Below are positions 1-64,000 of a stretch of DNA of 64,000 bases, one piece after another. Positions within the stretch are counted from its first letter, which is position 1; each line of letters begins with the position of its first letter. The DNA comes from Thozetella sp. PMI_491 (taxonomy: Eukaryota > Ascomycota > Sordariomycetes > Chaetosphaeriales > Chaetosphaeriaceae): assembly GCA_021432635.1 (NCBI GenBank), contig MU270026.1:124001-188000 (forward strand). The letters run 5' to 3'. A program made the translations under genes and the position numbers. The notes below the pieces were generated by a model, which saw only the letters and a list, made by a program, of their open reading frames with translations, made no database searches and was not told where the DNA came from.

Positions 1-1482
1 ATACACTCTTTTGCTGTCATTACGGGGCTTTGCCCCATCCATTATTGATCAGAGCTGAGGGAGCCCCTTTTACCACGCTTTGCTCGGTTCCCACCGTACC
101 ACGAGACTTACATCGTTTCAGTGGCCCTACCGAGTGTATCATGATGCCAGAGGTATTGATTCCACGCTATGGCTACTAGACTAAGAGCATCCTCTGGTTG
201 TGTACGTGTGTGTGTGTGTGTGTGTGTTGTGTGGTGTGTTCACTGATACCACGCGTTTTCACAGAACACGGAGTGGTCCCCTCTTTCAATATATTGGTTA
301 TATTCGACCTAGGCAATTGGCTTGTGGCCGAATCAAAGACAAATATCTCTGATTGCTTCTATTCCTACTGAATATGAGGAGGAACGCCTATTTAGTATTT
401 ATCGCAAGCCAATGGGGAGACTTCTTAGGGGTGGGGTACACCATCTGCTACTGCACTGGATATGTGCCTAACTTCGGTACTCGGGGGATCAATGTTTCCT
501 ACATAAAGTGTTATAGAAGGAAGGAAGAGAGATTCTCAATCGCGATTGCAGCTTAACCGCCAATCTTTGTGGATAGATCACGCTTAGTTTCATGCGCACG
601 TGGTCTTTGGTCCCGTCGTGAGTAAAGTGCAACGCCGTTATTGAGATATGAGATGTCGGAATTGTAACTGAGAAGGAGATATCAAGTGCGCAGATTCCAA
701 TCTAGGGGAAATATTGACTAAAAAAATTGCAGGAAAGCTAGGTAGAGTGGTTTTTCAATTGAGATAGGACAATAAAATGCTCTGGCTAGAAAACTAGTAG
801 TTAGCGACCCAGAAGTAACATCATCTCAGCCCCTTCTCCTGTCCGAGAACCAGCCCACCAAGAAAACGCCGGTCATTACGCCAATGTAGTACAAAGTGAC
901 GACGAGCCCTACGAGGAGCTGAGTGTGGTCACTGCTATCGGCCAGGCCAACTTTTCAAGATGTTGGGGGTACCGGACACACTGCTCTTAAGCACGACACC
1001 TATACCCGGGTAAAATTGGTGTGGTTGGTGCCGAAAGCAAACACAAGTAATAGATAAAGTCAAAAGACAGCTAATACTATAGCCGGAGAGCAAAAATATG
1101 AAGCAGCCGCAGGAGACAGCTCCGATGCGCGCCAATTAGGGGGAGAGGCCCTTGAAGCGGTACGCCGGAGAGGGTGACGCCAGAGCCAAGGTCGACAGTT
1201 AGTGACAAACCTGTCCCTCTCTCGTCCTCTGGGGAGGTTGTTTTCCACGTGTCCGTCATCGCTTGTTGCTTGCTAGTCGTTCCAGAGGTCATGTTTGTTC
1301 GGCGGCCGAGCACCTTGAAAGTCGCATTGCGATTTTCTGGGAGCTAAGTGATTTCTCGATTTAATACGAACAAGGAGTATTCTTCATGTTTCCGGAAGCA
1401 GCGTCCCCCGATACTCTTCGCCAAGATCCTCACCACAAAAAATCCCGAAACCGGAGGTTGGATTGTCGGCTAGGAAGGTATC
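1..1482. other. Intergenic region, no gene seen
   Basis: I see no convincing coding sequence here. Open frames are below 110 codons, have no recognisable domain and overlap on both strands. The only clear structure is the GT microsatellite listed separately. The last part lies downstream of the minus-strand FAD monooxygenase, so its 3' untranslated region and terminator probably fall near 1380-1480. Confidence 0.6.
199..240. repeat. (GT)n microsatellite
   Basis: An almost uninterrupted run of GT dinucleotides of about 24 nt (205-228) is followed by imperfect GTTGTGTGGTGTGTT units. It is a simple sequence repeat in non-coding DNA with no evident gene context. Confidence 0.9.
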
Positions 1483-2736
1483 TCAAGTCGCTATGCGAGA
1501 GCTCTCTTGCAAGGCATGCTCAGCTCCTCGATACGCGTGCATGATAGCAGAGAACCTCTCGGGGCCCACCTGGCCGAGTTTCTTCTCTTCCTCAGATTGG
1601 ATATTTCCCATCTCACGCGAGCGCCGCAGAACAAATCTTGCACGATCCTGTCGTATATGCATGAGATTCTCTAGTGCTCCGGTTAGGTCATCCCCGGATC
1701 TCGCATCCGTCAATAGAAAGGCCAGAGCCTCGGCATCCTCGATGGTGAGGTTGCAGCCGTGGCCTGCGTGTGGTGTGACAGCATGAGCAGCGTCTCCAAT
1801 CAGGACGGTTTTCCCCCGATGCCAGGTCTTGCAAGTGTCGATGTCCCGGATCCTCCAGGCGTCTATCGGTCCATACCTAAACAGGTTGACAATAATTTCG
1901 CTAAACTCGGAGGAGAACTCGTCGATGACTCTCTGTGCAGGTACGTCCTTGATGATCGATGTCTTTCTCTCGTTAAACTGCTGGCCGAACTCCTTCTCTG
2001 ACGAATATCCGATAACCTGAAGCTCTTGAGGAGACGTATGATAGATCAGGAGGCGTTTCTTACTGTCGCTCTCGGGAGGTAAAAGGAAGCTCACGAGACC
2101 AGCCCGCGTGGTGGGATTCGCCAGGTATTCCAAAGCGGGGTTAGACTGTACCGCCTCTATGGGCACCCGCGTGATGAATATTAGAAGATCGTAAAATTTG
2201 ACCGCAGCTAGTGGATCGCGTTCTTGCAAGACGGCAGCGCGAACGGTTGAGTTTATTCCATCAGCACCGATGACAAGGTCTCCCTCGAACAGGCGCCCAT
2301 CCTCCGTCCATACTTTGCCACGAGAAACGTCAACGCGATCTACCCATACGTTATCGATGAAGTTGGCTGGAGACCCGGGAAATTCATGACTAGTAGCAAA
2401 CCGGAAGAGCTCTGCTTGGAGCTTCGCTCTCCGAACCATTAGGGATGGCACGCCGCCCGCTTCCTGTCGTGTATCGAAGTGAACCGTCCGAATCTCCTCA
2501 TTGTTCGGACTTCGAACCCAAAGGTCCGTCATGACCACACTGTCCATATTCTCCGGCTTGATGCCCGCTTTCTGAAGCAGATTAAACGCGTTGGAGACGA
2601 CAGATAGGCCATAGTCGTTGCTCGAGGAGCTGAGGTTTCCACGCTCAAGGACCGTGACATTGTGCTGCGCCCGGAGAAATCCTGCCGCAGCCAGCCCCCC
2701 AATCCCCCCTCCACAGATGACGATATTGAGAGGCAT
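1483..2736 (-). CDS. FAD-dependent monooxygenase (salicylate hydroxylase-like)
   Basis: Single-exon gene of 417 aa, the usual size for class A flavoprotein hydroxylases that use FAD and NAD(P)H to hydroxylate aromatic substrates. Three family motifs are visible in order: the N-terminal Rossmann GGGIGG (residues 9-14) after a beta strand, the GADG motif (157-160) that contacts FAD and NAD(P)H, and the GDAAH motif (314-318) followed by TPHAGHGCN that binds the FAD ribityl chain. The start at 2736 puts the Rossmann strand directly at the N-terminus, as in the family. There is no signal peptide or membrane segment, so it is probably cytosolic. The substrate cannot be read from sequence, and no pathway partner lies nearby. 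Other possibilities are 6-hydroxynicotinate-type or secondary-metabolite tailoring hydroxylases. Confidence 0.88.
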   Translation of the reverse strand: MPLNIVICGGGIGGLAAAGFLRAQHNVTVLERGNLSSSSNDYGLSVVSNAFNLLQKAGIKPENMDSVVMTDLWVRSPNNEEIRTVHFDTRQEAGGVPSLMVRRAKLQAELFRFATSHEFPGSPANFIDNVWVDRVDVSRGKVWTEDGRLFEGDLVIGADGINSTVRAAVLQERDPLAAVKFYDLLIFITRVPIEAVQSNPALEYLANPTTRAGLVSFLLPPESDSKKRLLIYHTSPQELQVIGYSSEKEFGQQFNERKTSIIKDVPAQRVIDEFSSEFSEIIVNLFRYGPIDAWRIRDIDTCKTWHRGKTVLIGDAAHAVTPHAGHGCNLTIEDAEALAFLLTDARSGDDLTGALENLMHIRQDRARFVLRRSREMGNIQSEEEKKLGQVGPERFSAIMHAYRGAEHALQESSRIAT

Positions 2737-3412
2737 ACTTGAAATTCACGGTACGATGCAAATAACGTCAAATTTGTTACGACAAAGGACGATAGGGGGG
2801 GCGACACGGTGAAGTATGTTTGTCGGGCGACACCGGCTGAGTCGGGCCACAGCCAAGACAATGATGTGAGTGGCGCCTTAAAGATGGGGTCAGGACTGAG
2901 AGCGGGGACCAAGCTGACAGCTGCACCGGTGCCGCCTGCCGATCATTCGCATGCTAATAAAGAAGGAAGCTCGCAGTTTGTGGTCGTTTCGGAAGGTATG
3001 TCCTCTCGCTGGTCAAATAGTAACGTTGATATGCCACGGCACGGAACAAGCTCAAGGGTGGGGATAGCCAGCCGGTTCTACTTCCACGGCTGAGAATAAG
3101 AATATTTTCGAATGATGGCGGGAAGTAGGTATCTAGGCTGCTAAGTTCGAATGTCTTCCAGAATCCGCTCAAATGTGGACAGAAAATTAAGTCCAAAGAT
3201 TTAGTATAAGGCAGTAAACGCCATAGAAGGAAGAGGCATGTCTAGTCCACATAACTAGGCGAACGGAAGTCGCCATCTAATCCCGGGGCACCATCAAGGC
3301 TTTCTGTCAACGCAGGCCCCTTATCCTCCACGGGAGGGATAATCCAGCCATCCCTCCTCCTGCCGATCTAACTGGAGGATTGGGTCGAGAAGGGACACTT
3401 AAGTGGGCTTCT
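2737..3412. other. Intergenic region
   Basis: Non-coding spacer containing the upstream region of the FAD monooxygenase (start 2736) and the 3' side of the cupredoxin-like gene (stop at 3413). I see no conserved open frame and no repeat. Confidence 0.55.
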
Positions 3413-4545
3413 CTACTCTACCGGCTCCTTGGCAGCCTCCGTTCCCGTGCCGGCTCCCGTCTCCATTCCAGCGCCCATCTCCATAGCAGAACCCATTTCC
3501 GGTGCTGTCGGTGCTTCACCTGCGGGAGCAGTGGGTGCCTCCCCTGCTGGGGCAGTCGGCGACTCACCACCAGCTGGGGCGGCAGGTGGCGCCATCGGCG
3601 CCATGGCAGGAACAAAGGCAGCCTGAGCCAAGGGAATTTGACCCACAGTGCCACCGAAGACCATCTTAGCGTCCGTATTGGAGGTTGCCATCGCTGCCTT
3701 CTTGGCATAGTTCACAATCTGCTCTGGGGTTGCTCTATTTCGAAGTTAGCCGCTATCGGGAAGTTCAGTGTCTACTGCAGGGCGAGACTAACGGGTTGAT
3801 GACCATGACTTGGCCGAGTTGACAATGAGGGCCTGTGGAGCAGTAGAGGAACATAGGCTGAGTTGTGTTGACCATCACTACGGACAATAAGGTCAGTGAT
3901 AAATACCGGAAGCTAGCATATAAGGTGGAGATGAGATGGCGTGAGGGTCGTGCCTCCCCATTCTCCAAATCAGGTCGCAGCAGGGACTTTGCTTCCACAT
4001 ATACGTACTTCTGAACGTTCCAACCGTCATCTGTCCACTCTGGAACGGAATCCGGCCGCTGTAGACGGCATTTGGCATGGTATCCTGAAGTGGCACGCAG
4101 GGAGTGTCCTCGGCGCTCTGGGTGACAGTGTGGGCGCCATTGGAAAATTGGAACCTGGCAAGGTCCAAGTTAGTCAGAAGTGATACATGATGTGCTGACA
4201 GGGGCCAGGCACTTACTCCACGATATCGCCCTTCGCCGCTACGACTTGGTTGGGGGTGAAGCTGAGCTGAGCGCCACCAACAACGACGGGAATCGTCTTC
4301 GCCGCTGTTGCGTTGCCTATGACTCTTATCAGAAAGAGATACACCTAGTTCGGTCTGGGATGGGAGCGCTCACCAGCGGCGGGGGCCTTGGGCGCGGTAG
4401 AGTTGGCAGCGGCGCCTGCGTTGTTACCACCGCCCTTTTTGCCACCGGCACCCTTCGCGTGGTCTGCTTCCGCGCCTGCCGCTGCCGGGATCGCGTATGC
4501 GGAAGCTGCGAAGAGCAGAACACAGGCACTTGTGAACATCCTCAT
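3413..4545 (-). CDS. Secreted cupredoxin-domain protein with Ala/Pro/Glu/Met-rich tail
   Basis: Five exons give a 274 aa protein: complement(3413-3734, 3793-3877, 4009-4154, 4217-4316, 4374-4545). All junctions are GT-AG and keep frame. Residues 1-18 form a signal peptide (MRMFTSACVLLFAASAYA), followed by a Lys/Gly/Ala-rich linker. The core is a plastocyanin-like fold: a beta strand VVVGGAQLSFTPN, a His ligand in NGAHTVTQ, and the C-terminal ligand loop YCSTGPHCQLGQ with Cys and His. The usual axial Met position seems to be Gln. A last exon of about 107 residues carries near-repeats of APTAPAGE and Met/Gly-rich runs ending in EPVE. Such fungal extracellular cupredoxins (often called serine-rich proteins) sit at the cell surface; their copper role is inferred. 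No clear C-terminal GPI hydrophobic tail is visible. Confidence 0.85.
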
Positions 4546-5563
4546 CTTCAGAGTCCAGGCAATACGTCGCTTTGCAATCGGGTGAAGGAAGTATATTGCT
4601 CGTCGGAGTCGGTGAGACGAGTACAGCGTCGACTGATAGGTTAGATACTATGATCTTGCGGAACCTCTACTCGCGCGTTGCGCCGGGCGGGGGTTAATGT
4701 AGTTATACCATCAGCCATCCATCGGTCCGATCTAGTCATCGTGTTTGGAGTCTGTGTTCAAACGACCCGTTTCGTCATTGCCGGTACATAGAGGCTAGTT
4801 TGCTTGGTCATTCCATCGAACAATTCACTGTTGAGCCGTTAGATTTGTAATGCCGAACACCGGCGAGCCCATGTGTTTCGTTTCAGGTGGTCCGGTGCAT
4901 GGCTGAATCGTTCGGCTAGTGGTCCGGGCAGAGGCTATTCATCCGATCCATTTTCATACCGCATAGGGAAAATCATGGCCAAACCCAGTACAGCCACGTT
5001 TGGTCGCTGGTCTCATTTTTCGCCCCCCTCAGGCATCTTCAAGCCTTTTCAAAAAATCTGCCTCACGATGGACGTCACCAGATCGGACAGCCCGTGCGTC
5101 GGAAAGAGACCGGCCGGGGAAAGTATCGCCCGAAGTTGGGCTGCATCGGGGAGAGAACACTAAAAATACCATAGCCCGCATCTCACGTTAGAAGTTTGGT
5201 TGCTTAACACAGCCTATATAGTTTAATACAATGGTGGTTTATGAGTGGTAGGCGATCCACCTAATTACAGACAGATATTCCCCATTAGGCGCATTCAGCC
5301 CCCAATATCCTATCCACTGCCACTCCTGGTTGCTTTTCTAAATTACTAATGAACACTACATGTTTTATCGCGAGTTTCGTGTTCGATAGCTTAGCGGTCC
5401 AAACCTCCCCACGGAGCCCGGAAGTTTTACTGCGGTTACCCTCCCACTTGCTTTCCCTCTATGGCCAATCGTAGATAGAGCTCTACTTATGAGCATCATT
5501 TCACTACCAGAGGACCATCATGGCGGTTATTCTTGAAACTACCGAGCTAGGCAAGTAGAAGCA
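4546..5563. other. Intergenic region
   Basis: About 1 kb between the start of the cupredoxin-like gene and the 3' end of the alpha/beta hydrolase gene. Open frames are under 100 codons and unconvincing. I see no repeat or RNA gene; the promoter of the cupredoxin gene must lie at its left end. Confidence 0.5.
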
Positions 5564-6718
5564 TTAAAATCCGTTCTCTTCGAGCCAGGCGTGAGCATAC
5601 GCGAAGGCGCCTGGAGCTCGATAGTGCAGATTTATGTCGTGGCCAGTATCGGCGATAAAATAGGAAAAGTTGGAGGCGTTGGGGAAATCTGCCCTAGTCT
5701 CTGCAGGAATTGAAGTCTCCCCACTGCCGCAGTCACCACGCTTAGTGCTGTTGTCATAGCAGAATATCGCGTCTTCTCCGCCGGTAATCACTGCAACTGG
5801 GCCTTGGTATCTCTCAGAAGGTGTTTGATAGGTAGTGGCTATCTCACCGATAGTCACAGTATCCTGGGTGGCCAGATCGCGAGCCACAAATCGCGGGTCG
5901 TACGTACCCGGCTGGCCGTACATAGCGGCAAGCCTAGCGGACACTGACGATGTCGCAAGGTACCCACTGCTTAGACTGGCAAACTTAGGTGAAACTGAGG
6001 ATGCCGGTAGTGGCAGTGTTGCAAAAACGGGCGTGGTATCAAGTTTTCTGGTGTATCCCGTAAGCAGCAAAGCATCGAGAGTTTCCGGATACTGTTCGGC
6101 GATGAAGCTTGCGATAATGGAACCAAACGAGTGGCCAACCAATGCCACCTTCTCAAACGAACGACCGAGCAGTTTCTGGCTCTTGAGAGCCAAGGCAACT
6201 TCATTTACGGCGGCGATTTGAAACGGAAGTTGGTCTGCCCAGAATGGGTCAATACGCGTTGACAGTCCGTTGCCAGGTCTGTCAATATTCAATGTGGCGT
6301 AGCCCTGACTTGAAGCATAGGCCTCCCAAGAGTTATTTCGAGCCCAGGTCTCCCGGACATCCAGGGCTGACCAATAAGATTTCGTGTACGTGATTCCGTG
6401 GACAAGGAGTTGGACTGTGTCGGCGTGCTGCTCAACTCTTATGGACGGTTCACAATACCTCACGCTGAGAGCGATGTCTTGTGAGATATTGGAGTATGTC
6501 GCATTACCCTGGGCAAGAGATGATACGAAGTCGATAACAGAACTTTCGTCCGTCAGCACCGCATCTTCGATGTGTCGATTTGTGCTGGAGACTTTGAGGG
6601 GGATGTAAAAGTCCCGGCAGATTGGAGCGTGGCCGCCCGTCTTCTTAGCAAGACTGGGATATACCGCGCTGGTGAATAACGAAAGCCAAAAGGCCGGCAC
6701 TATGGCAAAAGAACGCAT
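5564..6718 (-). CDS. Secreted alpha/beta-hydrolase
   Basis: Single exon. I choose the Met at 6718 because it begins a typical signal peptide (MRSFAIVPAFWLSLFTSAVYPSLA); the frame is open up to a Met at 6811, which would bury it. The 384 aa protein has the alpha/beta-hydrolase order: an oxyanion-hole region LVHGIT, a DRPGNGLS strand-turn, the nucleophile elbow GHSFGS (Ser197 from the chosen start), an acid candidate in GGEDAIF, and the catalytic His in TGHDINLHY close to the C-terminus. Several Asn-X-Ser/Thr sites fit secretion. It is probably an extracellular esterase or lipase-like enzyme. The substrate is unknown, and the flanking genes give no pathway hint. Confidence 0.85.
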   Translation of the reverse strand: MRSFAIVPAFWLSLFTSAVYPSLAKKTGGHAPICRDFYIPLKVSSTNRHIEDAVLTDESSVIDFVSSLAQGNATYSNISQDIALSVRYCEPSIRVEQHADTVQLLVHGITYTKSYWSALDVRETWARNNSWEAYASSQGYATLNIDRPGNGLSTRIDPFWADQLPFQIAAVNEVALALKSQKLLGRSFEKVALVGHSFGSIIASFIAEQYPETLDALLLTGYTRKLDTTPVFATLPLPASSVSPKFASLSSGYLATSSVSARLAAMYGQPGTYDPRFVARDLATQDTVTIGEIATTYQTPSERYQGPVAVITGGEDAIFCYDNSTKRGDCGSGETSIPAETRADFPNASNFSYFIADTGHDINLHYRAPGAFAYAHAWLEENGF

Positions 6719-6811
6719 TTTAATTAGCAGTAGCATATGTAAGTCGATGCTGCGGGTGTTGCACAGGAACGAGAGGGCTTGTTTTATGATCGACGACCGA
6801 TCAGTAAACAT

Positions 6812-7293
6812 TCATTGCCATCGGCCAAAATTCTCTTGGCAATATAGGCCTAGTACTCTCTTTATAATCTCGAATGATGCTTACAAACGCATCCATTGTC
6901 GAAGTCGGGGAAATTGCTGACTCCGGCGGCTTCGGGAGGCCGTGATTAGTATCTATAGACCCACTCGTATGGACCGCTCGGGCAAGTCGGGGTGACAAAT
7001 GGCTGTAAAGGTGCATGCGTAGGCAAAGCAGAGACACTAAAGGAAGCTACCTCTTTCTCCTATCAAATACAAGGAGTAGTCAAGGTGACCAAGAGAAGAA
7101 CCCATATATGGCTTGGCTAAAAATGTCGCTTTCCGCCTATGAGGATAGAAGCGACAGGCGAGGTATGGGCAGTCACTGCCTATACTCGCCTTTTCAGCCA
7201 TAAATATATTATATATTGTCGACTTTCGCTTATCATTTCGCGTCGAATTTATCTTCTCAAATGCTGCTAATCTAAATATCGAGTGCTGCAAGT
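6812..7293. other. Intergenic region
   Basis: Spacer between the alpha/beta hydrolase start region and the stop codon of the HET gene. It contains an AT-rich stretch around 7200-7220 that may hold the HET gene's 3' end. No gene is seen. Confidence 0.5.
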
Positions 7294-9419
7294 TTAAAAG
7301 AGCAGAAATAGCTGCTTAGGCGGTTGATGTTCCTCAACCTCTTCCACGTATTCTCCTTCCATGTATCCATCCACATAACACTCACCGACAAAGCGATAAG
7401 GCACCATTGTGCTGACTCCTGCATCGTCCAGATCTATCTCTCGGAGGACAACAGGGACAGAAACTCCGTCCAAGATGCAAATCTTGTCCCCAGGCTCTGC
7501 GTCAAATGGGACGAATCCCATAGAACTCTCCGTGATGGCAAACCTGCGATTGCTCGATCCCATAAATTCCAGTGCCCCCCCAACCTCCTTCATCAAGAGT
7601 CTGTCCTTTGTGGTTCTAGAGCCTGGCATCATCAGCCTCATGAAGTCCCTGACAGCCTCTGGCCAGCTTTCGGGTGCTCTTTCGGCGTGTATCGATGTAG
7701 CTGTGACCTTGGTGATCCGGTTGCCCGTGATAGACCTACAAAATGCATCCGGGACCTTATCTAAGTCCTGGGGAGGTTGAAGACCAAGCATCCTGATCCA
7801 ACTATAGGGAATGACAGTCTTTTCCTGGCCATTGACTAGTTTCCTAGCCAGTGGGGGGCCAACCACCTTGACTTCATCGACCACCCATCCCCTAAGATAC
7901 AGCAGACGAGCCTTGCTCTCCACCCAGCTCGCCGGTCCTTTGCCATTGTCTTTCCCGGTATGTTCTGGTACCATACGTCGCGCAAATGGCTGCGAGCCCC
8001 GACCCGATGCGCAATACGTCTTTTCATCGGGAAACAACCAGGCGTATTCCCCGAAGTTGGTCAGAGAGCGGCTATTATACCTCGCAAGGATATTTTGAGA
8101 CCCTGCTTCAATCTTGGAGCCGCCAAACCACGGAATCCAAGTACAGTGAGTATCGTCTAGATTTCTTTCCGGCATACTGCGACACATAATATCTAGGCTG
8201 CGCGTCGTACGAACGATATGCCAAAAAGCCTCCTCGAAGATGTCCATGACAGGCTTTGAAGAAGAATAGTCAGGAAACCACTTGGGGTGGGAGTGATCAA
8301 TGTCGCTTGCCAACGGCAAGAGAGCGAAAATGCCGTCCCGGGGATCCATGGCTAGGGATTCCGAGAATCGATCAATGAGAACTTGGAGTGTGAGCAAAGA
8401 CTTGTCTCCCCTTGAGCAGACATTGAGACGGGCCACGATCTCACTTCGAGTGAAGTTGACGGGAATATTGTACGCGGATCCGGGGTTGGAAGTTGACCCC
8501 TCCGGGCTAACGTGACTGTAGCCAGGAAGCTGCAACTCGTTGTCACTATTCGAGAGAAACACGTAAATCCCCAAAGACACATCCATGGGAAGTGCTTCTG
8601 GCCAATATAGGCCTCTGCAGATCGGGAGAGGACCACCTCCTGGATAATCCAACGACGTAAGAACCAGGGACGTCCAAATAGGGTCCATATCGCATGCCAA
8701 TGCTTAGACCATCTTTCGTTATTCCATAGTCCACAATATATCTCTTCTCCGCCATGCTCCTGATCTTCCCTTGCTTCCAGCTGACGACAACACTCTTCAA
8801 TGAGTTCTAGGGCAAGATCACTATTTTGAGATGGCTCCCCTAACCAGATTCGTAGGAATTGGCCTTGGTAGACGTGGTCCATAGTTTGTACCTGGAAGCC
8901 TTTCTCCTCGTTGTCCATTTGGTTTATACAGATGGCATCGATCCAAAGAAACGGCAAATTTCCTTCTTCTCGGAATACTCGTAGCATTTTCTCAAGGTTC
9001 GGTCGGATTGGGAAGTGAAAGAACCGGTCTTTCTTGGGGTCGCTAAGGTATAATGCGGACGTCGGAGCCTCTAGTCCCCAAGTGTAGGATACTGGCTCAT
9101 AGTCTACTAGGTCGGGGACTTGATCATGTCGAACAGCCGTGAGAATTGCGCGAAGGCTATCATCTCTATCTCCAGCCGGTAGGAGATATAGCAGTCGGAT
9201 CCATTCGCGAGAGTCTTGGAGTGGCTCATAGGTATATTGCTTGGATGGTTCGATAGTTGATATACTCGGATATTCACCTAGAAGCGCCAGTTTATCTTCA
9301 TGGCTAAGGTCCAGACTGAGGACAGACGCCGCGCGCGATGGCACCGGGAGTTTAAAGGCTTTTGAGGGCCGCTTGGCAAGGTACTCCAGCGCCGCAGGAC
9401 TGAAAACGAACTCATCCAT
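7294..9419 (-). CDS. Heterokaryon incompatibility (HET) domain protein
   Basis: The reading frame starts at 9419 and shows the HET-domain signature: YEPVSYTWG, then FLWIDAICINQMDNEEKGFQVQ, then RPWFLRRWIIQEVVLS. The family core AMDPRDGIFALLPLAS and the C-terminal half follow in another frame (ending at 7294), so one frame change is needed between about 8560 and 8400. A 68-nt intron with donor GTTAGC and acceptor CTCGAAG, about 8442-8509, restores frame. The donor is weak, so an inactivating 1-nt indel remains possible. The C-terminus ends with the usual ESSMGFVPFDAEPGDKICIL-type segment and GECYVDGYM. HET proteins trigger cell death on non-self fusion, though most paralogues have no known function. 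It sits next to an F-box gene and an NLR remnant, a common accessory-region mix. Confidence 0.82.
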
Positions 9420-9870
9420 GGCCCGGGGAGCTTTGTGAACGGACTTAGGTTCCAGCTCACAGCATAAGATGAAACCCGAATACTAGAGTGACAAGCAGTG
9501 AAAAATTGCTGGGAGTAAGCTGTTGCATTTGCATTTGCTCTTAGAGGCGGAGCGGCCCCTCAAAAAATCGGGCTCTAAATGCGCAGCCTTATCTAGGTAA
9601 ACAATTAGGCATCCATCATCATGGGACAGACGCAGGTATCAGGGCGGGGGCGGGGCAGATGCAGATCGCCCTTTCGAGTCTTGAGAGCTACCGCCGGACC
9701 GCGATATTCACAGCCTCCTGGCACCAATTTTCGTCCCACTAGCAGCCAGACCACTTTAAGGCCACCTATTTTCCCTGCGACCGGAGACTTTTGCTTCGCA
9801 AATTTGCCATCTCAATTATAAGAAGCATGAGTTCAGTAGAGTTTCCCTAGTATCCAAGCTTCGAAGACCT
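9420..9870. other. Intergenic region
   Basis: Upstream region of the HET gene and 3' flank of the F-box gene. No coding potential or repeat is apparent. Confidence 0.5.
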
Positions 9871-11280
9871 CTACAGCCAAATGTGATAGTTGACGTCGTC
9901 TAAAGACTCGAACTTCCCGAAGAATCCTTCTCCAATCTCGCATCGGTTGCCTGTTGGGGCGTTTTCCTTGATCCACTCCTTGTCTAGTTCGACTTCCTCG
10001 TGAATACCAACCTGGCCTTTCTGCCACTGGTACCATGACCACTCACTCTTTGACACTAAACTCCCCCGCATGCCAAAGAACCATTTCCTGTATTTGTATA
10101 GTTGGTCTAGTGACAGACCTTTGTCATGGTTGATTGGATTATCCCGCAGGGAGTCGTGTGTCGGCTCTGGGACAATCGGCTGTTTCTCTGCACGACGAAA
10201 CAACGCGTACCAGATGCGCGCCGCGCATTCGCGCTCGACGTGGACAACCTCGGGGCTTCGCTGTGACCAGGCCTCCCGGATCCGGTCGCGAATGTAGTGT
10301 GCGTCGCTGTCGCTGTCGGGCTTGGGCCCGTACAGTCGATCCCCGGGAAAGTCCGCAAGCCATTGGCGTTCACTGCTGGGCCGCCGTTGCCACTGCTCCC
10401 AAAAGAGCGAAGGGCCTTCCCGAAGTATATAAGCCATCAACCACGTATTTCCTCGATCTAGATGCCTCAATTTCGGGATCTTGGCAAGGTCGTTGTTGTA
10501 TGCGACGGTGTAGTGATACGGAAAGCTACCATGAGCTTCCGTGTAAACACACTTCTGTACTGTACAGTCCAGAAAGTAGTTAATTTTAGGTCCTTCGAGC
10601 GGGAGATACCAACTGAACCGCCATTCATCTATCTCGGGCGTACGAAAGGCGTCTGCGAGGGGCCGAAGCAAGAGCAAAAAGTCCTGGCAATCTTGAGGTC
10701 TGAGCCGCAGGACCAGTGACACGGCCTCGATCCAGACCGCGTACTCGCGTCGTGAAGCTTTGTCAAGCTCTAGGAGGTCCGCTGCCGTCAAGCTCAGCCC
10801 AGCGAATGGGTGTGGCCAAGGAGATTCGCCTGTGGGGTTGGGCCAATCCTTTCGCGCGTACACGTCCCGGTACACGTTAGAAACCAGCTGAAGCACTCTC
10901 CATCCATTCGCGACTCGTGCCCTAAGATCGTCACCTGTGTCGTCTTCTGCGGCGAGGCCATCGAAAATACGGTCCCCGGTGCTATAGTTCCCTCGCCACG
11001 GGAAGCATTTGTCTCTATCCAGGACGATCGCAGCTAGCCTAAGCGGCACAAGACTCTTTAACCAGCGAAAGCCATAGGATCCGTCCTTGGGCGGCCGAAG
11101 GAGGAGCCTCGCCCGTGGAAATGTGCTGCGAGCGACGTCGTATGCGACGGAACCGATATGAGCGTTGACGAGGCGGCAAAATAGGGAGCTGCTGAGTCGC
11201 AGAGACAGGATGTCATCGATTGTGAGTGATGCGAGGATTGGTCCCACCAGCTCCGGGGGGAGGTCAGTGAACTGTGCCAT
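9871..11280 (-). CDS. F-box domain protein
   Basis: Single exon, 469 aa. The N-terminus reads FTDLPPELVGPILASLTIDDILSLR, then LSSSLFCRLVNAHI, a clear F-box of about 45 residues with the LPPEL start and conserved hydrophobic spacing. The remainder is a Trp/Arg-rich region without recognisable LRR or WD repeats, as in many Pezizomycotina F-box paralogues. F-box proteins recruit substrates to SCF (Skp1-cullin-F-box) ubiquitin ligases; the target here is unknown. The Met at 11280 lies 6 residues ahead of the motif, as expected. Confidence 0.85.
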   Translation of the reverse strand: MAQFTDLPPELVGPILASLTIDDILSLRLSSSLFCRLVNAHIGSVAYDVARSTFPRARLLLRPPKDGSYGFRWLKSLVPLRLAAIVLDRDKCFPWRGNYSTGDRIFDGLAAEDDTGDDLRARVANGWRVLQLVSNVYRDVYARKDWPNPTGESPWPHPFAGLSLTAADLLELDKASRREYAVWIEAVSLVLRLRPQDCQDFLLLLRPLADAFRTPEIDEWRFSWYLPLEGPKINYFLDCTVQKCVYTEAHGSFPYHYTVAYNNDLAKIPKLRHLDRGNTWLMAYILREGPSLFWEQWQRRPSSERQWLADFPGDRLYGPKPDSDSDAHYIRDRIREAWSQRSPEVVHVERECAARIWYALFRRAEKQPIVPEPTHDSLRDNPINHDKGLSLDQLYKYRKWFFGMRGSLVSKSEWSWYQWQKGQVGIHEEVELDKEWIKENAPTGNRCEIGEGFFGKFESLDDVNYHIWL

Positions 11281-11846
11281 GAATGCTGCTACAGGAAGGA
11301 GAACAGCATAGAGGCGAGAGAAGAATCGCGCGTCATTAGAAGTGCTTGCACCGTGGAGCTGCAGATCGCTTGAGCTTATAGCGATCGAAGCCAGGCGGTT
11401 GCCTCAAAGAGCACCGGCCGGAATGGGCTAGGCCCCACTGATGCACCCCTGCTTAAGCCACATAACCCGACTTGCAGAACTTTGGGGCGAGACAGCTGCC
11501 TAGAGGTATCCATGATTATCCAATAGGGTACAGCGAATACCGTAGAAAGTTGGCACCCTTCCACTCCCACACGTGGAGACTACCGGGGGAGCGGTGGGGG
11601 TTGGGCGAAGTAAATCCTACGGAGGACGGATACACACTGTTAAAAAGCCTAGCCCAATATCGGCGGCCGCTCCCTCCCGCCAGCCGCCGCGATGGTTGAA
11701 AGTCACGTGATGCTCAGATGCTATACAAAACAAGGGTGTAGCCGGAAGTCCAATTTCAGCACTTCATTTCTCGTGATTCATCAGACATCTTTCACTAACA
11801 AGTTATCGAACGTTCTCTTCAGTCGCTCGGCCAGCAACCTGCCCAG
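11281..11846. other. Intergenic region
   Basis: Upstream region of the F-box gene (minus) and of the NLR N-terminal remnant (plus). A minus-strand open frame of 150 codons at 11781-12233 is the shadow of that remnant. No independent gene is seen. Confidence 0.5.
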
Positions 11847-12560
11847 ATGGAAGCTGTCGGCCTTGTCGCCAGTGTTATCGCGATCATTTAGATAGGCGAA
11901 ACCGTCATCGACCTTTGCAAGCAGTACATTCGTGTTGATCAGGATGCTCCGACGCACCTCAGCCTCATTATGATTAAGCCTTCCGCCTTGAAAGGCTTGT
12001 GATCTCATCCGGCTCCTTTTGGAGAGCTCGCACCTGCTTCGGCAGAATGAATCGCTGACCACATCGGTCGAATAATGCCAGCGGGTTAACCTTAAGAAGC
12101 TAATTAGACATGGGGACAAGAATGTTAGGCTGAGTCGCTGGAAGAAGAAGACACTGCTTTCTTTGGAAACTTTAGCATGGCCTCTCAAGCGATCAAGAGC
12201 CATGAAGCTGCTCGAAGAACTGACAAAGTACAAAAAGACAATTGGGCTAGCTCTGCTGGTCGATGCCGCGTATGTCTTCCTCTGTCATTGAGGTAGTTAA
12301 CGCATGCATTTGAAAGCTAACGAACCGCCTAAGGCAGTCGTGAAGACCTTGACACAAACTGTCAAGGAGGTGAGGCTATCTCTCGACGGTTGGGTCGTCT
12401 ATCTCTTTCTGCTTTCTGCGTAGTATTATGTGCTAATGAGACCGATTATGACAGAGACCAAGAGCCATGCAGTTCTAGACTGGCTAGTCGAGGTAGATCC
12501 GTCGCCAAATCACAGACAACCCCAGGGGCTGCTTCGCTGAAGAATAGAATTTTACTTTCA
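11847..12560 (+). pseudogene. Decayed fungal STAND/NLR N-terminal (Helo-like) domain
   Basis: On the plus strand from ATG 11847 the translation starts MEAVGLVASVIAII, then a TAG (about 11889), then IGETVIDLCKQY and APTHLSLIMIKPSALKG. This is the N-terminal domain that precedes NACHT in many fungal STAND proteins, where the stop position is usually Gln (CAG to TAG). After more stops and frame changes, later family blocks can still be read: LETLAWPLKRSRAMKLLEEL and KYKKTIGLAL near 12150-12260, VVKTLTQTVKEVRLSL near 12335-12380 after a plausible intron, and SHAVLDWLVEVDPS near 12460, which is the linker to NACHT. Nothing NACHT-like follows. So this is a truncated, mutated relic of an NLR-type gene. 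Confidence 0.72.
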
Positions 12561-12876
12561 AGATCAAAGGGGACTACTGTTCTTCGCATAACCTATATTG
12601 ACAAAATATAGAAAAGAGACATAAGCATTTACGTATATCTGCCTAAAATTAGCTTTAGCTTATAGTTAGCATTACTAGAAGTAATCACCGAAATAAAGCA
12701 CTTTCGTGAAGTACATCTAACTATTTTAACTATGAACCCGAATATCCCTAGTGTGAAGCAAGCGGGCGGGATAAAACCGGGGATACTTATGGTGATTCAG
12801 TTAGTTACTACAACAAAGTAAAATTATTTCCTCAGTACACTAGCATTATCCAAAGCTTCCTTCGTGAGCCACATAA
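12561..12876. other. AT-rich spacer
   Basis: AT-rich non-coding DNA between the NLR relic and the lipase stop codon. Its composition differs from the coding neighbours and could reflect RIP-type C-to-T change or simply the lipase 3' region. No gene is seen. Confidence 0.45.
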
Positions 12877-14447
12877 TCAAGATCCCAGTGGTGTTTCATA
12901 AGAATACTCCGCTGCCCCTGCCCACATCGGAAAGCTGTTCCCGGTCTTTTGATATCTCTCGATGGGCAAGAAGCTGTTCAGCTCGGTCCTCCGGCACTGG
13001 ATTCCGGCAGTCGCCTTCCCTGTGAACCGGTCTTCAATCCACTGCATCCATGTGTGGCGCGAGGCATCAAGGACTGGCACGTGCCCCACACCATCCACAA
13101 CCAAGAACTCGAGATCAGTCTCGGGGTAGAGCGCGCAGGTATCCTCCACCGTCGGTGCCGTAACACTGTAAGGCACATAGGCATCTTCCGTTCCCTGAAT
13201 CACCAGCAACGGACCTTTGGCCGGTTTCCGCCCGGCGTTGGCAAGCTTGGAGTATGCATCGACGTACCAGGTCTCGTTGTAATTGTCCAGTATGATTGTC
13301 TCGCCGGTGAGGAAGAGGTACTGCGATGCGCTGATTCCGCCTTGGACTTCCTTGAGAAGAGCCGTCCTTGCAATGCCAAGAGGCGACAGGACAGTGCTGG
13401 GCTCGAAATCAGGGAATATCCCTTTCATAGCGAGGCTGGTCCACGACACGATGAATTCGGGCACTCCACTAAACGCATCGGTCGTAGGGCTGCCAGCAAC
13501 CGTGCCCAAGTACCCAGGTCCGAGCGAAGGGTCCTGGGCGATCGCCTCGGCGACACCCCACTGGTCACAAATTAGCACCTATTACTCCACTAAACACCCC
13601 TGCCAGCTTTCCTGCCAACATTATTATGACAGACTGCTGGCAGGTGGGACGGCTCGTTGGCGAGACTCACGGCTACCCCACCCCCTTGGCTATGACCCAC
13701 GGTGACAAACTCTTCCGTTAACAGATCCGGGAATGCCTCCAACGCAGCCTGCATCGCGTATAGTGCATCCCGGGCGCTCGCAGGCGACATGAGATACTGG
13801 TGAGGAATGGGAGTGCCATCCCAGGAGGTCGATATACCCACGCCTGCATAGTCAGGGGCGACTACCGCGTAGCCAGCGAGGGCCAAGGCGAATGGGGCAT
13901 AGTCTCCATACCATAAGGCCCGGTGGGAAGATGGGGCCGCCGAACGGAAAAAACCGGACGTGCCGTGCGTCCAAAGCACAGCTGGGGCCGCGGCCTCCTT
14001 CTTCTGTTGAACTTGGCGAGGCTGGAACGGCCACAGCACGAATGCGGACGTTGGAATCACAGTGCCATTTATGTTGGTCGTTGTGTAGAGGATGCGAGAG
14101 AGTGCTGTGTTTGGAGGCAGGGCGTACGAGGTCAGGTCTGTGAATGGCTGAGCCTTGAGGAGAATGCCCGGTTCCAAGGGTCCGGTTTCATTTGTCAAGG
14201 GAGGGAGAGTGTAAAAGTCGTCCTCCGAGGGCCCTCCATTCGCAAGCTGAGACCTGTCAAAGTTGAGGATGTTGTTCAAACTTGCCACGGTACTATCAGA
14301 CAAATTGGCAGCGGCGATTTGAGCAGCGGATAGCGAAAATGACGAGTTAAACCCAACAGACTGCAACACAGCTGGTGAGAGCTGAGCGCTGCCGAAAGCA
14401 ATGGCCGAGGCCACCACGAGCGAACGAAGAGTTTGGGACAAAACCAT
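12877..14447 (-). CDS. Secretory lipase (fungal LIP family), alpha/beta hydrolase
   Basis: Two exons, complement(12877-13560, 13671-14447), with a 110-nt intron (donor GTGAGT, acceptor GACCAG). The junction reads GGGVA then WGVAEAIAQ, as in the family. I start at 14447 because MVLSQTLRSLVVASAIAFGS is a good signal peptide; the frame is open further upstream to 14549. The catalytic machinery is complete: WTHGTSG oxyanion strand, VVAPDYAGVG, nucleophile elbow GHSQGG, acid in QGTEDAYVPYS and His in VDGVGHVPVL. About 486 aa. It is probably an extracellular triacylglycerol lipase or esterase of the Candida LIP type. There is no lipid-related neighbour. A lipase function for this particular paralogue is inferred. 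Confidence 0.88.
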
Positions 14448-14523
14448 TATGGCTATGTATCGAGAGTTTTGCGCGCTAGTTGATCTAGAGAACAATAATT
14501 CCGAATCTTTCCATGCCACAACT

Positions 14524-14540
14524 TGTATAAATATACAGCT
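14524..14540 (-). promoter_or_regulatory. TATA-like element upstream of the lipase
   Basis: The minus strand reads TGTATATTTATACAAG about 77-93 nt upstream of the chosen lipase start at 14447, a plausible TATA position for a fungal gene. It is nearly palindromic, so orientation is assigned only by the gene. Confidence 0.4.
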
Positions 14541-14549
14541 CCTGTTCAT

Positions 14550-15569
14550 AATTTGTCTGGCGTTGACAATGTCTTGCGATTACGGAAGCCGCACCATGCC
14601 ACGGAATTTGTTACTAAAAGGAGACCTCCACGGCGTACGAGTGGAGCATCGCAATCGCCCCACCAAAGGCTTAGGATAAGCGGTGAAGGCTTAAGCAACT
14701 CAATAAGGTACCTACCACTAGGTAAGGGAGGTCAGGCTTTTGCATTCGTATTGAAAGCTTCTTTTGGAAGTCGTTTCCGAAGTGTGCCTTGGCCCGTGCC
14801 ACCCCTACAGATTATCGAAATGTTCTAGAATAGCGGCGACTAACTTGGCAGCTGTCTTTGTAAGGAAGCAATAAGTAAGCGACCCTTTGCCCATCCATAC
14901 AATGCCAAATGACGTAACAGCGCCAAGAGCCTATTGATAAGTCGCTCGCTTAGCCTAAGTTGCTCTCGCGACAATGCTTTCTCGTCCCAAGATCCCATTA
15001 CACCAAAAACGAAATACTTATATCTGAGCCCCTGCTGGCAAGACCGCAAGCTAGCGCTTATGTCCGCAATTATCAGAGACAATTTCTATACTAACGGCAG
15101 TAGCTGCAAGTTAATATTTGGATCCATTCATTCTTTTAATAACTACAGCTTACTCTGCAGTTTCGATGAGCCATTGCCTTAGGCATCGTCCTCGCAAGCT
15201 CTACTAAGCAATCGCTCTTCTCGAGATTTGCGTTGTAACTGTTCCACATCTTAAATTTTACAACACGTAAAAGGCTACCCGCCTCGGTGGCATCAAACTG
15301 TCCGTCTTACCTGGTAGTCTCTAGCTAGAGAGAATTTGCGGATAAGAGATAAAAGATAAGGAAGGGGGCTGCTCTGCACGAGTAAGCAAGGCTGCTAATC
15401 TGCACAAGACGCTGCATAGATTGGCTGCATCACGGTCAGCTGCAAGGCTGTATCCGGGAGCTATTACGTACAAATATGTATTCATCGTAGCCAAGAGTTT
15501 TCCATCGGGCTATGTCTAGTAACTATCGTCGCAGAATAAGGTATACACGGATTATTTACCACTGCGACC
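14550..15569. other. Intergenic divergent promoter region
   Basis: About 1.1 kb between the lipase (minus) and the Kre9-like gene (plus). No open frame above 102 codons and no repeat. It must contain both promoters. Confidence 0.5.
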
Positions 15570-16508
15570 ATGGTACCCTCCATCTTTTTCTCATGCCTTG
15601 TCTCGGCCGCATGGATGCCGTTCGTTGCCAAATGCGCTAGCTCTCGCACGACTACCGAGATTCTCTATGGTGTAGGAGGGACGACAACAAAGATCGAGAC
15701 ATTAGTCTCCCCGCAGCAGGGGGACAATTCATTTTTGCGTCCGTCGAAAGGGGAGCGTATTACGGCGGGCAGCATTTACACAATCCAGTGGGCCAATCCA
15801 GCTGTAAGCTTGGTTAATATATTTCTCGAGGATGATAGCGGCTATGCGCACGGATATGGCAACGAAACATGTCCTGGCTACCTCATAAACGACTTCTGCG
15901 CTCCGCTTGGCCTCGCCGCACCCAACAACGGCCAGCTAGAATGGTTTGTGAAGAAGTTTGACACGGGATACACATACACGGATGCTTTCTTTCTCAGGCT
16001 GGGCGTAGATTTCTTGGCCAGTGATGTATGATACCACTACTGGCAACCAAGTTTGGTAAAAACCAACATCTGACACCGCTTACAGTATGATTTTCGCGCG
16101 ACGATGGACTTCACATCGTCCGATGAGTTTTTGGTCGTGCAGCCAGGGTCTGAGCCAAGCACTACCGTCTTCACAACGACTACAACATCCAAGACCACAA
16201 GCCAACCCAGCACAACCACAAAAGCATCGCCGGCGCTCACAACGACTCCACAAAGTTCGGAAGTGATCAGTACAGTATCGGGTGTCTCGCAATCCACTAC
16301 CACCAGCCCCGCGACTACGGGAAGCACCGAATCTTTCGAACCCGGCTCGAGTTCCTCGACTCTCACCAGCAGCCTATCGACATCCAGTTCCGCGGCTTCA
16401 CCCACTCACTCAACTTCAACAAGTATTGGAGCCCAAATTTTCATTCAAAACCTGCGCTTCACATTGATCCTATGCGGTGTGGTTTCCTCGGCCATAATTT
16501 TCATTTGA
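15570..16508 (+). CDS. Kre9/Knh1-like Ser/Thr-rich GPI-anchored wall protein
   Basis: Two exons, 15570-16025 and 16086-16508, joined by a 60-nt GT-AG intron (donor GTATGA, acceptor TTACAG), give 292 aa. The N-terminus is a signal peptide (MVPSIFFSCLVSAAWMPFVAKC). A Kre9/Knh1-type beta-sandwich follows: SFLRPSKGERITAGSIYTIQW, then VNIFLEDDSG, and it closes with DYDFRATMDFTSSDEFLVV across the splice junction. Then comes a Ser/Thr stretch of about 100 residues and a hydrophobic C-terminus (FTLILCGVVSSAIIFI) suited to GPI attachment. Such proteins are O-mannosylated cell-surface proteins linked to beta-glucan assembly or adhesion. The exact role is not known. Confidence 0.87.
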
Positions 16509-17089
16509 GAAAGTCAACCGAGATTTTTCCATCATTGATACATCGGTAGCGATATTGGGACAGTCGGACTACATTATATTTACCTACCCACACACAAGAT
16601 CACATTTGATGTAATAGCGTTTCAAGTAATAATACTGGACAATAAAGTCCCAGGACATGGTCTCGTTTCCAACAGGAGCGGGTGGAACCGCTGGTGGCCA
16701 GGTAGAACTTCACTTTTCGTTGAAGGGCGGAGATTAAACAAACTAACCAGCTGCATCCAATTGATAGAAGCAGTACACCACAATCCTACCCTACATGTGA
16801 GAAGAAGAATATTTGGGAAGATAAATTTGCCGAAATGGCAAAGGATCTTGCGTCTTCACGATGGCCGGCCGCTGTTGGTTGTGGCGGCAGATTCGTATAA
16901 TACGTGAAGAAGGGGCGAGGCTCTCTCAATACCTACATTTGCCTTCAGCCTTCACCGAACGAAGGTACGTAGATGTATAGCACACAATTCGCGTGCCGTG
17001 CCTGCTTTTATCACGCAATCTGTCTCGTTCCGTGCGCTGCAGTCCCCCCGCTGAATTCCGTCGCCCGCCAAGATCGCATAGCTTATGGC
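16509..17089. other. Intergenic region between convergent genes
   Basis: Holds the 3' ends of the Kre9-like gene (plus) and the GMC oxidoreductase (minus). No gene seen. Confidence 0.5.
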
Positions 17090-19352
17090 TTAAGTCGTGA
17101 GTCCTCTAATCAAAGCCGCGGCTCTTTCTGCAAGGATATATACTGCAACCTGTGTGTGCACATTGGGAATTGTGGGCTGCCATCTCTGTTAGCAGGTCAA
17201 CGTCGTAGAGAAGATGCAACATACAAACGCAGATGCATCGATAACTCTTAACCCCTTCACCTTCTTAACCTTGTGGTCAGGATCAACAACCCCCCAATTG
17301 GCTCCATACGGCGACATCCGAGCGGTGTGAGATCCATGGTCCTCGCTGACAGCAGATGCACGCGCATACGCGAGCAAGTCTGCATCTGTTGTTGCGTTGG
17401 CTACAGGGGCATACAAAGCGCCTACTATGCTAGACAAGGGACTGAGGTGAGCAAACTCTAGGATGTGTTTCATGACCTGTACAAACGCGGTTCTGTCGAA
17501 TTCATGCCCAAAGTAGTTCGGGTTAATTTTGGGTGCCGCGAACGGATCACTTGATAGCAGCGTGATATTGCCCTCTGCGTTTCCCACCAAGTCAGCTCCT
17601 GGTCTAATGGACAGTTTTGGTCGCTACTTACCGGACAATGGAGCCACTAAAGCTGCAGTCAATGTAGAATAATACCCTGTTGCTGGCTGAGTGAGCCCAC
17701 TGGAGAGAGAAAACTTCGCCTAGCCCGGGTCTATGTTAGTAAATGCTAACTGTATTATTAACTGCGCTTAACATGCTAACGCACCTGTCCAATGATCTCG
17801 ACATGACCGGAGCCGGCGCCGTTGGCAGGATCCGGTTCAGAGTCCGAGAAGCTGTACGGAACCCGCAGATACGCCACCGAGTGGGAGGCGCTGTTGACAA
17901 AGGGGCCCGTCCGCATTGTCAACCACTGGTTGAGCGATTCTTGGCGGAGAGTCTGGTTTCTATTCAAGTCATCGTTTGTGTCATTTGTCTTGGAATTGAA
18001 AATGATAGGGAGAAGCATATGATCTTTGAGATGCATGCCAACATCGGGCGAATCCACAACCGTGTCGATGCCCAGTCTCTGAAGTTCTGGCTGCGGTCCG
18101 ATTCCCGAGAGAGTCAATATTTTGGGAGTGCCGACAAATCCAGACGACACGATAACCTCCTTGGATGCTATCACCTTGAATTTAGGGCTTGTGGAGTTCA
18201 CGCCCACTTCAACCGCTCTCATATCGGGAATCTCTCCGTCACGAGCCACGTTTAGAAGCCGCAGGCCCTGCGTGTTGATCAACACATCAAGATTATCGCG
18301 TGAACTTTTAAGCGGAATCAGATATGCGGTTGAAGCACAGCTGCGCTCCCCGCCGCCAATAGCCGCTTGCATCCAACCTATCGACATTTTCTTAGAAGGG
18401 TATCGTGTGCGTCGCCTGTTCACACAACTTACTCCATCCTAGGGTATCCCCGGCGTTCAAATCTCGATTGTACCTGAATTTTCCTGGCCCAGACCTCTTG
18501 CTGGTCTCCGCAATTTTCGCTGGAAATTGCTTGACGTAGCTGAGCAGGCTGGCATTGACCGGTCCATAGCCATGTGCGGACGGGATTACCTCGCCTGTGG
18601 TATCATGTCCGTCAACAGGCGGAACGAGATGGGACATCTTGAAGGGATCAGCAGCAGGATTTTGGAGCACCTAAATTTTTTTTAAAAAAAATGCGCCATA
18701 CCTTGAGCCAATATTTCTCAACTGCTTTCCAAGACAGGCTCTGATCTTTCATAATGTGCGCCCAATGGTCCCAAGTTCCATTCGACGGCCGGTGGAATGC
18801 CATCTGGTCTAGTCAATGACGTCAGCTTCTTACCATTGATGGCCATGCGCTTCATGAAAGGCTTAAGAAGGATAGACTCACTAATGCAACTCGATCCTCC
18901 CAGCACATGGCCCCTAGGAATATTGATGATGCGATTGTTCAGTCCTGGCTGAGAGGTGCTGGTGTAGTTCCAATCCACCGGGCTTTTGAGAAGCGCACCA
19001 GCAAGATAAGGAACGTGAAGATTCAGATTATCCTCAACGCTAAATAACTCAATAAGCATTCTTCTAGACTCCTCAACTGTGTTAGGTCAACTCACCCCCC
19101 TCCGGCTTCGACGAGCAATACTTGGTTGCCAACATCCTCGCTAAGCCTAGCGGCAAGCACGGAGCCCTTTTGCTGTCATCAGCCTATGAATCCTGATTTA
19201 GGGCAGGTAAAACGGCTCACAGCGGTTCCCCCTCCTACTATAACATAGTCATAGGCTTTTTCCGGCGTAAGCTGCTCCGGTGAAGTGAGCAGGTTGTAGG
19301 TCCCGCCAAGGTGGGCAAAAATGGCTAGCCACAGGGAGAAAGAAAGCCGCAT
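17090..19352 (-). CDS. GMC oxidoreductase (aryl-alcohol oxidase/choline dehydrogenase family), secreted
   Basis: Nine exons read in full frame to 596 aa: complement(17090-17176, 17225-17574, 17632-17719, 17785-18377, 18433-18637, 18702-18808, 18882-19039, 19096-19166, 19221-19352). The first exon gives a signal peptide MRLSFSLWLAIFAHLGG, then the FAD Rossmann motif VIVGGGTAGS across intron 1 and LLVEAGGG. GMC signature 1 is RGHVLGGSSCINQM across intron 3, and signature 2 is SSGFVGTPKILTLSGIGP. The C-terminal block GLRVIDASAFPTIPNVHTQ and VAVYILAERAAALI carries the active-site His region. The enzyme oxidises an alcohol with FAD, passing electrons to oxygen or a quinone, outside the cell. Several splice sites had closer alternatives; I chose those that restore family alignment. 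The substrate is unknown. Confidence 0.87.
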
Positions 19353-20862
19353 CTCTGTCCTGGGACTTCTCGAACGACTGGCTAAATACGGACACGATCA
19401 AGAGCTTAAGGATGAGGCCAAAATGGGTTTGATCTTAACCTACATTGTGTTCAACTCGACCTTGAGCGCTTACTCTTATACCGCTGTACCGTATACCAAG
19501 GGGTGCTGACTCAACGTATTATTCCTGGTACTGCTCACCCAATAGCATTGAGGAATCTATATGCCGTGTAACCCTACATACAAACTGCTTGTTTCCCCAT
19601 ACAGAAAGAGTAGCGAAGCAATAAACCCCCATATAGGAAAAATCTGCCCTCGATAGTTACGCCCTAAGGATCATGCGCCACTGGCAAATATCCGATCCGG
19701 CAAAGGTATCGTCGGAGGTGGGTGTGACTAGCTGGGTGTCATGCAAGTAGAGAGAAAAGAACTAACAGAAGCCACCAGCGCTAAACTCATAGGGACTAGG
19801 CACTTGTTGTAAATAGGTAATTATGACGAGGGCTGATGATACTGTGGGTTACTCGTCAAGGAAGTCCCCCCAAAAGCCACGCCTTCGTGGATAGACGAGA
19901 TCAGCTCAATGGTGCGAAACAATATTACATACTGTTGCGACTCCGCATCAGGATGTCATAGGCAGCGCGGAGAGTCGAGTGCGAAAGGTGTGGCAGACAC
20001 AGCCAACCCCTCGAAATTTGCCGCAGATTCAGCCTTTGTGTTACTAAGCTATTGCAGTAGGGAAACTCGCCTAGTTTCCATTCTCTTGCATCGTAATCCG
20101 GTAGCCGAGTCCTAAATTACGCAACCGAATCTAGAAGTGTCGAATTCAGCTATTGGTAGAACTTGGTAGATAGTGGAGGATAAGGGCGTTGAAGATCCGG
20201 TTCGATCCTGAGGGGTATCACTCCGACAATAGCTCGCTCTTGCGATACATATCAAAAACCAGATCGAAGTACACTCAGTTCATTGGATACAGCCCAACGG
20301 CCTGTGTTCGTCAGGCCTTTCTAAAACTTCGGGGCATCTACTCAGGTCACCAGCCCTGCCTCAGGTGTTGACCTGCTTGTCTTTGTGACCATGCAATGCA
20401 CGACGAGATACTCAGGCAATAGTCGTTATTGTCTCTATTTAATAGAGAGATGTCTTGGTGAATAGTTGCACAGGGCATTCCCGAGGCATCATTCCCTATA
20501 AAGAACTTTGAGTAGCTTTATTGGGTGACATAAATAGATGACACTAGCCTGTCGAGCAAAGGAGCTAGAGAATGTTCAAGTAAGGCCTCGTCCAAATTCT
20601 ACTACAAGAGGTATCCAGGCACATAGCAACAGATGAACCGCAATTGGTATAAATAGAGACGGCCAAAACAACTTTGGTTGCAATGAACCTGCGTTAGTGC
20701 CCCCATCTTCTACGATCTATGGACGCGAGGAGGCCCAAGTCGGTGTTCCTCTGGGATTACCCACACCGCCGCCAACGCCAGATCGCCCAAAAGAGTAGTG
20801 TGACGACTTCGCTATTGTCGAGCTCGCCTATCAAGAACGTCAATATCTAGTATCCTCGGGCC
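19353..20862. other. Intergenic divergent promoter region
   Basis: About 1.5 kb between the GMC gene (minus) and the PARP-like gene (plus). I see no gene. A GGTTCGATCC box at 20199-20208 resembles a Pol III B box but lacks a foldable tRNA around it (see rejected items). Confidence 0.5.
20646..20657 (+). promoter_or_regulatory. TATA box candidate for the PARP-like gene
   Basis: The sequence GGTATAAATAGAG lies about 210 nt upstream of the PARP-like ATG at 20863. It is a good TATA match on the correct strand, implying a 5' untranslated region of roughly 170-180 nt. Confidence 0.45.
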
Positions 20863-22383
20863 ATGTCTCAGGGAATCAAAAGAGAGCTCTCCGACACCGA
20901 AGACTCACAAATGTCGGATCGAAAGAGAGCGTGTGCGCAAGATGGTGCATTTGCGCCCGGCCAGATGAAATTCACAGCGCGTTTTGCTGCCATTGAGGCG
21001 CATAAATGGTGGACAAGGCCGGCGTGGGACATTCCAGCTTCCATCGGCGATTTCGTCGAAAAGGTTGGCGCCCAGGAATACAAATTCACCTACCCAGTCG
21101 GGGCGCTGAAGATCTTCCACCGTCTATGCTGGGCGGTTCCTGAGTCTATTACTGAGGTCATCGTTCGTGTTGTGTGTCGAGACGACTACGACGGCTTTTG
21201 CATCCACCTAGCACCCGAAGACAGAGAGGAGAAGAAGCGCCATGCGCACTGTCGCACTGACAAAACCTGGAGCGACAACATGAGATGCGGAAAGAAGCGC
21301 AACTTTCTTGTGTATTTGCTGAGCTGCGACTTGCACGACTTCATGACGACTGAGCGTAGATCTCTTCTCCAGATTCACGAAAAGATTCTCGGCATCCTGG
21401 AGTCGGATCCTTCCCAAACGTGTGCAGTTTGCGCGACACCATTCGATGACAAAGCCAAGCTTTGGCGCCTCACATCCTGTGAGAAGAAGACATGTATCGA
21501 TACTATGCAGCTCTGGCCTCTAGACATTCGCCTTTCGCCACTGATCTTAGATGCCTCAGTTCTGGACTTTCTCTTGTGCTGCTGTCTTGTGGCCGGGTCT
21601 CACGAAGGTCTACCAGACAACATTGATGTAAACAAGGTCATCAACTCTCTGCCCATTCTCCGAGATTGTATGCCTCTGAATGAGCTCCTGTGTGGAGATA
21701 GAAAGGACAAGAAATTGCAGCAAGAGAAGCGCGATTTCCTCTCTTGGCTCTGTAAGAGCTTCCAAGGATGCATCATTTCGGCACCGCCAGCATCCGCAGT
21801 CCCTTGGGGCAGTGAATTGGGCCATCAATTTCTGATGATGAACACGCGGCGGGATCTCCAAGCGACATTCATGAAGAGGAAGACTGCGATTGGTGTCCCC
21901 AAAGGCACTGTCGCTTTCCACGGAACCGCGAATCATACCATCTTCTCAGTGCTGACGAGCACCTTGTTTACCCAATTTGACAAAGCCCTCGTGGGAAAGG
22001 CAATTTACTATGCAGACCAACCTTCTTATTCCATCCCGTACATCACGAGCCGGTCTTATCGGAACCCTTGCGTCACGACCTGGACCAATAGTCGATTCCG
22101 CGGCGCAGATTTGCTCGTTCTGTTCGGCCTCGAACTCACCTCTATCAGCAAACCGACTCCACTCTCGGAGGGGAGGACCAATACTGACGGAGAATTGATT
22201 GTTCGATACATCTTTCTCATACCAGCACAAAAGACTGGTGTAGAAGCCCCGGCGTTTAAAAGGTGGGGTCCTGTCAATAATACCCCAACGAGAGAGGCTA
22301 TTGACCTAGTTATGTCAACTACATTCGGAGAAATCCACGCAGACACGCTCGGATGTACCACTAGATCGGCATCAAACGTCTGA
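20863..22383 (+). CDS. Divergent PARP-family (PARP6/8 or UBC-PARP-like) mono-ADP-ribosyltransferase
   Basis: Single exon, 506 aa, with no signal peptide and a basic N-terminus (KREL, DRKRA) suggesting nuclear location. Three features match the PARP6/PARP8/fungal UBC-PARP type. First, a cysteine module CAVC (187-190) with SCEKKTC (205-211) then LILDASVLDFLL. Second, a segment ILRDCMPLNELL then FLSWLCKSFQGCIIS, as in the pre-catalytic region. Third, a catalytic-like block with VAFHGTANHTIF (His353) and VGKAIYYADQPSYS (Tyr382/383), the equivalents of the PARP FHGS and GxGIYF motifs, ending in VRYIFLIP. The third triad position cannot be assigned with confidence. No ubiquitin-conjugating domain is present. 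The family transfers ADP-ribose from NAD+ to proteins. Assignment rests on motifs only. Confidence 0.68.
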   Translation: MSQGIKRELSDTEDSQMSDRKRACAQDGAFAPGQMKFTARFAAIEAHKWWTRPAWDIPASIGDFVEKVGAQEYKFTYPVGALKIFHRLCWAVPESITEVIVRVVCRDDYDGFCIHLAPEDREEKKRHAHCRTDKTWSDNMRCGKKRNFLVYLLSCDLHDFMTTERRSLLQIHEKILGILESDPSQTCAVCATPFDDKAKLWRLTSCEKKTCIDTMQLWPLDIRLSPLILDASVLDFLLCCCLVAGSHEGLPDNIDVNKVINSLPILRDCMPLNELLCGDRKDKKLQQEKRDFLSWLCKSFQGCIISAPPASAVPWGSELGHQFLMMNTRRDLQATFMKRKTAIGVPKGTVAFHGTANHTIFSVLTSTLFTQFDKALVGKAIYYADQPSYSIPYITSRSYRNPCVTTWTNSRFRGADLLVLFGLELTSISKPTPLSEGRTNTDGELIVRYIFLIPAQKTGVEAPAFKRWGPVNNTPTREAIDLVMSTTFGEIHADTLGCTTRSASNV

Positions 22384-23295
22384 GACAGGGGGTCCTGTCT
22401 GCCCTTTCACTCTCCAATTTGAGCGTGGAAGAAGTCGCCTGAAGGGGTTGTCTACGCCGTTTCGAGCCAAACAAAGGAAGCCAAGCGTGTACTCACAGAC
22501 CACCGTGTAATTAGCTACTAGTCAAGGCAAGGTTTGGTTTTGTTGGCAGGGCTTTTAGGGGAGGTTGGCATTGTATCTCGAGCTGCAGATAATATGTACG
22601 AACATCCTTCGAGATGATTCCAATGTAGCAATCTAGGGGTCTCCCCGCCCCCAACACAGCAATGCAAGGAAGAATCTATGCTGCAGTCTTGTGCACCGCC
22701 TGCAGCTAGCCTTGGTTGTAAACGTTCTCGAAGCTTTGCATGGGCTAATATTTTGGACCGCCATCCTTGAATCTACGGCGTGTCTCTTTTTTGCGACTGT
22801 TTAAAGATCGATGTTCGACACGATTGAAGAGCTATACGAACTTGCTTGCCAATTCTCGCACAGATGCCTAATGAAATATCCGCCATGTCTTTCCTAATCA
22901 TTATTGGGAAGACTGTTGCGCTGAGAAGTCAACCAGCTGCGAGGCACCGGCACAGTTGGTCTAGCTCCACCAATGTAAAGCTCCTTACAGCTGTTGCCTG
23001 TATCCGAGCCTGATTGGGCCAATTACTCGCTAGAATTCGATGTTTCATCGCATGGAGTAACTTGACTCGAAAGGGGCATCCAGTTCACGGAATCAGCAAA
23101 AGTCTAGCCGAGGGCCCGTACAGATGGTTCAACATGTATACTCGGGCCCCTGGTTAGTTGCTATTAATGGCAACATTGTCTGCATAGAAGCAACCCGATA
23201 TTCATTGAAATAAGCAGCAATCGCTTCGCAATCTTCCTCCGAGTCTATGGAACTCCCAGGAGCAATGCAGAAGTACCGAGGGTCCTAGATAAATC
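22384..23295. other. Intergenic region
   Basis: About 0.9 kb downstream of the PARP-like gene and upstream of the arylsulfotransferase relic. No open frame, repeat or RNA gene that I can support. Confidence 0.5.
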
Positions 23296-24900
23296 ATGAA
23301 TGCACTCTTCGTCATTTTGTGTTCGTCCTGTGCGGCCCTAGCTCAGAGCTGCCCGATGCAGTATTTTGTGACAGAGGACTTCCACATCGCCAAGCTTGAA
23401 ATCAATAAGACCGGACCGAGCGGAGATGGATACATTTTCTTCGCTCCCGTGAGCACTGACTGGGCTCATTATGCCCCGTCCTTCGATCCTATCTTTATGA
23501 CGGACGACGGTGACTTGGTTTGGCATCCCGAGGCATCAGTTTTAACAGATCCCATCGGTGGATACGGGCCGTTCATTGGCCTTGTCGATGTCCAGCAGTT
23601 TGAGGGACAGTTCTACTTGACATACTGGAGTGGATACTTTCTGAACGGGGCCTAGACATTGGGAGCAGTTCATGTCCTCGACCATACTTACACTGAGCGA
23701 TACACTATCTGCTTGGAGCTTGAAGATCTCGTCCGGGAAGCCCCCATCAATGTCACTTGTGCAAATGATTTTCACGAGAGCCTGTTTATGGACCGCGGAA
23801 CAGTTCTCATCACAGTGTACAATGTCACTCGTGGAGACCTTACATCCGTTGGAGGGCCCGAGGACGGTTGGATTCTAGACAGCCAAATTTACGAGGTCGA
23901 TATAAAGTCCGGCGAAGTCAGGTTTGCCTGGAAGTCTGCGCAACACCTGGATGCACTCCGATCAACCAGACATACTATGTTCCCGGCGTCCTTAATGTGG
24001 GCGGATCTAGGGTGGGAGATGGAACCTCTCAAGAGAATTCGATTATTTCTACCTAAATTGTGTCTCGCTCCTTCCGGATGGAGGCTATTTACTCGGTGCC
24101 CGCCACTTTTGGCAAGCCATCAAACTTGATAGTCGCGGGAACGTCGAATGGACTCTTTCCGTGAGGACCTCCTTGCAATTCTATAGGGCTATGAAAGCTG
24201 ACTTGGCCCACAGGGCGACGGGGAAGGCGGCAATTTCCACATGGACTCTGCTCTGCATTTCTCCTGGCAGCATGATGTGCGAGCCGCCAAATTCTCATCA
24301 GACGCCATACTCCTCACCATGTCGAATAATGCAAACTCCGATATCTCCTACGGAGCAGACCCGACATCTGGCCTGCTTGTGTCCTTGGACTTCTCAGATT
24401 CACAAAATTGGACCGCTGCACTCTTACATAATTACACAGGTTCGTCTGGTCTCATCTACAGCGTTGCCGAGGGCATATACGAAACGCTGAATAATGACAA
24501 CGTGTTCCTAGGGTACGGATCAATCCCCGAAATGAAAGAATTTACCGCGGGCGGGAGCGTCGTCACGACAGCGAAGTTCGGCGTGCTAGGTTTGTCACAT
24601 TCGTATACTGCATTCAAGAAGTAATGGGAGGGACGGCCGACATGGAAGCCCAAAGCCAAAGCTAGTGGAACGTCATTATTCATGGTCTGGAATGGGGCTA
24701 CGGAGTATGATCACTGGGTCGTGCTGGCCGGCAAATCGCCTGATAAGATAGCTCAGCTAGTCACAGCAGAGCGGCAAGGTTTCGAAACGAATGTAACACT
24801 AATCACCACCAAGGCTGGATGGTGGGTAAAGACCATTGCTTATGGGGATGGGGTTGCTCTTGGGGAAAGTGATTCTGTTCGGCTCGTATCGCCTACCTAG
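23296..24900 (+). pseudogene. Decayed secreted arylsulfotransferase (ASST-type)
   Basis: From ATG 23296 a signal peptide (MNALFVILCSSCAALAQS) leads into a recognisable fungal arylsulfotransferase: YFVTEDFHIAKLEIN, then FDPIFMTDDGDLVWHPE, FEGQFYLTYWSG, HVLDHTYTERYTI and NDFHESLFMDRGTVLITVYN. A TAG at 23653-23655 interrupts it. Between about 23950 and 24210 two frame changes are needed to follow the family: first VPGVLNVGGSRVGDGTSQE, then FDYFYLNCVSLLPDGGYLLG. It continues FSWQHDVRAAKFSSDAILL, has a TAA at 24622-24624 inside a FRxxW-type motif (FKK stop WEGRP), and runs on to 24900. Both stops can be derived from CAG or CAA by one C-to-T change. An intact enzyme would move sulfate between phenolic compounds without PAPS. 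Confidence 0.78.
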
Positions 24901-25372
24901 ATGGGGATGGTAGACTATATCTATTCTCCTCACGATTACAAATACTACGGAAAGAGAGACAGAACGTTCAACAGGAGGCAGCATGTACGCCTATCTTCAA
25001 TATGTGTCTCTTTGTTTGCCAGCTCCTATTCTAGATCCTAGAAGTGCCAGGCCTTGGCAGAAGGTCTTGAAGTCTAGCATCATGTCGGAAGTGGAAAGCC
25101 CAGATTGTATTGCGCAAAGACGTTTATGAGTGGAAACTGAGCGCATATCCGCTGGTGTTCTCCAGATTTAATCAAGGTCCGGTGGGGTAATGTTTGCCAG
25201 TTTGCGAGAAAGTTGGTACTATTGCTACGCAGCGTCGATTTCCGAGGGAATATACCTCGCGATGCATCTCAAATGCTAGATGGCATACGCTTATTCCTCC
25301 CAGCTTGCTCTAAATGCATTAATTAAGTTGTGTCCAGATAGCCTTTACTAGAGTGAACCTGCACTGCTTGAC
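24901..25372. other. Intergenic region
   Basis: Spacer between the arylsulfotransferase relic (plus) and the sulfotransferase stop codon (minus). No gene seen. Confidence 0.5.
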
Positions 25373-26206
25373 CTAGCGCGACAAAAACCCCTGGACGATT
25401 GGCGTCGCTTTCGCGAGTAGCTCGGGGCCATACCTCCAGCCAGCCCACGCTGTAGCGCCCAGCGCCAGCCAGGACACGACGCCCTGTACAAAAATGATGC
25501 GCTTAAGCATCTTCATAGCCGCAGCATCATTAGAGTGGGGAAACTGTGTCCCCTCAGACGGCAACTCCTTGCCTAGGAACTTGCACAGTGGTTCGTAGCC
25601 GTCTCCCGCCTTCCACTCGAGCACCGGGCGGCCGCGCTTCTTAGCTTCAGCGCGAACCCAATCGTTGTAGGCATCGTACAATTTCTCGGAGTAGTCCCAC
25701 TTGTAGCCGAATTTTTGTGCGGATGTGTCGTAGACGGCGTGGTGCATGCGGTAGTGCAGCCGGTGCATTTTCCAAAGGTAGCAGAGGGCTAGGTACGACG
25801 ACTTCCCGAACCACTCGAGGCTGGTGGTGATGCTTTGCGACCACACCTTGCCGTTCTGACGCTGGTTGAGTACGACTACGGCGTCGGGGTACATGTCCAT
25901 GAAGTCGTCAATGAACATGATGCCGGGGAAGTCGGCCGTCGCGGCGTAGCCGTCGAAGAGCTTGTGGAGCAACTTATGCCTGCGCTCGCGGTCTTGCTCG
26001 TAGATGGCGTCAATCACCATCTGCGAGCGGTCGACGTGCGGCACGATGTGCGCCATATGCATGCAGGGCCCGAAGCCAAGTACGGGCGATTCCATAGCTT
26101 CCTGGATCGAAGAAGTGGCGCAACGAGGCAGACCAGCGCAGATCACCTTCATGGTGCGCTTGTTGGCACCCGTGTCGACGACGCGATCGTCGTTGAGGAA
26201 CCGCAT
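25373..26206 (-). CDS. Sulfotransferase-fold protein with C-terminal membrane segment
   Basis: Single exon, 277 aa. The N-terminal KVICAGLPRCATSSIQEAM is the 5'-PSB (PAPS-binding) loop of the fungal sulfotransferase family often annotated as NAD-dependent epimerase-like or Sulfotransfer_4. The motif GFGPCMHMAHI, then FPGIMFIDDFMDMYPDAVVVL and the WSQSI stretch match the family core, and VLEWKAGDGYEPLCKFLG precedes the usual tail FPHSND. A C-terminal hydrophobic helix (IIFVQGVVSWLALGATAWAG) suggests membrane anchoring. The start at 26206 lies 22 residues before the loop. Activity would be sulfate transfer from PAPS to a small molecule; the substrate is unknown. It is unrelated in fold to the arylsulfotransferase relic next to it. 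Confidence 0.82.
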   Translation of the reverse strand: MRFLNDDRVVDTGANKRTMKVICAGLPRCATSSIQEAMESPVLGFGPCMHMAHIVPHVDRSQMVIDAIYEQDRERRHKLLHKLFDGYAATADFPGIMFIDDFMDMYPDAVVVLNQRQNGKVWSQSITTSLEWFGKSSYLALCYLWKMHRLHYRMHHAVYDTSAQKFGYKWDYSEKLYDAYNDWVRAEAKKRGRPVLEWKAGDGYEPLCKFLGKELPSEGTQFPHSNDAAAMKMLKRIIFVQGVVSWLALGATAWAGWRYGPELLAKATPIVQGFLSR

Positions 26207-28323
26207 GGTGACGCTTGGGAGAAACTCGTTGAGACGACTGCTGAGGACTAGGCAACGTGCTGAGGGCCGGCTTGCGAGGCGGAGGGTTGGCTTGAGGCGA
26301 CGTAAGGAGCTCGAAGACGTGGCCGGGAGGGCGGCACTTAAAATAAGGTCGCGGGAGGTTCAGTTGATGCCTGCTTGGTACGCGCCGGTCCACCGCGCTA
26401 GACCCCAGTACATCACTTTAGCACTAGGAACCCATGCGCGTCCCCTGCTACGCCCCACGCCGTCCCAAATGAAACGAGCATTGCTACACTCTGTTGGGGG
26501 CTACCTCTTTTGGGGTGCCACGAAATCCTAGAGCCTTGTTCCTCTTCTACAAATACGACAACCAGCACCGAGGGGAGTCCAACCAAATGCCAGGTTTTCA
26601 GGTGACTGCGGACTGAACCCTGCGGCTGACTCGCGAGGGAGTGGTCAATTATCTCGTTGGCCAACCGCGTTTATATTTCCAATATTGTCGATGCGGAGCC
26701 GAGGGTCGCAAGTGCTTACACCCAGGCTCGAGGTGCGGCGAAGGACCCAGCTTGGGGGATCGGGCTCAATACTACAATAGGCACCCCTGCTGGTTTACAG
26801 GGATTAATGCTACTTCGCCAGCCTTATGAGGCGCAAAGTCCTTTGTCAAGTCCCCCTACTCCGTACAGTGCTTACATGCCCCTACCATCGCATCATAGCC
26901 GGCCACAGTAACATCCAGCTATAGCGAGCAAGCGTTGGAGCACATATCACGATTCTCGCTAGCTTAGATGCATTCATTTCAGGGTACGGATTTGGTCCGT
27001 AAGGTCCGCTTGGGCCAACCCTACCCAACGATGAATACCTAGTTACGGACCTGGCCCATTCACGATCAACCGAAGCTCCGGGCCGCGACACTTTACTCTC
27101 AGGTCAGCCCTATGTTATTAATACCCACCGTTAGCAACGCCTTGGGTCGAAAGAAATTGCCCGACAAAGCTAGGTCCCGATAGCCGCCCCGCACTATCCC
27201 AGCAATGGCAGGCGACAACGAGGGTAATTTCAGCTGGGGCGAACTTTTTGGCGCGAACCTTTTAGTGCAACTCTTTTAGTCCCCTTAAGCGCAGACTCGC
27301 TGTGGTGGTCTAAGGTTTCCCGAATCCAAGGAACCCCCCCTGGAATTGCCCCAGGCTACAGGCTCAATGCCTAGGTACCTAATTTATCTCTCCACTGTTA
27401 TTGATCACAAAAGCACAGGGATTCCTAGCAGACTCGGGAATCTTTGCTGGCTCCAGCTTGGCGCTACGCGCATGCGTCGTGGTACTCTACGCTTCTCGCG
27501 TCGGGAGCTAGAAATGGCACTGGCAACGTCTGCCCCTCTCTCGCCCTCACTCTCAAACAGGTTAGCCAGCTGTACCTATGACGCAGTCGAATGCACGGCG
27601 GCTATAAAGGGATTTGGACTTCCAAGACATCTTGGAAACCAGGTGGCTCGCCGCTGCCTTGTCCGGGGGATTCGCAACCATCTGAGCTTTGCCAACAACC
27701 CCCTAATCACGGAGCTATGTGCCCATCCCGGCCAGATCTCGTTTGCACGGGCCCGCAATGCGAGGCTGATCATGAGCAACGTTATTCCCGATATGAAGCT
27801 GGATGCATACCCCTACTGCATCAGCTACCCGCAATCGTTCTGCGAGACAGTAGTGAGATGGTAATAAAACCATTCTGTGATTAGTGTGATACTGACTCAA
27901 GTATCTACAACGGGATACAGCCCAAAATCAACAGAATTGAAGAGTGGTTATCGTTGACAGGCAAGAGAAGAGATTGGATACGAGAACACGAAGACGAACT
28001 AGATATCTTTGCTCACACGTATTAGTCGATTGTATACCCGTTGCTCGAATGGTGCACAGCTCGAGCTAAACCCAACAGTACAATGAACGGTCTCTGAGTT
28101 TATGCCGAAATATCAACTGGTCGCGATTCGGAGTATATATAGAGCAACAAGGGCTGGTTTATAATAGACGCTTGCCTAATTTCCATTATCTTCGCGAGAA
28201 ATAGCGGTCATTGCTTAGAAAAAACAAGCACGTAGCATGTACTTCCTCCGTAGGGGTAGGGAAAGCGACAACTCAAAGGGTATGACCATACACAAAATAT
28301 AGATTGTAAGATATTACTTGCTT
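26207..28323. other. Long intergenic region with one doubtful open frame
   Basis: A 2.1-kb stretch without a gene I can support. The longest open frame, 27346-27864 (+, 172 codons), has no signal peptide, no recognised domain and overlaps other frames of similar length. A TATATATAG at about 28130-28140 has no gene downstream that I can identify. I cannot exclude a small lineage-specific gene. Confidence 0.4.
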
Positions 28324-29721
28324 TCAATTCCGTCTTCGCCCCTCAATACTTTGCAATAACCTTTTGAACTTGTCGATCGTCGTTTCCTCCTCGGGTCCCG
28401 GCCATCCATATCTCTGGAGTTCCTCTAGCACTATCTTGACATATTCCTCCGCCTTATCCAAATTTCCGACCACATTGTACAGCTGTGCTGAGATCTGGAA
28501 ATAGTCCCGATAATGCGGCGTCATGTCTTCCTTGGACACCAAGTCTATCAGTTCCTCATCGATTTCCAGGGCTCTGGTGAGGTTTCCTGAATTAATGGCT
28601 TGCACAATTTCTGCCCGTAAAACCCGAATTGATGTGCGTCGTTCGTCGGAGATTGCGCGCGCTTCTGGGTTCACAGAGCAGAGTGGGCAATTGCAATGGA
28701 AGCCCCAGAGGTCGGCAGTCGTTCTTTGCCGCTCCTGATAGGTGAAACCGGTATGTAGGTCTATAGATAGTTAGGCATTAGAACTATACCGGAGGTGTAG
28801 GACTTGGATTATTACAGCTAATTGTAATCTCTTCGCCTGGCTCAATGTCGCGCAATGACCATACTACCATAGTCATTGCCTTTTCTGAGAAGTATATGCG
28901 CGCGCTTGAAACGACCTCGTTAGCAGTTTGAGCACATTCCATCGCAATATTGAGGCTTGTCCTCACTTCGGACGGCAATCATGGTTTAATCTCTGAGTTT
29001 CTTAGTCAGTCACCTCGACTTTCAGAGTTGATCCCTCGTGTTAACCTACTGATAGCTCTGGGAAGAGTCCCGAATACAATGCCCCACCAACGCTGACAGC
29101 GAATGAATTCGTCAAGAAAACATCTTCAACGGGCGATGCGCCGGACGTTCCCTTCTTTCCGAGGCCAGTCACCCTTTCCGGGTCTCGCAGTTGTTCCACT
29201 CCCACGCGAAGCATGTCTTGTATTTTCTGCCACGGAACGTCTCCAGGATATTGCATCGGGGATAGCATGATGGCAGGGTCGATCATGATTACCATATCTT
29301 TCGCGATTCTTCTCGTCGCTATGGCCCCCTTGCCCTTGCCCTGGACCTCTTTAATCTCATATAACGGCTCATTGTTGTTTGAGACCTTGGAACGATCAGG
29401 GAAAGGGGCGTCAAAAACATGCTGAAAAGGACTCGTCCCGCTAGCGGCGAGTTCCGGAGTGGTGAGAATGCTGATGCCATCTCGGGCGGGCATCATGGCG
29501 TTCGTGAAGATGCAGTAGGGTGACCCAGCGCAATAAGGCTGATGCGTCCATGGCGACCAGCTGCTAGGGCTAGAACCGACGGACTCGTCGAGTAGTAGCG
29601 GACACCCCGGGCTTCTTTCAAGAGCCGAGATTGAGGACGGGTTCCATCCACATTGGTTAGCACCAAGTGCACGACTCGCTAGGCATAGGAGTACTAATGA
29701 ATCTGCCGTCAATCGCTGCAT
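28324..29721 (-). CDS. SET-domain protein with signal peptide
   Basis: Four exons, complement(28324-28760, 28816-28904, 28967-28992, 29050-29721), read in frame to 407 aa. Exon 2 is only 26 nt and supplies RLNHDCRP. I start at 29721 because MQRLTADSLVLLCLASRALGA forms a signal peptide; the frame extends to 29844. The SET core is clear: EIKEVQGKGKGAIATRRIAK (SET-I start), NHDCRPNARIYFS, VVWSLRDIEPGEEITISY, and a post-SET cysteine cluster HCNCPLC. A helical C-terminal region of about 120 residues follows (LTRALEIDEELIDL), as in this fungal family. Canonical SET proteins methylate lysine using S-adenosylmethionine. The signal peptide and N-terminal Cys-containing extension recur in this subfamily, and their true substrate is not known. 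Confidence 0.85.
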
Positions 29722-29844
29722 GCGAGAGGGAGGCATCGGAGCACTTGCCAACGCCATGCTGAGATATGGCCATTTCTCAAGAGAGGCGAGAATGGCCATG
29801 CTAGCATTGGTGAGTATATCACGTGGCTTATATTTAGCCGCCAA

Positions 29845-30325
29845 AAGCTGGCCTTTTCGTGTCTCTTCGTTTCACCGTGCTCGGCTATTGTAGATACCCA
29901 TGCAGCAGCTCATCTGCTGGCTCTTAATCGTTTGGTGACATATCGGCCCTGTGTTACAAATTGATGCCATGCAAAAGCCCCTTCCGGAAGACTTCACCCA
30001 ATTTTGGATCCAATTGAGTCATCGAATTCGGGTCTGAACCCAGCAGTGTCCGGCATAGCCATCCATCATCTGACATGTCGCGGACGAACCTGGAACTCTA
30101 TTGCGGCTACTGAAGCTCACTTCAGCACAAACAAGTAGGTAATCTTAATACAGTTTGTTTAGAAAACTTTGTCAATCCACCAAATTAAGCTCAAACTGCC
30201 ATTAATGCTCCAGCTTTAGCTGAAAAAGTACAGCAATCCTCAACACAAGCATCAGTGAAGAAGTAGTTGGCACAATCGCGGCATGGCTTCTTTTTTCATA
30301 TTACTCTCACAATCCAAGCCCGCTA
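29845..30325. other. Intergenic region
   Basis: Upstream region of the SET gene and 3' flank of the HEFGH protein gene. No gene or repeat seen. Confidence 0.5.
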
Positions 30326-31317
30326 TTAAACTGACACTAGCGTTGGCGGGTAGGGGAATTTGCGTGTTTTATCGCACGTAGTACCCGTCTTGTAAAAGCT
30401 TCCCGCGACCTTCTTGACCGCACCCATCTGTTGGTAGATGTGCGTGATGTTCGCGTTGGTGTAAAAAGCTGCGAGGCCTCCAGGGTTGATCTGATCTATG
30501 AGAACCGCCCTGCCCACCTCGGGGAAGTCTTCAGTGAAGCTTGTCGTGCCATAGGCGCTGACCGCGTAGCCGTCCATATTGGCCGCGCTTTGGAAGAACG
30601 AGGTGGCCGAGAAGGAAGTGCCGCTTCCGGGATGCGGCGCATCCAGTGAGGCCAGGTTGGCGTCCACGGCATGGCCAAACTCATGCACCAGTGAAGTGAC
30701 GAAGTACCCTGTGCTGCGGCCGATGATGATGCCATGCGGGGCGTAGGTTGCCATGTACCCACCGTAGTTAGGGTTGTCTTCGGACTTGTCGCTGTAGACA
30801 AGGAACAGGGATACGGCCTGGCGCACACCTGCGGGGATTTTACTGATGGTCTGAAGGGGAATTAGCACATTACAAAGAGAGTCTTCGCTGCTCGACACAC
30901 CGTAGCGATCTGGTCAATCGTCTTGGGAGCGTTTTTGTGCCGGCAGACAACATATGGCGTAGAGCAGTCGGAATAGGTCACGTTCCACATCGTAAAGTCT
31001 GCGGCAACCCACTGGTCGCGGGTGACACCCCAGTAGTAGCAGGCTTCGGGCATCTTCCCTTTCGCCCATTGGGACAAGGTGTACGTATGGCTGGGTAGGT
31101 ACTTTTGGTAGATCAGGTCGCCAGCATCGTTTTCGAGGGAAAAGTCCAGGGCCGGGTAGAGCCACTTTCCCCCTTCGATACAGGACGGAGTGGTCTTCGT
31201 ATTGCAGAACGGGTAGGGGTCATTGCTGCTTGTATCTCGGGGATGGATCTGGAGGCCAAGAGCCAAATGGGCTGCGAGACCGAGAAACAATGCCCTATAA
31301 CCCATGATGTTTAGCAA
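30326..31317 (-). CDS. Secreted Con-13-like protein with HEFGH zinc-peptidase motif
   Basis: Two exons, complement(30326-30850, 30901-31317), separated by a 50-nt GT-AG intron with a TGCTAAT branch site, give 313 aa. A signal peptide (MGYRALFLGLAAHLALG; the inner Met at 31305 is an alternative start) leads to a Cys-containing N-terminal region, then DCSTPYVVCRHKNAP and TISKIPAGVRQAVS, typical of proteins related to Neurospora conidiation-specific protein 13. The segment TSLVHEFGHAVDANL has an HExxH motif, the zinc site of gluzincin/metzincin peptidases, although in this family peptidase activity is unproven. FTEDFPEVGRAVLID may supply a third ligand. It is extracellular and probably expressed in sporulation, by homology only. 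Confidence 0.8.
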
Positions 31318-32683
31318 CGGAGATTAGCCAAGTGGCAGCAGAGGCAAGGAATGTCTCACCCAGGACATATCCTGCAGCTGTTTTTATAAAATATAGGGAA
31401 ATCTTCCGCTCGGGGTAACTTAGTGAGTGATTATGTACCTTGGGTACCTGGCAACCAAGGAACTCCACAAGCTCAGCTAAACCATCCAAAAATGTCCAGT
31501 GAAGAAATTAATGCGTTACGATAACGTCCTTTACTCCTTGTAGCTTCAAAAGAACCTACCGAGTTACTCTGCTCTATTCTGACAATTCTAATGGGGAAAT
31601 TGCAGCGTATCTAGTTGCCCCTCAAGCTGTCTTTGCTAGCTCTACCAACAAAGGCGAGTAAGCTATAATCACGATCTAAAATAGTCAGTGTTCCCGCTGA
31701 TGTATCTGAGTGGCTTACATTAGGTAACCGGTTTTCTGCAGCTGGAGGTCATAAGCCCCAACCGCCCACACCCACAATCCATAGGAAGTGCCAGATACCC
31801 CAAAGAGGCTGGAACATGAAACCAGCCCATAAGAAATTAGTCTTGGTTTAGGCTGGGTCTTCCGCAAGCAACCTTGTCTATATTGCTTCTTCTCAGAGAA
31901 AAGACCTCCAGAAGCTTTGTGGCAACCACGAAAATACGGGCTACATGAAAGGGCCGGGATAATTCGCTGCCGATCATTCTCTTATGGTAAGCAACTTCGG
32001 TGGTGTCTCGGTCTGCGCCTCCCGAGCTGAGGACCGTGTTTGTGGTGCCAAGACCGCTCCAATGCAGCATTGTAGCGTCCATTGCAACTCTCCATGGCCA
32101 CCGGGCCAATTTTAGGGGTCAGCTGCCAGATTCAATGGTTGTCTCTGAGACTGAAGAGTTGGGTGTGGGAGTGTTGCTATGAATCTATTGTCTGGCCGAC
32201 ATGCTGCTTATTTCTTCCAGGCTTTGGGCCTTATGAATAACACCTCGGGTATGGAATCATTGCCTGGGCAGAGAATGTGAATAATGATCGTTCGGGATAT
32301 GTTTTGGACATGCGCCGTACTGTCAAACGAGGCTTTTGCCTGTTTCTTGGGATCCTTTGTGAATACTATTTGCAGCCATGCCCCTCTGGGCTCGAGTCTG
32401 GAAGCGGACCACAACAATATACGCTCTGGCCTGTGCACAAGGACTGCCAGCCAATTTCGGAGTGACAGCTGCCATGACGCCACACCTTCAGCCCAACTCC
32501 AACGTAGCTTTTTATAGAGTAGCCCAACACATCCGCACAGAGTCCCCCCCGCGCTCCCAGAAGGTGCTAGACACCGCACCAAATATCTCTGCTCATCAAG
32601 CCGCATACGTCACTGGATTCGGGTCAGTAACGACACGCTTCCAGCTGGAAAGGGGTGAAAGGAGCAATAGACTGACATACGAT
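31318..32683. other. Intergenic region
   Basis: About 1.4 kb. Open frames at 32208-32606 (-) and 32378-32728 (+) are mutually overlapping, lack domains and are not supported. The upstream region of the Con-13-like gene is at its left end. Confidence 0.5.
31382..31395 (-). promoter_or_regulatory. TATA-like element upstream of the Con-13-like gene
   Basis: The minus strand reads CTATATTTTATAAAAA about 65-80 nt upstream of the Met at 31317, a normal TATA position. Confidence 0.45.
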
Positions 32684-32950
32684 CTACCAAGAATCCCGGC
32701 CGTCGCAGTAGCGAGGCGATGGATATAAACCGCAGTGTGAGGGACTGTTGCCGAGATCGTCGCAGGCGCCGCTGACAGCACATTCGAATACATGCTCGCC
32801 GCAGCCAGTGTCGTTGAAATTTGGGCAACTGACGACCTGGTTGCAGTAGCCGCAATAGAGTCCCGGGTTCGTCACGCCGAAACATGAGCAGGCGGCTTCC
32901 GTGGAGACGAGCAGGCATGCAATAGTAACAAAGAGCAGCTGGATCTTCAT
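32684..32950 (-). CDS. Small secreted cysteine-rich protein (effector-like)
   Basis: Single exon, 88 aa. Residues 1-19 (MKIQLLFVTIACLLVSTEA) are a clear signal peptide. The mature part of about 69 residues carries ten cysteines, starting ACSCFG and including YCGYC, which would allow five disulfides. There is one Asn-X-Thr site and no membrane segment. Size, secretion and cysteine density match small secreted proteins of fungi, including candidate effectors and antimicrobial-type peptides. I recognise no named family, so function is open. A frame this short could have an unseen extra exon at the 3' end. Confidence 0.7.
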   Translation of the reverse strand: MKIQLLFVTIACLLVSTEAACSCFGVTNPGLYCGYCNQVVSCPNFNDTGCGEHVFECAVSGACDDLGNSPSHCGLYPSPRYCDGRDSW

Positions 32951-34709
32951 TTTGGAAGTGGAAACTGCGTCGGCGGTGATAAAAACCCAGTAGCTCTTTC
33001 AAATTTGAAGCGATGTAGCGGCCAGGAATTCAATTACGGGTATAGATATGGCTTCAGGGGAAACCCTCAAAGAGATGTTGCATCAGGCTCCCGCCTTTCT
33101 CTTATAACTAGGTGCTGAATGAAAGTTTGCCCGGCTTAGCCAAATGTTATTGGACATGCAGGGGGCCGCACATATCTCAGCAACTTCGGGCCACTAGCGT
33201 CGGGAAGTACCAACATGTGGTGTTTGGCTACTTAGTCCCTATAAGACGGCTTAACTCGGACCAGAAATGACCGATCAAAATAAGCAACCCTAAGTTTAGT
33301 GCTACCCCAAGCAAAGCCAAGATAGCTTCGAGCTTGGGACAATGGATATGGGGCATTTTTAAGACCGCAGTGGAAATATAAGGCATGAAGCTACGATAAT
33401 TGGCTTTTGGCTAGCAGTGGAAAGACAGATGCTCGCTTGACCAGTTGGTCCATAGCTAACTGGTAAGCGGCTATTCATCCTCGTACGCTTGTCGGCTCTC
33501 GCTTGCTAGCAATACGGCTGTAAGTGTTCCTATCATTAAACTTTTCCCGCCCATCTCGGAGAAAAATATATTCTCAGGCCAAGTAGACGGGAACGCATTT
33601 CTATAAGCCAAATGGGAGCGACAGAAACGCGGCAAATGCATGATTAAGCTGATTTATAGCTAACCATGCAAACCAGTAAACAAATGACGAACTTGGTGGA
33701 TGATTGTTTGACCACCGGTATTTTCTCCAGCATAACGAGCGTTCTCCATTTTAAGTTAGACCTCAATGATAGGCTTCCGAACCCATCCCATCGGTGCAAG
33801 TCGCCCAAATGTTCTGCGTAGGCCGGAATAGAACAAGTAGAAGGAAGGATTATACGCTTCGATTTTACTTGGATATCACTCTGAGGTTCATTCGGTTAAG
33901 CCGCCTTAGTCGCCTACAATTGAGGCTACCCAGCTCAAGCCTTTTTTTCTTCTTCTGTCTTCCCTCTCGGTGCGAAGCGATTGGAGGCCGGTGGTAACAA
34001 GCGAGAGCGAATCAAATTTTTAGGCAGTTAGGTCGTTTAATAATTAGGACGACGGCCTATGCAGCTGCGAGACATGACTTATTCACTGCAATTTTACGAC
34101 TGTCCAAGCCTCTTTTTCTAAGATTTAATATGCGAAGGAGCTACGACGTCGCGGCGTCCTTCACTGCAACTTAGCTTCCGCCTCGGATACCCTACCTGCA
34201 TGCCACCTGCATGCCACCTGCAGCCCACCTTGATGGAGGCATGGAACAGTGCTGAAAATAACAGCTCTCTAGCTATCCCTTCTTCGCTAGCTTCGTATAG
34301 TGCCGCTGTAATTATACACTACAATCCCGCACTGGGAAGTTGTGCCTTGTTAGGTCGATATGCTTACCGTGACGACGAGTCGACATCTTAGTCATCAAGA
34401 GAGAGTTCCCACACCAGCCAAAAGCCCATATTTATGCTACCGGCCAAAGATGCCATAATCCCTCATTATTTTAAAACAGCGGGCGGCCCCCCGAATTATG
34501 TCCGGATTGGCGACCTGTGCCGCTGAGCCCACATCACAACCTGGAACACACTAGGCATGGGGGACTCAACCGGCTTACTAAGGGGCGCGCTACGGTAAGA
34601 AAAAAAAAATCCGAACGACGACCGGCGCAGTCGGAGGTCGCTTCGTCAATTCGGTAGCGTCTCGCTCCGGACCGCTCGCTGGCTTGCTACCGGTGCTCTT
34701 GCCACGGAG
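32951..34709. other. Intergenic region
   Basis: About 1.75 kb without a supported gene. It has a pyrimidine-rich tract near 33940-33970 and the short tandem repeat listed next. Confidence 0.5.
34194..34226. repeat. Short tandem repeat, 11-bp unit
   Basis: The unit ACCTGCATGCC occurs twice perfectly and a third time as ACCTGCAGCCC, head to tail, in non-coding DNA about 0.5 kb upstream of the Vps62 gene. Confidence 0.8.
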
Positions 34710-36307
34710 ATGGCGCCTCCTCAGCGTTTCGGAAATAAGTTTTGCAGTCTGGCCGTTCTTTCGCTGGCTGCGCAAAGGACGGCCTCGTCGTTATTGACTC
34801 AGTCCAACGGCATCGTCCCTGATTACGTGCTGCAGCATGGTATGTGAGGGCCACTGCCGCGCCAACTCGACGCTCTGCCAGTGCAGATCTCCATCCGGTC
34901 AAGCGGCTTCCACATTGCCTAGAGAGAACGCTAATCGAAACAGCGCCGCTTGTCTGGCTACACTCTGAGGATCCCTTCCGGCCATCGGACCTCCTCGAAC
35001 ACGTCCGTCACACCACCCCGGCGCTAGATCAAAGGGCGATATCCGGGCTGCCTGCGCTTGATCTAGATAATCTATCCATTCTCGAGGACTACGGCGGCAG
35101 GAAAGTCGCCTTGACTGCGGATGATGATCCCACTACCTTGCCTACATGGCTGTTTGGCGCGGCCCCGGACTCCACCGGCCGGATCCACGGCGCCACTCCC
35201 TGCGTCGTGATCCTCGTCGAGAAGACTCCAGTCGAGGTTGACGCTTTCTTCTTCTACTTTTACTCTTACAACCAGGGAGGAAACATCTCCCAGGTTCTCC
35301 AGCCAATAAAATCCCTGCTAGAGACCGAAGATGGGGCGAAGGACGGATTGCACTTTGGAGACCATGTTGGCGATTGGTGAGCTGCTTTTGGACCGCTTTC
35401 CCCAGATAGTCCACTGACTCGCCACCGCAAAGGGAGCATAACATGGTCCGGTTCGTCGACGGAAAGCCGACTGGTGTCTACTACAGCCAGCACGCGTCTG
35501 GTGCTGCCTATGATTGGCAGGATGCGGAACTGTCGATCAAGAACGAGCGAGTGTGTCCCCCGTTGTCCCCTTTCCTCCACAGGCTCCGTCCTGACAAAGA
35601 TCCAGCCTATTGTCTTTAGTGCCATCGGCTCCCACGCCAATTATGTATCCGAGGGGCAAGTTCCACCCCCAAGTATCTCTCGCCCGTCGACGTGCTAACC
35701 TTGATTCGCCATTAGCCATCACGTCCACGATGTAGTACTCGTAGACATTTGCGACGCCGGCCTACTCTGGGACCCAGTCCTCGCGGCGTACTTTTATCAC
35801 TTGGACCCCACCAGCAATGTGCTAACGCGCATGTTCCCTCCTGGGCCCCCTCCAGACAAATCCAACCTCACGGATTTCCTCTACTTCCATGGGATGTGGG
35901 GCGATGCTAAGTACCCGGATGACAACCCTCGCCAGCTGACGGTCCCGTACTTCGGCCTAAAGCGGTTCGAATCGGGCCCCACCGGTCCGTATGACAAGCA
36001 GCTCGTGCGGAGAGGGCTGTTCCCCGACCACCCGTCGCCCGTGTCCTGGGTAGAATGGGGTGTGGGGGTATTCATGTGGTGGTACCCCTGCTGCCTACGC
36101 GGATGGAGGAAGTGGGTGTCCGGCGCGGTGTTCATCGGGTTGCTGGCCTTGGCCGTACTCGGGGTCGTATATGGCGTTAAAAGGCTGCGGAAGACTAGAC
36201 AATACACAAAGATAGACACGGAGATTCCGATGGAAGATATGGATGCGAGGGAGTATGATACACAGAGAGCGGTAGACACGGATGAGGGCGAGGCGCTGAC
36301 AAGATAG
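34710..36307 (+). CDS. Vps62-family (vacuolar sorting-associated) membrane protein
   Basis: Five exons, 34710-34839, 34944-35376, 35433-35550, 35606-35655 and 35716-36307, read in frame to 440 aa. The N-terminus is signal-like, then VPDYVLQHAPLVWLHSEDPFRPSDL spans intron 1. Family blocks follow: VDAFFFYFYSYNQGG, FGDHVGDWEHNMVRF across intron 2, VYYSQHASGAAYDW, PIVFSAIGSHANYVSEG and DICDAGLLWDP. A C-terminal transmembrane helix (WVSGAVFIGLLALAVLGVVYG) and short charged tail end the protein. The last intron (35656-35715) fits only as a GC-AG intron with donor GCAAGT. Yeast Vps62 was found in a vacuolar sorting screen, and its biochemical role is not settled. Distribution in fungi suggests a membrane or vacuole/ER location. 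Confidence 0.88.
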
Positions 36308-36769
36308 TGTTGTCATTATTGTTACATCGTTATGACTGTTAGGTACATATTATGGATAGATATCCGGCCGGCCACGCCGGCGTAATTACAGGGCCTACTA
36401 CTCCCTGTGCCGATATTTTAGGACCCAGCATGCAGATGATAATAGCATGCATTGCATTAGTGTAACCGATACCCCGGCCACTTCTGCAGCTGACAGGCCA
36501 GATTCTCAATCTAGTATCCGAAATGCCCGCAGTTTCCGTCTTGAGAAGCGCCTACACTCGTTTTCGCCGAGCGCGAGCTTTTATACCAAAGCTTGGCCGC
36601 GAACTCGTGTCATACTGAACTGTCAGAGTTGCTGTTCGTCATTCCTCTATTGAAACAGTCCGGCGCCCAAGCCCGAAGCGGATCTAGCAGAGCCTTAAGG
36701 GCTAGGCTGGTGCTCCTGCCTGTCAATTTACTCGGGTTCGTCCAACGCATACTCCAGTTTGCTTCTTCT
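36308..36769. other. Intergenic region between convergent genes
   Basis: Contains the 3' ends of the Vps62 gene (plus) and the Cys/Ser-rich protein gene (minus). No gene seen. Confidence 0.5.
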
Positions 36770-37555
36770 TCATACCGCCGATGCTGCTACGAGGACGATG
36801 GCGGCTATCGCAGCTACCGCGCCGGGCCATGTGAATCCACTGCGCGAGGCAGAAGATGGCGTCGTAGTAGCTGCCACAGAGGCCGATGACGAGGATCTGA
36901 GTGTTGCAGAGGTACTGGGAAGGGGGGAACCGGTCGTCTTAGCGGGAGACGAGGTGCCTGAAGAGGGAGTCGATATCGAGCCGAGGCTGGACCCGGGACT
37001 GGCCGTGCCGTCATCTTCCCAGCCACCGAGGGGCGTGATAGTGGTCGTGTAGACGGGAGGGGCCACCGAGATGGTGCTCATGCCGGTGCCGTTGCCCGTA
37101 TACATCCAGATGCAGTACGGCACCTCAGTCAGGATCATATCGCCATTGGGCGAGGTACCGGCACCCTGCGACGCCCCCGGGTACGTGGCCTCGAACAGCT
37201 CGGCCTTGTCCGTGGGTGTGGCCGCGTAGCTGATGAGTGGCGTAGGGTCAGCGCCGGGACCCGACGACGAGCAAGTCGTCGCGTCAGCGAGTGCGGCGTC
37301 GCCGGGGCAGCACACGAGGTCGTTGATGTTGATCTTGTAGTTATCGCCATTGAAGGCGTCTTTGAAGATGGGGAACTTGATGTTGGTGATGGTCCCGGGG
37401 CAGCAGATGGTCTCAAAGTCCTCCTCCGATAGGCCGCGTGACGAGTTGCCGCAGTGGGACCGCCCCGCAGCCGTCCGATTCCAAGACGGGAACCAAGCCG
37501 GTGCGATGCACCATTCCGTGAACACGGGCGGTACGGCAGTTACGACGGAAGACAT
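36770..37555 (-). CDS. Cysteine- and Ser/Thr-rich protein with C-terminal membrane/GPI tail
   Basis: Single exon, 261 aa. The first 110 residues hold paired cysteines (ETICCPG, DLVCCPGD) around two similar blocks, GTITNIKFPIF and NYKININDLV. A Ser/Thr/Pro-rich stretch follows, and the end is hydrophobic (WPGAVAAIAAIVLVAASAV), fitting a GPI signal or single membrane anchor. There is no classical N-terminal signal peptide in this frame (MSSVVTAVPPVFTEW), so an upstream exon may be missing or secretion may be unconventional. The pattern is common in conserved Pezizomycotina surface proteins without known function. I recognise no named domain. Confidence 0.72.
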   Translation of the reverse strand: MSSVVTAVPPVFTEWCIAPAWFPSWNRTAAGRSHCGNSSRGLSEEDFETICCPGTITNIKFPIFKDAFNGDNYKININDLVCCPGDAALADATTCSSSGPGADPTPLISYAATPTDKAELFEATYPGASQGAGTSPNGDMILTEVPYCIWMYTGNGTGMSTISVAPPVYTTTITPLGGWEDDGTASPGSSLGSISTPSSGTSSPAKTTGSPLPSTSATLRSSSSASVAATTTPSSASRSGFTWPGAVAAIAAIVLVAASAV

Positions 37556-39195
37556 TATGACGCGGCGGCCGGTGGCGTCTGGGGCTGCAAGTGATGCAAG
37601 AAGAAGGGGGGAGCAAAGTCTTGGTGATGTTTATTTTGCGGGTCCGCCGCGTCCAATGGATCAGACGGGAAATTACCTGCTACCCTTTGCCGATACTGCG
37701 CCTCATTCGTTCGGTGCAAGGGTCCCCCCGAACCTACTGACGAACCATATTTAGCTAGACTCGTTCCCCACATCTCAGCAAAAAAATAAAATAAAAAATA
37801 AAATTGGGAATGCTTATCCATAGGTACTTACGGGCCTCCTAGCGATCGGAAAGAAGGCATCTATCATTATTTGTGTCATGAAAGAATTGGCGAGAGAGAG
37901 GTCGCCCGGTGGCCATAGTTAACGCGCCATCCTCATCCAAGGTGCTCTTCCTTGCCTCCTTGGTACCGCTGGCGGTAAAGTATGCAATAATCCAATTCTC
38001 GTTTCGAACTGAATCCGCAAAACCCGAGTTTGCAAAGAGGCATGCGGAGCGAGGACTGCCCGACAGGATCTGGATAAACCCGAGCGCTTGAACATCGCTC
38101 GCTAGACTAGGTGTAATCTTACAGCAAGGCCCCGATTTTCTATTCTGTGCCTATCGCAGTCCCACTTTACCGGTCGGGCCGCCCGATATTGGAGACCTGG
38201 TGTAGGATCGTAGAGGATCCCTCGTGGAGTCGATATGTGCTAGGATTACATGCTAAGACAGACAGCACTTCTGTCTTCCTCGTTTGCTATCCCGTGTACC
38301 TAGTATCTTTCTGAACCTACGCAGCTAGTACCGTAGACGTGAAGTCTATGACGGAAGATATAGAATGTCACAAGTCTGCGGAATGCTCACACGCATCTCA
38401 CTTGACGTTGTTCTCCCTCGTCAGCTGACCCTGACTCTGTAAGGCTGGAGTAGCCTTTTCCAAGGGACATCTAAGCTAACTCTTTGTCTGCTTAGCTGTA
38501 AAGATGAGCGGATATCGCGAAGAATACATAGGAATGTTTCGGTGGGATTGCTCATCGGTCCTTGAGCAACGCAAAGGCTGTGAGCCAGGCGACTTGGCCA
38601 ATCGCTACACTCCATGGGCAATCTTGAGCTGCTCTTCACTTCAGAAACGATAACGACGATGCCAAGTTTGCGACTCGGGGGTAGTAATTGGCACTCGGCT
38701 TGACCAATCACTATTTCCATAGGCAACCCCGCGCTGAGCTCCAGAAGCGATAACGGCGGTGCCTACTCCTTGTCTAGCGGCGGGATTTGGCACTGGGGAA
38801 CAGCAATGGAACGGGCTGGGAAGGGAAGCGTCTCCACATGACTTCAGAAGCAATTCGATCAGATGCGCAACCTCGGCCTATCCTGCTGCCCAGAGCATGG
38901 CTAAGAGAGCCGTGCGGCTTTTATTGGCTGGAAGGATTGTGCATCGGGGTGTCTCGCTCCCTGATTCGTGCACGGCGACTAGGTTCTTGTTCTCTTTTTG
39001 CGGGGGTGGGGTTGCAGTTGAGGTTACCCTATATAGACTACCTCTCGGGATCTCGTGAGTGCTCGTGAAATTACTTTTTCTATTCCAACCCCGGCACGAG
39101 TCTAATAGAAAAAAGAGTTGGTTATCTTTTCCATCCCCTGTGCTTCTGCTACCCGCGTTATTGCGAGTTCGCGATCCCTATTCTGTACATTCCTG
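37556..39195. other. Intergenic divergent promoter region
   Basis: About 1.6 kb between the Cys/Ser-rich gene (minus) and the MFS gene (plus). It contains the imperfect repeat at 38587-38772. A TATATAG at about 39030 lies 165 nt upstream of the MFS start and may be its TATA box. Confidence 0.5.
38587..38772. repeat. Imperfect tandem duplication, about 103-bp spacing
   Basis: A block of about 75-80 nt starting near 38587 (CCAATCGCTAC, CCATGGGCAA, CAGAAACGATAACGACGATG) recurs near 38690 as CCAATCACTAT, CCATAGGCAA, CAGAAGCGATAACGGCGGTG. Most differences I see are C/T or G/A. It is non-coding. Confidence 0.65.
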
Positions 39196-41173
39196 ATGGC
39201 GACCGCTGGCCCGCCGCCATCTGGTGCCATTGTACCCCCCCGGCACCCCGACAAGTCGGCTAGCTTTGATCTCAAAGGCGGGGATAACGGCGGGGGTAAA
39301 GTCGCGTGGTCTTCTTCCGAACACGTTGAAATCAAGACCGAGAAAGCCAGAGATGTGCTGACAGGCGCGACCGATCATGCTTCATTCGATGGTGGCATCT
39401 TGTACAAGGATGATGGGCAGCTGGTGCATCTTCCTGCGCCTACTAAAGACCCGGTAAGTGTCCCAGCCCGAAGGCGGCGGCTCCTGTCGCTAATTGAGTT
39501 CCTCCAGAGGGACCCGATGAATCTTCCCTTGCGTCGCAAGGTCCTCGGGTTAATATGTCTCTGTTTCTTTGGCGCCCTCGCTGCCTCCGCGGAGCTCATT
39601 TTGGGATCCATGCTTTCGGTCTTCGCGTTGGAGTATTCAGGTGTGGATCCTAAGATTATCAAGGTTCTCACGGAAACGCATGCTTTCCCTAAAGGCGTAG
39701 ATCCTCTCGTCTTTCTCTCCCAGCTTCCCAACGCCCCGCCTATCTGGCATACCTTCCTCCTCGGCTCCCTTCCACTGCTGGCGATGGGACTTTCCAATAT
39801 TTTTCTCATTCCACTGGCAATAGCCATCGGTCGCCGCCCCGTGATCATTATGTGCGGGCTGTGTGCTATCAGTGGCGCGGTGTGGGCGGGCCACAGCCAG
39901 TCGCTCAATTCCCACATTGGAGCTCGCTGCTTGCAGGGAATCGGCGCTGGCACCGTGGAGAGTCTTATTCCATTCATCATCCAGGATATTGTGTACGCTC
40001 ACCAGCGCAACACCGCCATCAGTGGTGTGTTTGCCGCCCAGGGCACCATCATCATTGCCCTCGGCATCGCGGCCCCGTACTTGATCATCGACCTCAGCTG
40101 GAGATGGGTCTACTTCGTCACCGCCGCCGGTGCTGGCTTCTTCCTGATCGGTGTCATCCTCTTCATGCCCGAAGTACGTCCTCCCGTGTTATTTACTGCC
40201 GTTTTCATCGAATATCGGAAGCATTTGAGCTCCTGTTCTTGAGACATGCTCTGGGTAGCTACATCAATATCCACTTTAGGAATTTACTAACACTCGGTCA
40301 TGGATAGACCAGGTGGCACCGCACCAAGGAGGAGCTTGAAGGGATTCCTCGACAGGAACCAGAGGATAGAGTCTATGCGCCACGCACCTGGAGGTATGAT
40401 CTGGCTCTTCAGCACGGCCCTCGCGAATGGCGGAAGGGCATCAATGCGTGCTATGATAGCCTCAGAACCTTCTTCTATCCCCACATATTCTTCGTTACCA
40501 TGCTGAACAGTGGTACGGTCGCATCAACCTTCGCTGCGTCCTTCACCATCACCCCGCATCTGGTGGGAGTTCCTTATAACTGGCCCTTCATGAGCCTTGG
40601 TTTTTGCTTGCTGTCGGTCCTCATCGCTGCTATCTTCGTAGCAGCCTTGACAGGATCCGCGGCGGACTGGGTGGCCAACTTCTTTGCGAAGAAGCGAGGC
40701 CGTAGGCTTCCAGAGAACCAGCTTATCAACTTGATCCTGCCGACAGCCTCCGGAATTGTCGGCACAATTCTATTCGGGCTAGGCGGATCGTATCCGGATG
40801 ACTATCCCTGGCCTGTCTTTCTCCTCGGCCTGGGAATGATGGCATTCGGGGCTCTGGGGACCAATACCATCGGGGCAGTATACGTACTCGAGTCCTATCC
40901 ACAGCTAGCAGGGTGAGCAACTTCCCATTCTTGACTTGAACGCTGCATACTAAGACGGACAGGCCCGCTCTTGTCAATATTGCTTCGTTTCGTTGCATTC
41001 TTGCCTTTATCCTCTCGTTCCAAGTTAGCACCTGGGTTGTCGATATGGGATACTTGAAGAGCATGCTCATCTATACCGGTGTGATAGGTGGATTCTTTCT
41101 CTTAATCCCGGTACTCTATATTTGGGGCCCGGGGTGGAGACGTCGCTGGCCGGGTCCAAACAGGCATAGCTAG
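39196..41173 (+). CDS. MFS transporter, multidrug (DHA)-like
   Basis: Three exons, 39196-40173, 40308-40912 and 40963-41173, read in frame to 597 aa. I start at 39196 (MATAGPPPSGAIVPPR); the frame is open to a Met at 39118. A hydrophilic N-terminal region of about 110 residues precedes the transmembrane core, which includes AIGRRPVIIMCGLCAISGAVW (the motif A region), GARCLQGIGAGTVESLIPF and the loop LFMPETRWHRTKEELEG. The second half ends in ALVNIASFRCILAFILSFQV and a short basic tail. It is a plasma-membrane proton-coupled transporter of the major facilitator superfamily, probably an exporter; substrate unknown. Intron 1 is the introner-like copy listed separately. Confidence 0.87.
40174..40307 (+). 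mobile_element. Introner-like element, copy A (intron 1 of the DHA-type MFS gene)
   Basis: This 134-nt intron aligns end to end with the 135-nt intron at 42403-42537 (opposite strand, different gene). By hand I count 23 mismatches and one 1-nt gap, about 82% identity. The first 12 nt GTACGTCCTCCC and the branch region GGAATTTACTAACACTC are identical, and both ends coincide exactly with splice sites. The host exons are not related at this position. No flanking target duplication is evident. Confidence 0.8.
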
Positions 41174-41936
41174 GACCTCGAATTCTGGACCGAAAGCCGC
41201 AGAGTAAGAAGCAGAAATAAGATAGGAGAATCTCAGTGCTCGCCCAAACTTTCCAACTGAGCAGTTAGTGGGCTCTCTCTCTCTATGCAGCTACTACTTT
41301 CAGCGAACCTCGTACGAGAAACACACAGCTACGTGGCTTCTGCAGCACGACCTGCCAGCAGGTCGTGTAGCACACTTGCGGAATGGTGCGGGAGCCGTGG
41401 GGCCAGCTCAAAGGGTTCAGAAGCACTCCTACCTACTCCTACATGGAACCACAAGCCAGCTTCCACTACACTGGTTGGAATTTGTGGTCGTGTTAACCGT
41501 GAACTCGGTTGGCAAGGCGTCATGGGAGAAGCAAGAGTCGTCGGGGCAATCCTTCTGCACGACTATGGACATTTCCGACTGCATGATTCGAGGGAACATG
41601 GCCCAAATGGAAGCTCCCAAGGGGAGCGTGAGCGAGGTACACCAGAGCAATTGAAGACGTTAAACGATGGGAGAGAGAAGCAACCGCCGGGAACAGGAAG
41701 TTGAGGAAAGAAGCTGAGAGTTTGGACAAGGACTTCCAAAGATAAACTGCGGAAAGTGGCCATCCCAATGAGAATAGGAAGCTTCGGCGTAGAATCAAAA
41801 AAAAATAAGAGAAAGAAGAAGTGGGAAAGGTTATTCCCAATCTTGGACGTTGTTACCAGCAGCATTTCTGCAGCAGCCTCTTATCTTACAAAAGCTTCAG
41901 ATTATTCTTCCATTATACTACTCAGGCTACTCGGTA
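41174..41936. other. Intergenic region between convergent transporter genes
   Basis: Contains the 3' ends of the DHA-type MFS gene (plus) and the sugar transporter gene (minus). Overlapping open frames at 41268-41865 look like chance shadows. A poly-A run at about 41798-41812 is seen. Confidence 0.5.
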
Positions 41937-43845
41937 TTATTCCGATCCTTTCTCCACGTCTTGCAGGTGCTTGGCGTTTTCGTTGGCGGTTATTTCGACC
42001 TTTTCATCTCCGTCGGAAACCTGCGATTTGAAGGGCTGATTCTTCCACTTTCTGGCAGGAATCCCATCTCGGAAGAAACCGTCGATCTCTTCCATAGTGC
42101 GCCCATTTACCTCCCCTACGCAGAAATAGACGTACGCCCAAGTGACAAAGCACAGCCCGGTGTACACGAATCCGGTCTTGGGCCCTAGATTGGCCGAGTA
42201 GTAGAGATATGGAAGAGTGAAGACAGTCACCCACACAGTGATCCAGAAGCATGCCACCGCGATAGCGTAGATCTTGTTACGATTGCGGCCGACGGCCATT
42301 TCGGAGGCCTTGAATTGTGCCCTAGTTAGTATCATTCTTTCAGGTATTAAAGCTTGGGAGTAACTCACAATCGCCCATCCTAGCGGCCCCCAGGCAAAGT
42401 TGCTGTCCATGGCTGAGTGTTAGTAAATTCCAAAAAGTGTATGCTTATGTAGCCACCCGGAGCATGTCCCAAGAGCAGGGGCTCAAACGCTCTCGATACT
42501 CGATGAAAAAAGCAACAAAGAACATGGGAGGACGTACAAAGCCACAATCTCAATGATGACAAAGCTGATGATGACCTTGCCCATTGTCTGTGATATATCT
42601 CCACCGGGGATGCCCAAGCAACCCACTACGAATATAGAGACGGTCATGATACCAGTGGTGACCATCAGCAATGGCCTTCTTGGCAACTTGTTGGCCAACA
42701 GGACCGCCGCCAACACCACGAACACCTGAATGATGAACACAATAAGCGTCATCAAGAAGGGATCCTCCAGTCCGATGGCCTCGGCGAAGACGGTTCCGAA
42801 GTAGTAAAACCACTGGATACCGTTGACTTGCTGCGCTATTAACGCACCGGCGCTGTAAATCACCTTGCGGCGCTCGATAGGGTCCGTGATCAGTTGCATC
42901 CAGCCGCTTTCGGCCTCGAGTTCAATCTCCTTGTTAATTCCAGCTTGGATGAGGTTCATATCTGGCTCAGGGTCGTAGGTCTTGTCATCCCGATGGAGAG
43001 CTCGAAGACTCTTGGTCGCTTTCTCCGTACGCCCCTTTCGAGCGAGCCAGCGGGGCGATTCCGGGACGAACCAGATCCCGAGAAGCACGAGGAAGGGGAA
43101 GAAGAGCTGAAATCCAATGGGAAATCGGTAGGCAAACGAGGTATCGATGTTGATCATCCCGCGGTTGATGCCAGCCGCAATGATTTGTGAGACAGACAGA
43201 GTAAGCTGCCAGCACATCAACAGCGGGCTACGCATGGACTCGGGAGCGATTTCCTACAGCATATATCAGTATCATTTGGGGACCAAGAAGGACAATCAAG
43301 TAGCTGCGTATACATACGCCCATGTATAATGGCGATGTAGCACTGAAATTGCCAACCCCGAAACCTCTTCGCTATGTTAGCTTAAGTATTTTCACCAATG
43401 CAATGCTGAATATGGGTGCAGCTTACAGAATGGCCCTTCCAGCAGTAATGAGACCTCGGTTGGAATCCGAGACCAGTTGAAGGATAACGCCAACGATGAT
43501 AGCAAAAGTACCGGTCATAAAAACCCCCTTACGTCCGAGGATATCATTTAAAGGTGCAGCGCTTAAAGACCCAACAAGCTCGCCGACATTAATCATCGAG
43601 GTCATGATCGAAAGGGTTGAGGGCGTGATGACGTAGCCGCCATCTTGAGTTTTATCGCCGAAGTGTCGAATGAATACATCTATGGTTCGATCAATACGTC
43701 TCAAATACCTTGCAGGGGATACTTGGGACGGCTTACCAAGGGTCGACACTCCATTGAAGTACACTCCATCGTATCCGTAGAGGCACGCACCCAGCGCGGC
43801 AAAGCCACAGAACAGCCAGATGTAAGGATACTGTATTTTCGCCAT
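41937..43845 (-). CDS. MFS sugar transporter (hexose/lactose permease type)
   Basis: Six exons, complement(41937-42308, 42369-42402, 42538-43253, 43318-43366, 43427-43679, 43737-43845), read in frame to 510 aa. I start at 43845 (MAKIQYPYIWLFCGFAALGA); the frame is open to 43935. Sugar-porter features are all present: YGYDGVYFNGVSTLD in TM1, NDILGRKGVFMTGTF (motif A), APESMRSPLLMCWQL, the PESPRWLARKGR motif, QQVNGIQWFYYFGT in TM7, GPLGWAIASEMAVGRNRNK and the closing EVNGRTMEEIDGFF (PETKG-like) with a hydrophilic tail. It is a proton-sugar symporter in the plasma membrane. It is divergent from the GH32 gene, and a Zn2Cys6 gene follows, which suggests a fructan or sucrose utilisation locus. Confidence 0.92.
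42403..42537 (-). mobile_element. Introner-like element, copy B (intron of the sugar transporter gene)
   Basis: This 135-nt intron splits the TM10 region (IIEIVA then FNFAWGPLGWAI). It matches copy A at 40174-40307 over its whole length, from donor GTACGTCCTCCC to acceptor CATGGACAG. About 18 of the 23 mismatches are transitions. The flanking exons of the two hosts show no homology, which argues against shared ancestral intron position. Confidence 0.8.
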
Positions 43846-44417
43846 TGTCTCGGTCTCTTGTTTACACAAGTGTGTGTCTTGGTTGATTGTCGTTGGATCA
43901 GCAGGAGTCAGGCGCCCTTGCTTCTTATAACCCAATGGACCACATACCGGCCGTCAGATCATTTACCCCGGAAAATGGAGAAGCTTCCCCGTACTAATAA
44001 TGTACAGTGGACTGGGAACTGGGCAAACACAACCCGGAATCTCGCCATGTGTGGGGGATAAAGGGGCCACAATGTCTTAGACTAGGCCTCATCGGGGATG
44101 CCTGCGGGAAGAGAACGCCTCAGCAGAATTCTAGACGAGTGGTGAGAGGCGAATCGGGAATGCCGTGGCCCGAAGGTAGGCTGGATTGGTACTTACCGCG
44201 GCAAAGTGGAGTCGCCATTGTTCACGCGCCGGAGTACGAGTCAGGGTCTCAAGGATCCGATGGTGGATGAAATTAAAGACTGCGCCGGCAATGAGACGGA
44301 GAATAAGAGTCGTGAGGTGGGACTGTACTGTTTCGAGCCGAAGTTATATGGACTTAAGCACCAGCTTGGGTAGGAGTCTCACCCGACATACCGCGGTTTC
44401 ATTGCAAGAAACGCTGA
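43846..44417. promoter_or_regulatory. Shared divergent promoter of sugar transporter and GH32 enzyme
   Basis: The 572 nt between the transporter start (43845, minus) and GH32 start (44418 or 44445, plus) form a head-to-head promoter, suggesting coordinated expression. I see no perfect CGG-spacer-CCG site that I would assign to the nearby regulator. Confidence 0.5.
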
Positions 44418-46019
44418 TTGGCAGCGGCTGACGAAGTAAACGCAATGGGAAGCCAGGCAATCACTCCTCCTCCGGATGGAGTCCTCTATGGGCGCCCATC
44501 GACAGCTCAGGGGGCAGCTGATGCAATCCCGCTTCTTGTCGATGATACCTACCACCTTTTCCACCTTACCACCCCCCCGTTCACCAGGCACCACCCCCCA
44601 CGGCTGCGATCAAGCTGGTGGCGCATGCGATCAAACGACCTAGTATCCTGGACCCGAGACCCTGGGCCGAGTATTCATCCTAGTATCGAGAAGTCTCTCC
44701 CGGATGCTGATGGGGTGTGGACGGGGGCCGCGGTGACAGGCCCAGGTGGCAATATGCATATCTTCTACACGGGCTATAACCTCGGCGACAACGGAAAGCA
44801 GGTCATCCTCCACACCCAATCCCCTGATCCGCACGGCTCCTCTTTCTCCACCCCCGGGAATGAGATCAAAATTGTCGGGGACGGGCGCTCCAATCTTGAA
44901 GATATCGACTTCCGAGACCCGTTCATCTTCTTTCACCAGCCAGAGGGTCGCTATTGGATGGTCATTGCCTCACGCCTAGCTAAGGGCCCGAACTGGAGCC
45001 GGGGGTGTATTGCTTTGCTGACGTCCGAGGATCTCGAAACCTGGACCTTCGCACCTAAACCGTTGTACACCCCCAATGACATGTTCTGCCCGGAGTGCCC
45101 GGAGCTGTGGACGCTACCGAACGGGAAGTGGTATCTCATGTACTCACGCTTCCACGCACCGAATGCGGGAACCGTGTACCGCGTGGCTGACTCTCCCTAC
45201 GGTCCATTCCGCGTACCTCGCGACGGATCCCACGGCAGGCTGGACGGGAGGAGATGGTACGCGGCCAAGTCATCCCCGAAGGCCGACAATCAGGACCAAC
45301 GAGTATTCTTTGGGTGGATAGGAGACTACGTCGATGAGGAAAAGAAGTGGCTCTGGGGAGGAGACATGGGCATTCCACGGCTGGTGTCTGCTGGGGAAGA
45401 AGGTTACCTTAACGTCGAGCCGGTTCCCGGGATTCTAGAACTGTTTGAGAAGACTTCCACGCCAGTCGAGACCATCCCATCAACACTAAAGATGACGGCA
45501 GTCGGGACAACGAAGACGAACTTCCTAGATTTGGGGCCGGGCGAGTCTCAGGACCTCCTCGCGACATTTGATATTCGCCAGTGTGACGCACATTCATTTG
45601 GGGTGGTTCTTCAGGCTGACGAGGAGGAAAAGGGCTTCCGGCTACAGATAGTGCCTGGCCCGCAGGATACTTATTCAGTTATTCTGCATACAGACTTTCC
45701 GTCTCTAGACGACTTTTGGGCAGATCAGTATAAGCTGTACCTCCCACGACTAGTGGATGGCCCCGAGATTGTGCGCCATGATGGTGTCAAGCTCATAGGT
45801 GGTATCAAGCTGCTGTTAAGAGGGCAAGTTATGGAGGTCTTTTGCGGGGGCAGGTCGATCAGCTTTAGGCTCCCGATGCCATCACTATATACTCCGGATG
45901 ATAATGGGCAAGCAAGAAAAGAGTGCCACAGGTTCGGGTGGTTCGTCGAAGATGGGGAGGTCGCCGTGGATAATGTATCAATTCGATACGGGGGAATAGT
46001 GTGCAATATGGATAAATAG
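44418..46019 (+). CDS. Intracellular glycoside hydrolase family 32 (fructan/sucrose hydrolase)
   Basis: Single exon, 533 aa; the Met at 44445 (MGSQAITPPP) is an alternative start. There is no signal peptide, so the enzyme is probably cytosolic and acts on imported sugar. The five-blade propeller motifs are present: an Asp in AADAIPLLVDDTYHLFHL (Asp35, the position of the nucleophile in GH32 members that lack WMNDPNG), FRDPFIFF (Asp167, transition-state stabiliser) and PECPELW (Glu226, acid/base). The C-terminal half has the GH32 beta-sandwich (FLDLGPGESQDLLATFDI, VMEVFCGGRSISFRL, GWFVEDGEVAVDNV). Expected reaction is hydrolysis of beta-fructosides. Gene order with a sugar transporter and a Zn2Cys6 gene supports a utilisation locus. 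The exact substrate (sucrose, inulin, levan, kestose) is open. Confidence 0.88.
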   Translation: MAAADEVNAMGSQAITPPPDGVLYGRPSTAQGAADAIPLLVDDTYHLFHLTTPPFTRHHPPRLRSSWWRMRSNDLVSWTRDPGPSIHPSIEKSLPDADGVWTGAAVTGPGGNMHIFYTGYNLGDNGKQVILHTQSPDPHGSSFSTPGNEIKIVGDGRSNLEDIDFRDPFIFFHQPEGRYWMVIASRLAKGPNWSRGCIALLTSEDLETWTFAPKPLYTPNDMFCPECPELWTLPNGKWYLMYSRFHAPNAGTVYRVADSPYGPFRVPRDGSHGRLDGRRWYAAKSSPKADNQDQRVFFGWIGDYVDEEKKWLWGGDMGIPRLVSAGEEGYLNVEPVPGILELFEKTSTPVETIPSTLKMTAVGTTKTNFLDLGPGESQDLLATFDIRQCDAHSFGVVLQADEEEKGFRLQIVPGPQDTYSVILHTDFPSLDDFWADQYKLYLPRLVDGPEIVRHDGVKLIGGIKLLLRGQVMEVFCGGRSISFRLPMPSLYTPDDNGQARKECHRFGWFVEDGEVAVDNVSIRYGGIVCNMDK

Positions 46020-46069
46020 ACACGGGTAACGACCTCTAAATACAAATACAATGACCTTCCTTTTATGCT

Positions 46070-48316
46070 TCAGCCATTGGTCATTGAACCATGTGTAGTC
46101 AAAGCGTTAGTGTCCAGCTGAATAGAACCCAAGATATCGAAAGCACCGTTTCCGCCTACTGCCAGATCCCAGTCTCCAAAGTCTGTGTATTCGAATACCT
46201 CATTGCCAAAGTCGGTCACAACCATCGGGCTGACGTTGCTGTCTAGTGGTTCGTTGAGATTGACAGCAAGTGCATGCTCCAGGCCACGTAAAATGGCGCC
46301 TTCGAGTCGATTCACCGCGTACCTCATAGGCTCGCTGCTCTTACTCATGGTACGCAGACTCCATAGATATGAGTTGAGAGTTTCCTGCCAGAAATTCCTC
46401 TCTTGAGACGAGAGTGAGGTAACAAGAAGCAGGGTGGTGAAAGACCCAACAAGCGCGTATAGGTACGGAGATGCTGTTCGGAGAGAGTTAGCCCAAGTCA
46501 CGAAATTGGTAGCGGCAAATGCTAGGAACACTCACTGAAATACCAGAATGCCTCGAGCTGGTCTGGCCTTAGTGCAAGAACAAAGCCTATCGCATTCTGC
46601 GTCGTCTGCAGTGCGATCTGGCGTACCCGGCCTAGAAGCTCTTCCTCGCATCTTGGAGGCATCGCTGTAGAGCGAATGAGGCGTCGTAGTATCGCCATGG
46701 TGACTCCATAATAGGAAAAATGGAGATAACCTTGACAACCGTTAGGAACTCAAGACTTCCCAGAGAATCTGGAATATGTAGGTAGCTTACCGTGGAAGCA
46801 CAGTTTCCTTTGGTAGGCAATGCTCATCTGCAGGGACGAAGGGATACTCTCGTACCAAGCCTGCAGCTGATCCAACAAGGGCTGTGCCCGCCGATATAGT
46901 AGTTCAGTGTCTTGGTCGAAACAGGTTCGGATAGAGTAGAATGATGACAAGACAGAAGTCAGTATCAAGGTTAGTTTAACCATGTGGATAAACTGTAGTT
47001 TCCCCCTTGCACCGATGGACCGTCGCTCTTCGTCTAGGCTGGAGCTATCGCAATCCGAGAAGTCTTCGTTGGCTAGCTCTAGCACACCCCAGTCGTCATG
47101 GTGAATATGCACCGGCCGCCCGTATGCCAGGGCAGTCCACCGATCTTGCATATAAAGAGCCCAGCTTAGGCGCTTCCGGACATTTCTTTCCCACTGAGGG
47201 ATGAACCAGTTGCTCGCGTTGAGATGCAAACCGAGGCACTGGCCAATGGCCAGAGCTTGGCATGTCAGCCCCCAGGCGTATGTGTGATCAGGGTTTAGAG
47301 GATCCTCGGGCTGGCATTGTAGGAGTAAGAGAATGGCCTGAATGGAGGATAGCTTTGGTCGATGGTAAGACGATGTGACAGCCTTTTGCAATAGACCTCG
47401 TAGAAGTGACGCGTCTGGCATTGGCTTTATCGATAGCTCAGGATCATACCCCCACCAACGCATGGCCGATAGGTAGATGGCGCCGAGCAGTGCTGCTGAG
47501 ACGCGTCGAGGTGATTTAGCGTAGTTGTCCATGAAGAATTCCTTGTTCAATAGAGGATAGCAAGGATGAACATGTCGCCAGAATAGCTCGACTAGGCTGG
47601 CCCCGTGTGGGTGTATGCAAGCTTCGATGGCTGCGCACTGGACGGCCTCGGCACTGGAGTCGATGGCTTTCTCGTCTGAAACGACGTGGAAAGTTAGTGG
47701 ATATGCAACTTGATCGCCGTCGAGATCAAGCACTCGGCGGATAGAGTGCGTCTCGAGACTGAACTCTTGAGTCCTCGGATCGTACGGCCGGTGTCTCTGC
47801 AACTAGGAATAAGCTACTGTCCACGCTTAGGCCTTCTTTTATCGCTTAGAGCCCTACCATCAGTATAGGCTCCATGTCGCTTCCGAGGCCGTATAACTCT
47901 GCGAATCGCGACTGGGAGAGACCTAGAGCAGATGAATCGGAACTTCCCTCGGGTCCAGATATCGCTGTAGCACTACTGCCCCCATCGTCGGTCGGCCGAT
48001 GGGATACAGGGATAGATACTATGTCTGCGTCCGCCTCCAGCTGCTCCTGCGGATTCTCACTGGTCGGCTTTTGGGCGGCCAAATGGATCGGATTTGGTAC
48101 AGCGACGTTGGACGGCTGTATAATATACGATCTCACTAATTCACCTGGCTCAAAGACGCAGGCTGAACCGCGGAGTTCGCAGTGTACGCATTGGCTCTCG
48201 CCATCCTTGAGCACACATCGCGACTTCCTTTGCTTGCACGCGCTGCACGGACGCCCACTTCGCCTTTGGCGCTTCCGGCTACCCGACTCGTAATCCGACG
48301 GCGTGAGTATTTCCAT
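46070..48316 (-). CDS. Zn2Cys6 fungal transcription factor (sugar locus)
   Basis: The N-terminal exon (47852-48316) starts MEILTPSDYESGSRKRQRR and carries the binuclear zinc cluster CSACKQRKSRC, then CVHCELRGSAC, that is CxxCx6C and CxxCx6C. A phase-0 intron (GTAGGG to CCTAG) joins LQRHRPYDPRTQEF. The fungal-specific middle homology domain follows: LVELFWRHVHPCYPLLNKEFF, SSIQAILLLLQCQP, RKRLSWALYMQDRWTALAYGRP. Two or more short introns lie near 46740-46795 and 46530, and the last exon ends at 46070. About 700 aa, nuclear. Location beside a sugar transporter and GH32 enzyme suggests it controls them. The 3' exon borders are approximate. Confidence 0.87.
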
Positions 48317-48929
48317 GCCGCTGAGCAAACGGACATGGCGAGCATGCCAAAGCGGGCACTCGGCTTCGTTTGCGTGACTTCGAGAGGTGGGATAAATCGG
48401 CCGCGCCGATCGAGTCAGTTGGCCTCACGTGCCTTTTGCGACAGAATTAAAACTCTGCTGGGTCCTTCGTTACGAGGAGTGAAAGCAGTACGCCACCGAA
48501 ATCCCCACACTGCAGCGCTAAAGTAGAGCCGACAACCCCGCAAGATGGTGGGGAGCGTCGGTTGGATCCTTGTCGAGACGGTATAATTACCTACCGTACC
48601 TACCTTAGGTAGGTAGATCGCATAGTGGCTCTTACATCCGGCTTGGAATACCACCCCTCAGCCGTTCAGATTCTCGAGGGCCACATTGCGGCGCAAGACC
48701 TTCCAATGTCAACTTCACGGTCTACATGAATCCCGCCTACGGAGACACAATAATATGTAGTCACGGCGGCTTAGAAACGCAAATATTTCTTTCTGTGCTG
48801 CTGTTAACGTGCTGCTGTTCCCCATCTACGATACCATTAATGGCTTCTAACGTGAAGCATTACTTACCTTCATGGGTGCCATAGTAAAGGCGTCATATCC
48901 CCAAGATACATGATGGTAGGGCACTGCGA
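48317..48929. other. Intergenic region
   Basis: Upstream region of the sugar-locus regulator and 3' flank of the Dal5-type permease. Contains the inverted repeat listed next. No gene seen. Confidence 0.5.
48597..48615. promoter_or_regulatory. 8-bp inverted repeat, TACCTACC-TTA-GGTAGGTA
   Basis: Perfect 8-bp arms with a 3-nt spacer, about 280 nt upstream of the regulator start at 48316. TACCTA-type elements are frequent in fungal promoters; a regulatory role is inferred from position and symmetry only. Confidence 0.45.
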
Positions 48930-50678
48930 CTAGGAGACATATCTGAAGTTTGGCTTTTCCCAGTCCGTCAAGTCCTCGAAACTCTCTTCAACTCGGACAT
49001 CTCCCTGGATGACAACCCCATGAATGCGATCCCGGCGTCGATTTTCCCACCGGATCCCTAGAAAGTAGACGAGCATGATCGCCACAGCGGAAGCTTCAAA
49101 TCCTAGGATAGAGTTATACCCGCTCGTGTAATGAGGGGCCTCGGATGACTGGAATGTCTGTGGTGCCACGATGTTGGCCACGCAGTAGGCAAGAAATACC
49201 ATCGCGTTGACGGTCAGTTTCTTGGTGTGGCCCGAGGTGTTCGCCATGGGCAGTGACAGTGCGACGGCGTAGGGACCCCAGAAGAAGTAAAAGAAGTAGT
49301 AGGCGGTCAACAGCCCTGCCTTATTGCTGGCTGGGAGCTTCCGAATGACAATGGAACAGACCAACGGCACGACGCAGCATACAGCGGCTGACAGGCAGCG
49401 CGTGTTCTTGATGTACCGTGGTGGCAAGGTAGCCAGGATGCTCGCGACCGCCTGGATCACGCCAGTGGGCATGCCGATCAGAACGGTGTCCAGAGAGCTG
49501 AAACCGAAGCCTGACACGATTTGGGCGGAAAAAGTGTTGAGCCCGCCGTTGCTGACGTTCATGCAGAGGAAGAAGAGGGCTATAGCCCAGCACTTCCAAT
49601 CCGACATTGCCTCCCGGACTTGGTACCACTTGAATGTCTTTGGAGTGTTAGCTTACTTCCTGATAATCACTCGATCCGTGGGATATCTGACCTTGTTTTC
49701 GATTCCAGTGTTGTCTGCTCGCTTTCGTTCTATGGCAATGAATGCTTCCTTCTCGCTTAGGAAGCGCCCGGCGGCAGGTCGGTCCGGAAAGAAGATGAAC
49801 ATCATGATCGAGAAGAACATGCTGACACATCCAAGGACAATGAAGAGGAGCCTCCAATTGGCGATTGAGATATTGGAGTGACCAATGCCGTAGGAAATAA
49901 GCCCAACGTACAGCTAGATATTGTCAGTGTTCGGCATCTGGACCATCCCCTAGGCAAAACATACCGATGCTACAGTAGAGCTCCACAAAGCCACCCGCAA
50001 AGGCTGTTCTCTCTTGTTGTACCACATACTGGTGATGAGAGTCAGGCCAGGAAGAGCAGGAGCTTCCGCCATGCCCATGAAGAAACGCAGCGCCATCAGT
50101 CCGGCAGCGTTGTGCGTAACCGCCATGAGCAAGGTTGTCAGGCTCCACACCATGGCCAAACCAGCCAGGAATTTCCCAACGGGAAACCTAGATAGTGCAT
50201 TCACGGCGGGAAACTCGGCGACTAGATATCCGAAGTAGAAGATAGAGCCAACTAGACGGCTGGTAAGTCTTAGATCGCACGCTAATCAAGGCGATGACCT
50301 ACCCCAGCTGTAGTCTTGCCCCACCAGGTTCGTGTCTTTCGACATGCCGTAGAGGTTCGCGTTCGAGATGATGATTTTCTAGCCGCAAAAGTCGTTAGTC
50401 GTTGGACCAAGCGAGGCACAAAGCATTAGGGAGAGCAGCAGCCTCACGTCCACAGCGGAGAGCGTAGCGTAGCCCCAGAGATACGGCATGATGCGCCAGT
50501 CGATCTTTTTCAAGACTTTCCTCGCGTCATCCTCTGTATAATCGAAATACACAGTAGGGGCGACAGCTGTGGCCGCCGAAGACGAGACATTCTTGTTGTT
50601 GTTAGCCCTGTCGTCGTCCGCAGCACCCTTCTCGGCCGGGGTGGTTGCTCGACCAAGATCGTCTGATTGGGTTGACAT
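48930..50678 (-). CDS. MFS permease, allantoate/anion:cation symporter (Dal5) type
   Basis: At least five exons. The N-terminal exon begins MSTQSDDLGRATTPAEKG and has YFDYTEDDARKVLKKIDWRIMPYLW, the classic entry of this family. After an intron it continues KIIISNANLYGMSKDTNLVGQDYSW, then FYFGYLVAEFPAVNALSRFP, ALRFFMGMAEAPALPGLTLI and WYNKREQPLRVALWSS. The cytoplasmic loop FFPDRPAAGRFLSEKEAFIA leads to the second half, AMSDWKCWAIALFFLCMN, with GPYAVALSLPMANTSGHTKKL typical of Dal5/Tna1-type carriers. The tail is RVEESFEDLTDWEKPNFRYVS, a normal end for the family. It imports carboxylates or nitrogen compounds (allantoate, ureidosuccinate, nicotinate, dipeptides in known members). Head-to-head with the isocitrate-lyase-like gene, so probably the uptake step of that cluster. 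Confidence 0.9.
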
Positions 50679-51122
50679 TCTCGTCTCGAGCTATCCCACA
50701 GGGCCAATGTCAGTGAGTCTGCAGGTAGCTCATTTGAGCTGGATGCCCGGGCAATTAAGTAAGGCGCTGCCTCGCAGATTTGGCGACACGCGAGGTGTGC
50801 AAAGCCTCGGACGATATTGATGACCGTCCAGTCCGGGTTTCCACATGACTAATGAAATTGGTAGCTGGGCAGACCTAGTCTAGATAGGTCCCTGGGCGGA
50901 CTTGCGCGGCGAGCATGAATCATGGAGGGGCGGACATCGAGCAGAAAGTCCGCTGTGGGGCCCGGCCGCGATAGCGACAGGGCGCCGCCCCCTCCCAAGT
51001 CCGGTGCGTTGCCAGGACGCTAGAGGTCCAATTAGGTGCAAGTATACAAGCTTCAGGCGACGTGAGCTTTCACGGCTCGCGTACCTCTCGAGCACAGGAT
51101 TTGATATTGCCGGTTCTTCACA
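50679..51122. promoter_or_regulatory. Divergent promoter of permease and ICL-like gene
   Basis: 444 nt between two head-to-head starts. CGGAC/GTCCG sites occur at 50897-50901 (CGGAC), 50931-50936 (CGGACA) and 50947-50952 (AGTCCG); the last two form an inverted pair. The same core recurs in the other promoters of the 49-64 kb cluster. Confidence 0.55.
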
Positions 51123-52782
51123 ATGGACACACAAGAATCCAGCATCGAAAGAGAGGACGAAATCTTTCAACAAACTGTCAACCAGATCGAGGAATGGTGG
51201 CAAACGCCCAAACAAAGTTCCATTAGCCGGTACTTGCGCCTACAACTGTTTATATGATCTGAACTGACACCCGTTGGCAAGGCCATACCGTGCACAGCAA
51301 ATAGCACCCCTGCGCAGCCCACTTGATGTTGATTTTCCAGCAAACAAGCAGGCGCTGAAGCTATGGGCGCAGCTCAGCCAGCATCGCCAAGATGGGACTG
51401 CCGAGATGACTTTCGGCATGATAGATCCTATACTTGCCACGCAGATGGTCGGCCAGCAAACAATTTACATCTCAGGGGCGCTTTGCGCCTTCTCGGAGGC
51501 AGAGTGTAGCGGGCAAGACACCAGTGACTATCCGTGGGACACTGTGCCCCGCGTCGCCGAGCGCATGTTCCGGTCGCAGCGGTATCACGATCGGAAGCAG
51601 AGGCAATACCGCATGCAACTAAGCAGGGAACAACGTCTCTCTCTCCCTGGTCCCCGGGACTTCTTGCAGCCCATTATCGCTGATGCTGACATGGGTTTCG
51701 GGAGCACGACCTCGGTCGTCAAGTTGGTTCAGAGGCTTGTGGAGGCCGGTGTTGCCATGTTCCACATCGACGACTTGGCAATTGGGAACAAACGCTTCAC
51801 TAGTGGCGAAGGCCCGACCGTCGTATCCACGAGGGATTACCTCAAACGGCTGTGCGCGGCAAGAATGCAGCTCGATATCATGGGGTATGCCCTCCCGCGT
51901 TGATGGAGCGCATGTTACTAGTGCTAATGGTGAGCCAGTGCGGAGACTCTTATCATCGCCCGTTGCGACGTCGATGGATCTCAATTCATCACTTCCAACA
52001 ACGACAGCCGGGATCATGCGTACATTCTCGGTGCTACCGAGCATGTTGAACCATTGGCCGACGTGCTCCGCCGGATCGATCCTTACAATGTCGGTGCACG
52101 GAAGGAGGCTACCGATAGCTGGCTCAAGGAAGCCAAACTTGTCACGTTCGATGACGCAGTAAAGCTGGCGGCCACCCCTGCCCAGTTTGAGATATACTGC
52201 GGCAAGCTTGGAGAGAAGAAGTTCCATAGCCTTGGAGAGCGGCGAGTATATGCCAAACACGCACTAGGTAGTGGCGAGGCTCCCTTCTTCGACTGGGAAC
52301 TTCCACGGACAGAGGATGGGAGGTTTCGGTTTAAACCAACGACGCATACCATCGTGGAGCGCTGCTTGGAGAGCGCACCGCTTGGGGAAGTGACATGGGC
52401 CCGAATGGATTTTGTCTGGGAAAATCTCGTCCAAGTACACGAGTGCATCCGCGCGGTTCATCCAGAAAGGCTGTTTGCGGCCGGATACGGCGCAACATAC
52501 GACTTCAAGGCTCGCGGTTACAGTGAAGACGATGTCCGCGATTTCCACCTCAAACTTGCGAAGCTGGGCGTCGTATGGCAACTGCAGCCGGGATTCGCGA
52601 TGCAAGGCCTGAACCATGTGACGAAGAAATTCTCGGTGAATTGGGCGAAAGAGGGCATCGCAGGATACATCCGAGATATCCAAGGGCCGGCTATGAAAGC
52701 GGACACGGATACTTACGAAAAGATGTCATGGAGTGGAGGCTACCTCGCAGATGCATATACGAACATCGTGGAGGGAATATAG
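51123..52782 (+). CDS. Isocitrate lyase/PEP mutase-superfamily enzyme lacking the KKCGH motif
   Basis: Three exons, 51123-51229, 51282-51884 and 51939-52782, read in frame to 517 aa, close to the fungal isocitrate lyase length. The alignment with isocitrate lyase is good across its length: IYISGALCAF, DYPWDTVPRVAERMF, YHDRKQR, LQPIIADADMGFG (residues 162-175), EAGVAMFHIDD, then DIMGAETLIIARCDVDGSQFI and DSRDHAYILGAT, ending MSWSGGYLADAYTNIVEGI. But where isocitrate lyase and methylisocitrate lyase have KKCGH or KRCGH (catalytic Cys), this protein has NKRFT (205-209). The Mg-binding Asp residues remain. So it probably acts on a related 2-hydroxy or 2-oxo acid, or is not a lyase of the classic type. 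It shares a promoter region with the permease. No peroxisomal signal at the C-terminus. Confidence 0.83.
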
Positions 52783-52832
52783 AGCTTTAAATAATATCTC
52801 TTTACAAACTTTTGTTATATTTAGGTCTAAGA

Positions 52833-53696
52833 CTATTGCGCGAAGAACTTCAACAGAAGCTCTCCGCAAAGAATTGCGTGATCGTCTTGATGAATTAGTT
52901 CCAAAGAGTCTTTCAGCTGCTTAGTATCCAGGGTACCGCTTTCACCCAAGCTAAGAACAGCTTGCTCATTGATGAAAGTATCGAACTCGGGGTGGCCTTG
53001 ATACGTTAGAACTCTTCCTGGCTGGTAGATGCCTTGCACGTCACAAAGATTGCTCGATCCCATCGAGACCCAGCTTTCAGGTAGTCCCTCCGAAGGCACG
53101 ACGACGTGATCGGCATGGAGGAACTGGCAGGAAAGCACATCCTGGCCCTTGAGAAGCCCTGGGAAAGCGGCCTTGAATTTCGGATTCAGGCGGACGTCGT
53201 GTACTCCAATCTCCCATCCTTTGGGTGACTTTTCCACGCGTACACCGTGCTGCCCAAGAAGCGCCTGTGAGACCAACTGATGGCCAAAACAGCCACCATA
53301 AATTCGGATTCTTGGATTTTGGGCATGGACGTCTGGGCTGGATCAGCGAAAGCCTTTGGAAGACCAGACAGACCACTGACCTTGAAGATACTTCTCCAGC
53401 GCTATGATCCACGGTTCTTGATCGTAAGCGGAGGCAGTCGAGCCTGTTACAATGATGGCATCCGTGTTCTCTAGGTTATCGGGATACATCCCATGTTCAA
53501 CATCCCAGCTACTTGTCTCGATACGCACCTGCTCCTCTGGACGGCGGTTTGCGTTATATGACTCGGCAGAAGCGAGGAGCCAGGCCCGAAAAACGTCACC
53601 AAATTGCCCCCTTGTTTGGGAAATGTTGGACCCGAATCGGAAACACTCAAATACAGCAGCCCGGATCACGCGCGGGGTAAAGGGAGTGATAGCCAT
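52833..53696 (-). CDS. Class I glutamine amidotransferase-like protein
   Basis: Two exons, complement(52833-53332, 53381-53696), with a 48-nt intron, give 271 aa. The catalytic triad of class I GATases is visible: Cys in the elbow IYGGCFGHQLVSQAL, and His and Glu in VLTYQGHPEFD. The N-terminal segment MYPDNLENTDAIIVTGSTASAYD is the usual first half of the fold. There is no fused synthase domain, as in fungal and plant stand-alone GATases (some of which are gamma-glutamyl peptidases). So the likely reaction is hydrolysis of a glutamine or gamma-glutamyl amide. It ends 50 nt from the convergent ICL-like gene. Confidence 0.87.
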
Positions 53697-54667
53697 TATC
53701 GATGCGAGAACCGGCTGGGAAAAAGATGCAGTCTTTGATCCGCGAGTCTTGGCAAGTGAAACTGCTTATATGCTTCTCTTGCGGATGCTCGCCGACTCGA
53801 ATCTTTGTGATTCTGAGCACACCCCCCCGGCAACACTCGTCTTCATCGATTCACGGCAGTCTTAAGGGGTTCGCAGACGACATACTGCCTAATCGGGAAA
53901 TGTCCGATTGTCCGCTTGCCAAGCTCCGTCTTTGATTGGTTTAGTAGCTGAGGACCCATTGCCGAGTCATGGGTCGTTGGAAGAGGATTGGTCTAGAGCA
54001 GCTATCACATGGCCGCGGTAGGAATAGGAGTAAGGAGCTGAGCCCTGAAGTTTCATCATACAGGGCACGATGGCCTCTGGTTCAGACATCCCATTTACCA
54101 GTCTGCTTTCGTCCAGACCCATGCATGGTTTGTACACCTTCACTCCCGACCGAATGCCACTTAGCGGCCCAGGTTCCGGATTTCTGGGTGGCTGCTTTTT
54201 AGGGCAATCCGCTGGGGAGACTATGTGGGGACGAAGACCCCATGATCAATGGCGGTCGCGTGGCGGAAGGGTTACATATATCTGGAGATGGTGCCCTAGG
54301 GAAGATGGTGGCCCGAGAAACACTCAAGTCTCGAGCACCGGCATGATAGCCGACCTCGTCGTGTCCATTGTGCACTTGGCCTTGCCCCAAGAAGTGAAAC
54401 GTATGCGTAGGTACCTAGGTACACAGACAGGAAAGCATCGTGTCAACGAGGCATCGAGACCCCAGCCCACCGGCATGGTGGCACCCAAGCTAGAGCGCCT
54501 TAGCTCGACTTGCTCCGTAATGCCGTGACTACACCCCCACCACTATCTTATCGATGAGCCCATTCGCCACTGTATTTCTGTGGGGATGACCTCCCGTCGT
54601 CTTCTTTGCGCCCACCTCAACGCGCCGAAAGACGCCTGAGGAAAGCTCGCGACATTGCGCTGCTCAC
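53697..54667. other. Intergenic divergent promoter region
   Basis: About 970 nt between the GATase (minus) and Zn2Cys6 gene (plus). Contains the paired TCCG site at 53901-53915 and a perfect 12-bp palindrome GTACCTAGGTAC near 54411. The plus-strand open frame 54070-54528 has no domain and is not accepted. Confidence 0.5.
53901..53915 (+). promoter_or_regulatory. Paired TGTCCG site (TGTCCGATTGTCCGC)
   Basis: Two direct TGTCCG half-sites 9 nt apart, about 205 nt upstream of the GATase start. The core equals that found near the deacetylase-fold, oxidase and amidase/aminotransferase starts. Confidence 0.5.
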
Positions 54668-57158
54668 ATGTCCGAAGTATTCAGCCCGGTTTTTGCATCG
54701 CCATGGTCGCGGGCTCCTCGAGAGATCGCCTGCCACCGCTGTAGGCACCGAAAAAAGAAGGCATGCATAGCGATGGCGGAAAACAGAACTGGAGCTAACG
54801 CACTCTGCAGTGCGACAAGCGGCGCCCGACATGTAGCGAGTGTGTCAAGTCTGGTTCTGGTACAAGCTCAATCCCTTTTCCAATGGCCTGCCAACTTGAC
54901 ACTTACAGTTTATTCCGGTAGAATGCGTTGTTCTAAGGCCGAAGAAGGCGAACGCACGCAATGTCCCCGCGAAGCAAGTCCCGACTCGGTCGATTGTGCA
55001 CACATTGGCTGGAATACTGACAGATCCCAGTTACGTGCATTTACTTGAAGACCATGTCGCGTCGCTCGAGTCGCGATTGCGACAGAGACATCCGAGCATT
55101 GCAGACGATCATCTCGCCATCACCGTAGTACAGACTCCACGAAGCCCCACCGATTCGACCCAGCGAATGCCGGCACCCGAAGACGTTGAGGATCTCGACC
55201 AAAATGGACCGGATCCAGGAAAACAGCACGCTTCCATAGAAGCAGACGCAGGAGATGATGCTATGGATGTGCCTCGGTCAGAGCTGGAATGGTCTATTGG
55301 GACCACAGAGGAATCTCTGCTATCCTTTGACTTTGGGACGATCGAATTCGCCACCGACGTGCCCGTACCAGTAAGTATTGAACAAGCGACCAGTCTGGAT
55401 CCCAGGTTAGTGAATATGGAGTCAAATATCCAGGCTATTCTTGGCCGCCCCGACATCTCTTCGTCTTACTTGTCCGACCGCCATCTTTCCATTACACTCG
55501 GCGATCGATATGCGTCCGAATATTTCAGCAATGCTCACCCTATGTGGCCATTCCTGCACCGGAAGCAGTGGCACGAGTGGTGGGCCACCTGGCAGCAACC
55601 TCAGTCCACTAGTCAGAGGCCAGAGTGGGTGGCATTTTTCGTGGACATGGTTAGTGGAGAGTTCTATGGCCGCCGATATGCCATCTAACTCTCGCTAGGT
55701 CCTCTCTATCGGCGCGCTGCTGGTACAGAACTCCGACCCTGCAACTGAACATATTGAAAACTCAAAGGTATAGCTATTTTATGAAATCCGTCCACTTAAG
55801 TGGTTTGCACTAAGGTGCCATAGTCCCTGCACAGCCGCTCGCTGGCCAAGTACAACTCATATGCGATCCAGGGCCGATCGCCTGTGATCCGGACACAGTC
55901 ATCGCTGATTTTAACGGTCCACGCCATGCACCTCGACTCGGTGGGAACCCTCTTTGATCGGGCGTCGGAGGTTATGATGAATTGTGCGTTATCAAGAGTG
56001 CAAAATGGAAATCCATTCCGAAACAACAGAGAGCAACTAGATGACACTGAAACCGAGATTCGGAGGCAGACGATTCGCAGTTGCTACGTGATCGACATTC
56101 TCCTATCATACTCTACAGACCACGGGGTCACATTTGCGGACACATTTACCCAGGATGAGGTGAGGCCACGCCTATAAACGCCTCTGACATAGACAATGCT
56201 AATGACCCCACTTCATTAGCTGCCGGATAGCGACGACTCGCTCACAGAGTCGTCCTTTGATCTATCCTCTCATGGGTCTCCAGAGGGAAGCCAGATGTTC
56301 AGAGAAGATGCGCTAGACGAACACGTTCTCCGACTGCGGCGGATACAATACCGAATATTAAAGCTAGTACAAAGACTGGAGTACGAAGCCGAGCAAGAGC
56401 AGCACCCGGTGCCAAATCTATGGCGTTCCCAGATACGTCACGATCTGACCCGATGGGTGAAAGACGTATCCATATTTCCCGGACACCATGAGATACATGA
56501 TAGGTTCAAGTCGACTTCATGGCTACTGAAGCTAGCAAACTACTCCATTATCTCGCTCTTTCCAAACCCACGGCTTGCGGTCCGAGGCGGAGATTCTCGA
56601 CACCTCGTCGCAGCGGCAACTCAGGTCCTCATCACATTTCGCCGGCTTCGTGTCAAAGAGCACACATCCTGTTACACATGGACCGCGGTACGTAGAGCGG
56701 ATATTCCCGGTTGTTCCGGCGGGTTGCTAACGCTCACTCTACAGCTCGTCCACCAGTTCCAAGCAGGCATAATCATGATGTACTCCCTCTGGGCGACGCC
56801 GACGCACCAGCAGCACTCCCTATACGACCGCAGGGAAATCTGCCGAGCCATGTTCTCATGTTCTGCAACTCTGGTAGATTTCGCGAACAAATGGCGGAAC
56901 GCGTGCGCCTTCCGCGACGTGTTCGACCTCCTAACGCAGGGTATACCGATTAGTGAATACGGAGACCCGGTTCAAGAGTGGTCTCTCGCACCGGACCAAT
57001 CTGAGGAGTTATGCCGGCTTAGTGCGGCTCTTGAGGAGCTAAAGGTTACGCGCCGGGTCGTCGGCTTATTGCTAGAGATCGCAAGAGGTCCACGGCCAGG
57101 ATATTCAGCACTATCTATCCAAGAGACGCAGTGGGTGCAGTTTGAAACACCTGGATAA
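54668..57158 (+). CDS. Zn2Cys6 transcription factor (cluster regulator candidate)
   Basis: The zinc cluster is assembled from three exons: IACHRCRHRKKK (54668-54760), CDKRRPTCSECVKSGS (from about 54812), and ECVVLRPKKAN (from about 54926), giving the CxxCx6C and CxxC plus final Cys pattern. The first intron has GC rather than GT at its donor; no GT alternative fits. Exon 3 continues LAGILTDPSYVHLLEDHVASLESRL, a coiled coil after the cluster. The middle homology domain follows (NAHPMWPFLHRKQWHEWW, SVGTLFDRASEVMMNCALSRVQNG), with further introns near 55680, 55770 and 56160-56220, and the end at 57158 (WVQFETPG). Nuclear DNA-binding regulator. Its central position and the shared TCCG sites make it the natural regulator of this cluster. 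Internal exon borders after 55688 are approximate. Confidence 0.83.
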
Positions 57159-57338
57159 CAGAGAAACAGTATATTGTTATATTAGGGTTGTGTACAGATG
57201 TAGTAATCTTGGCGGTGTTTTCTTTGCGAGCCTTTCGCCAGGGAGAACTGGCTACTCAATACCTCAGTTCCAGCCTCTTAGGTGTGTGTCCAGCAGAATC
57301 AAGAGCCCCATGCTTCGACCAAATTACAGGATCAAACT

Positions 57339-58541
57339 CTATTCCCGCCTCAGGATCGCTCCACGCTCAGCCGGAAGGCGTGCACTTTCTGGAGGGGTAT
57401 TGCGTGATTTAAATTCATCACATATTTCCTCCATCTTCACCCATTCCACTCCCTCGTGCTTGCTGAGGTATTTGATGATTCTGATGTGAATTAGTGCATG
57501 ATACCTTGTTCAGAGAAATATTATTACCTTTCAATCATTTTAAGCGCGTGGGGATGGCCCGAGACATCGGGGTGTATCGTTACTGGGAAGCAGAAGTTGT
57601 CGTATGTCTCATAGAAATAATCGAAATGGTCCTTCCAGAGGTCTTCGACAACACTTGGGTGGACCCACCCGTGGCTGTTGGGCATATTCTTGATGAACAT
57701 CTGGAGGTCATTTAGCAAACCATCTTGGTCTGGGACTTGACTCGCACATGGGCACACAAACCATGGGAGGAAGATCGTCGAGGTACCAGCTGGCTGGTAT
57801 CTCCACCAGCCCAGTTGTCTCTCCTCGGACCAATGGCTTCATCCAGGTGTCTGGATGCTGCTTGTAATCGATGTTTGTCCATGTGTCCCCAACGCGAAGC
57901 CAGTGAGGCAGCGCGTCATGATGCGAGAAGGAGTGATCATATTCTAGGCCTATTACAGATCGATCAGTAGGCGCATTGGACGTGTCTGCAGATTGAGAAG
58001 TACCGTATTTCAACATTAAATCCGCCCCTTCCTTGGAAGTCTCCCACCAAGGTACTACCGACCCCCTCGGCGGCTATCCAAAGTTAGAAGACAACATTCT
58101 GCTTGACTCGAAGGGGTCATTTAGGCCTACCTTGCCGCAAAACTCCGTGAGCAAGCGGTACGTCTTATCGAGAACTATCTCCTGCTGCTCGATAGTCATA
58201 TCCCTCGGGTTCTCGTGTGAATATCCGTGCAGGCCAATCTCGTGTCCCGCGTCCCGGATCATGGCGCACTCCTCAGGAAACGTCTCTAGCGAATGGCCTG
58301 GGATGAACCATGTCGTCTTTATGTTATACTTCTCGAAGAGGGCAAGCAGGCGCCTGACTCCAACTGTGCCAGCAAAATAACCTGTCTTATTGTTAGCATT
58401 GGGGTGACCAAATGCTAGGCGTACGCTTCTCTTCCTACCTCTGGATATATCCGACACTGACTCCTCTCCGCCGTATGATCCGATCCAACCGCATACGGCA
58501 TCAATGTCCACCGAGATGCAGCACAGAGCCTTTGGAGCCAT
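57339..58541 (-). CDS. Polysaccharide-deacetylase-fold hydrolase (cyclic imidase/HpPgdA type)
   Basis: Multi-exon gene. Exon 1 (58439-58541) reads [19 protein letters not shown] then [14 protein letters not shown], exon 2 begins [20 protein letters not shown] at 58381, and later exons give [79 protein letters not shown] and [16 protein letters not shown], ending near 57339. The NodB-type site is present: Asp in VDIDA, and HGYSH (HxxxH) as metal ligands. This subgroup includes Helicobacter PgdA-like proteins, cyclic-imide hydrolases and relatives of PuuE allantoinase, rather than true chitin deacetylases. There is no signal peptide, which favours an intracellular amide or imide hydrolase. It may open a cyclic imide to a half-amide for the nearby amidase. 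That role is inferred. Confidence 0.85.
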
Positions 58542-59074
58542 GGTGATAGTCTATACAATATGGAACTTACAATTCTGAGAAGTATTCTGAAAGAACAGCT
58601 AAGCTATGTTTGCTTCCTTGTTTTTATCCTTGGTAGTAGCACGGCTTTGTTTAGTCCTAATGCTTAGGTGCGGATATCAGCGTGTGGTCCGTGTCCGATC
58701 TATCGGACACGCATAGAAAAGTCCGACCATCTGCAAGCATCCCTTGATACGTTTACATGGCGTCGTCCTACGATACTTAACTGTGGAGCATAGATATCGT
58801 CTGCTCTTCTTGCAATTCCGCCTCTCTGACTCCCTCTTGGCGTAGAGTGGGCCTCATTGGACGTGGCTGTGGCTCGAAGTGTATTAATGACCTGCTCTGA
58901 GTGCCTGCATGCATGCACCCCGCAATCTATTGCGCCTGGCTCCCAATTCACACTTACAAGCAGACGGCAAGTTTTATTTTTGGCTGTTAAATATATTCTA
59001 TCTTAGCTTCTAAACACCGATAGCAGGGTATTAGCTCGATGGGTAACTTTTCTGATACACAACTCCCTGACGGT
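58542..59074. other. Intergenic region upstream of the deacetylase-fold gene
   Basis: 533 nt between two minus-strand genes. It holds the 20-bp inverted repeat at 58691-58710 and a further GTCCGACC at about 58721. No gene seen. Confidence 0.55.
58691..58710. promoter_or_regulatory. Perfect inverted repeat GTGTCCGAT-CT-ATCGGACAC
   Basis: Nine-bp arms around a 2-nt centre, containing everted CCG and CGG triplets (CCG-N6-CGG). It lies about 150 nt upstream of the deacetylase-fold gene start (58541). Zn2Cys6 dimers often bind such paired triplets, so it is the best operator candidate for the cluster regulator. Function is inferred. Confidence 0.6.
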
Positions 59075-60204
59075 CTAAAGCTTAGCGGCTTCTCGATTCT
59101 CCGCTGCATCCGTAAAGAGTTTCACTCCATATTCTGCCATGCCCCAAGAGGCCTGGTAGCCTGCGCCACTTGCACCATAATTGTGTATGACAAGATAGCC
59201 CGCTCTCCTCTCGGCCTCGATCCTTGGCCCGCCCCGGCGGCTTGGCCGGAGTCCGACTCCATGTCGGATAATCTTCAGGTCCTCGAGCCTCCCAAGTTCT
59301 GGAGCGAGCGCACAGCACCTTCTCATTATGTCTTTAGAAAATTCTATGTCGACTTCACCACTCCAGTTGCCGTCCTCTCGGCACCCGCCAAGGACAATGC
59401 CGCCGCCTAGTGGCCGTTGGAAAACATAGGTTGTATCGTTGTCCACGCGCCGAGGGGACCGGAAGTACATGCGCTTGAGCGGTTCGATAGGCTGTTCGAT
59501 GAGCACTGTCTGTCCGCGCGTAGGGTACATATCTTTGTCATCTACGCCGCCAAGAGAATAGGATCCTAGTCCTGTGCAGTTGAAGACAGCAGACACATCT
59601 CCCGACAGGCGAGCTTCGTTAATATGCGAGATCTTGCGTCGTATCAACTGGACCCTTGCTGCTCGACAACGACTAAGAAGCCTAATATACAGTTAGACAT
59701 ATGAGACCCGTGTTTGGTGTAGCAAAAGCCGTACCAATGCAAATATATCTGAGTATTAATCACGAATGTCGCCCGAGCCTCTAGCCCAAACACGGCGCCC
59801 TCTGGCAGCTCGGCTTCGGGAACCTGGTCTAGTCCCCCAACTAGGCGCTCGTACCATATTTTCTTCGTATCTTGGCTCAATATTTCGGTCGACTCAATGG
59901 GCTGGTCAAAAATCATCCTCAGGGGCGATCTCGCGATTCCACATTCTGGAGCTGACGCTGCCAAGCGGCTGAATCGTTCGAATGTCGTCCTGTCAAAAGA
60001 TTCTAAGAGCCCGTTGTCTGTCGCCGAGGAACACCAATTTCCACCCGCCCAGGGAGAGGTATAGTCTACATGATAATCACCCGGGAAATGTGCGGCGAGG
60101 ACTGTGATTCGGGCAGTAGGATATGACTCTCGCAGGCTGAGTGCGGTGGAAAGGCCAATCACACCGGCACCCAGAACGACAAATGAGCAAGAGTGTGAGT
60201 CCAT
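59075..60204 (-). CDS. FAD-dependent D-amino-acid oxidase-type enzyme, C-terminal AKL
   Basis: Two exons, complement(59075-59681, 59735-60204), give 358 aa. The N-terminus SFVVLGAGVIGLSTALSL is the FAD-binding GxGxxG. DAO-specific blocks follow: DYTSPWAGGNWCS, FNCTGLGSYSLGG, YPTRGQTVLI, YVFQRPLGGGIVLGG, and the C-terminal VIHNYGASGAGYQASWGMA that ends the family. I start at 60204 (MDSHSCSF); a Met at 60231 is an alternative. The last three residues are AKL, a known variant of the PTS1 peroxisomal signal, and fungal D-amino acid oxidases are peroxisomal. The expected reaction is oxidative deamination of a D-amino acid (or D-aspartate) to a 2-oxo acid with release of ammonia and H2O2. It supplies a 2-oxo acid step in the proposed cluster. 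Confidence 0.9.
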
Positions 60205-60356
60205 CGGAGCAAATTGATTGCCATGAAACATAGCAGATCAGTATTCATCAATCAATAGTCCGTTCATGACAAAGGGTAGATAGATAAGCTCTTTTGTTCC
60301 CGGTCCTCTATCGCCATCTCGCACAGTACTAATGTACGCTAAGCGAAATTTAGCAT

Positions 60357-60372
60357 TGTCCGATAGTCCGAT
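60357..60372 (+). promoter_or_regulatory. Paired TCCGAT site (TGTCCGAT-AGTCCGAT)
   Basis: Two adjacent TCCGAT half-sites in tandem, about 155-170 nt upstream of the oxidase start at 60204. GGATCGGGTACCGATAG follows directly and adds an inverted ATCGG/CCGAT pair. Confidence 0.55.
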
Positions 60373-60462
60373 GCGGATCGGGTACCGATAGAACCCGGCC
60401 GTGGCCTGGACTATCAGCTGATGATGTCCTCAAGTCGGCAGATGCTCTCAGTGTTAACGCAG

Positions 60463-60474
60463 TCCGTTTACGGA
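60463..60474. promoter_or_regulatory. Inverted TCCG site (TCCGTTTACGGA)
   Basis: CCG-N4-CGG everted pair within AGTCCGTTTACGGAGAC, about 260-270 nt upstream of the oxidase start; the spacing is shorter than at 58691. Confidence 0.4.
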
Positions 60475-60624
60475 GACTTGTCTGCTAGGTGTCTTTTTTG
60501 CGGACTTCCAAACAGCCCAGAATTAGCCTCCTACAGATAACCATGATGTGCTACGAAAGGACCGGCAATGAACAGCAGATGAAAACACAGGCAGACATAT
60601 ACAATTATATATTATTGATCTATT

Positions 60625-62401
60625 TCATCTATTCTCTTTCCAATCGTATGCCTTCTCATAGGCGTATCCAAATTCCAGCAGCTTTGACTCTCCATGAAGA
60701 GGTCCGATCAGTTGAAGAGCAACGGGAAGTTTGATATCTCGATTCGTTCCGCTCATGTCGGGCTTTAGGCCTATGGGAAGGCTCATAGCCGGATGACCCG
60801 TAAGGTTGAACTGCATAGTATTGAGCGTCTGGCCGAATGTGGATGATATTATCTCCCATGGTGAGGCTGTCGCCCTGTCAAAAAGCCGCGGTGCGGTAAA
60901 AGGGACAGTAGGCATTAGCAAAACGTCAAAAGAATCGAAAAGTGTCTGATATTCCGTTCGAACTAGAGTCAAATGGCAACTTTAGTTTCAAATATGGGAG
61001 CGTCAGAGAGGGTGTCACTTACGCCTGAGAGCAAGGTTCATGCATTTGGCATACATCGTCGGGTACTGCTTCTGTTCAAAGACACCGTTGATCAACTCGT
61101 TACGCATCGCAATAGGCAGTCGATCCCACTTTTCCTGAGACCATGGAAGTATGCTCGCAAAATATCCTGTAGGATAATGGCCTCTTCTTCCCATCGGATG
61201 TCCAAGAGCCACACTTGTAAGTGACTGGCGGCAGACTGCCATCCAAAGAGATCGCCCTAGCTCATGGCTTGGCATCGATATCTCTTCAAGTATAGCCCCG
61301 AGCTTTTGGAACCGCTCCGCCGCCGCCCTGATTTCCGCTTTCATCTCCTCCATGACAAACGGGGCGTCTATAGCTTCTTTAATCACAGCCACTCTTCTAC
61401 CGGCAAGTGGCATCAATCGCAACTCCTGCGGAATGTTTTCGTACCATTTCTTCAAGTTAGACGAATACTTGATGCCTCCATGGCTTTGCGCCCCGAGTTG
61501 GCGATCGTCTATGCCGTCATAGCCAGCAACAACTTCAAGAAGAACAGCAGTGTCCCACACGGTTCTGCACATGGGACCGACGTGATCAAGGACAGCCTCG
61601 CAGGGAATCACACCAGTGTACGGAATAAGTCCATGCGTTGCCTTCAGTCCGACAAGCCCGCAAAATGCGGCCGGGACGCGAATGGATCCTCCCTGGTCCG
61701 CTCCCATGCCCATGTCGACAGCATCTGCATGACTAGACTGGTCCGGATTGCCGACCAACGCGCCGATGCCAGACGACGAGCCTCCTGCCGAGTATTCAGG
61801 CGCATAAGGATTGTATACGGGTCCCGCAGATGCCGTGTTGCTCACGGTCGCGCAGCTCATCGCTTCGCACGTAGCTGTACCAACGATGCGACCGCCGGCT
61901 TCGAGGATTCTAGTTACTACCGTCGCATCAGACTGGGGTGTCCATGGCGAAATTGCGTCCGTTCCGTAAACCTGAGGAATCCCCGCGATGCAGATATTGT
62001 CCTTGACAACAATCCGTTTCCCTGCCAGAAGCTTAGCTGCAGGCAGGTTTCCGCATGTTGACTTCGCTTCTATTGTGCATCTGTATGACCACGCATTGGC
62101 GAAGAAGTTAGATCCTTCCTCTATCCTTAAGATGTCTTCGCGAATTATCTCAAGACCATCTTCTGGAAGCTCGTAGTCTGGCAATGCTGACAGCTCTTCG
62201 AACGTCTCATATGCCGCGGCGAGAAGCGTTCGGTGAGCCTCAATCTCACTGTCTTTTACCTCGAAGCCTAAACTAGCTGCTGCGTCTCGGACATCTGCGG
62301 CGGTAATAGGGTTGTTCCTAGCGATGTGAGTGGGCTGTTAATGCACTTGAATCCCTTGTATCGTGTACTTACTCCGAAACCTGAGACGACACAATTGACA
62401 T
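60625..62401 (-). CDS. Amidase-signature family amidase
   Basis: Three exons, complement(60625-60962, 61023-62317, 62373-62401), read in frame to 553 aa. Exon 1 is only 29 nt (MSIVSSQVSE). The Ser-cisSer-Lys triad is complete: Lys in GKRIVVKDNI, cis-Ser in the loop EYSAGGSSSGIGALV, and nucleophile Ser in GADQGGSIRVPAAFCGL. The fold ends LTGHPAMSLPIGLKP and VALQLIGPLHGESKLLEFGYAYEKA. Such enzymes hydrolyse linear amides to acid and ammonia. It is not a GatA (no GatB/C neighbours, eukaryotic cytosolic form). Divergent from the aminotransferase with shared TCCG sites. It could take the half-amide product of the imidase-like enzyme. That substrate is inferred. Confidence 0.9.
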
Positions 62402-62800
62402 GTTTGTTTCTGGGCCTAGTTCGGAAGGCTACTACCTATCTTGGTCAATCTCGTCTGCACAACTGACAGCCAGGGGTATCATTGTAAATGAGAGTCCCAG
62501 AAAATACCACAGGAGCTATCCCCTAGAGGCAGGGTTAGCTGGGCTCCTCTCTGGTTAAGCGGACATTCTGTATTTTGTCCGACGCGGTGGAACTGGCGTG
62601 AACGGCGACAAGGGATAGAGACTAAGAAGCAAAGGATCCACGCCGACACTAGGGCCAGGACTTTTGTCACTGAGGATCCACGCGTGACTGCATGTAAACT
62701 GACCGCGCCTAGGCGGGAAAGGTCGAATTGATAGCGGGGATCGTGTTGCTTCGTTTCGACGGTACTCTCGTTCTCTGTTCCCAAATCTCATTCTTGCCTC
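62402..62800. other. Divergent promoter of amidase and aminotransferase
   Basis: About 400 nt between head-to-head starts, with an inverted CGGACA/TGTCCG pair at 62560-62582. No gene seen. Confidence 0.55.
62560..62582. promoter_or_regulatory. Inverted CGGACA-N10-TGTCCG site
   Basis: Half-sites CGGACA (62560-62565) and TGTCCG (62576-62581) face each other, 160-180 nt upstream of the amidase start and about 220-240 nt upstream of the aminotransferase start. It carries the same half-site as 53901, 58691 and 60357. Confidence 0.55.
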
Positions 62801-64000
62801 ATGATATCCAAAATTGCGCCAGAAATGGAACACATCAACCTCCAAGGGGGTTGGCCCACCCCACGGCTACATCCCATCAAAGCGATGCAGGCAGCCTCGG
62901 CGGAGGTATTTTCGAGCGCAAATATCCCTGAACTCCTCAAATATGGCCCGGAATGGGGCGACGCCTCATTGCGCGAGAACATTGGCAAGTGGCTGCTGGA
63001 CGTCTACCAGCCAAGCGCGGGTACGATTGGGGCGGAGCGAATTATTGTGACGAATGGAGCGTCCAACGGGCTCGCCACCATTTTGCAAAAATTCACAGAT
63101 CCCGCTGAGACCCAAGCCATCTGGATGGTTGAACCTACCTACTTTCTCGCTTGTCCAGTCTTCCGCGATGCGGGATTCGTGGGCCGCATACGTGCGGTGC
63201 CCGAAGGCTCGGATGGGGTCGACCTAGATTACCTCGCGCAAGCTCTAGAGGAGATCAGCGATGAATCTAGATCCACTTCAACCATCATTGCTCCCAAGAC
63301 GCCTGAGCTTGGGTACCCAAAAACCTACCGCCACATTCTCTATATGGTACCTACATTCTCCAATCCTAGCGGCAAGACAATGTCCCTTCGGAGACGCGAG
63401 CAACTCATTCAACTTGCCCGCAAGTATGATGTTTTAGTTGTTACGGACGACGTTTACGACGTCCTACGTTGGAGGAGCGGGAAAGAGCGTGATGAAGCGG
63501 AACCGAATCCGTTCCCGCCACCCCGTCTGGTCGACGTGGACCGAACGATGGGAGGACAGTCCAAATTTGGCAATGCCGTTAGCAACGGCTCATTTAGCAA
63601 GATCGTGGCCCCTGGGACACGGGTTGGCTGGATAGAGGGCACTCCAGCTTTCGTCGCCGCCATGGGAACTGTGTAAGTTTGCATTGATAGTCCGCGTCAC
63701 GAAAAACCTTTTCTGATATTATTTTCTAGTGGAGCAACCGTATCAGGAGGTTGTCAGGGGCATTTCGCATCCTTGATGGTCAACGAGATGCTTAAAAGTG
63801 GCGCGGTCGTTCGGCATCTGAATGAGCTTCTGATCCCGACTTACAGGCAGCGGTGCCTGGCCATGAAAGACGCGATAAGGAAACATCTATATCCCTACGG
63901 GGTACGTATTCTTGGAGAGCGCGAGGATCTTAATGCAAGAGAGGACGGGGCAGTAGTCCAATACGACGGTGGCTTCTTTCTTTACATTATCTTTCCCGAT
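62801..64000 (+). CDS. PLP-dependent aminotransferase (class I/II), partial at window edge
   Basis: Exon 1 is 62801-63672 and exon 2 runs from 63730 past the window edge; the 57-nt intron is GT-AG. A start at 62801 or at the Met at 62825 (MEHINLQGGWPTPRLHP) is possible. Fold-type I landmarks are present: LLKYGPEWGDASLRENI, VTNGASNGLATIL, WMVEPTYFLACPVF, YMVPTFSNPSGKTMS, VTDDVYDVLRW and the PLP lysine in NGSFSKIVAPGTRVGW. This resembles the 2-aminoadipate/aromatic aminotransferase subgroup. It would interconvert an amino acid and its 2-oxo acid using 2-oxoglutarate. The C-terminus is missing because the window ends. It is the last visible member of the TCCG-marked cluster, which may continue beyond 64 kb. 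Confidence 0.87.

Follow-up and report, generated by a model that had tools for sequence, protein, structure and literature searches.

It is an open question how new spliceosomal introns originate, and the introner-like elements of fungi provide one of the few settings in which recent gains can be studied. Introner-like elements were reportedly described in Capnodiales by van der Burgt in 2012; sister (stw)introns occur in Hypoxylaceae, which, like Thozetella, belong to the Sordariomycetes. In the available excerpts of Collemare 2015 (PMC4457414), several introner-like families per genome and their gradual decay are described for Capnodiales. The available passages of Fekete 2021 (PMC8469720) ascribe a preference for AG/GY sites to van der Burgt and describe the Hypoxylaceae introns as seamless, without target-site duplication and without phase bias. 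These introns are stwintrons or derived from them, and carry inverted repeats 45-55 nt in length; according to the same passages the bordering exons are patternless (PMC8469720). Ascomycete introner families lack target-site duplications (TSDs) and terminal inverted repeats (TIRs) according to the available portion of Gozashti 2022, in which gene-enriched families tend toward GC-rich insertion motifs (PMC9860276).

The DNA analyzed here is a stretch of 64,000 nt from contig MU270026.1 of Thozetella sp. PMI_491 (positions 124,001 to 188,000), referred to as the window. It contains two neighboring transporter genes with similar introns. Host gene 1 (39196..41173, plus strand; exons 39196-39453, 39508-40173, 40308-40912 and 40963-41173) encodes an MFS transporter of 579 aa, and host gene 2 (41937..43845, minus strand; exons 43845-43737, 43679-43427, 43366-43318, 43253-42538, 42402-42369 and 42308-41937) encodes a sugar transporter of 510 aa. 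Intron 1 (40174..40307, plus strand, 134 nt) is in phase 0 between the E and T codons of MPE|TRW, and intron 2 (42403..42537, minus strand, 135 nt) is in phase 2 within the F codon of EIVAF|NFAW. Both run from GT to AG and match the family model (nhmmer, 138 and 121 bits). Each carries a branch-site-like TACTAAC, checked for position at 40285..40291 (plus strand) and 42419..42425 (minus strand), in a region conserved across the family. End-to-end realignment gave 111 identities, 23 mismatches and one gap, in agreement with the coordinates, lengths and mismatch count of the earlier note, which had also correctly reported a common branch region and a common stretch of 12 nt at the start. Its statement that the similarity stops at both splice sites was borne out by unrelated 30-nt flanks (6/30 and 8/30 identical). 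The pair had a global score of 85, compared to a mean of -28 (sd 5.4, maximum -7) when one of the two was shuffled 300 times.

Joining the exons at these borders yields open proteins in both genes, and both are identical to deposited Thozetella sp. PMI_491 proteins (100% across the full length). This coding continuity, together with the deposited proteins, indicates that both introns are probably spliced at these borders. Compared to homologues, no residue was gained or lost at either junction: none of 39 rows has a gap within 8 columns of the junction of intron 1, and a single row of 39, with a gap of 24 columns, has one at the junction of intron 2. Intron-free paralogues were found for both positions, and judged from these, introns 1 and 2, the two to which this status applies, appear to be newly gained.

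The family 3' end pattern, with up to three mismatches allowed, occurs in the window only in introns 1 and 2. In the whole genome, 92 copies were located on 51 contigs, with seven more near full length. With about 100 copies bounded by splice sites, the earlier note was right to read the pair as introner-like elements, but its pointer to Dothideomycetes does not fit a host from the Chaetosphaeriales (Sordariomycetes). The copies were located chiefly by core patterns, and truncated copies were perhaps under-counted; among the 11 places retrieved last, four match 3' parts only. Family members appear to be simple introns of about 134 nt. GT and AG stand exactly at the model ends in 79 of the 92 copies, and within 4 nt (GT) and 6 nt (AG) of these ends in 90. 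The donors are unusual (GTCCGT, GTACGT, GTCAGT), and one copy of 134 nt (C1:1958382) has the donor GCAAGT. The three weakest copies were left out of conservation, distance, structure and tree analyses. In the remaining 89, a CTAAC-type branch region is conserved, and much of the interior is conserved as strongly as the splice sites. No second intron family was detected among the repeated segments within 229 kb examined; these comprised six matches, 31-54 nt in length, and half of them were exon repeats of contig C1. The core 22-mer had no exact match in the viral contigs scanned.

The family also bears on how the two window introns are related. The earlier note had suggested a recent local transfer, and copying or gene conversion between the adjacent genes would agree with the distance of about 2.1 kb between the introns. 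A tree in which the pair was forced to be sisters had a log-likelihood lower by 7.4 and was disfavoured but not rejected (p-AU 0.311). However, 13 other copies are closer to intron 1 than intron 2 is, three are closer to intron 2 than intron 1 is, and the closest relatives of both lie on other contigs. The copy at C31:537443, for example, is 91% identical to intron 1 and 84% to intron 2. With the copies dispersed over 51 contigs, a local origin of the pair is very improbable, and this part of the earlier interpretation was left unsupported.

The copies sit in coding sequence of unrelated genes, including OPT, AMP-binding, amino acid permease, tannase and sugar transporter genes. After splicing, the flanks were fully open over 60 codons in 54 of 72 copies, compared to 25 in antisense, 35 when left unspliced and 38 when the joint was shifted by one base. 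Openness was restricted to the sense direction in 32 copies and to the antisense direction in three, with 22 open in both and 15 in neither. The 65 assigned copies are distributed over all three phases (21/21/23). Pfam scans covered 20 of 33 eligible hosts, mostly those with the longest open flanks, and in nine of these 20 a single domain runs across the intron, e.g. OPT (189|192), AA_permease (209|211) and Sugar_tr (126|128). Where tested, the insertions are seamless. They also lack a target-site duplication, as at nine shifts the 4-mers of the two flanks matched in 0-2 of 79 copies, with 0.2-0.4 expected. When every pair of flank positions was compared, the best diagonal had z 3.8 (3 nt, from -8 versus +8 onward), which was taken as chance among the few thousand tried.

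These properties are relevant for the view that the copies belong to a non-autonomous DNA transposon, a MITE-type introner with splice sites at its ends that was moved by a transposase. The targets of transposases are usually symmetric. In this family the preferred site is short and contains A/T, which is akin to a transposase target, but its signature is one-sided and confined to positions -4 to +1. The orientation bias and the missing duplication also argue against transposition. By eye, the consensus sequences showed an imperfect terminal match only and no clear terminal inverted repeat, and clades A and D lack excess structure. Helitron-like ends, likewise considered by eye, were dropped, as the base preceding TC is the donor G in nearly all copies. 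DNA transposition is favoured for most introner families outside ascomycetes in the available part of PMC9860276, but for the Thozetella family it is an unlikely mechanism.

Insertion sites were counted on 77 copies, after removal of 13 that lack exact ends and of two from the three tandem C1 copies. The resulting bias was discovered in these data and not predicted beforehand. No copy has G or C on both sides of the exon junction, compared to 22.8 expected from 5000 frame-matched draws (sd 4.0, minimum 8). The exon base at +1 is an A in 42 copies (15.7 expected), G|A junctions occur in 18 (4.2 expected) and ATG|A junctions in eight (0.08 expected). The GC content at exon positions -4 to -1 is 0.42, 0.36, 0.36 and 0.34, falls to 0.22 at +1 and is about 0.5 beyond, so that the A/T-rich preference is limited to this one-sided stretch. 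The signature is similar in the high-score and low-score halves of the copies, which fits an origin at insertion. Seven held-out copies followed the same trend with one exception, L120, whose G|G junction counts against the site rule.

The same signature could result from a survival filter, if insertion were random and only A/T junctions allowed an intron with a weak donor to be spliced adequately. The unusual donors agree with this possibility. In addition, copies with the donor GTCTGT mostly follow an exon G (five of seven), as though this compensated for donor strength. However, pairing of U1 with the donor should favour an exon G at -1 irrespective of the next base, whereas G at this position is unenriched (19/77) and is followed by A in 18 of the 19 cases (Fisher p 3e-5). 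Candidate ordinary introns from this genome, which are rule-based and unverified, show no avoidance of G/C|G/C junctions (17/55). A filter is thus a less probable source of the signature. Alternatively, the family may possess real target specificity, with a short one-sided motif (A/T-rich from -4 to -1, A at +1, a hot spot at ATG|A and hardly ever G/C|G/C) that either the spliceosome or the RNA of the intron would recognize in the course of reverse splicing. We hold this tentatively, at slightly below even confidence. If true, this rule would be a direct trace of the way in which new spliceosomal introns are inserted, and it would partly account for three sugar transporter paralogues whose copies coincide in position to within one nucleotide. 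As proof of targeting this coincidence was downgraded. It was chosen after it had been seen. Moreover, if some 20 insertions, a number guessed from five of 20 scanned hosts, are distributed uniformly along 1500 nt, two coincide exactly in 12% of draws and three fall within 1 nt in 0.3%.

RNA folds of consensus sequences had z-scores of -1.61 (W), 0.02 (A), -2.66 (B), -1.61 (C) and -0.63 (D). The clade B consensus forms a rod, the clade A consensus does not, and terminal pairing is present in clade B and weak in other clades. Among six single-copy folds, L020 of clade B stood out with z -2.93, and the range of the other five was -0.20 to 0.17. Element z-scores averaged -0.70, in a test that is not independent because the copies are related. 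RNAalifold on 44 copies found six pairs with almost no covariation. When the clade B rod was applied to 89 copies, 83.4% of cells were paired compared to 83.0% in shuffles (reached by 5/500), the covariation score was 0.151 compared to 0.147 (60/500), and 16 pairs had changed on both sides compared to 13.4 (94/500). Cells changed on both sides numbered 41, compared to 25.0 in shuffles (0/500), with 17 of them in one pair. A family-wide structure is not claimed, given the clade A value and the closeness of most covariation measures to the shuffles.

A conserved functional RNA that is hosted in introns and immobile would account for the strongly conserved interior and for the both-side changes above all 500 shuffles. 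However, the latter measure is exceeded by slid structures (60 cells at slide -1 and 65 at slide +2) and owes much to the one pair. The identity spans donor to acceptor, the copies sit in unrelated genes, and the window contains no Rfam match at the gathering threshold. An immobile functional RNA is hardly credible as an explanation.

The two window introns are best explained as members of one introner-like family, in which a spliceosomal intron of 134 nt multiplied to about 100 copies and settled at new sites in coding sequence, probably by reverse splicing. The copying, the seamless entry and the site bias are shown by the data, and reverse splicing is inferred from them. The excised intron would stay bound to the spliceosome and be reverse-spliced into exposed coding-strand sequence, either the single strand of DNA in an R-loop or an RNA from which DNA is later made. 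The choice of target may be set by a few exon bases flanking the joint within the catalytic center. RNA structure is usually invoked for fungal introner-like elements, and that it does not appear to be family-wide here weighs against this explanation.

No earlier report of the Thozetella family was found in the literature listings searched. The family joins a known kind, the introner-like elements, and adds a member from the Chaetosphaeriales (Sordariomycetes). It has in common with the elements of Fulvia fulva, Dothistroma and Zymoseptoria (Capnodiales) that many similar GT-AG introns reside in unrelated genes. However, it belongs to another fungal class, about 100 copies were found whereas Capnodiales have hundreds, and stable structure does not appear to be family-wide. 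Its sites are A/T-rich with an A at +1, in contrast to the AG/GY sites given for Capnodiales in the available passages of PMC8469720. As far as those passages describe the Hypoxylaceae (stw)introns, seamless insertion without target-site duplication or phase bias is common to both groups, but the Thozetella introns appear to be plain, lack symmetry across the family as a whole and are bordered by a strongly patterned exon sequence. The absence of TSDs agrees with the ascomycete families in the available portion of Gozashti 2022, whereas the A/T-rich site differs from the GC-rich motifs given there for gene-enriched families (PMC9860276). The sharp one-sided site signature is the new element of the present work. 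As a statistically strong mark left by insertion, it is a more useful contribution than an added family member: it is open to testing with splicing reporters and on introner families of other fungi, and can help to tell reverse splicing from transposition.

The 134-nt intron of the MFS transporter gene (intron 1, 40174-40307, plus strand) and the 135-nt intron of the sugar transporter gene (intron 2, 42403-42537, minus strand) had been proposed to be copies of one introner-like element. As described in the earlier note, their alignment spans donor to acceptor and comprises 111 identical positions, 23 mismatches and a single gap; the exon flanks are unrelated on both sides. The score of this alignment was never neared by 300 shuffles of one intron. 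Removal of both introns and the remaining host introns yielded proteins of 579 and 510 amino acids, which are identical (100%, full length) to deposited Thozetella sp. PMI_491 proteins. The suspected intron family was recovered by DNA searches of the genome, which located at least 43 places with intron 1 and at least 41 with intron 2. Two other copies used as queries found 41 places each.

Pattern searches also showed that the element has multiplied. The core 22-mer with up to three mismatches occurs at 73 places versus one for the reversed control, a second core pattern at 64 (control 0), the 3' end pattern at 62 (control 1) and the 5' end pattern at 21 (control 0). A profile search of the fetched loci distinguished 92 copies, scoring 55 to 144 bits, on 51 contigs. 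Most are full length, as all 134 positions of the family model are covered in 76 of them. The 3' pattern added 11 places, seven with full or near-full length and four matching 3' parts only; the latter (L121, L125, L129 and L130) may be copies whose 5' part has decayed, introns of greater length or mosaics. Pairwise identity among 89 copies averages 75.6% with a maximum of 95.6%, and 30 of the 89 have a neighbour at 90% identity or more. A copy tree based on 134 columns contains several clades, with only 12 of 86 inner branches starred.

The copies have the borders of spliceosomal introns. Exact GT and AG ends at the model ends are present in 79 of the 92 copies, and 90 contain a GT within four and an AG within six bases of them. 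One copy (L072, C1:1958382 as contig and position, minus strand) has a GCAAGT donor and its spliced form still encodes a sugar transporter, making it a GC-AG introner. The copies lie in coding sequence with a bias for the sense strand. Among 72 copies with sufficient flank, tested over 60 codons each, all codons were open on the spliced sense strand in 54, compared to 25 for antisense, 35 for unspliced and 38 for a one-base shift of the joint. Open flanks occurred on the sense strand only in 32 copies, on both strands in 22, on antisense only in three and on neither in 15. Best-frame phases 0, 1 and 2 are represented by 21, 21 and 23 copies, with seven unassigned.

Exons 5' and 3' of the copy were scanned separately against Pfam in 20 of 33 eligible hosts. 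In nine of these a single domain extends over both exons, with profile positions 2 to 11 apart on either side of the copy: OPT (189/192), DUF7703 (183/193), AMP-binding (234/245), AA_permease (209/211), Tannase (375/380) and Sugar_tr in four hosts (172/175, 400/402, 126/128 and 400/403). This indicates that splicing at these borders restores a protein domain in at least nine hosts. A subtilase host has non-adjacent domain matches on either side, and two-sided matches were absent in the other 10 scanned hosts. Membrane transporters (sugar, MFS, amino acid and oligopeptide) account for eight of the 20 as well as both window hosts, a share that may reflect selection, since scanned hosts were picked mainly for long open exons.

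Insertion was seamless where tested. Homologues of both window proteins cross the junction with no residues gained or lost (38 other rows each), except one sugar transporter row with a long gap there. MFS paralogues within the genome, e.g. at C42:201038-201217 (50% identity) and C3:252641-252829 (47%), are continuous across the intron 1 position, and a sugar transporter paralogue at C7:179479-180120 (52% over a 215-residue query, no stop) across that of intron 2; these are thus paralogues without the intron. No target-site duplication was visible at nine flank shifts.

The insertion sites carry a one-sided signature, analyzed in 77 copies (the 79 with exact ends minus two tandem copies) against 5000 frame-matched draws from the same flanks. 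A/T-rich exon bases are confined to positions -4 to +1, with GC contents of 0.42, 0.36, 0.36 and 0.34 before the joint and 0.22 after it, compared to 0.54 in the 50-nt flanks. Junctions with G or C on both sides are absent (0/77; expected 22.8, minimum of draws 8), and C at -1 is rare (7/77; expected 21.1, minimum 9). Enriched are A at +1 (42/77; expected 15.7, maximum of draws 29), G/A junctions (18/77; expected 4.2, maximum 12) and ATG/A (8/77; expected 0.08, maximum 2), the slash marking the intron. A follows a -1 G in 18 of 19 cases but other bases in only 24 of 58 (Fisher p 3e-5). High- and low-scoring halves of the copies agree (+1 A in 21/38 and 21/39, no G/C-flanked junction in either). 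Seven held-out full-length copies, a small set obtained after the bias was noticed and the only independent check of it, include four with +1 A, one ATG/A and one exceptional G/G. Unverified, rule-based candidates for ordinary introns from 229 kb of the same genome have G or C on both sides in 17 of 55 cases and +1 A in 16%. Among seven counted copies with GTCTGT donors an exon G precedes five, four of them ATG/A, a pattern that would fit a link between donor sequence and either the target or the strength of the donor. L097 (C4:221596) and L081 (C14:589986) share the 3' exon start CTACTTTGGCTA with different best-frame phases; their hosts are possibly related.

The end of the 5' exon and the first nucleotide of the 3' exon lie in the centre of the spliceosome. 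As the footprint covers these bases, reverse splicing of the intron, by which new copies would arise, fits better than a transposase, possibly with a putative pairing with a snRNA. The main rival explanation for the footprint is a survival filter, by which only well-spliced insertions persist.

Some sites may have been used repeatedly. The sugar transporter genes at C62:39484 and C60:49581 carry copies at the identical nucleotide of the same codon. Identity over the aligned region is 37% for the proteins, 50% for the exons and 40% for their third positions, against 76.5% between the two introns, which match copies elsewhere at 90% and 89%. A tree constrained to place the pair as sisters is worse by 47.6 log units (p-AU 0.0235; pair picked with distances known). 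Together this indicates that the site was filled twice or that one copy was replaced by another. A third paralogue (C1:1958382) has a 134-nt copy one nucleotide further, and splicing restores WMCNF I/IGLVTPDM. This triple coincidence arose in 0.3% of draws assuming about 20 evenly spread insertions; with that number guessed and the case chosen post hoc, it lends mild support to insertion hot spots. At L032 (C1:1233190-1233693, minus strand) three copies in a row occupy the same place of a tandemly repeated 41-nt exon, with exon repeats 93-98% identical whereas the introns share 62-75%; either an old tandem duplication or repeated hits of one site would produce this. L083 (C37:98519-98787, minus strand) consists of two head-to-tail copies separated by CT alone, which also ends the upstream exon, and reflects either an introner inserted beside an introner or a tandem duplication.

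Among titles of papers on Thozetella introns or genome, Sordariomycetes introners and fungal introner-like elements, none concerned the Thozetella family, which may have been detected earlier by others, e.g. in supplements, which lie outside a title search. Thozetella belongs to the Chaetosphaeriales (Sordariomycetes), and fungal introner-like elements are known from Capnodiales (PMC4457414) and Hypoxylaceae (PMC8469720). According to the latter, van der Burgt 2012 reported an AG/GY site preference, and the Hypoxylon elements show no border pattern. Ascomycete families without TSDs or TIRs are described in Gozashti 2022 (PMC9860276).
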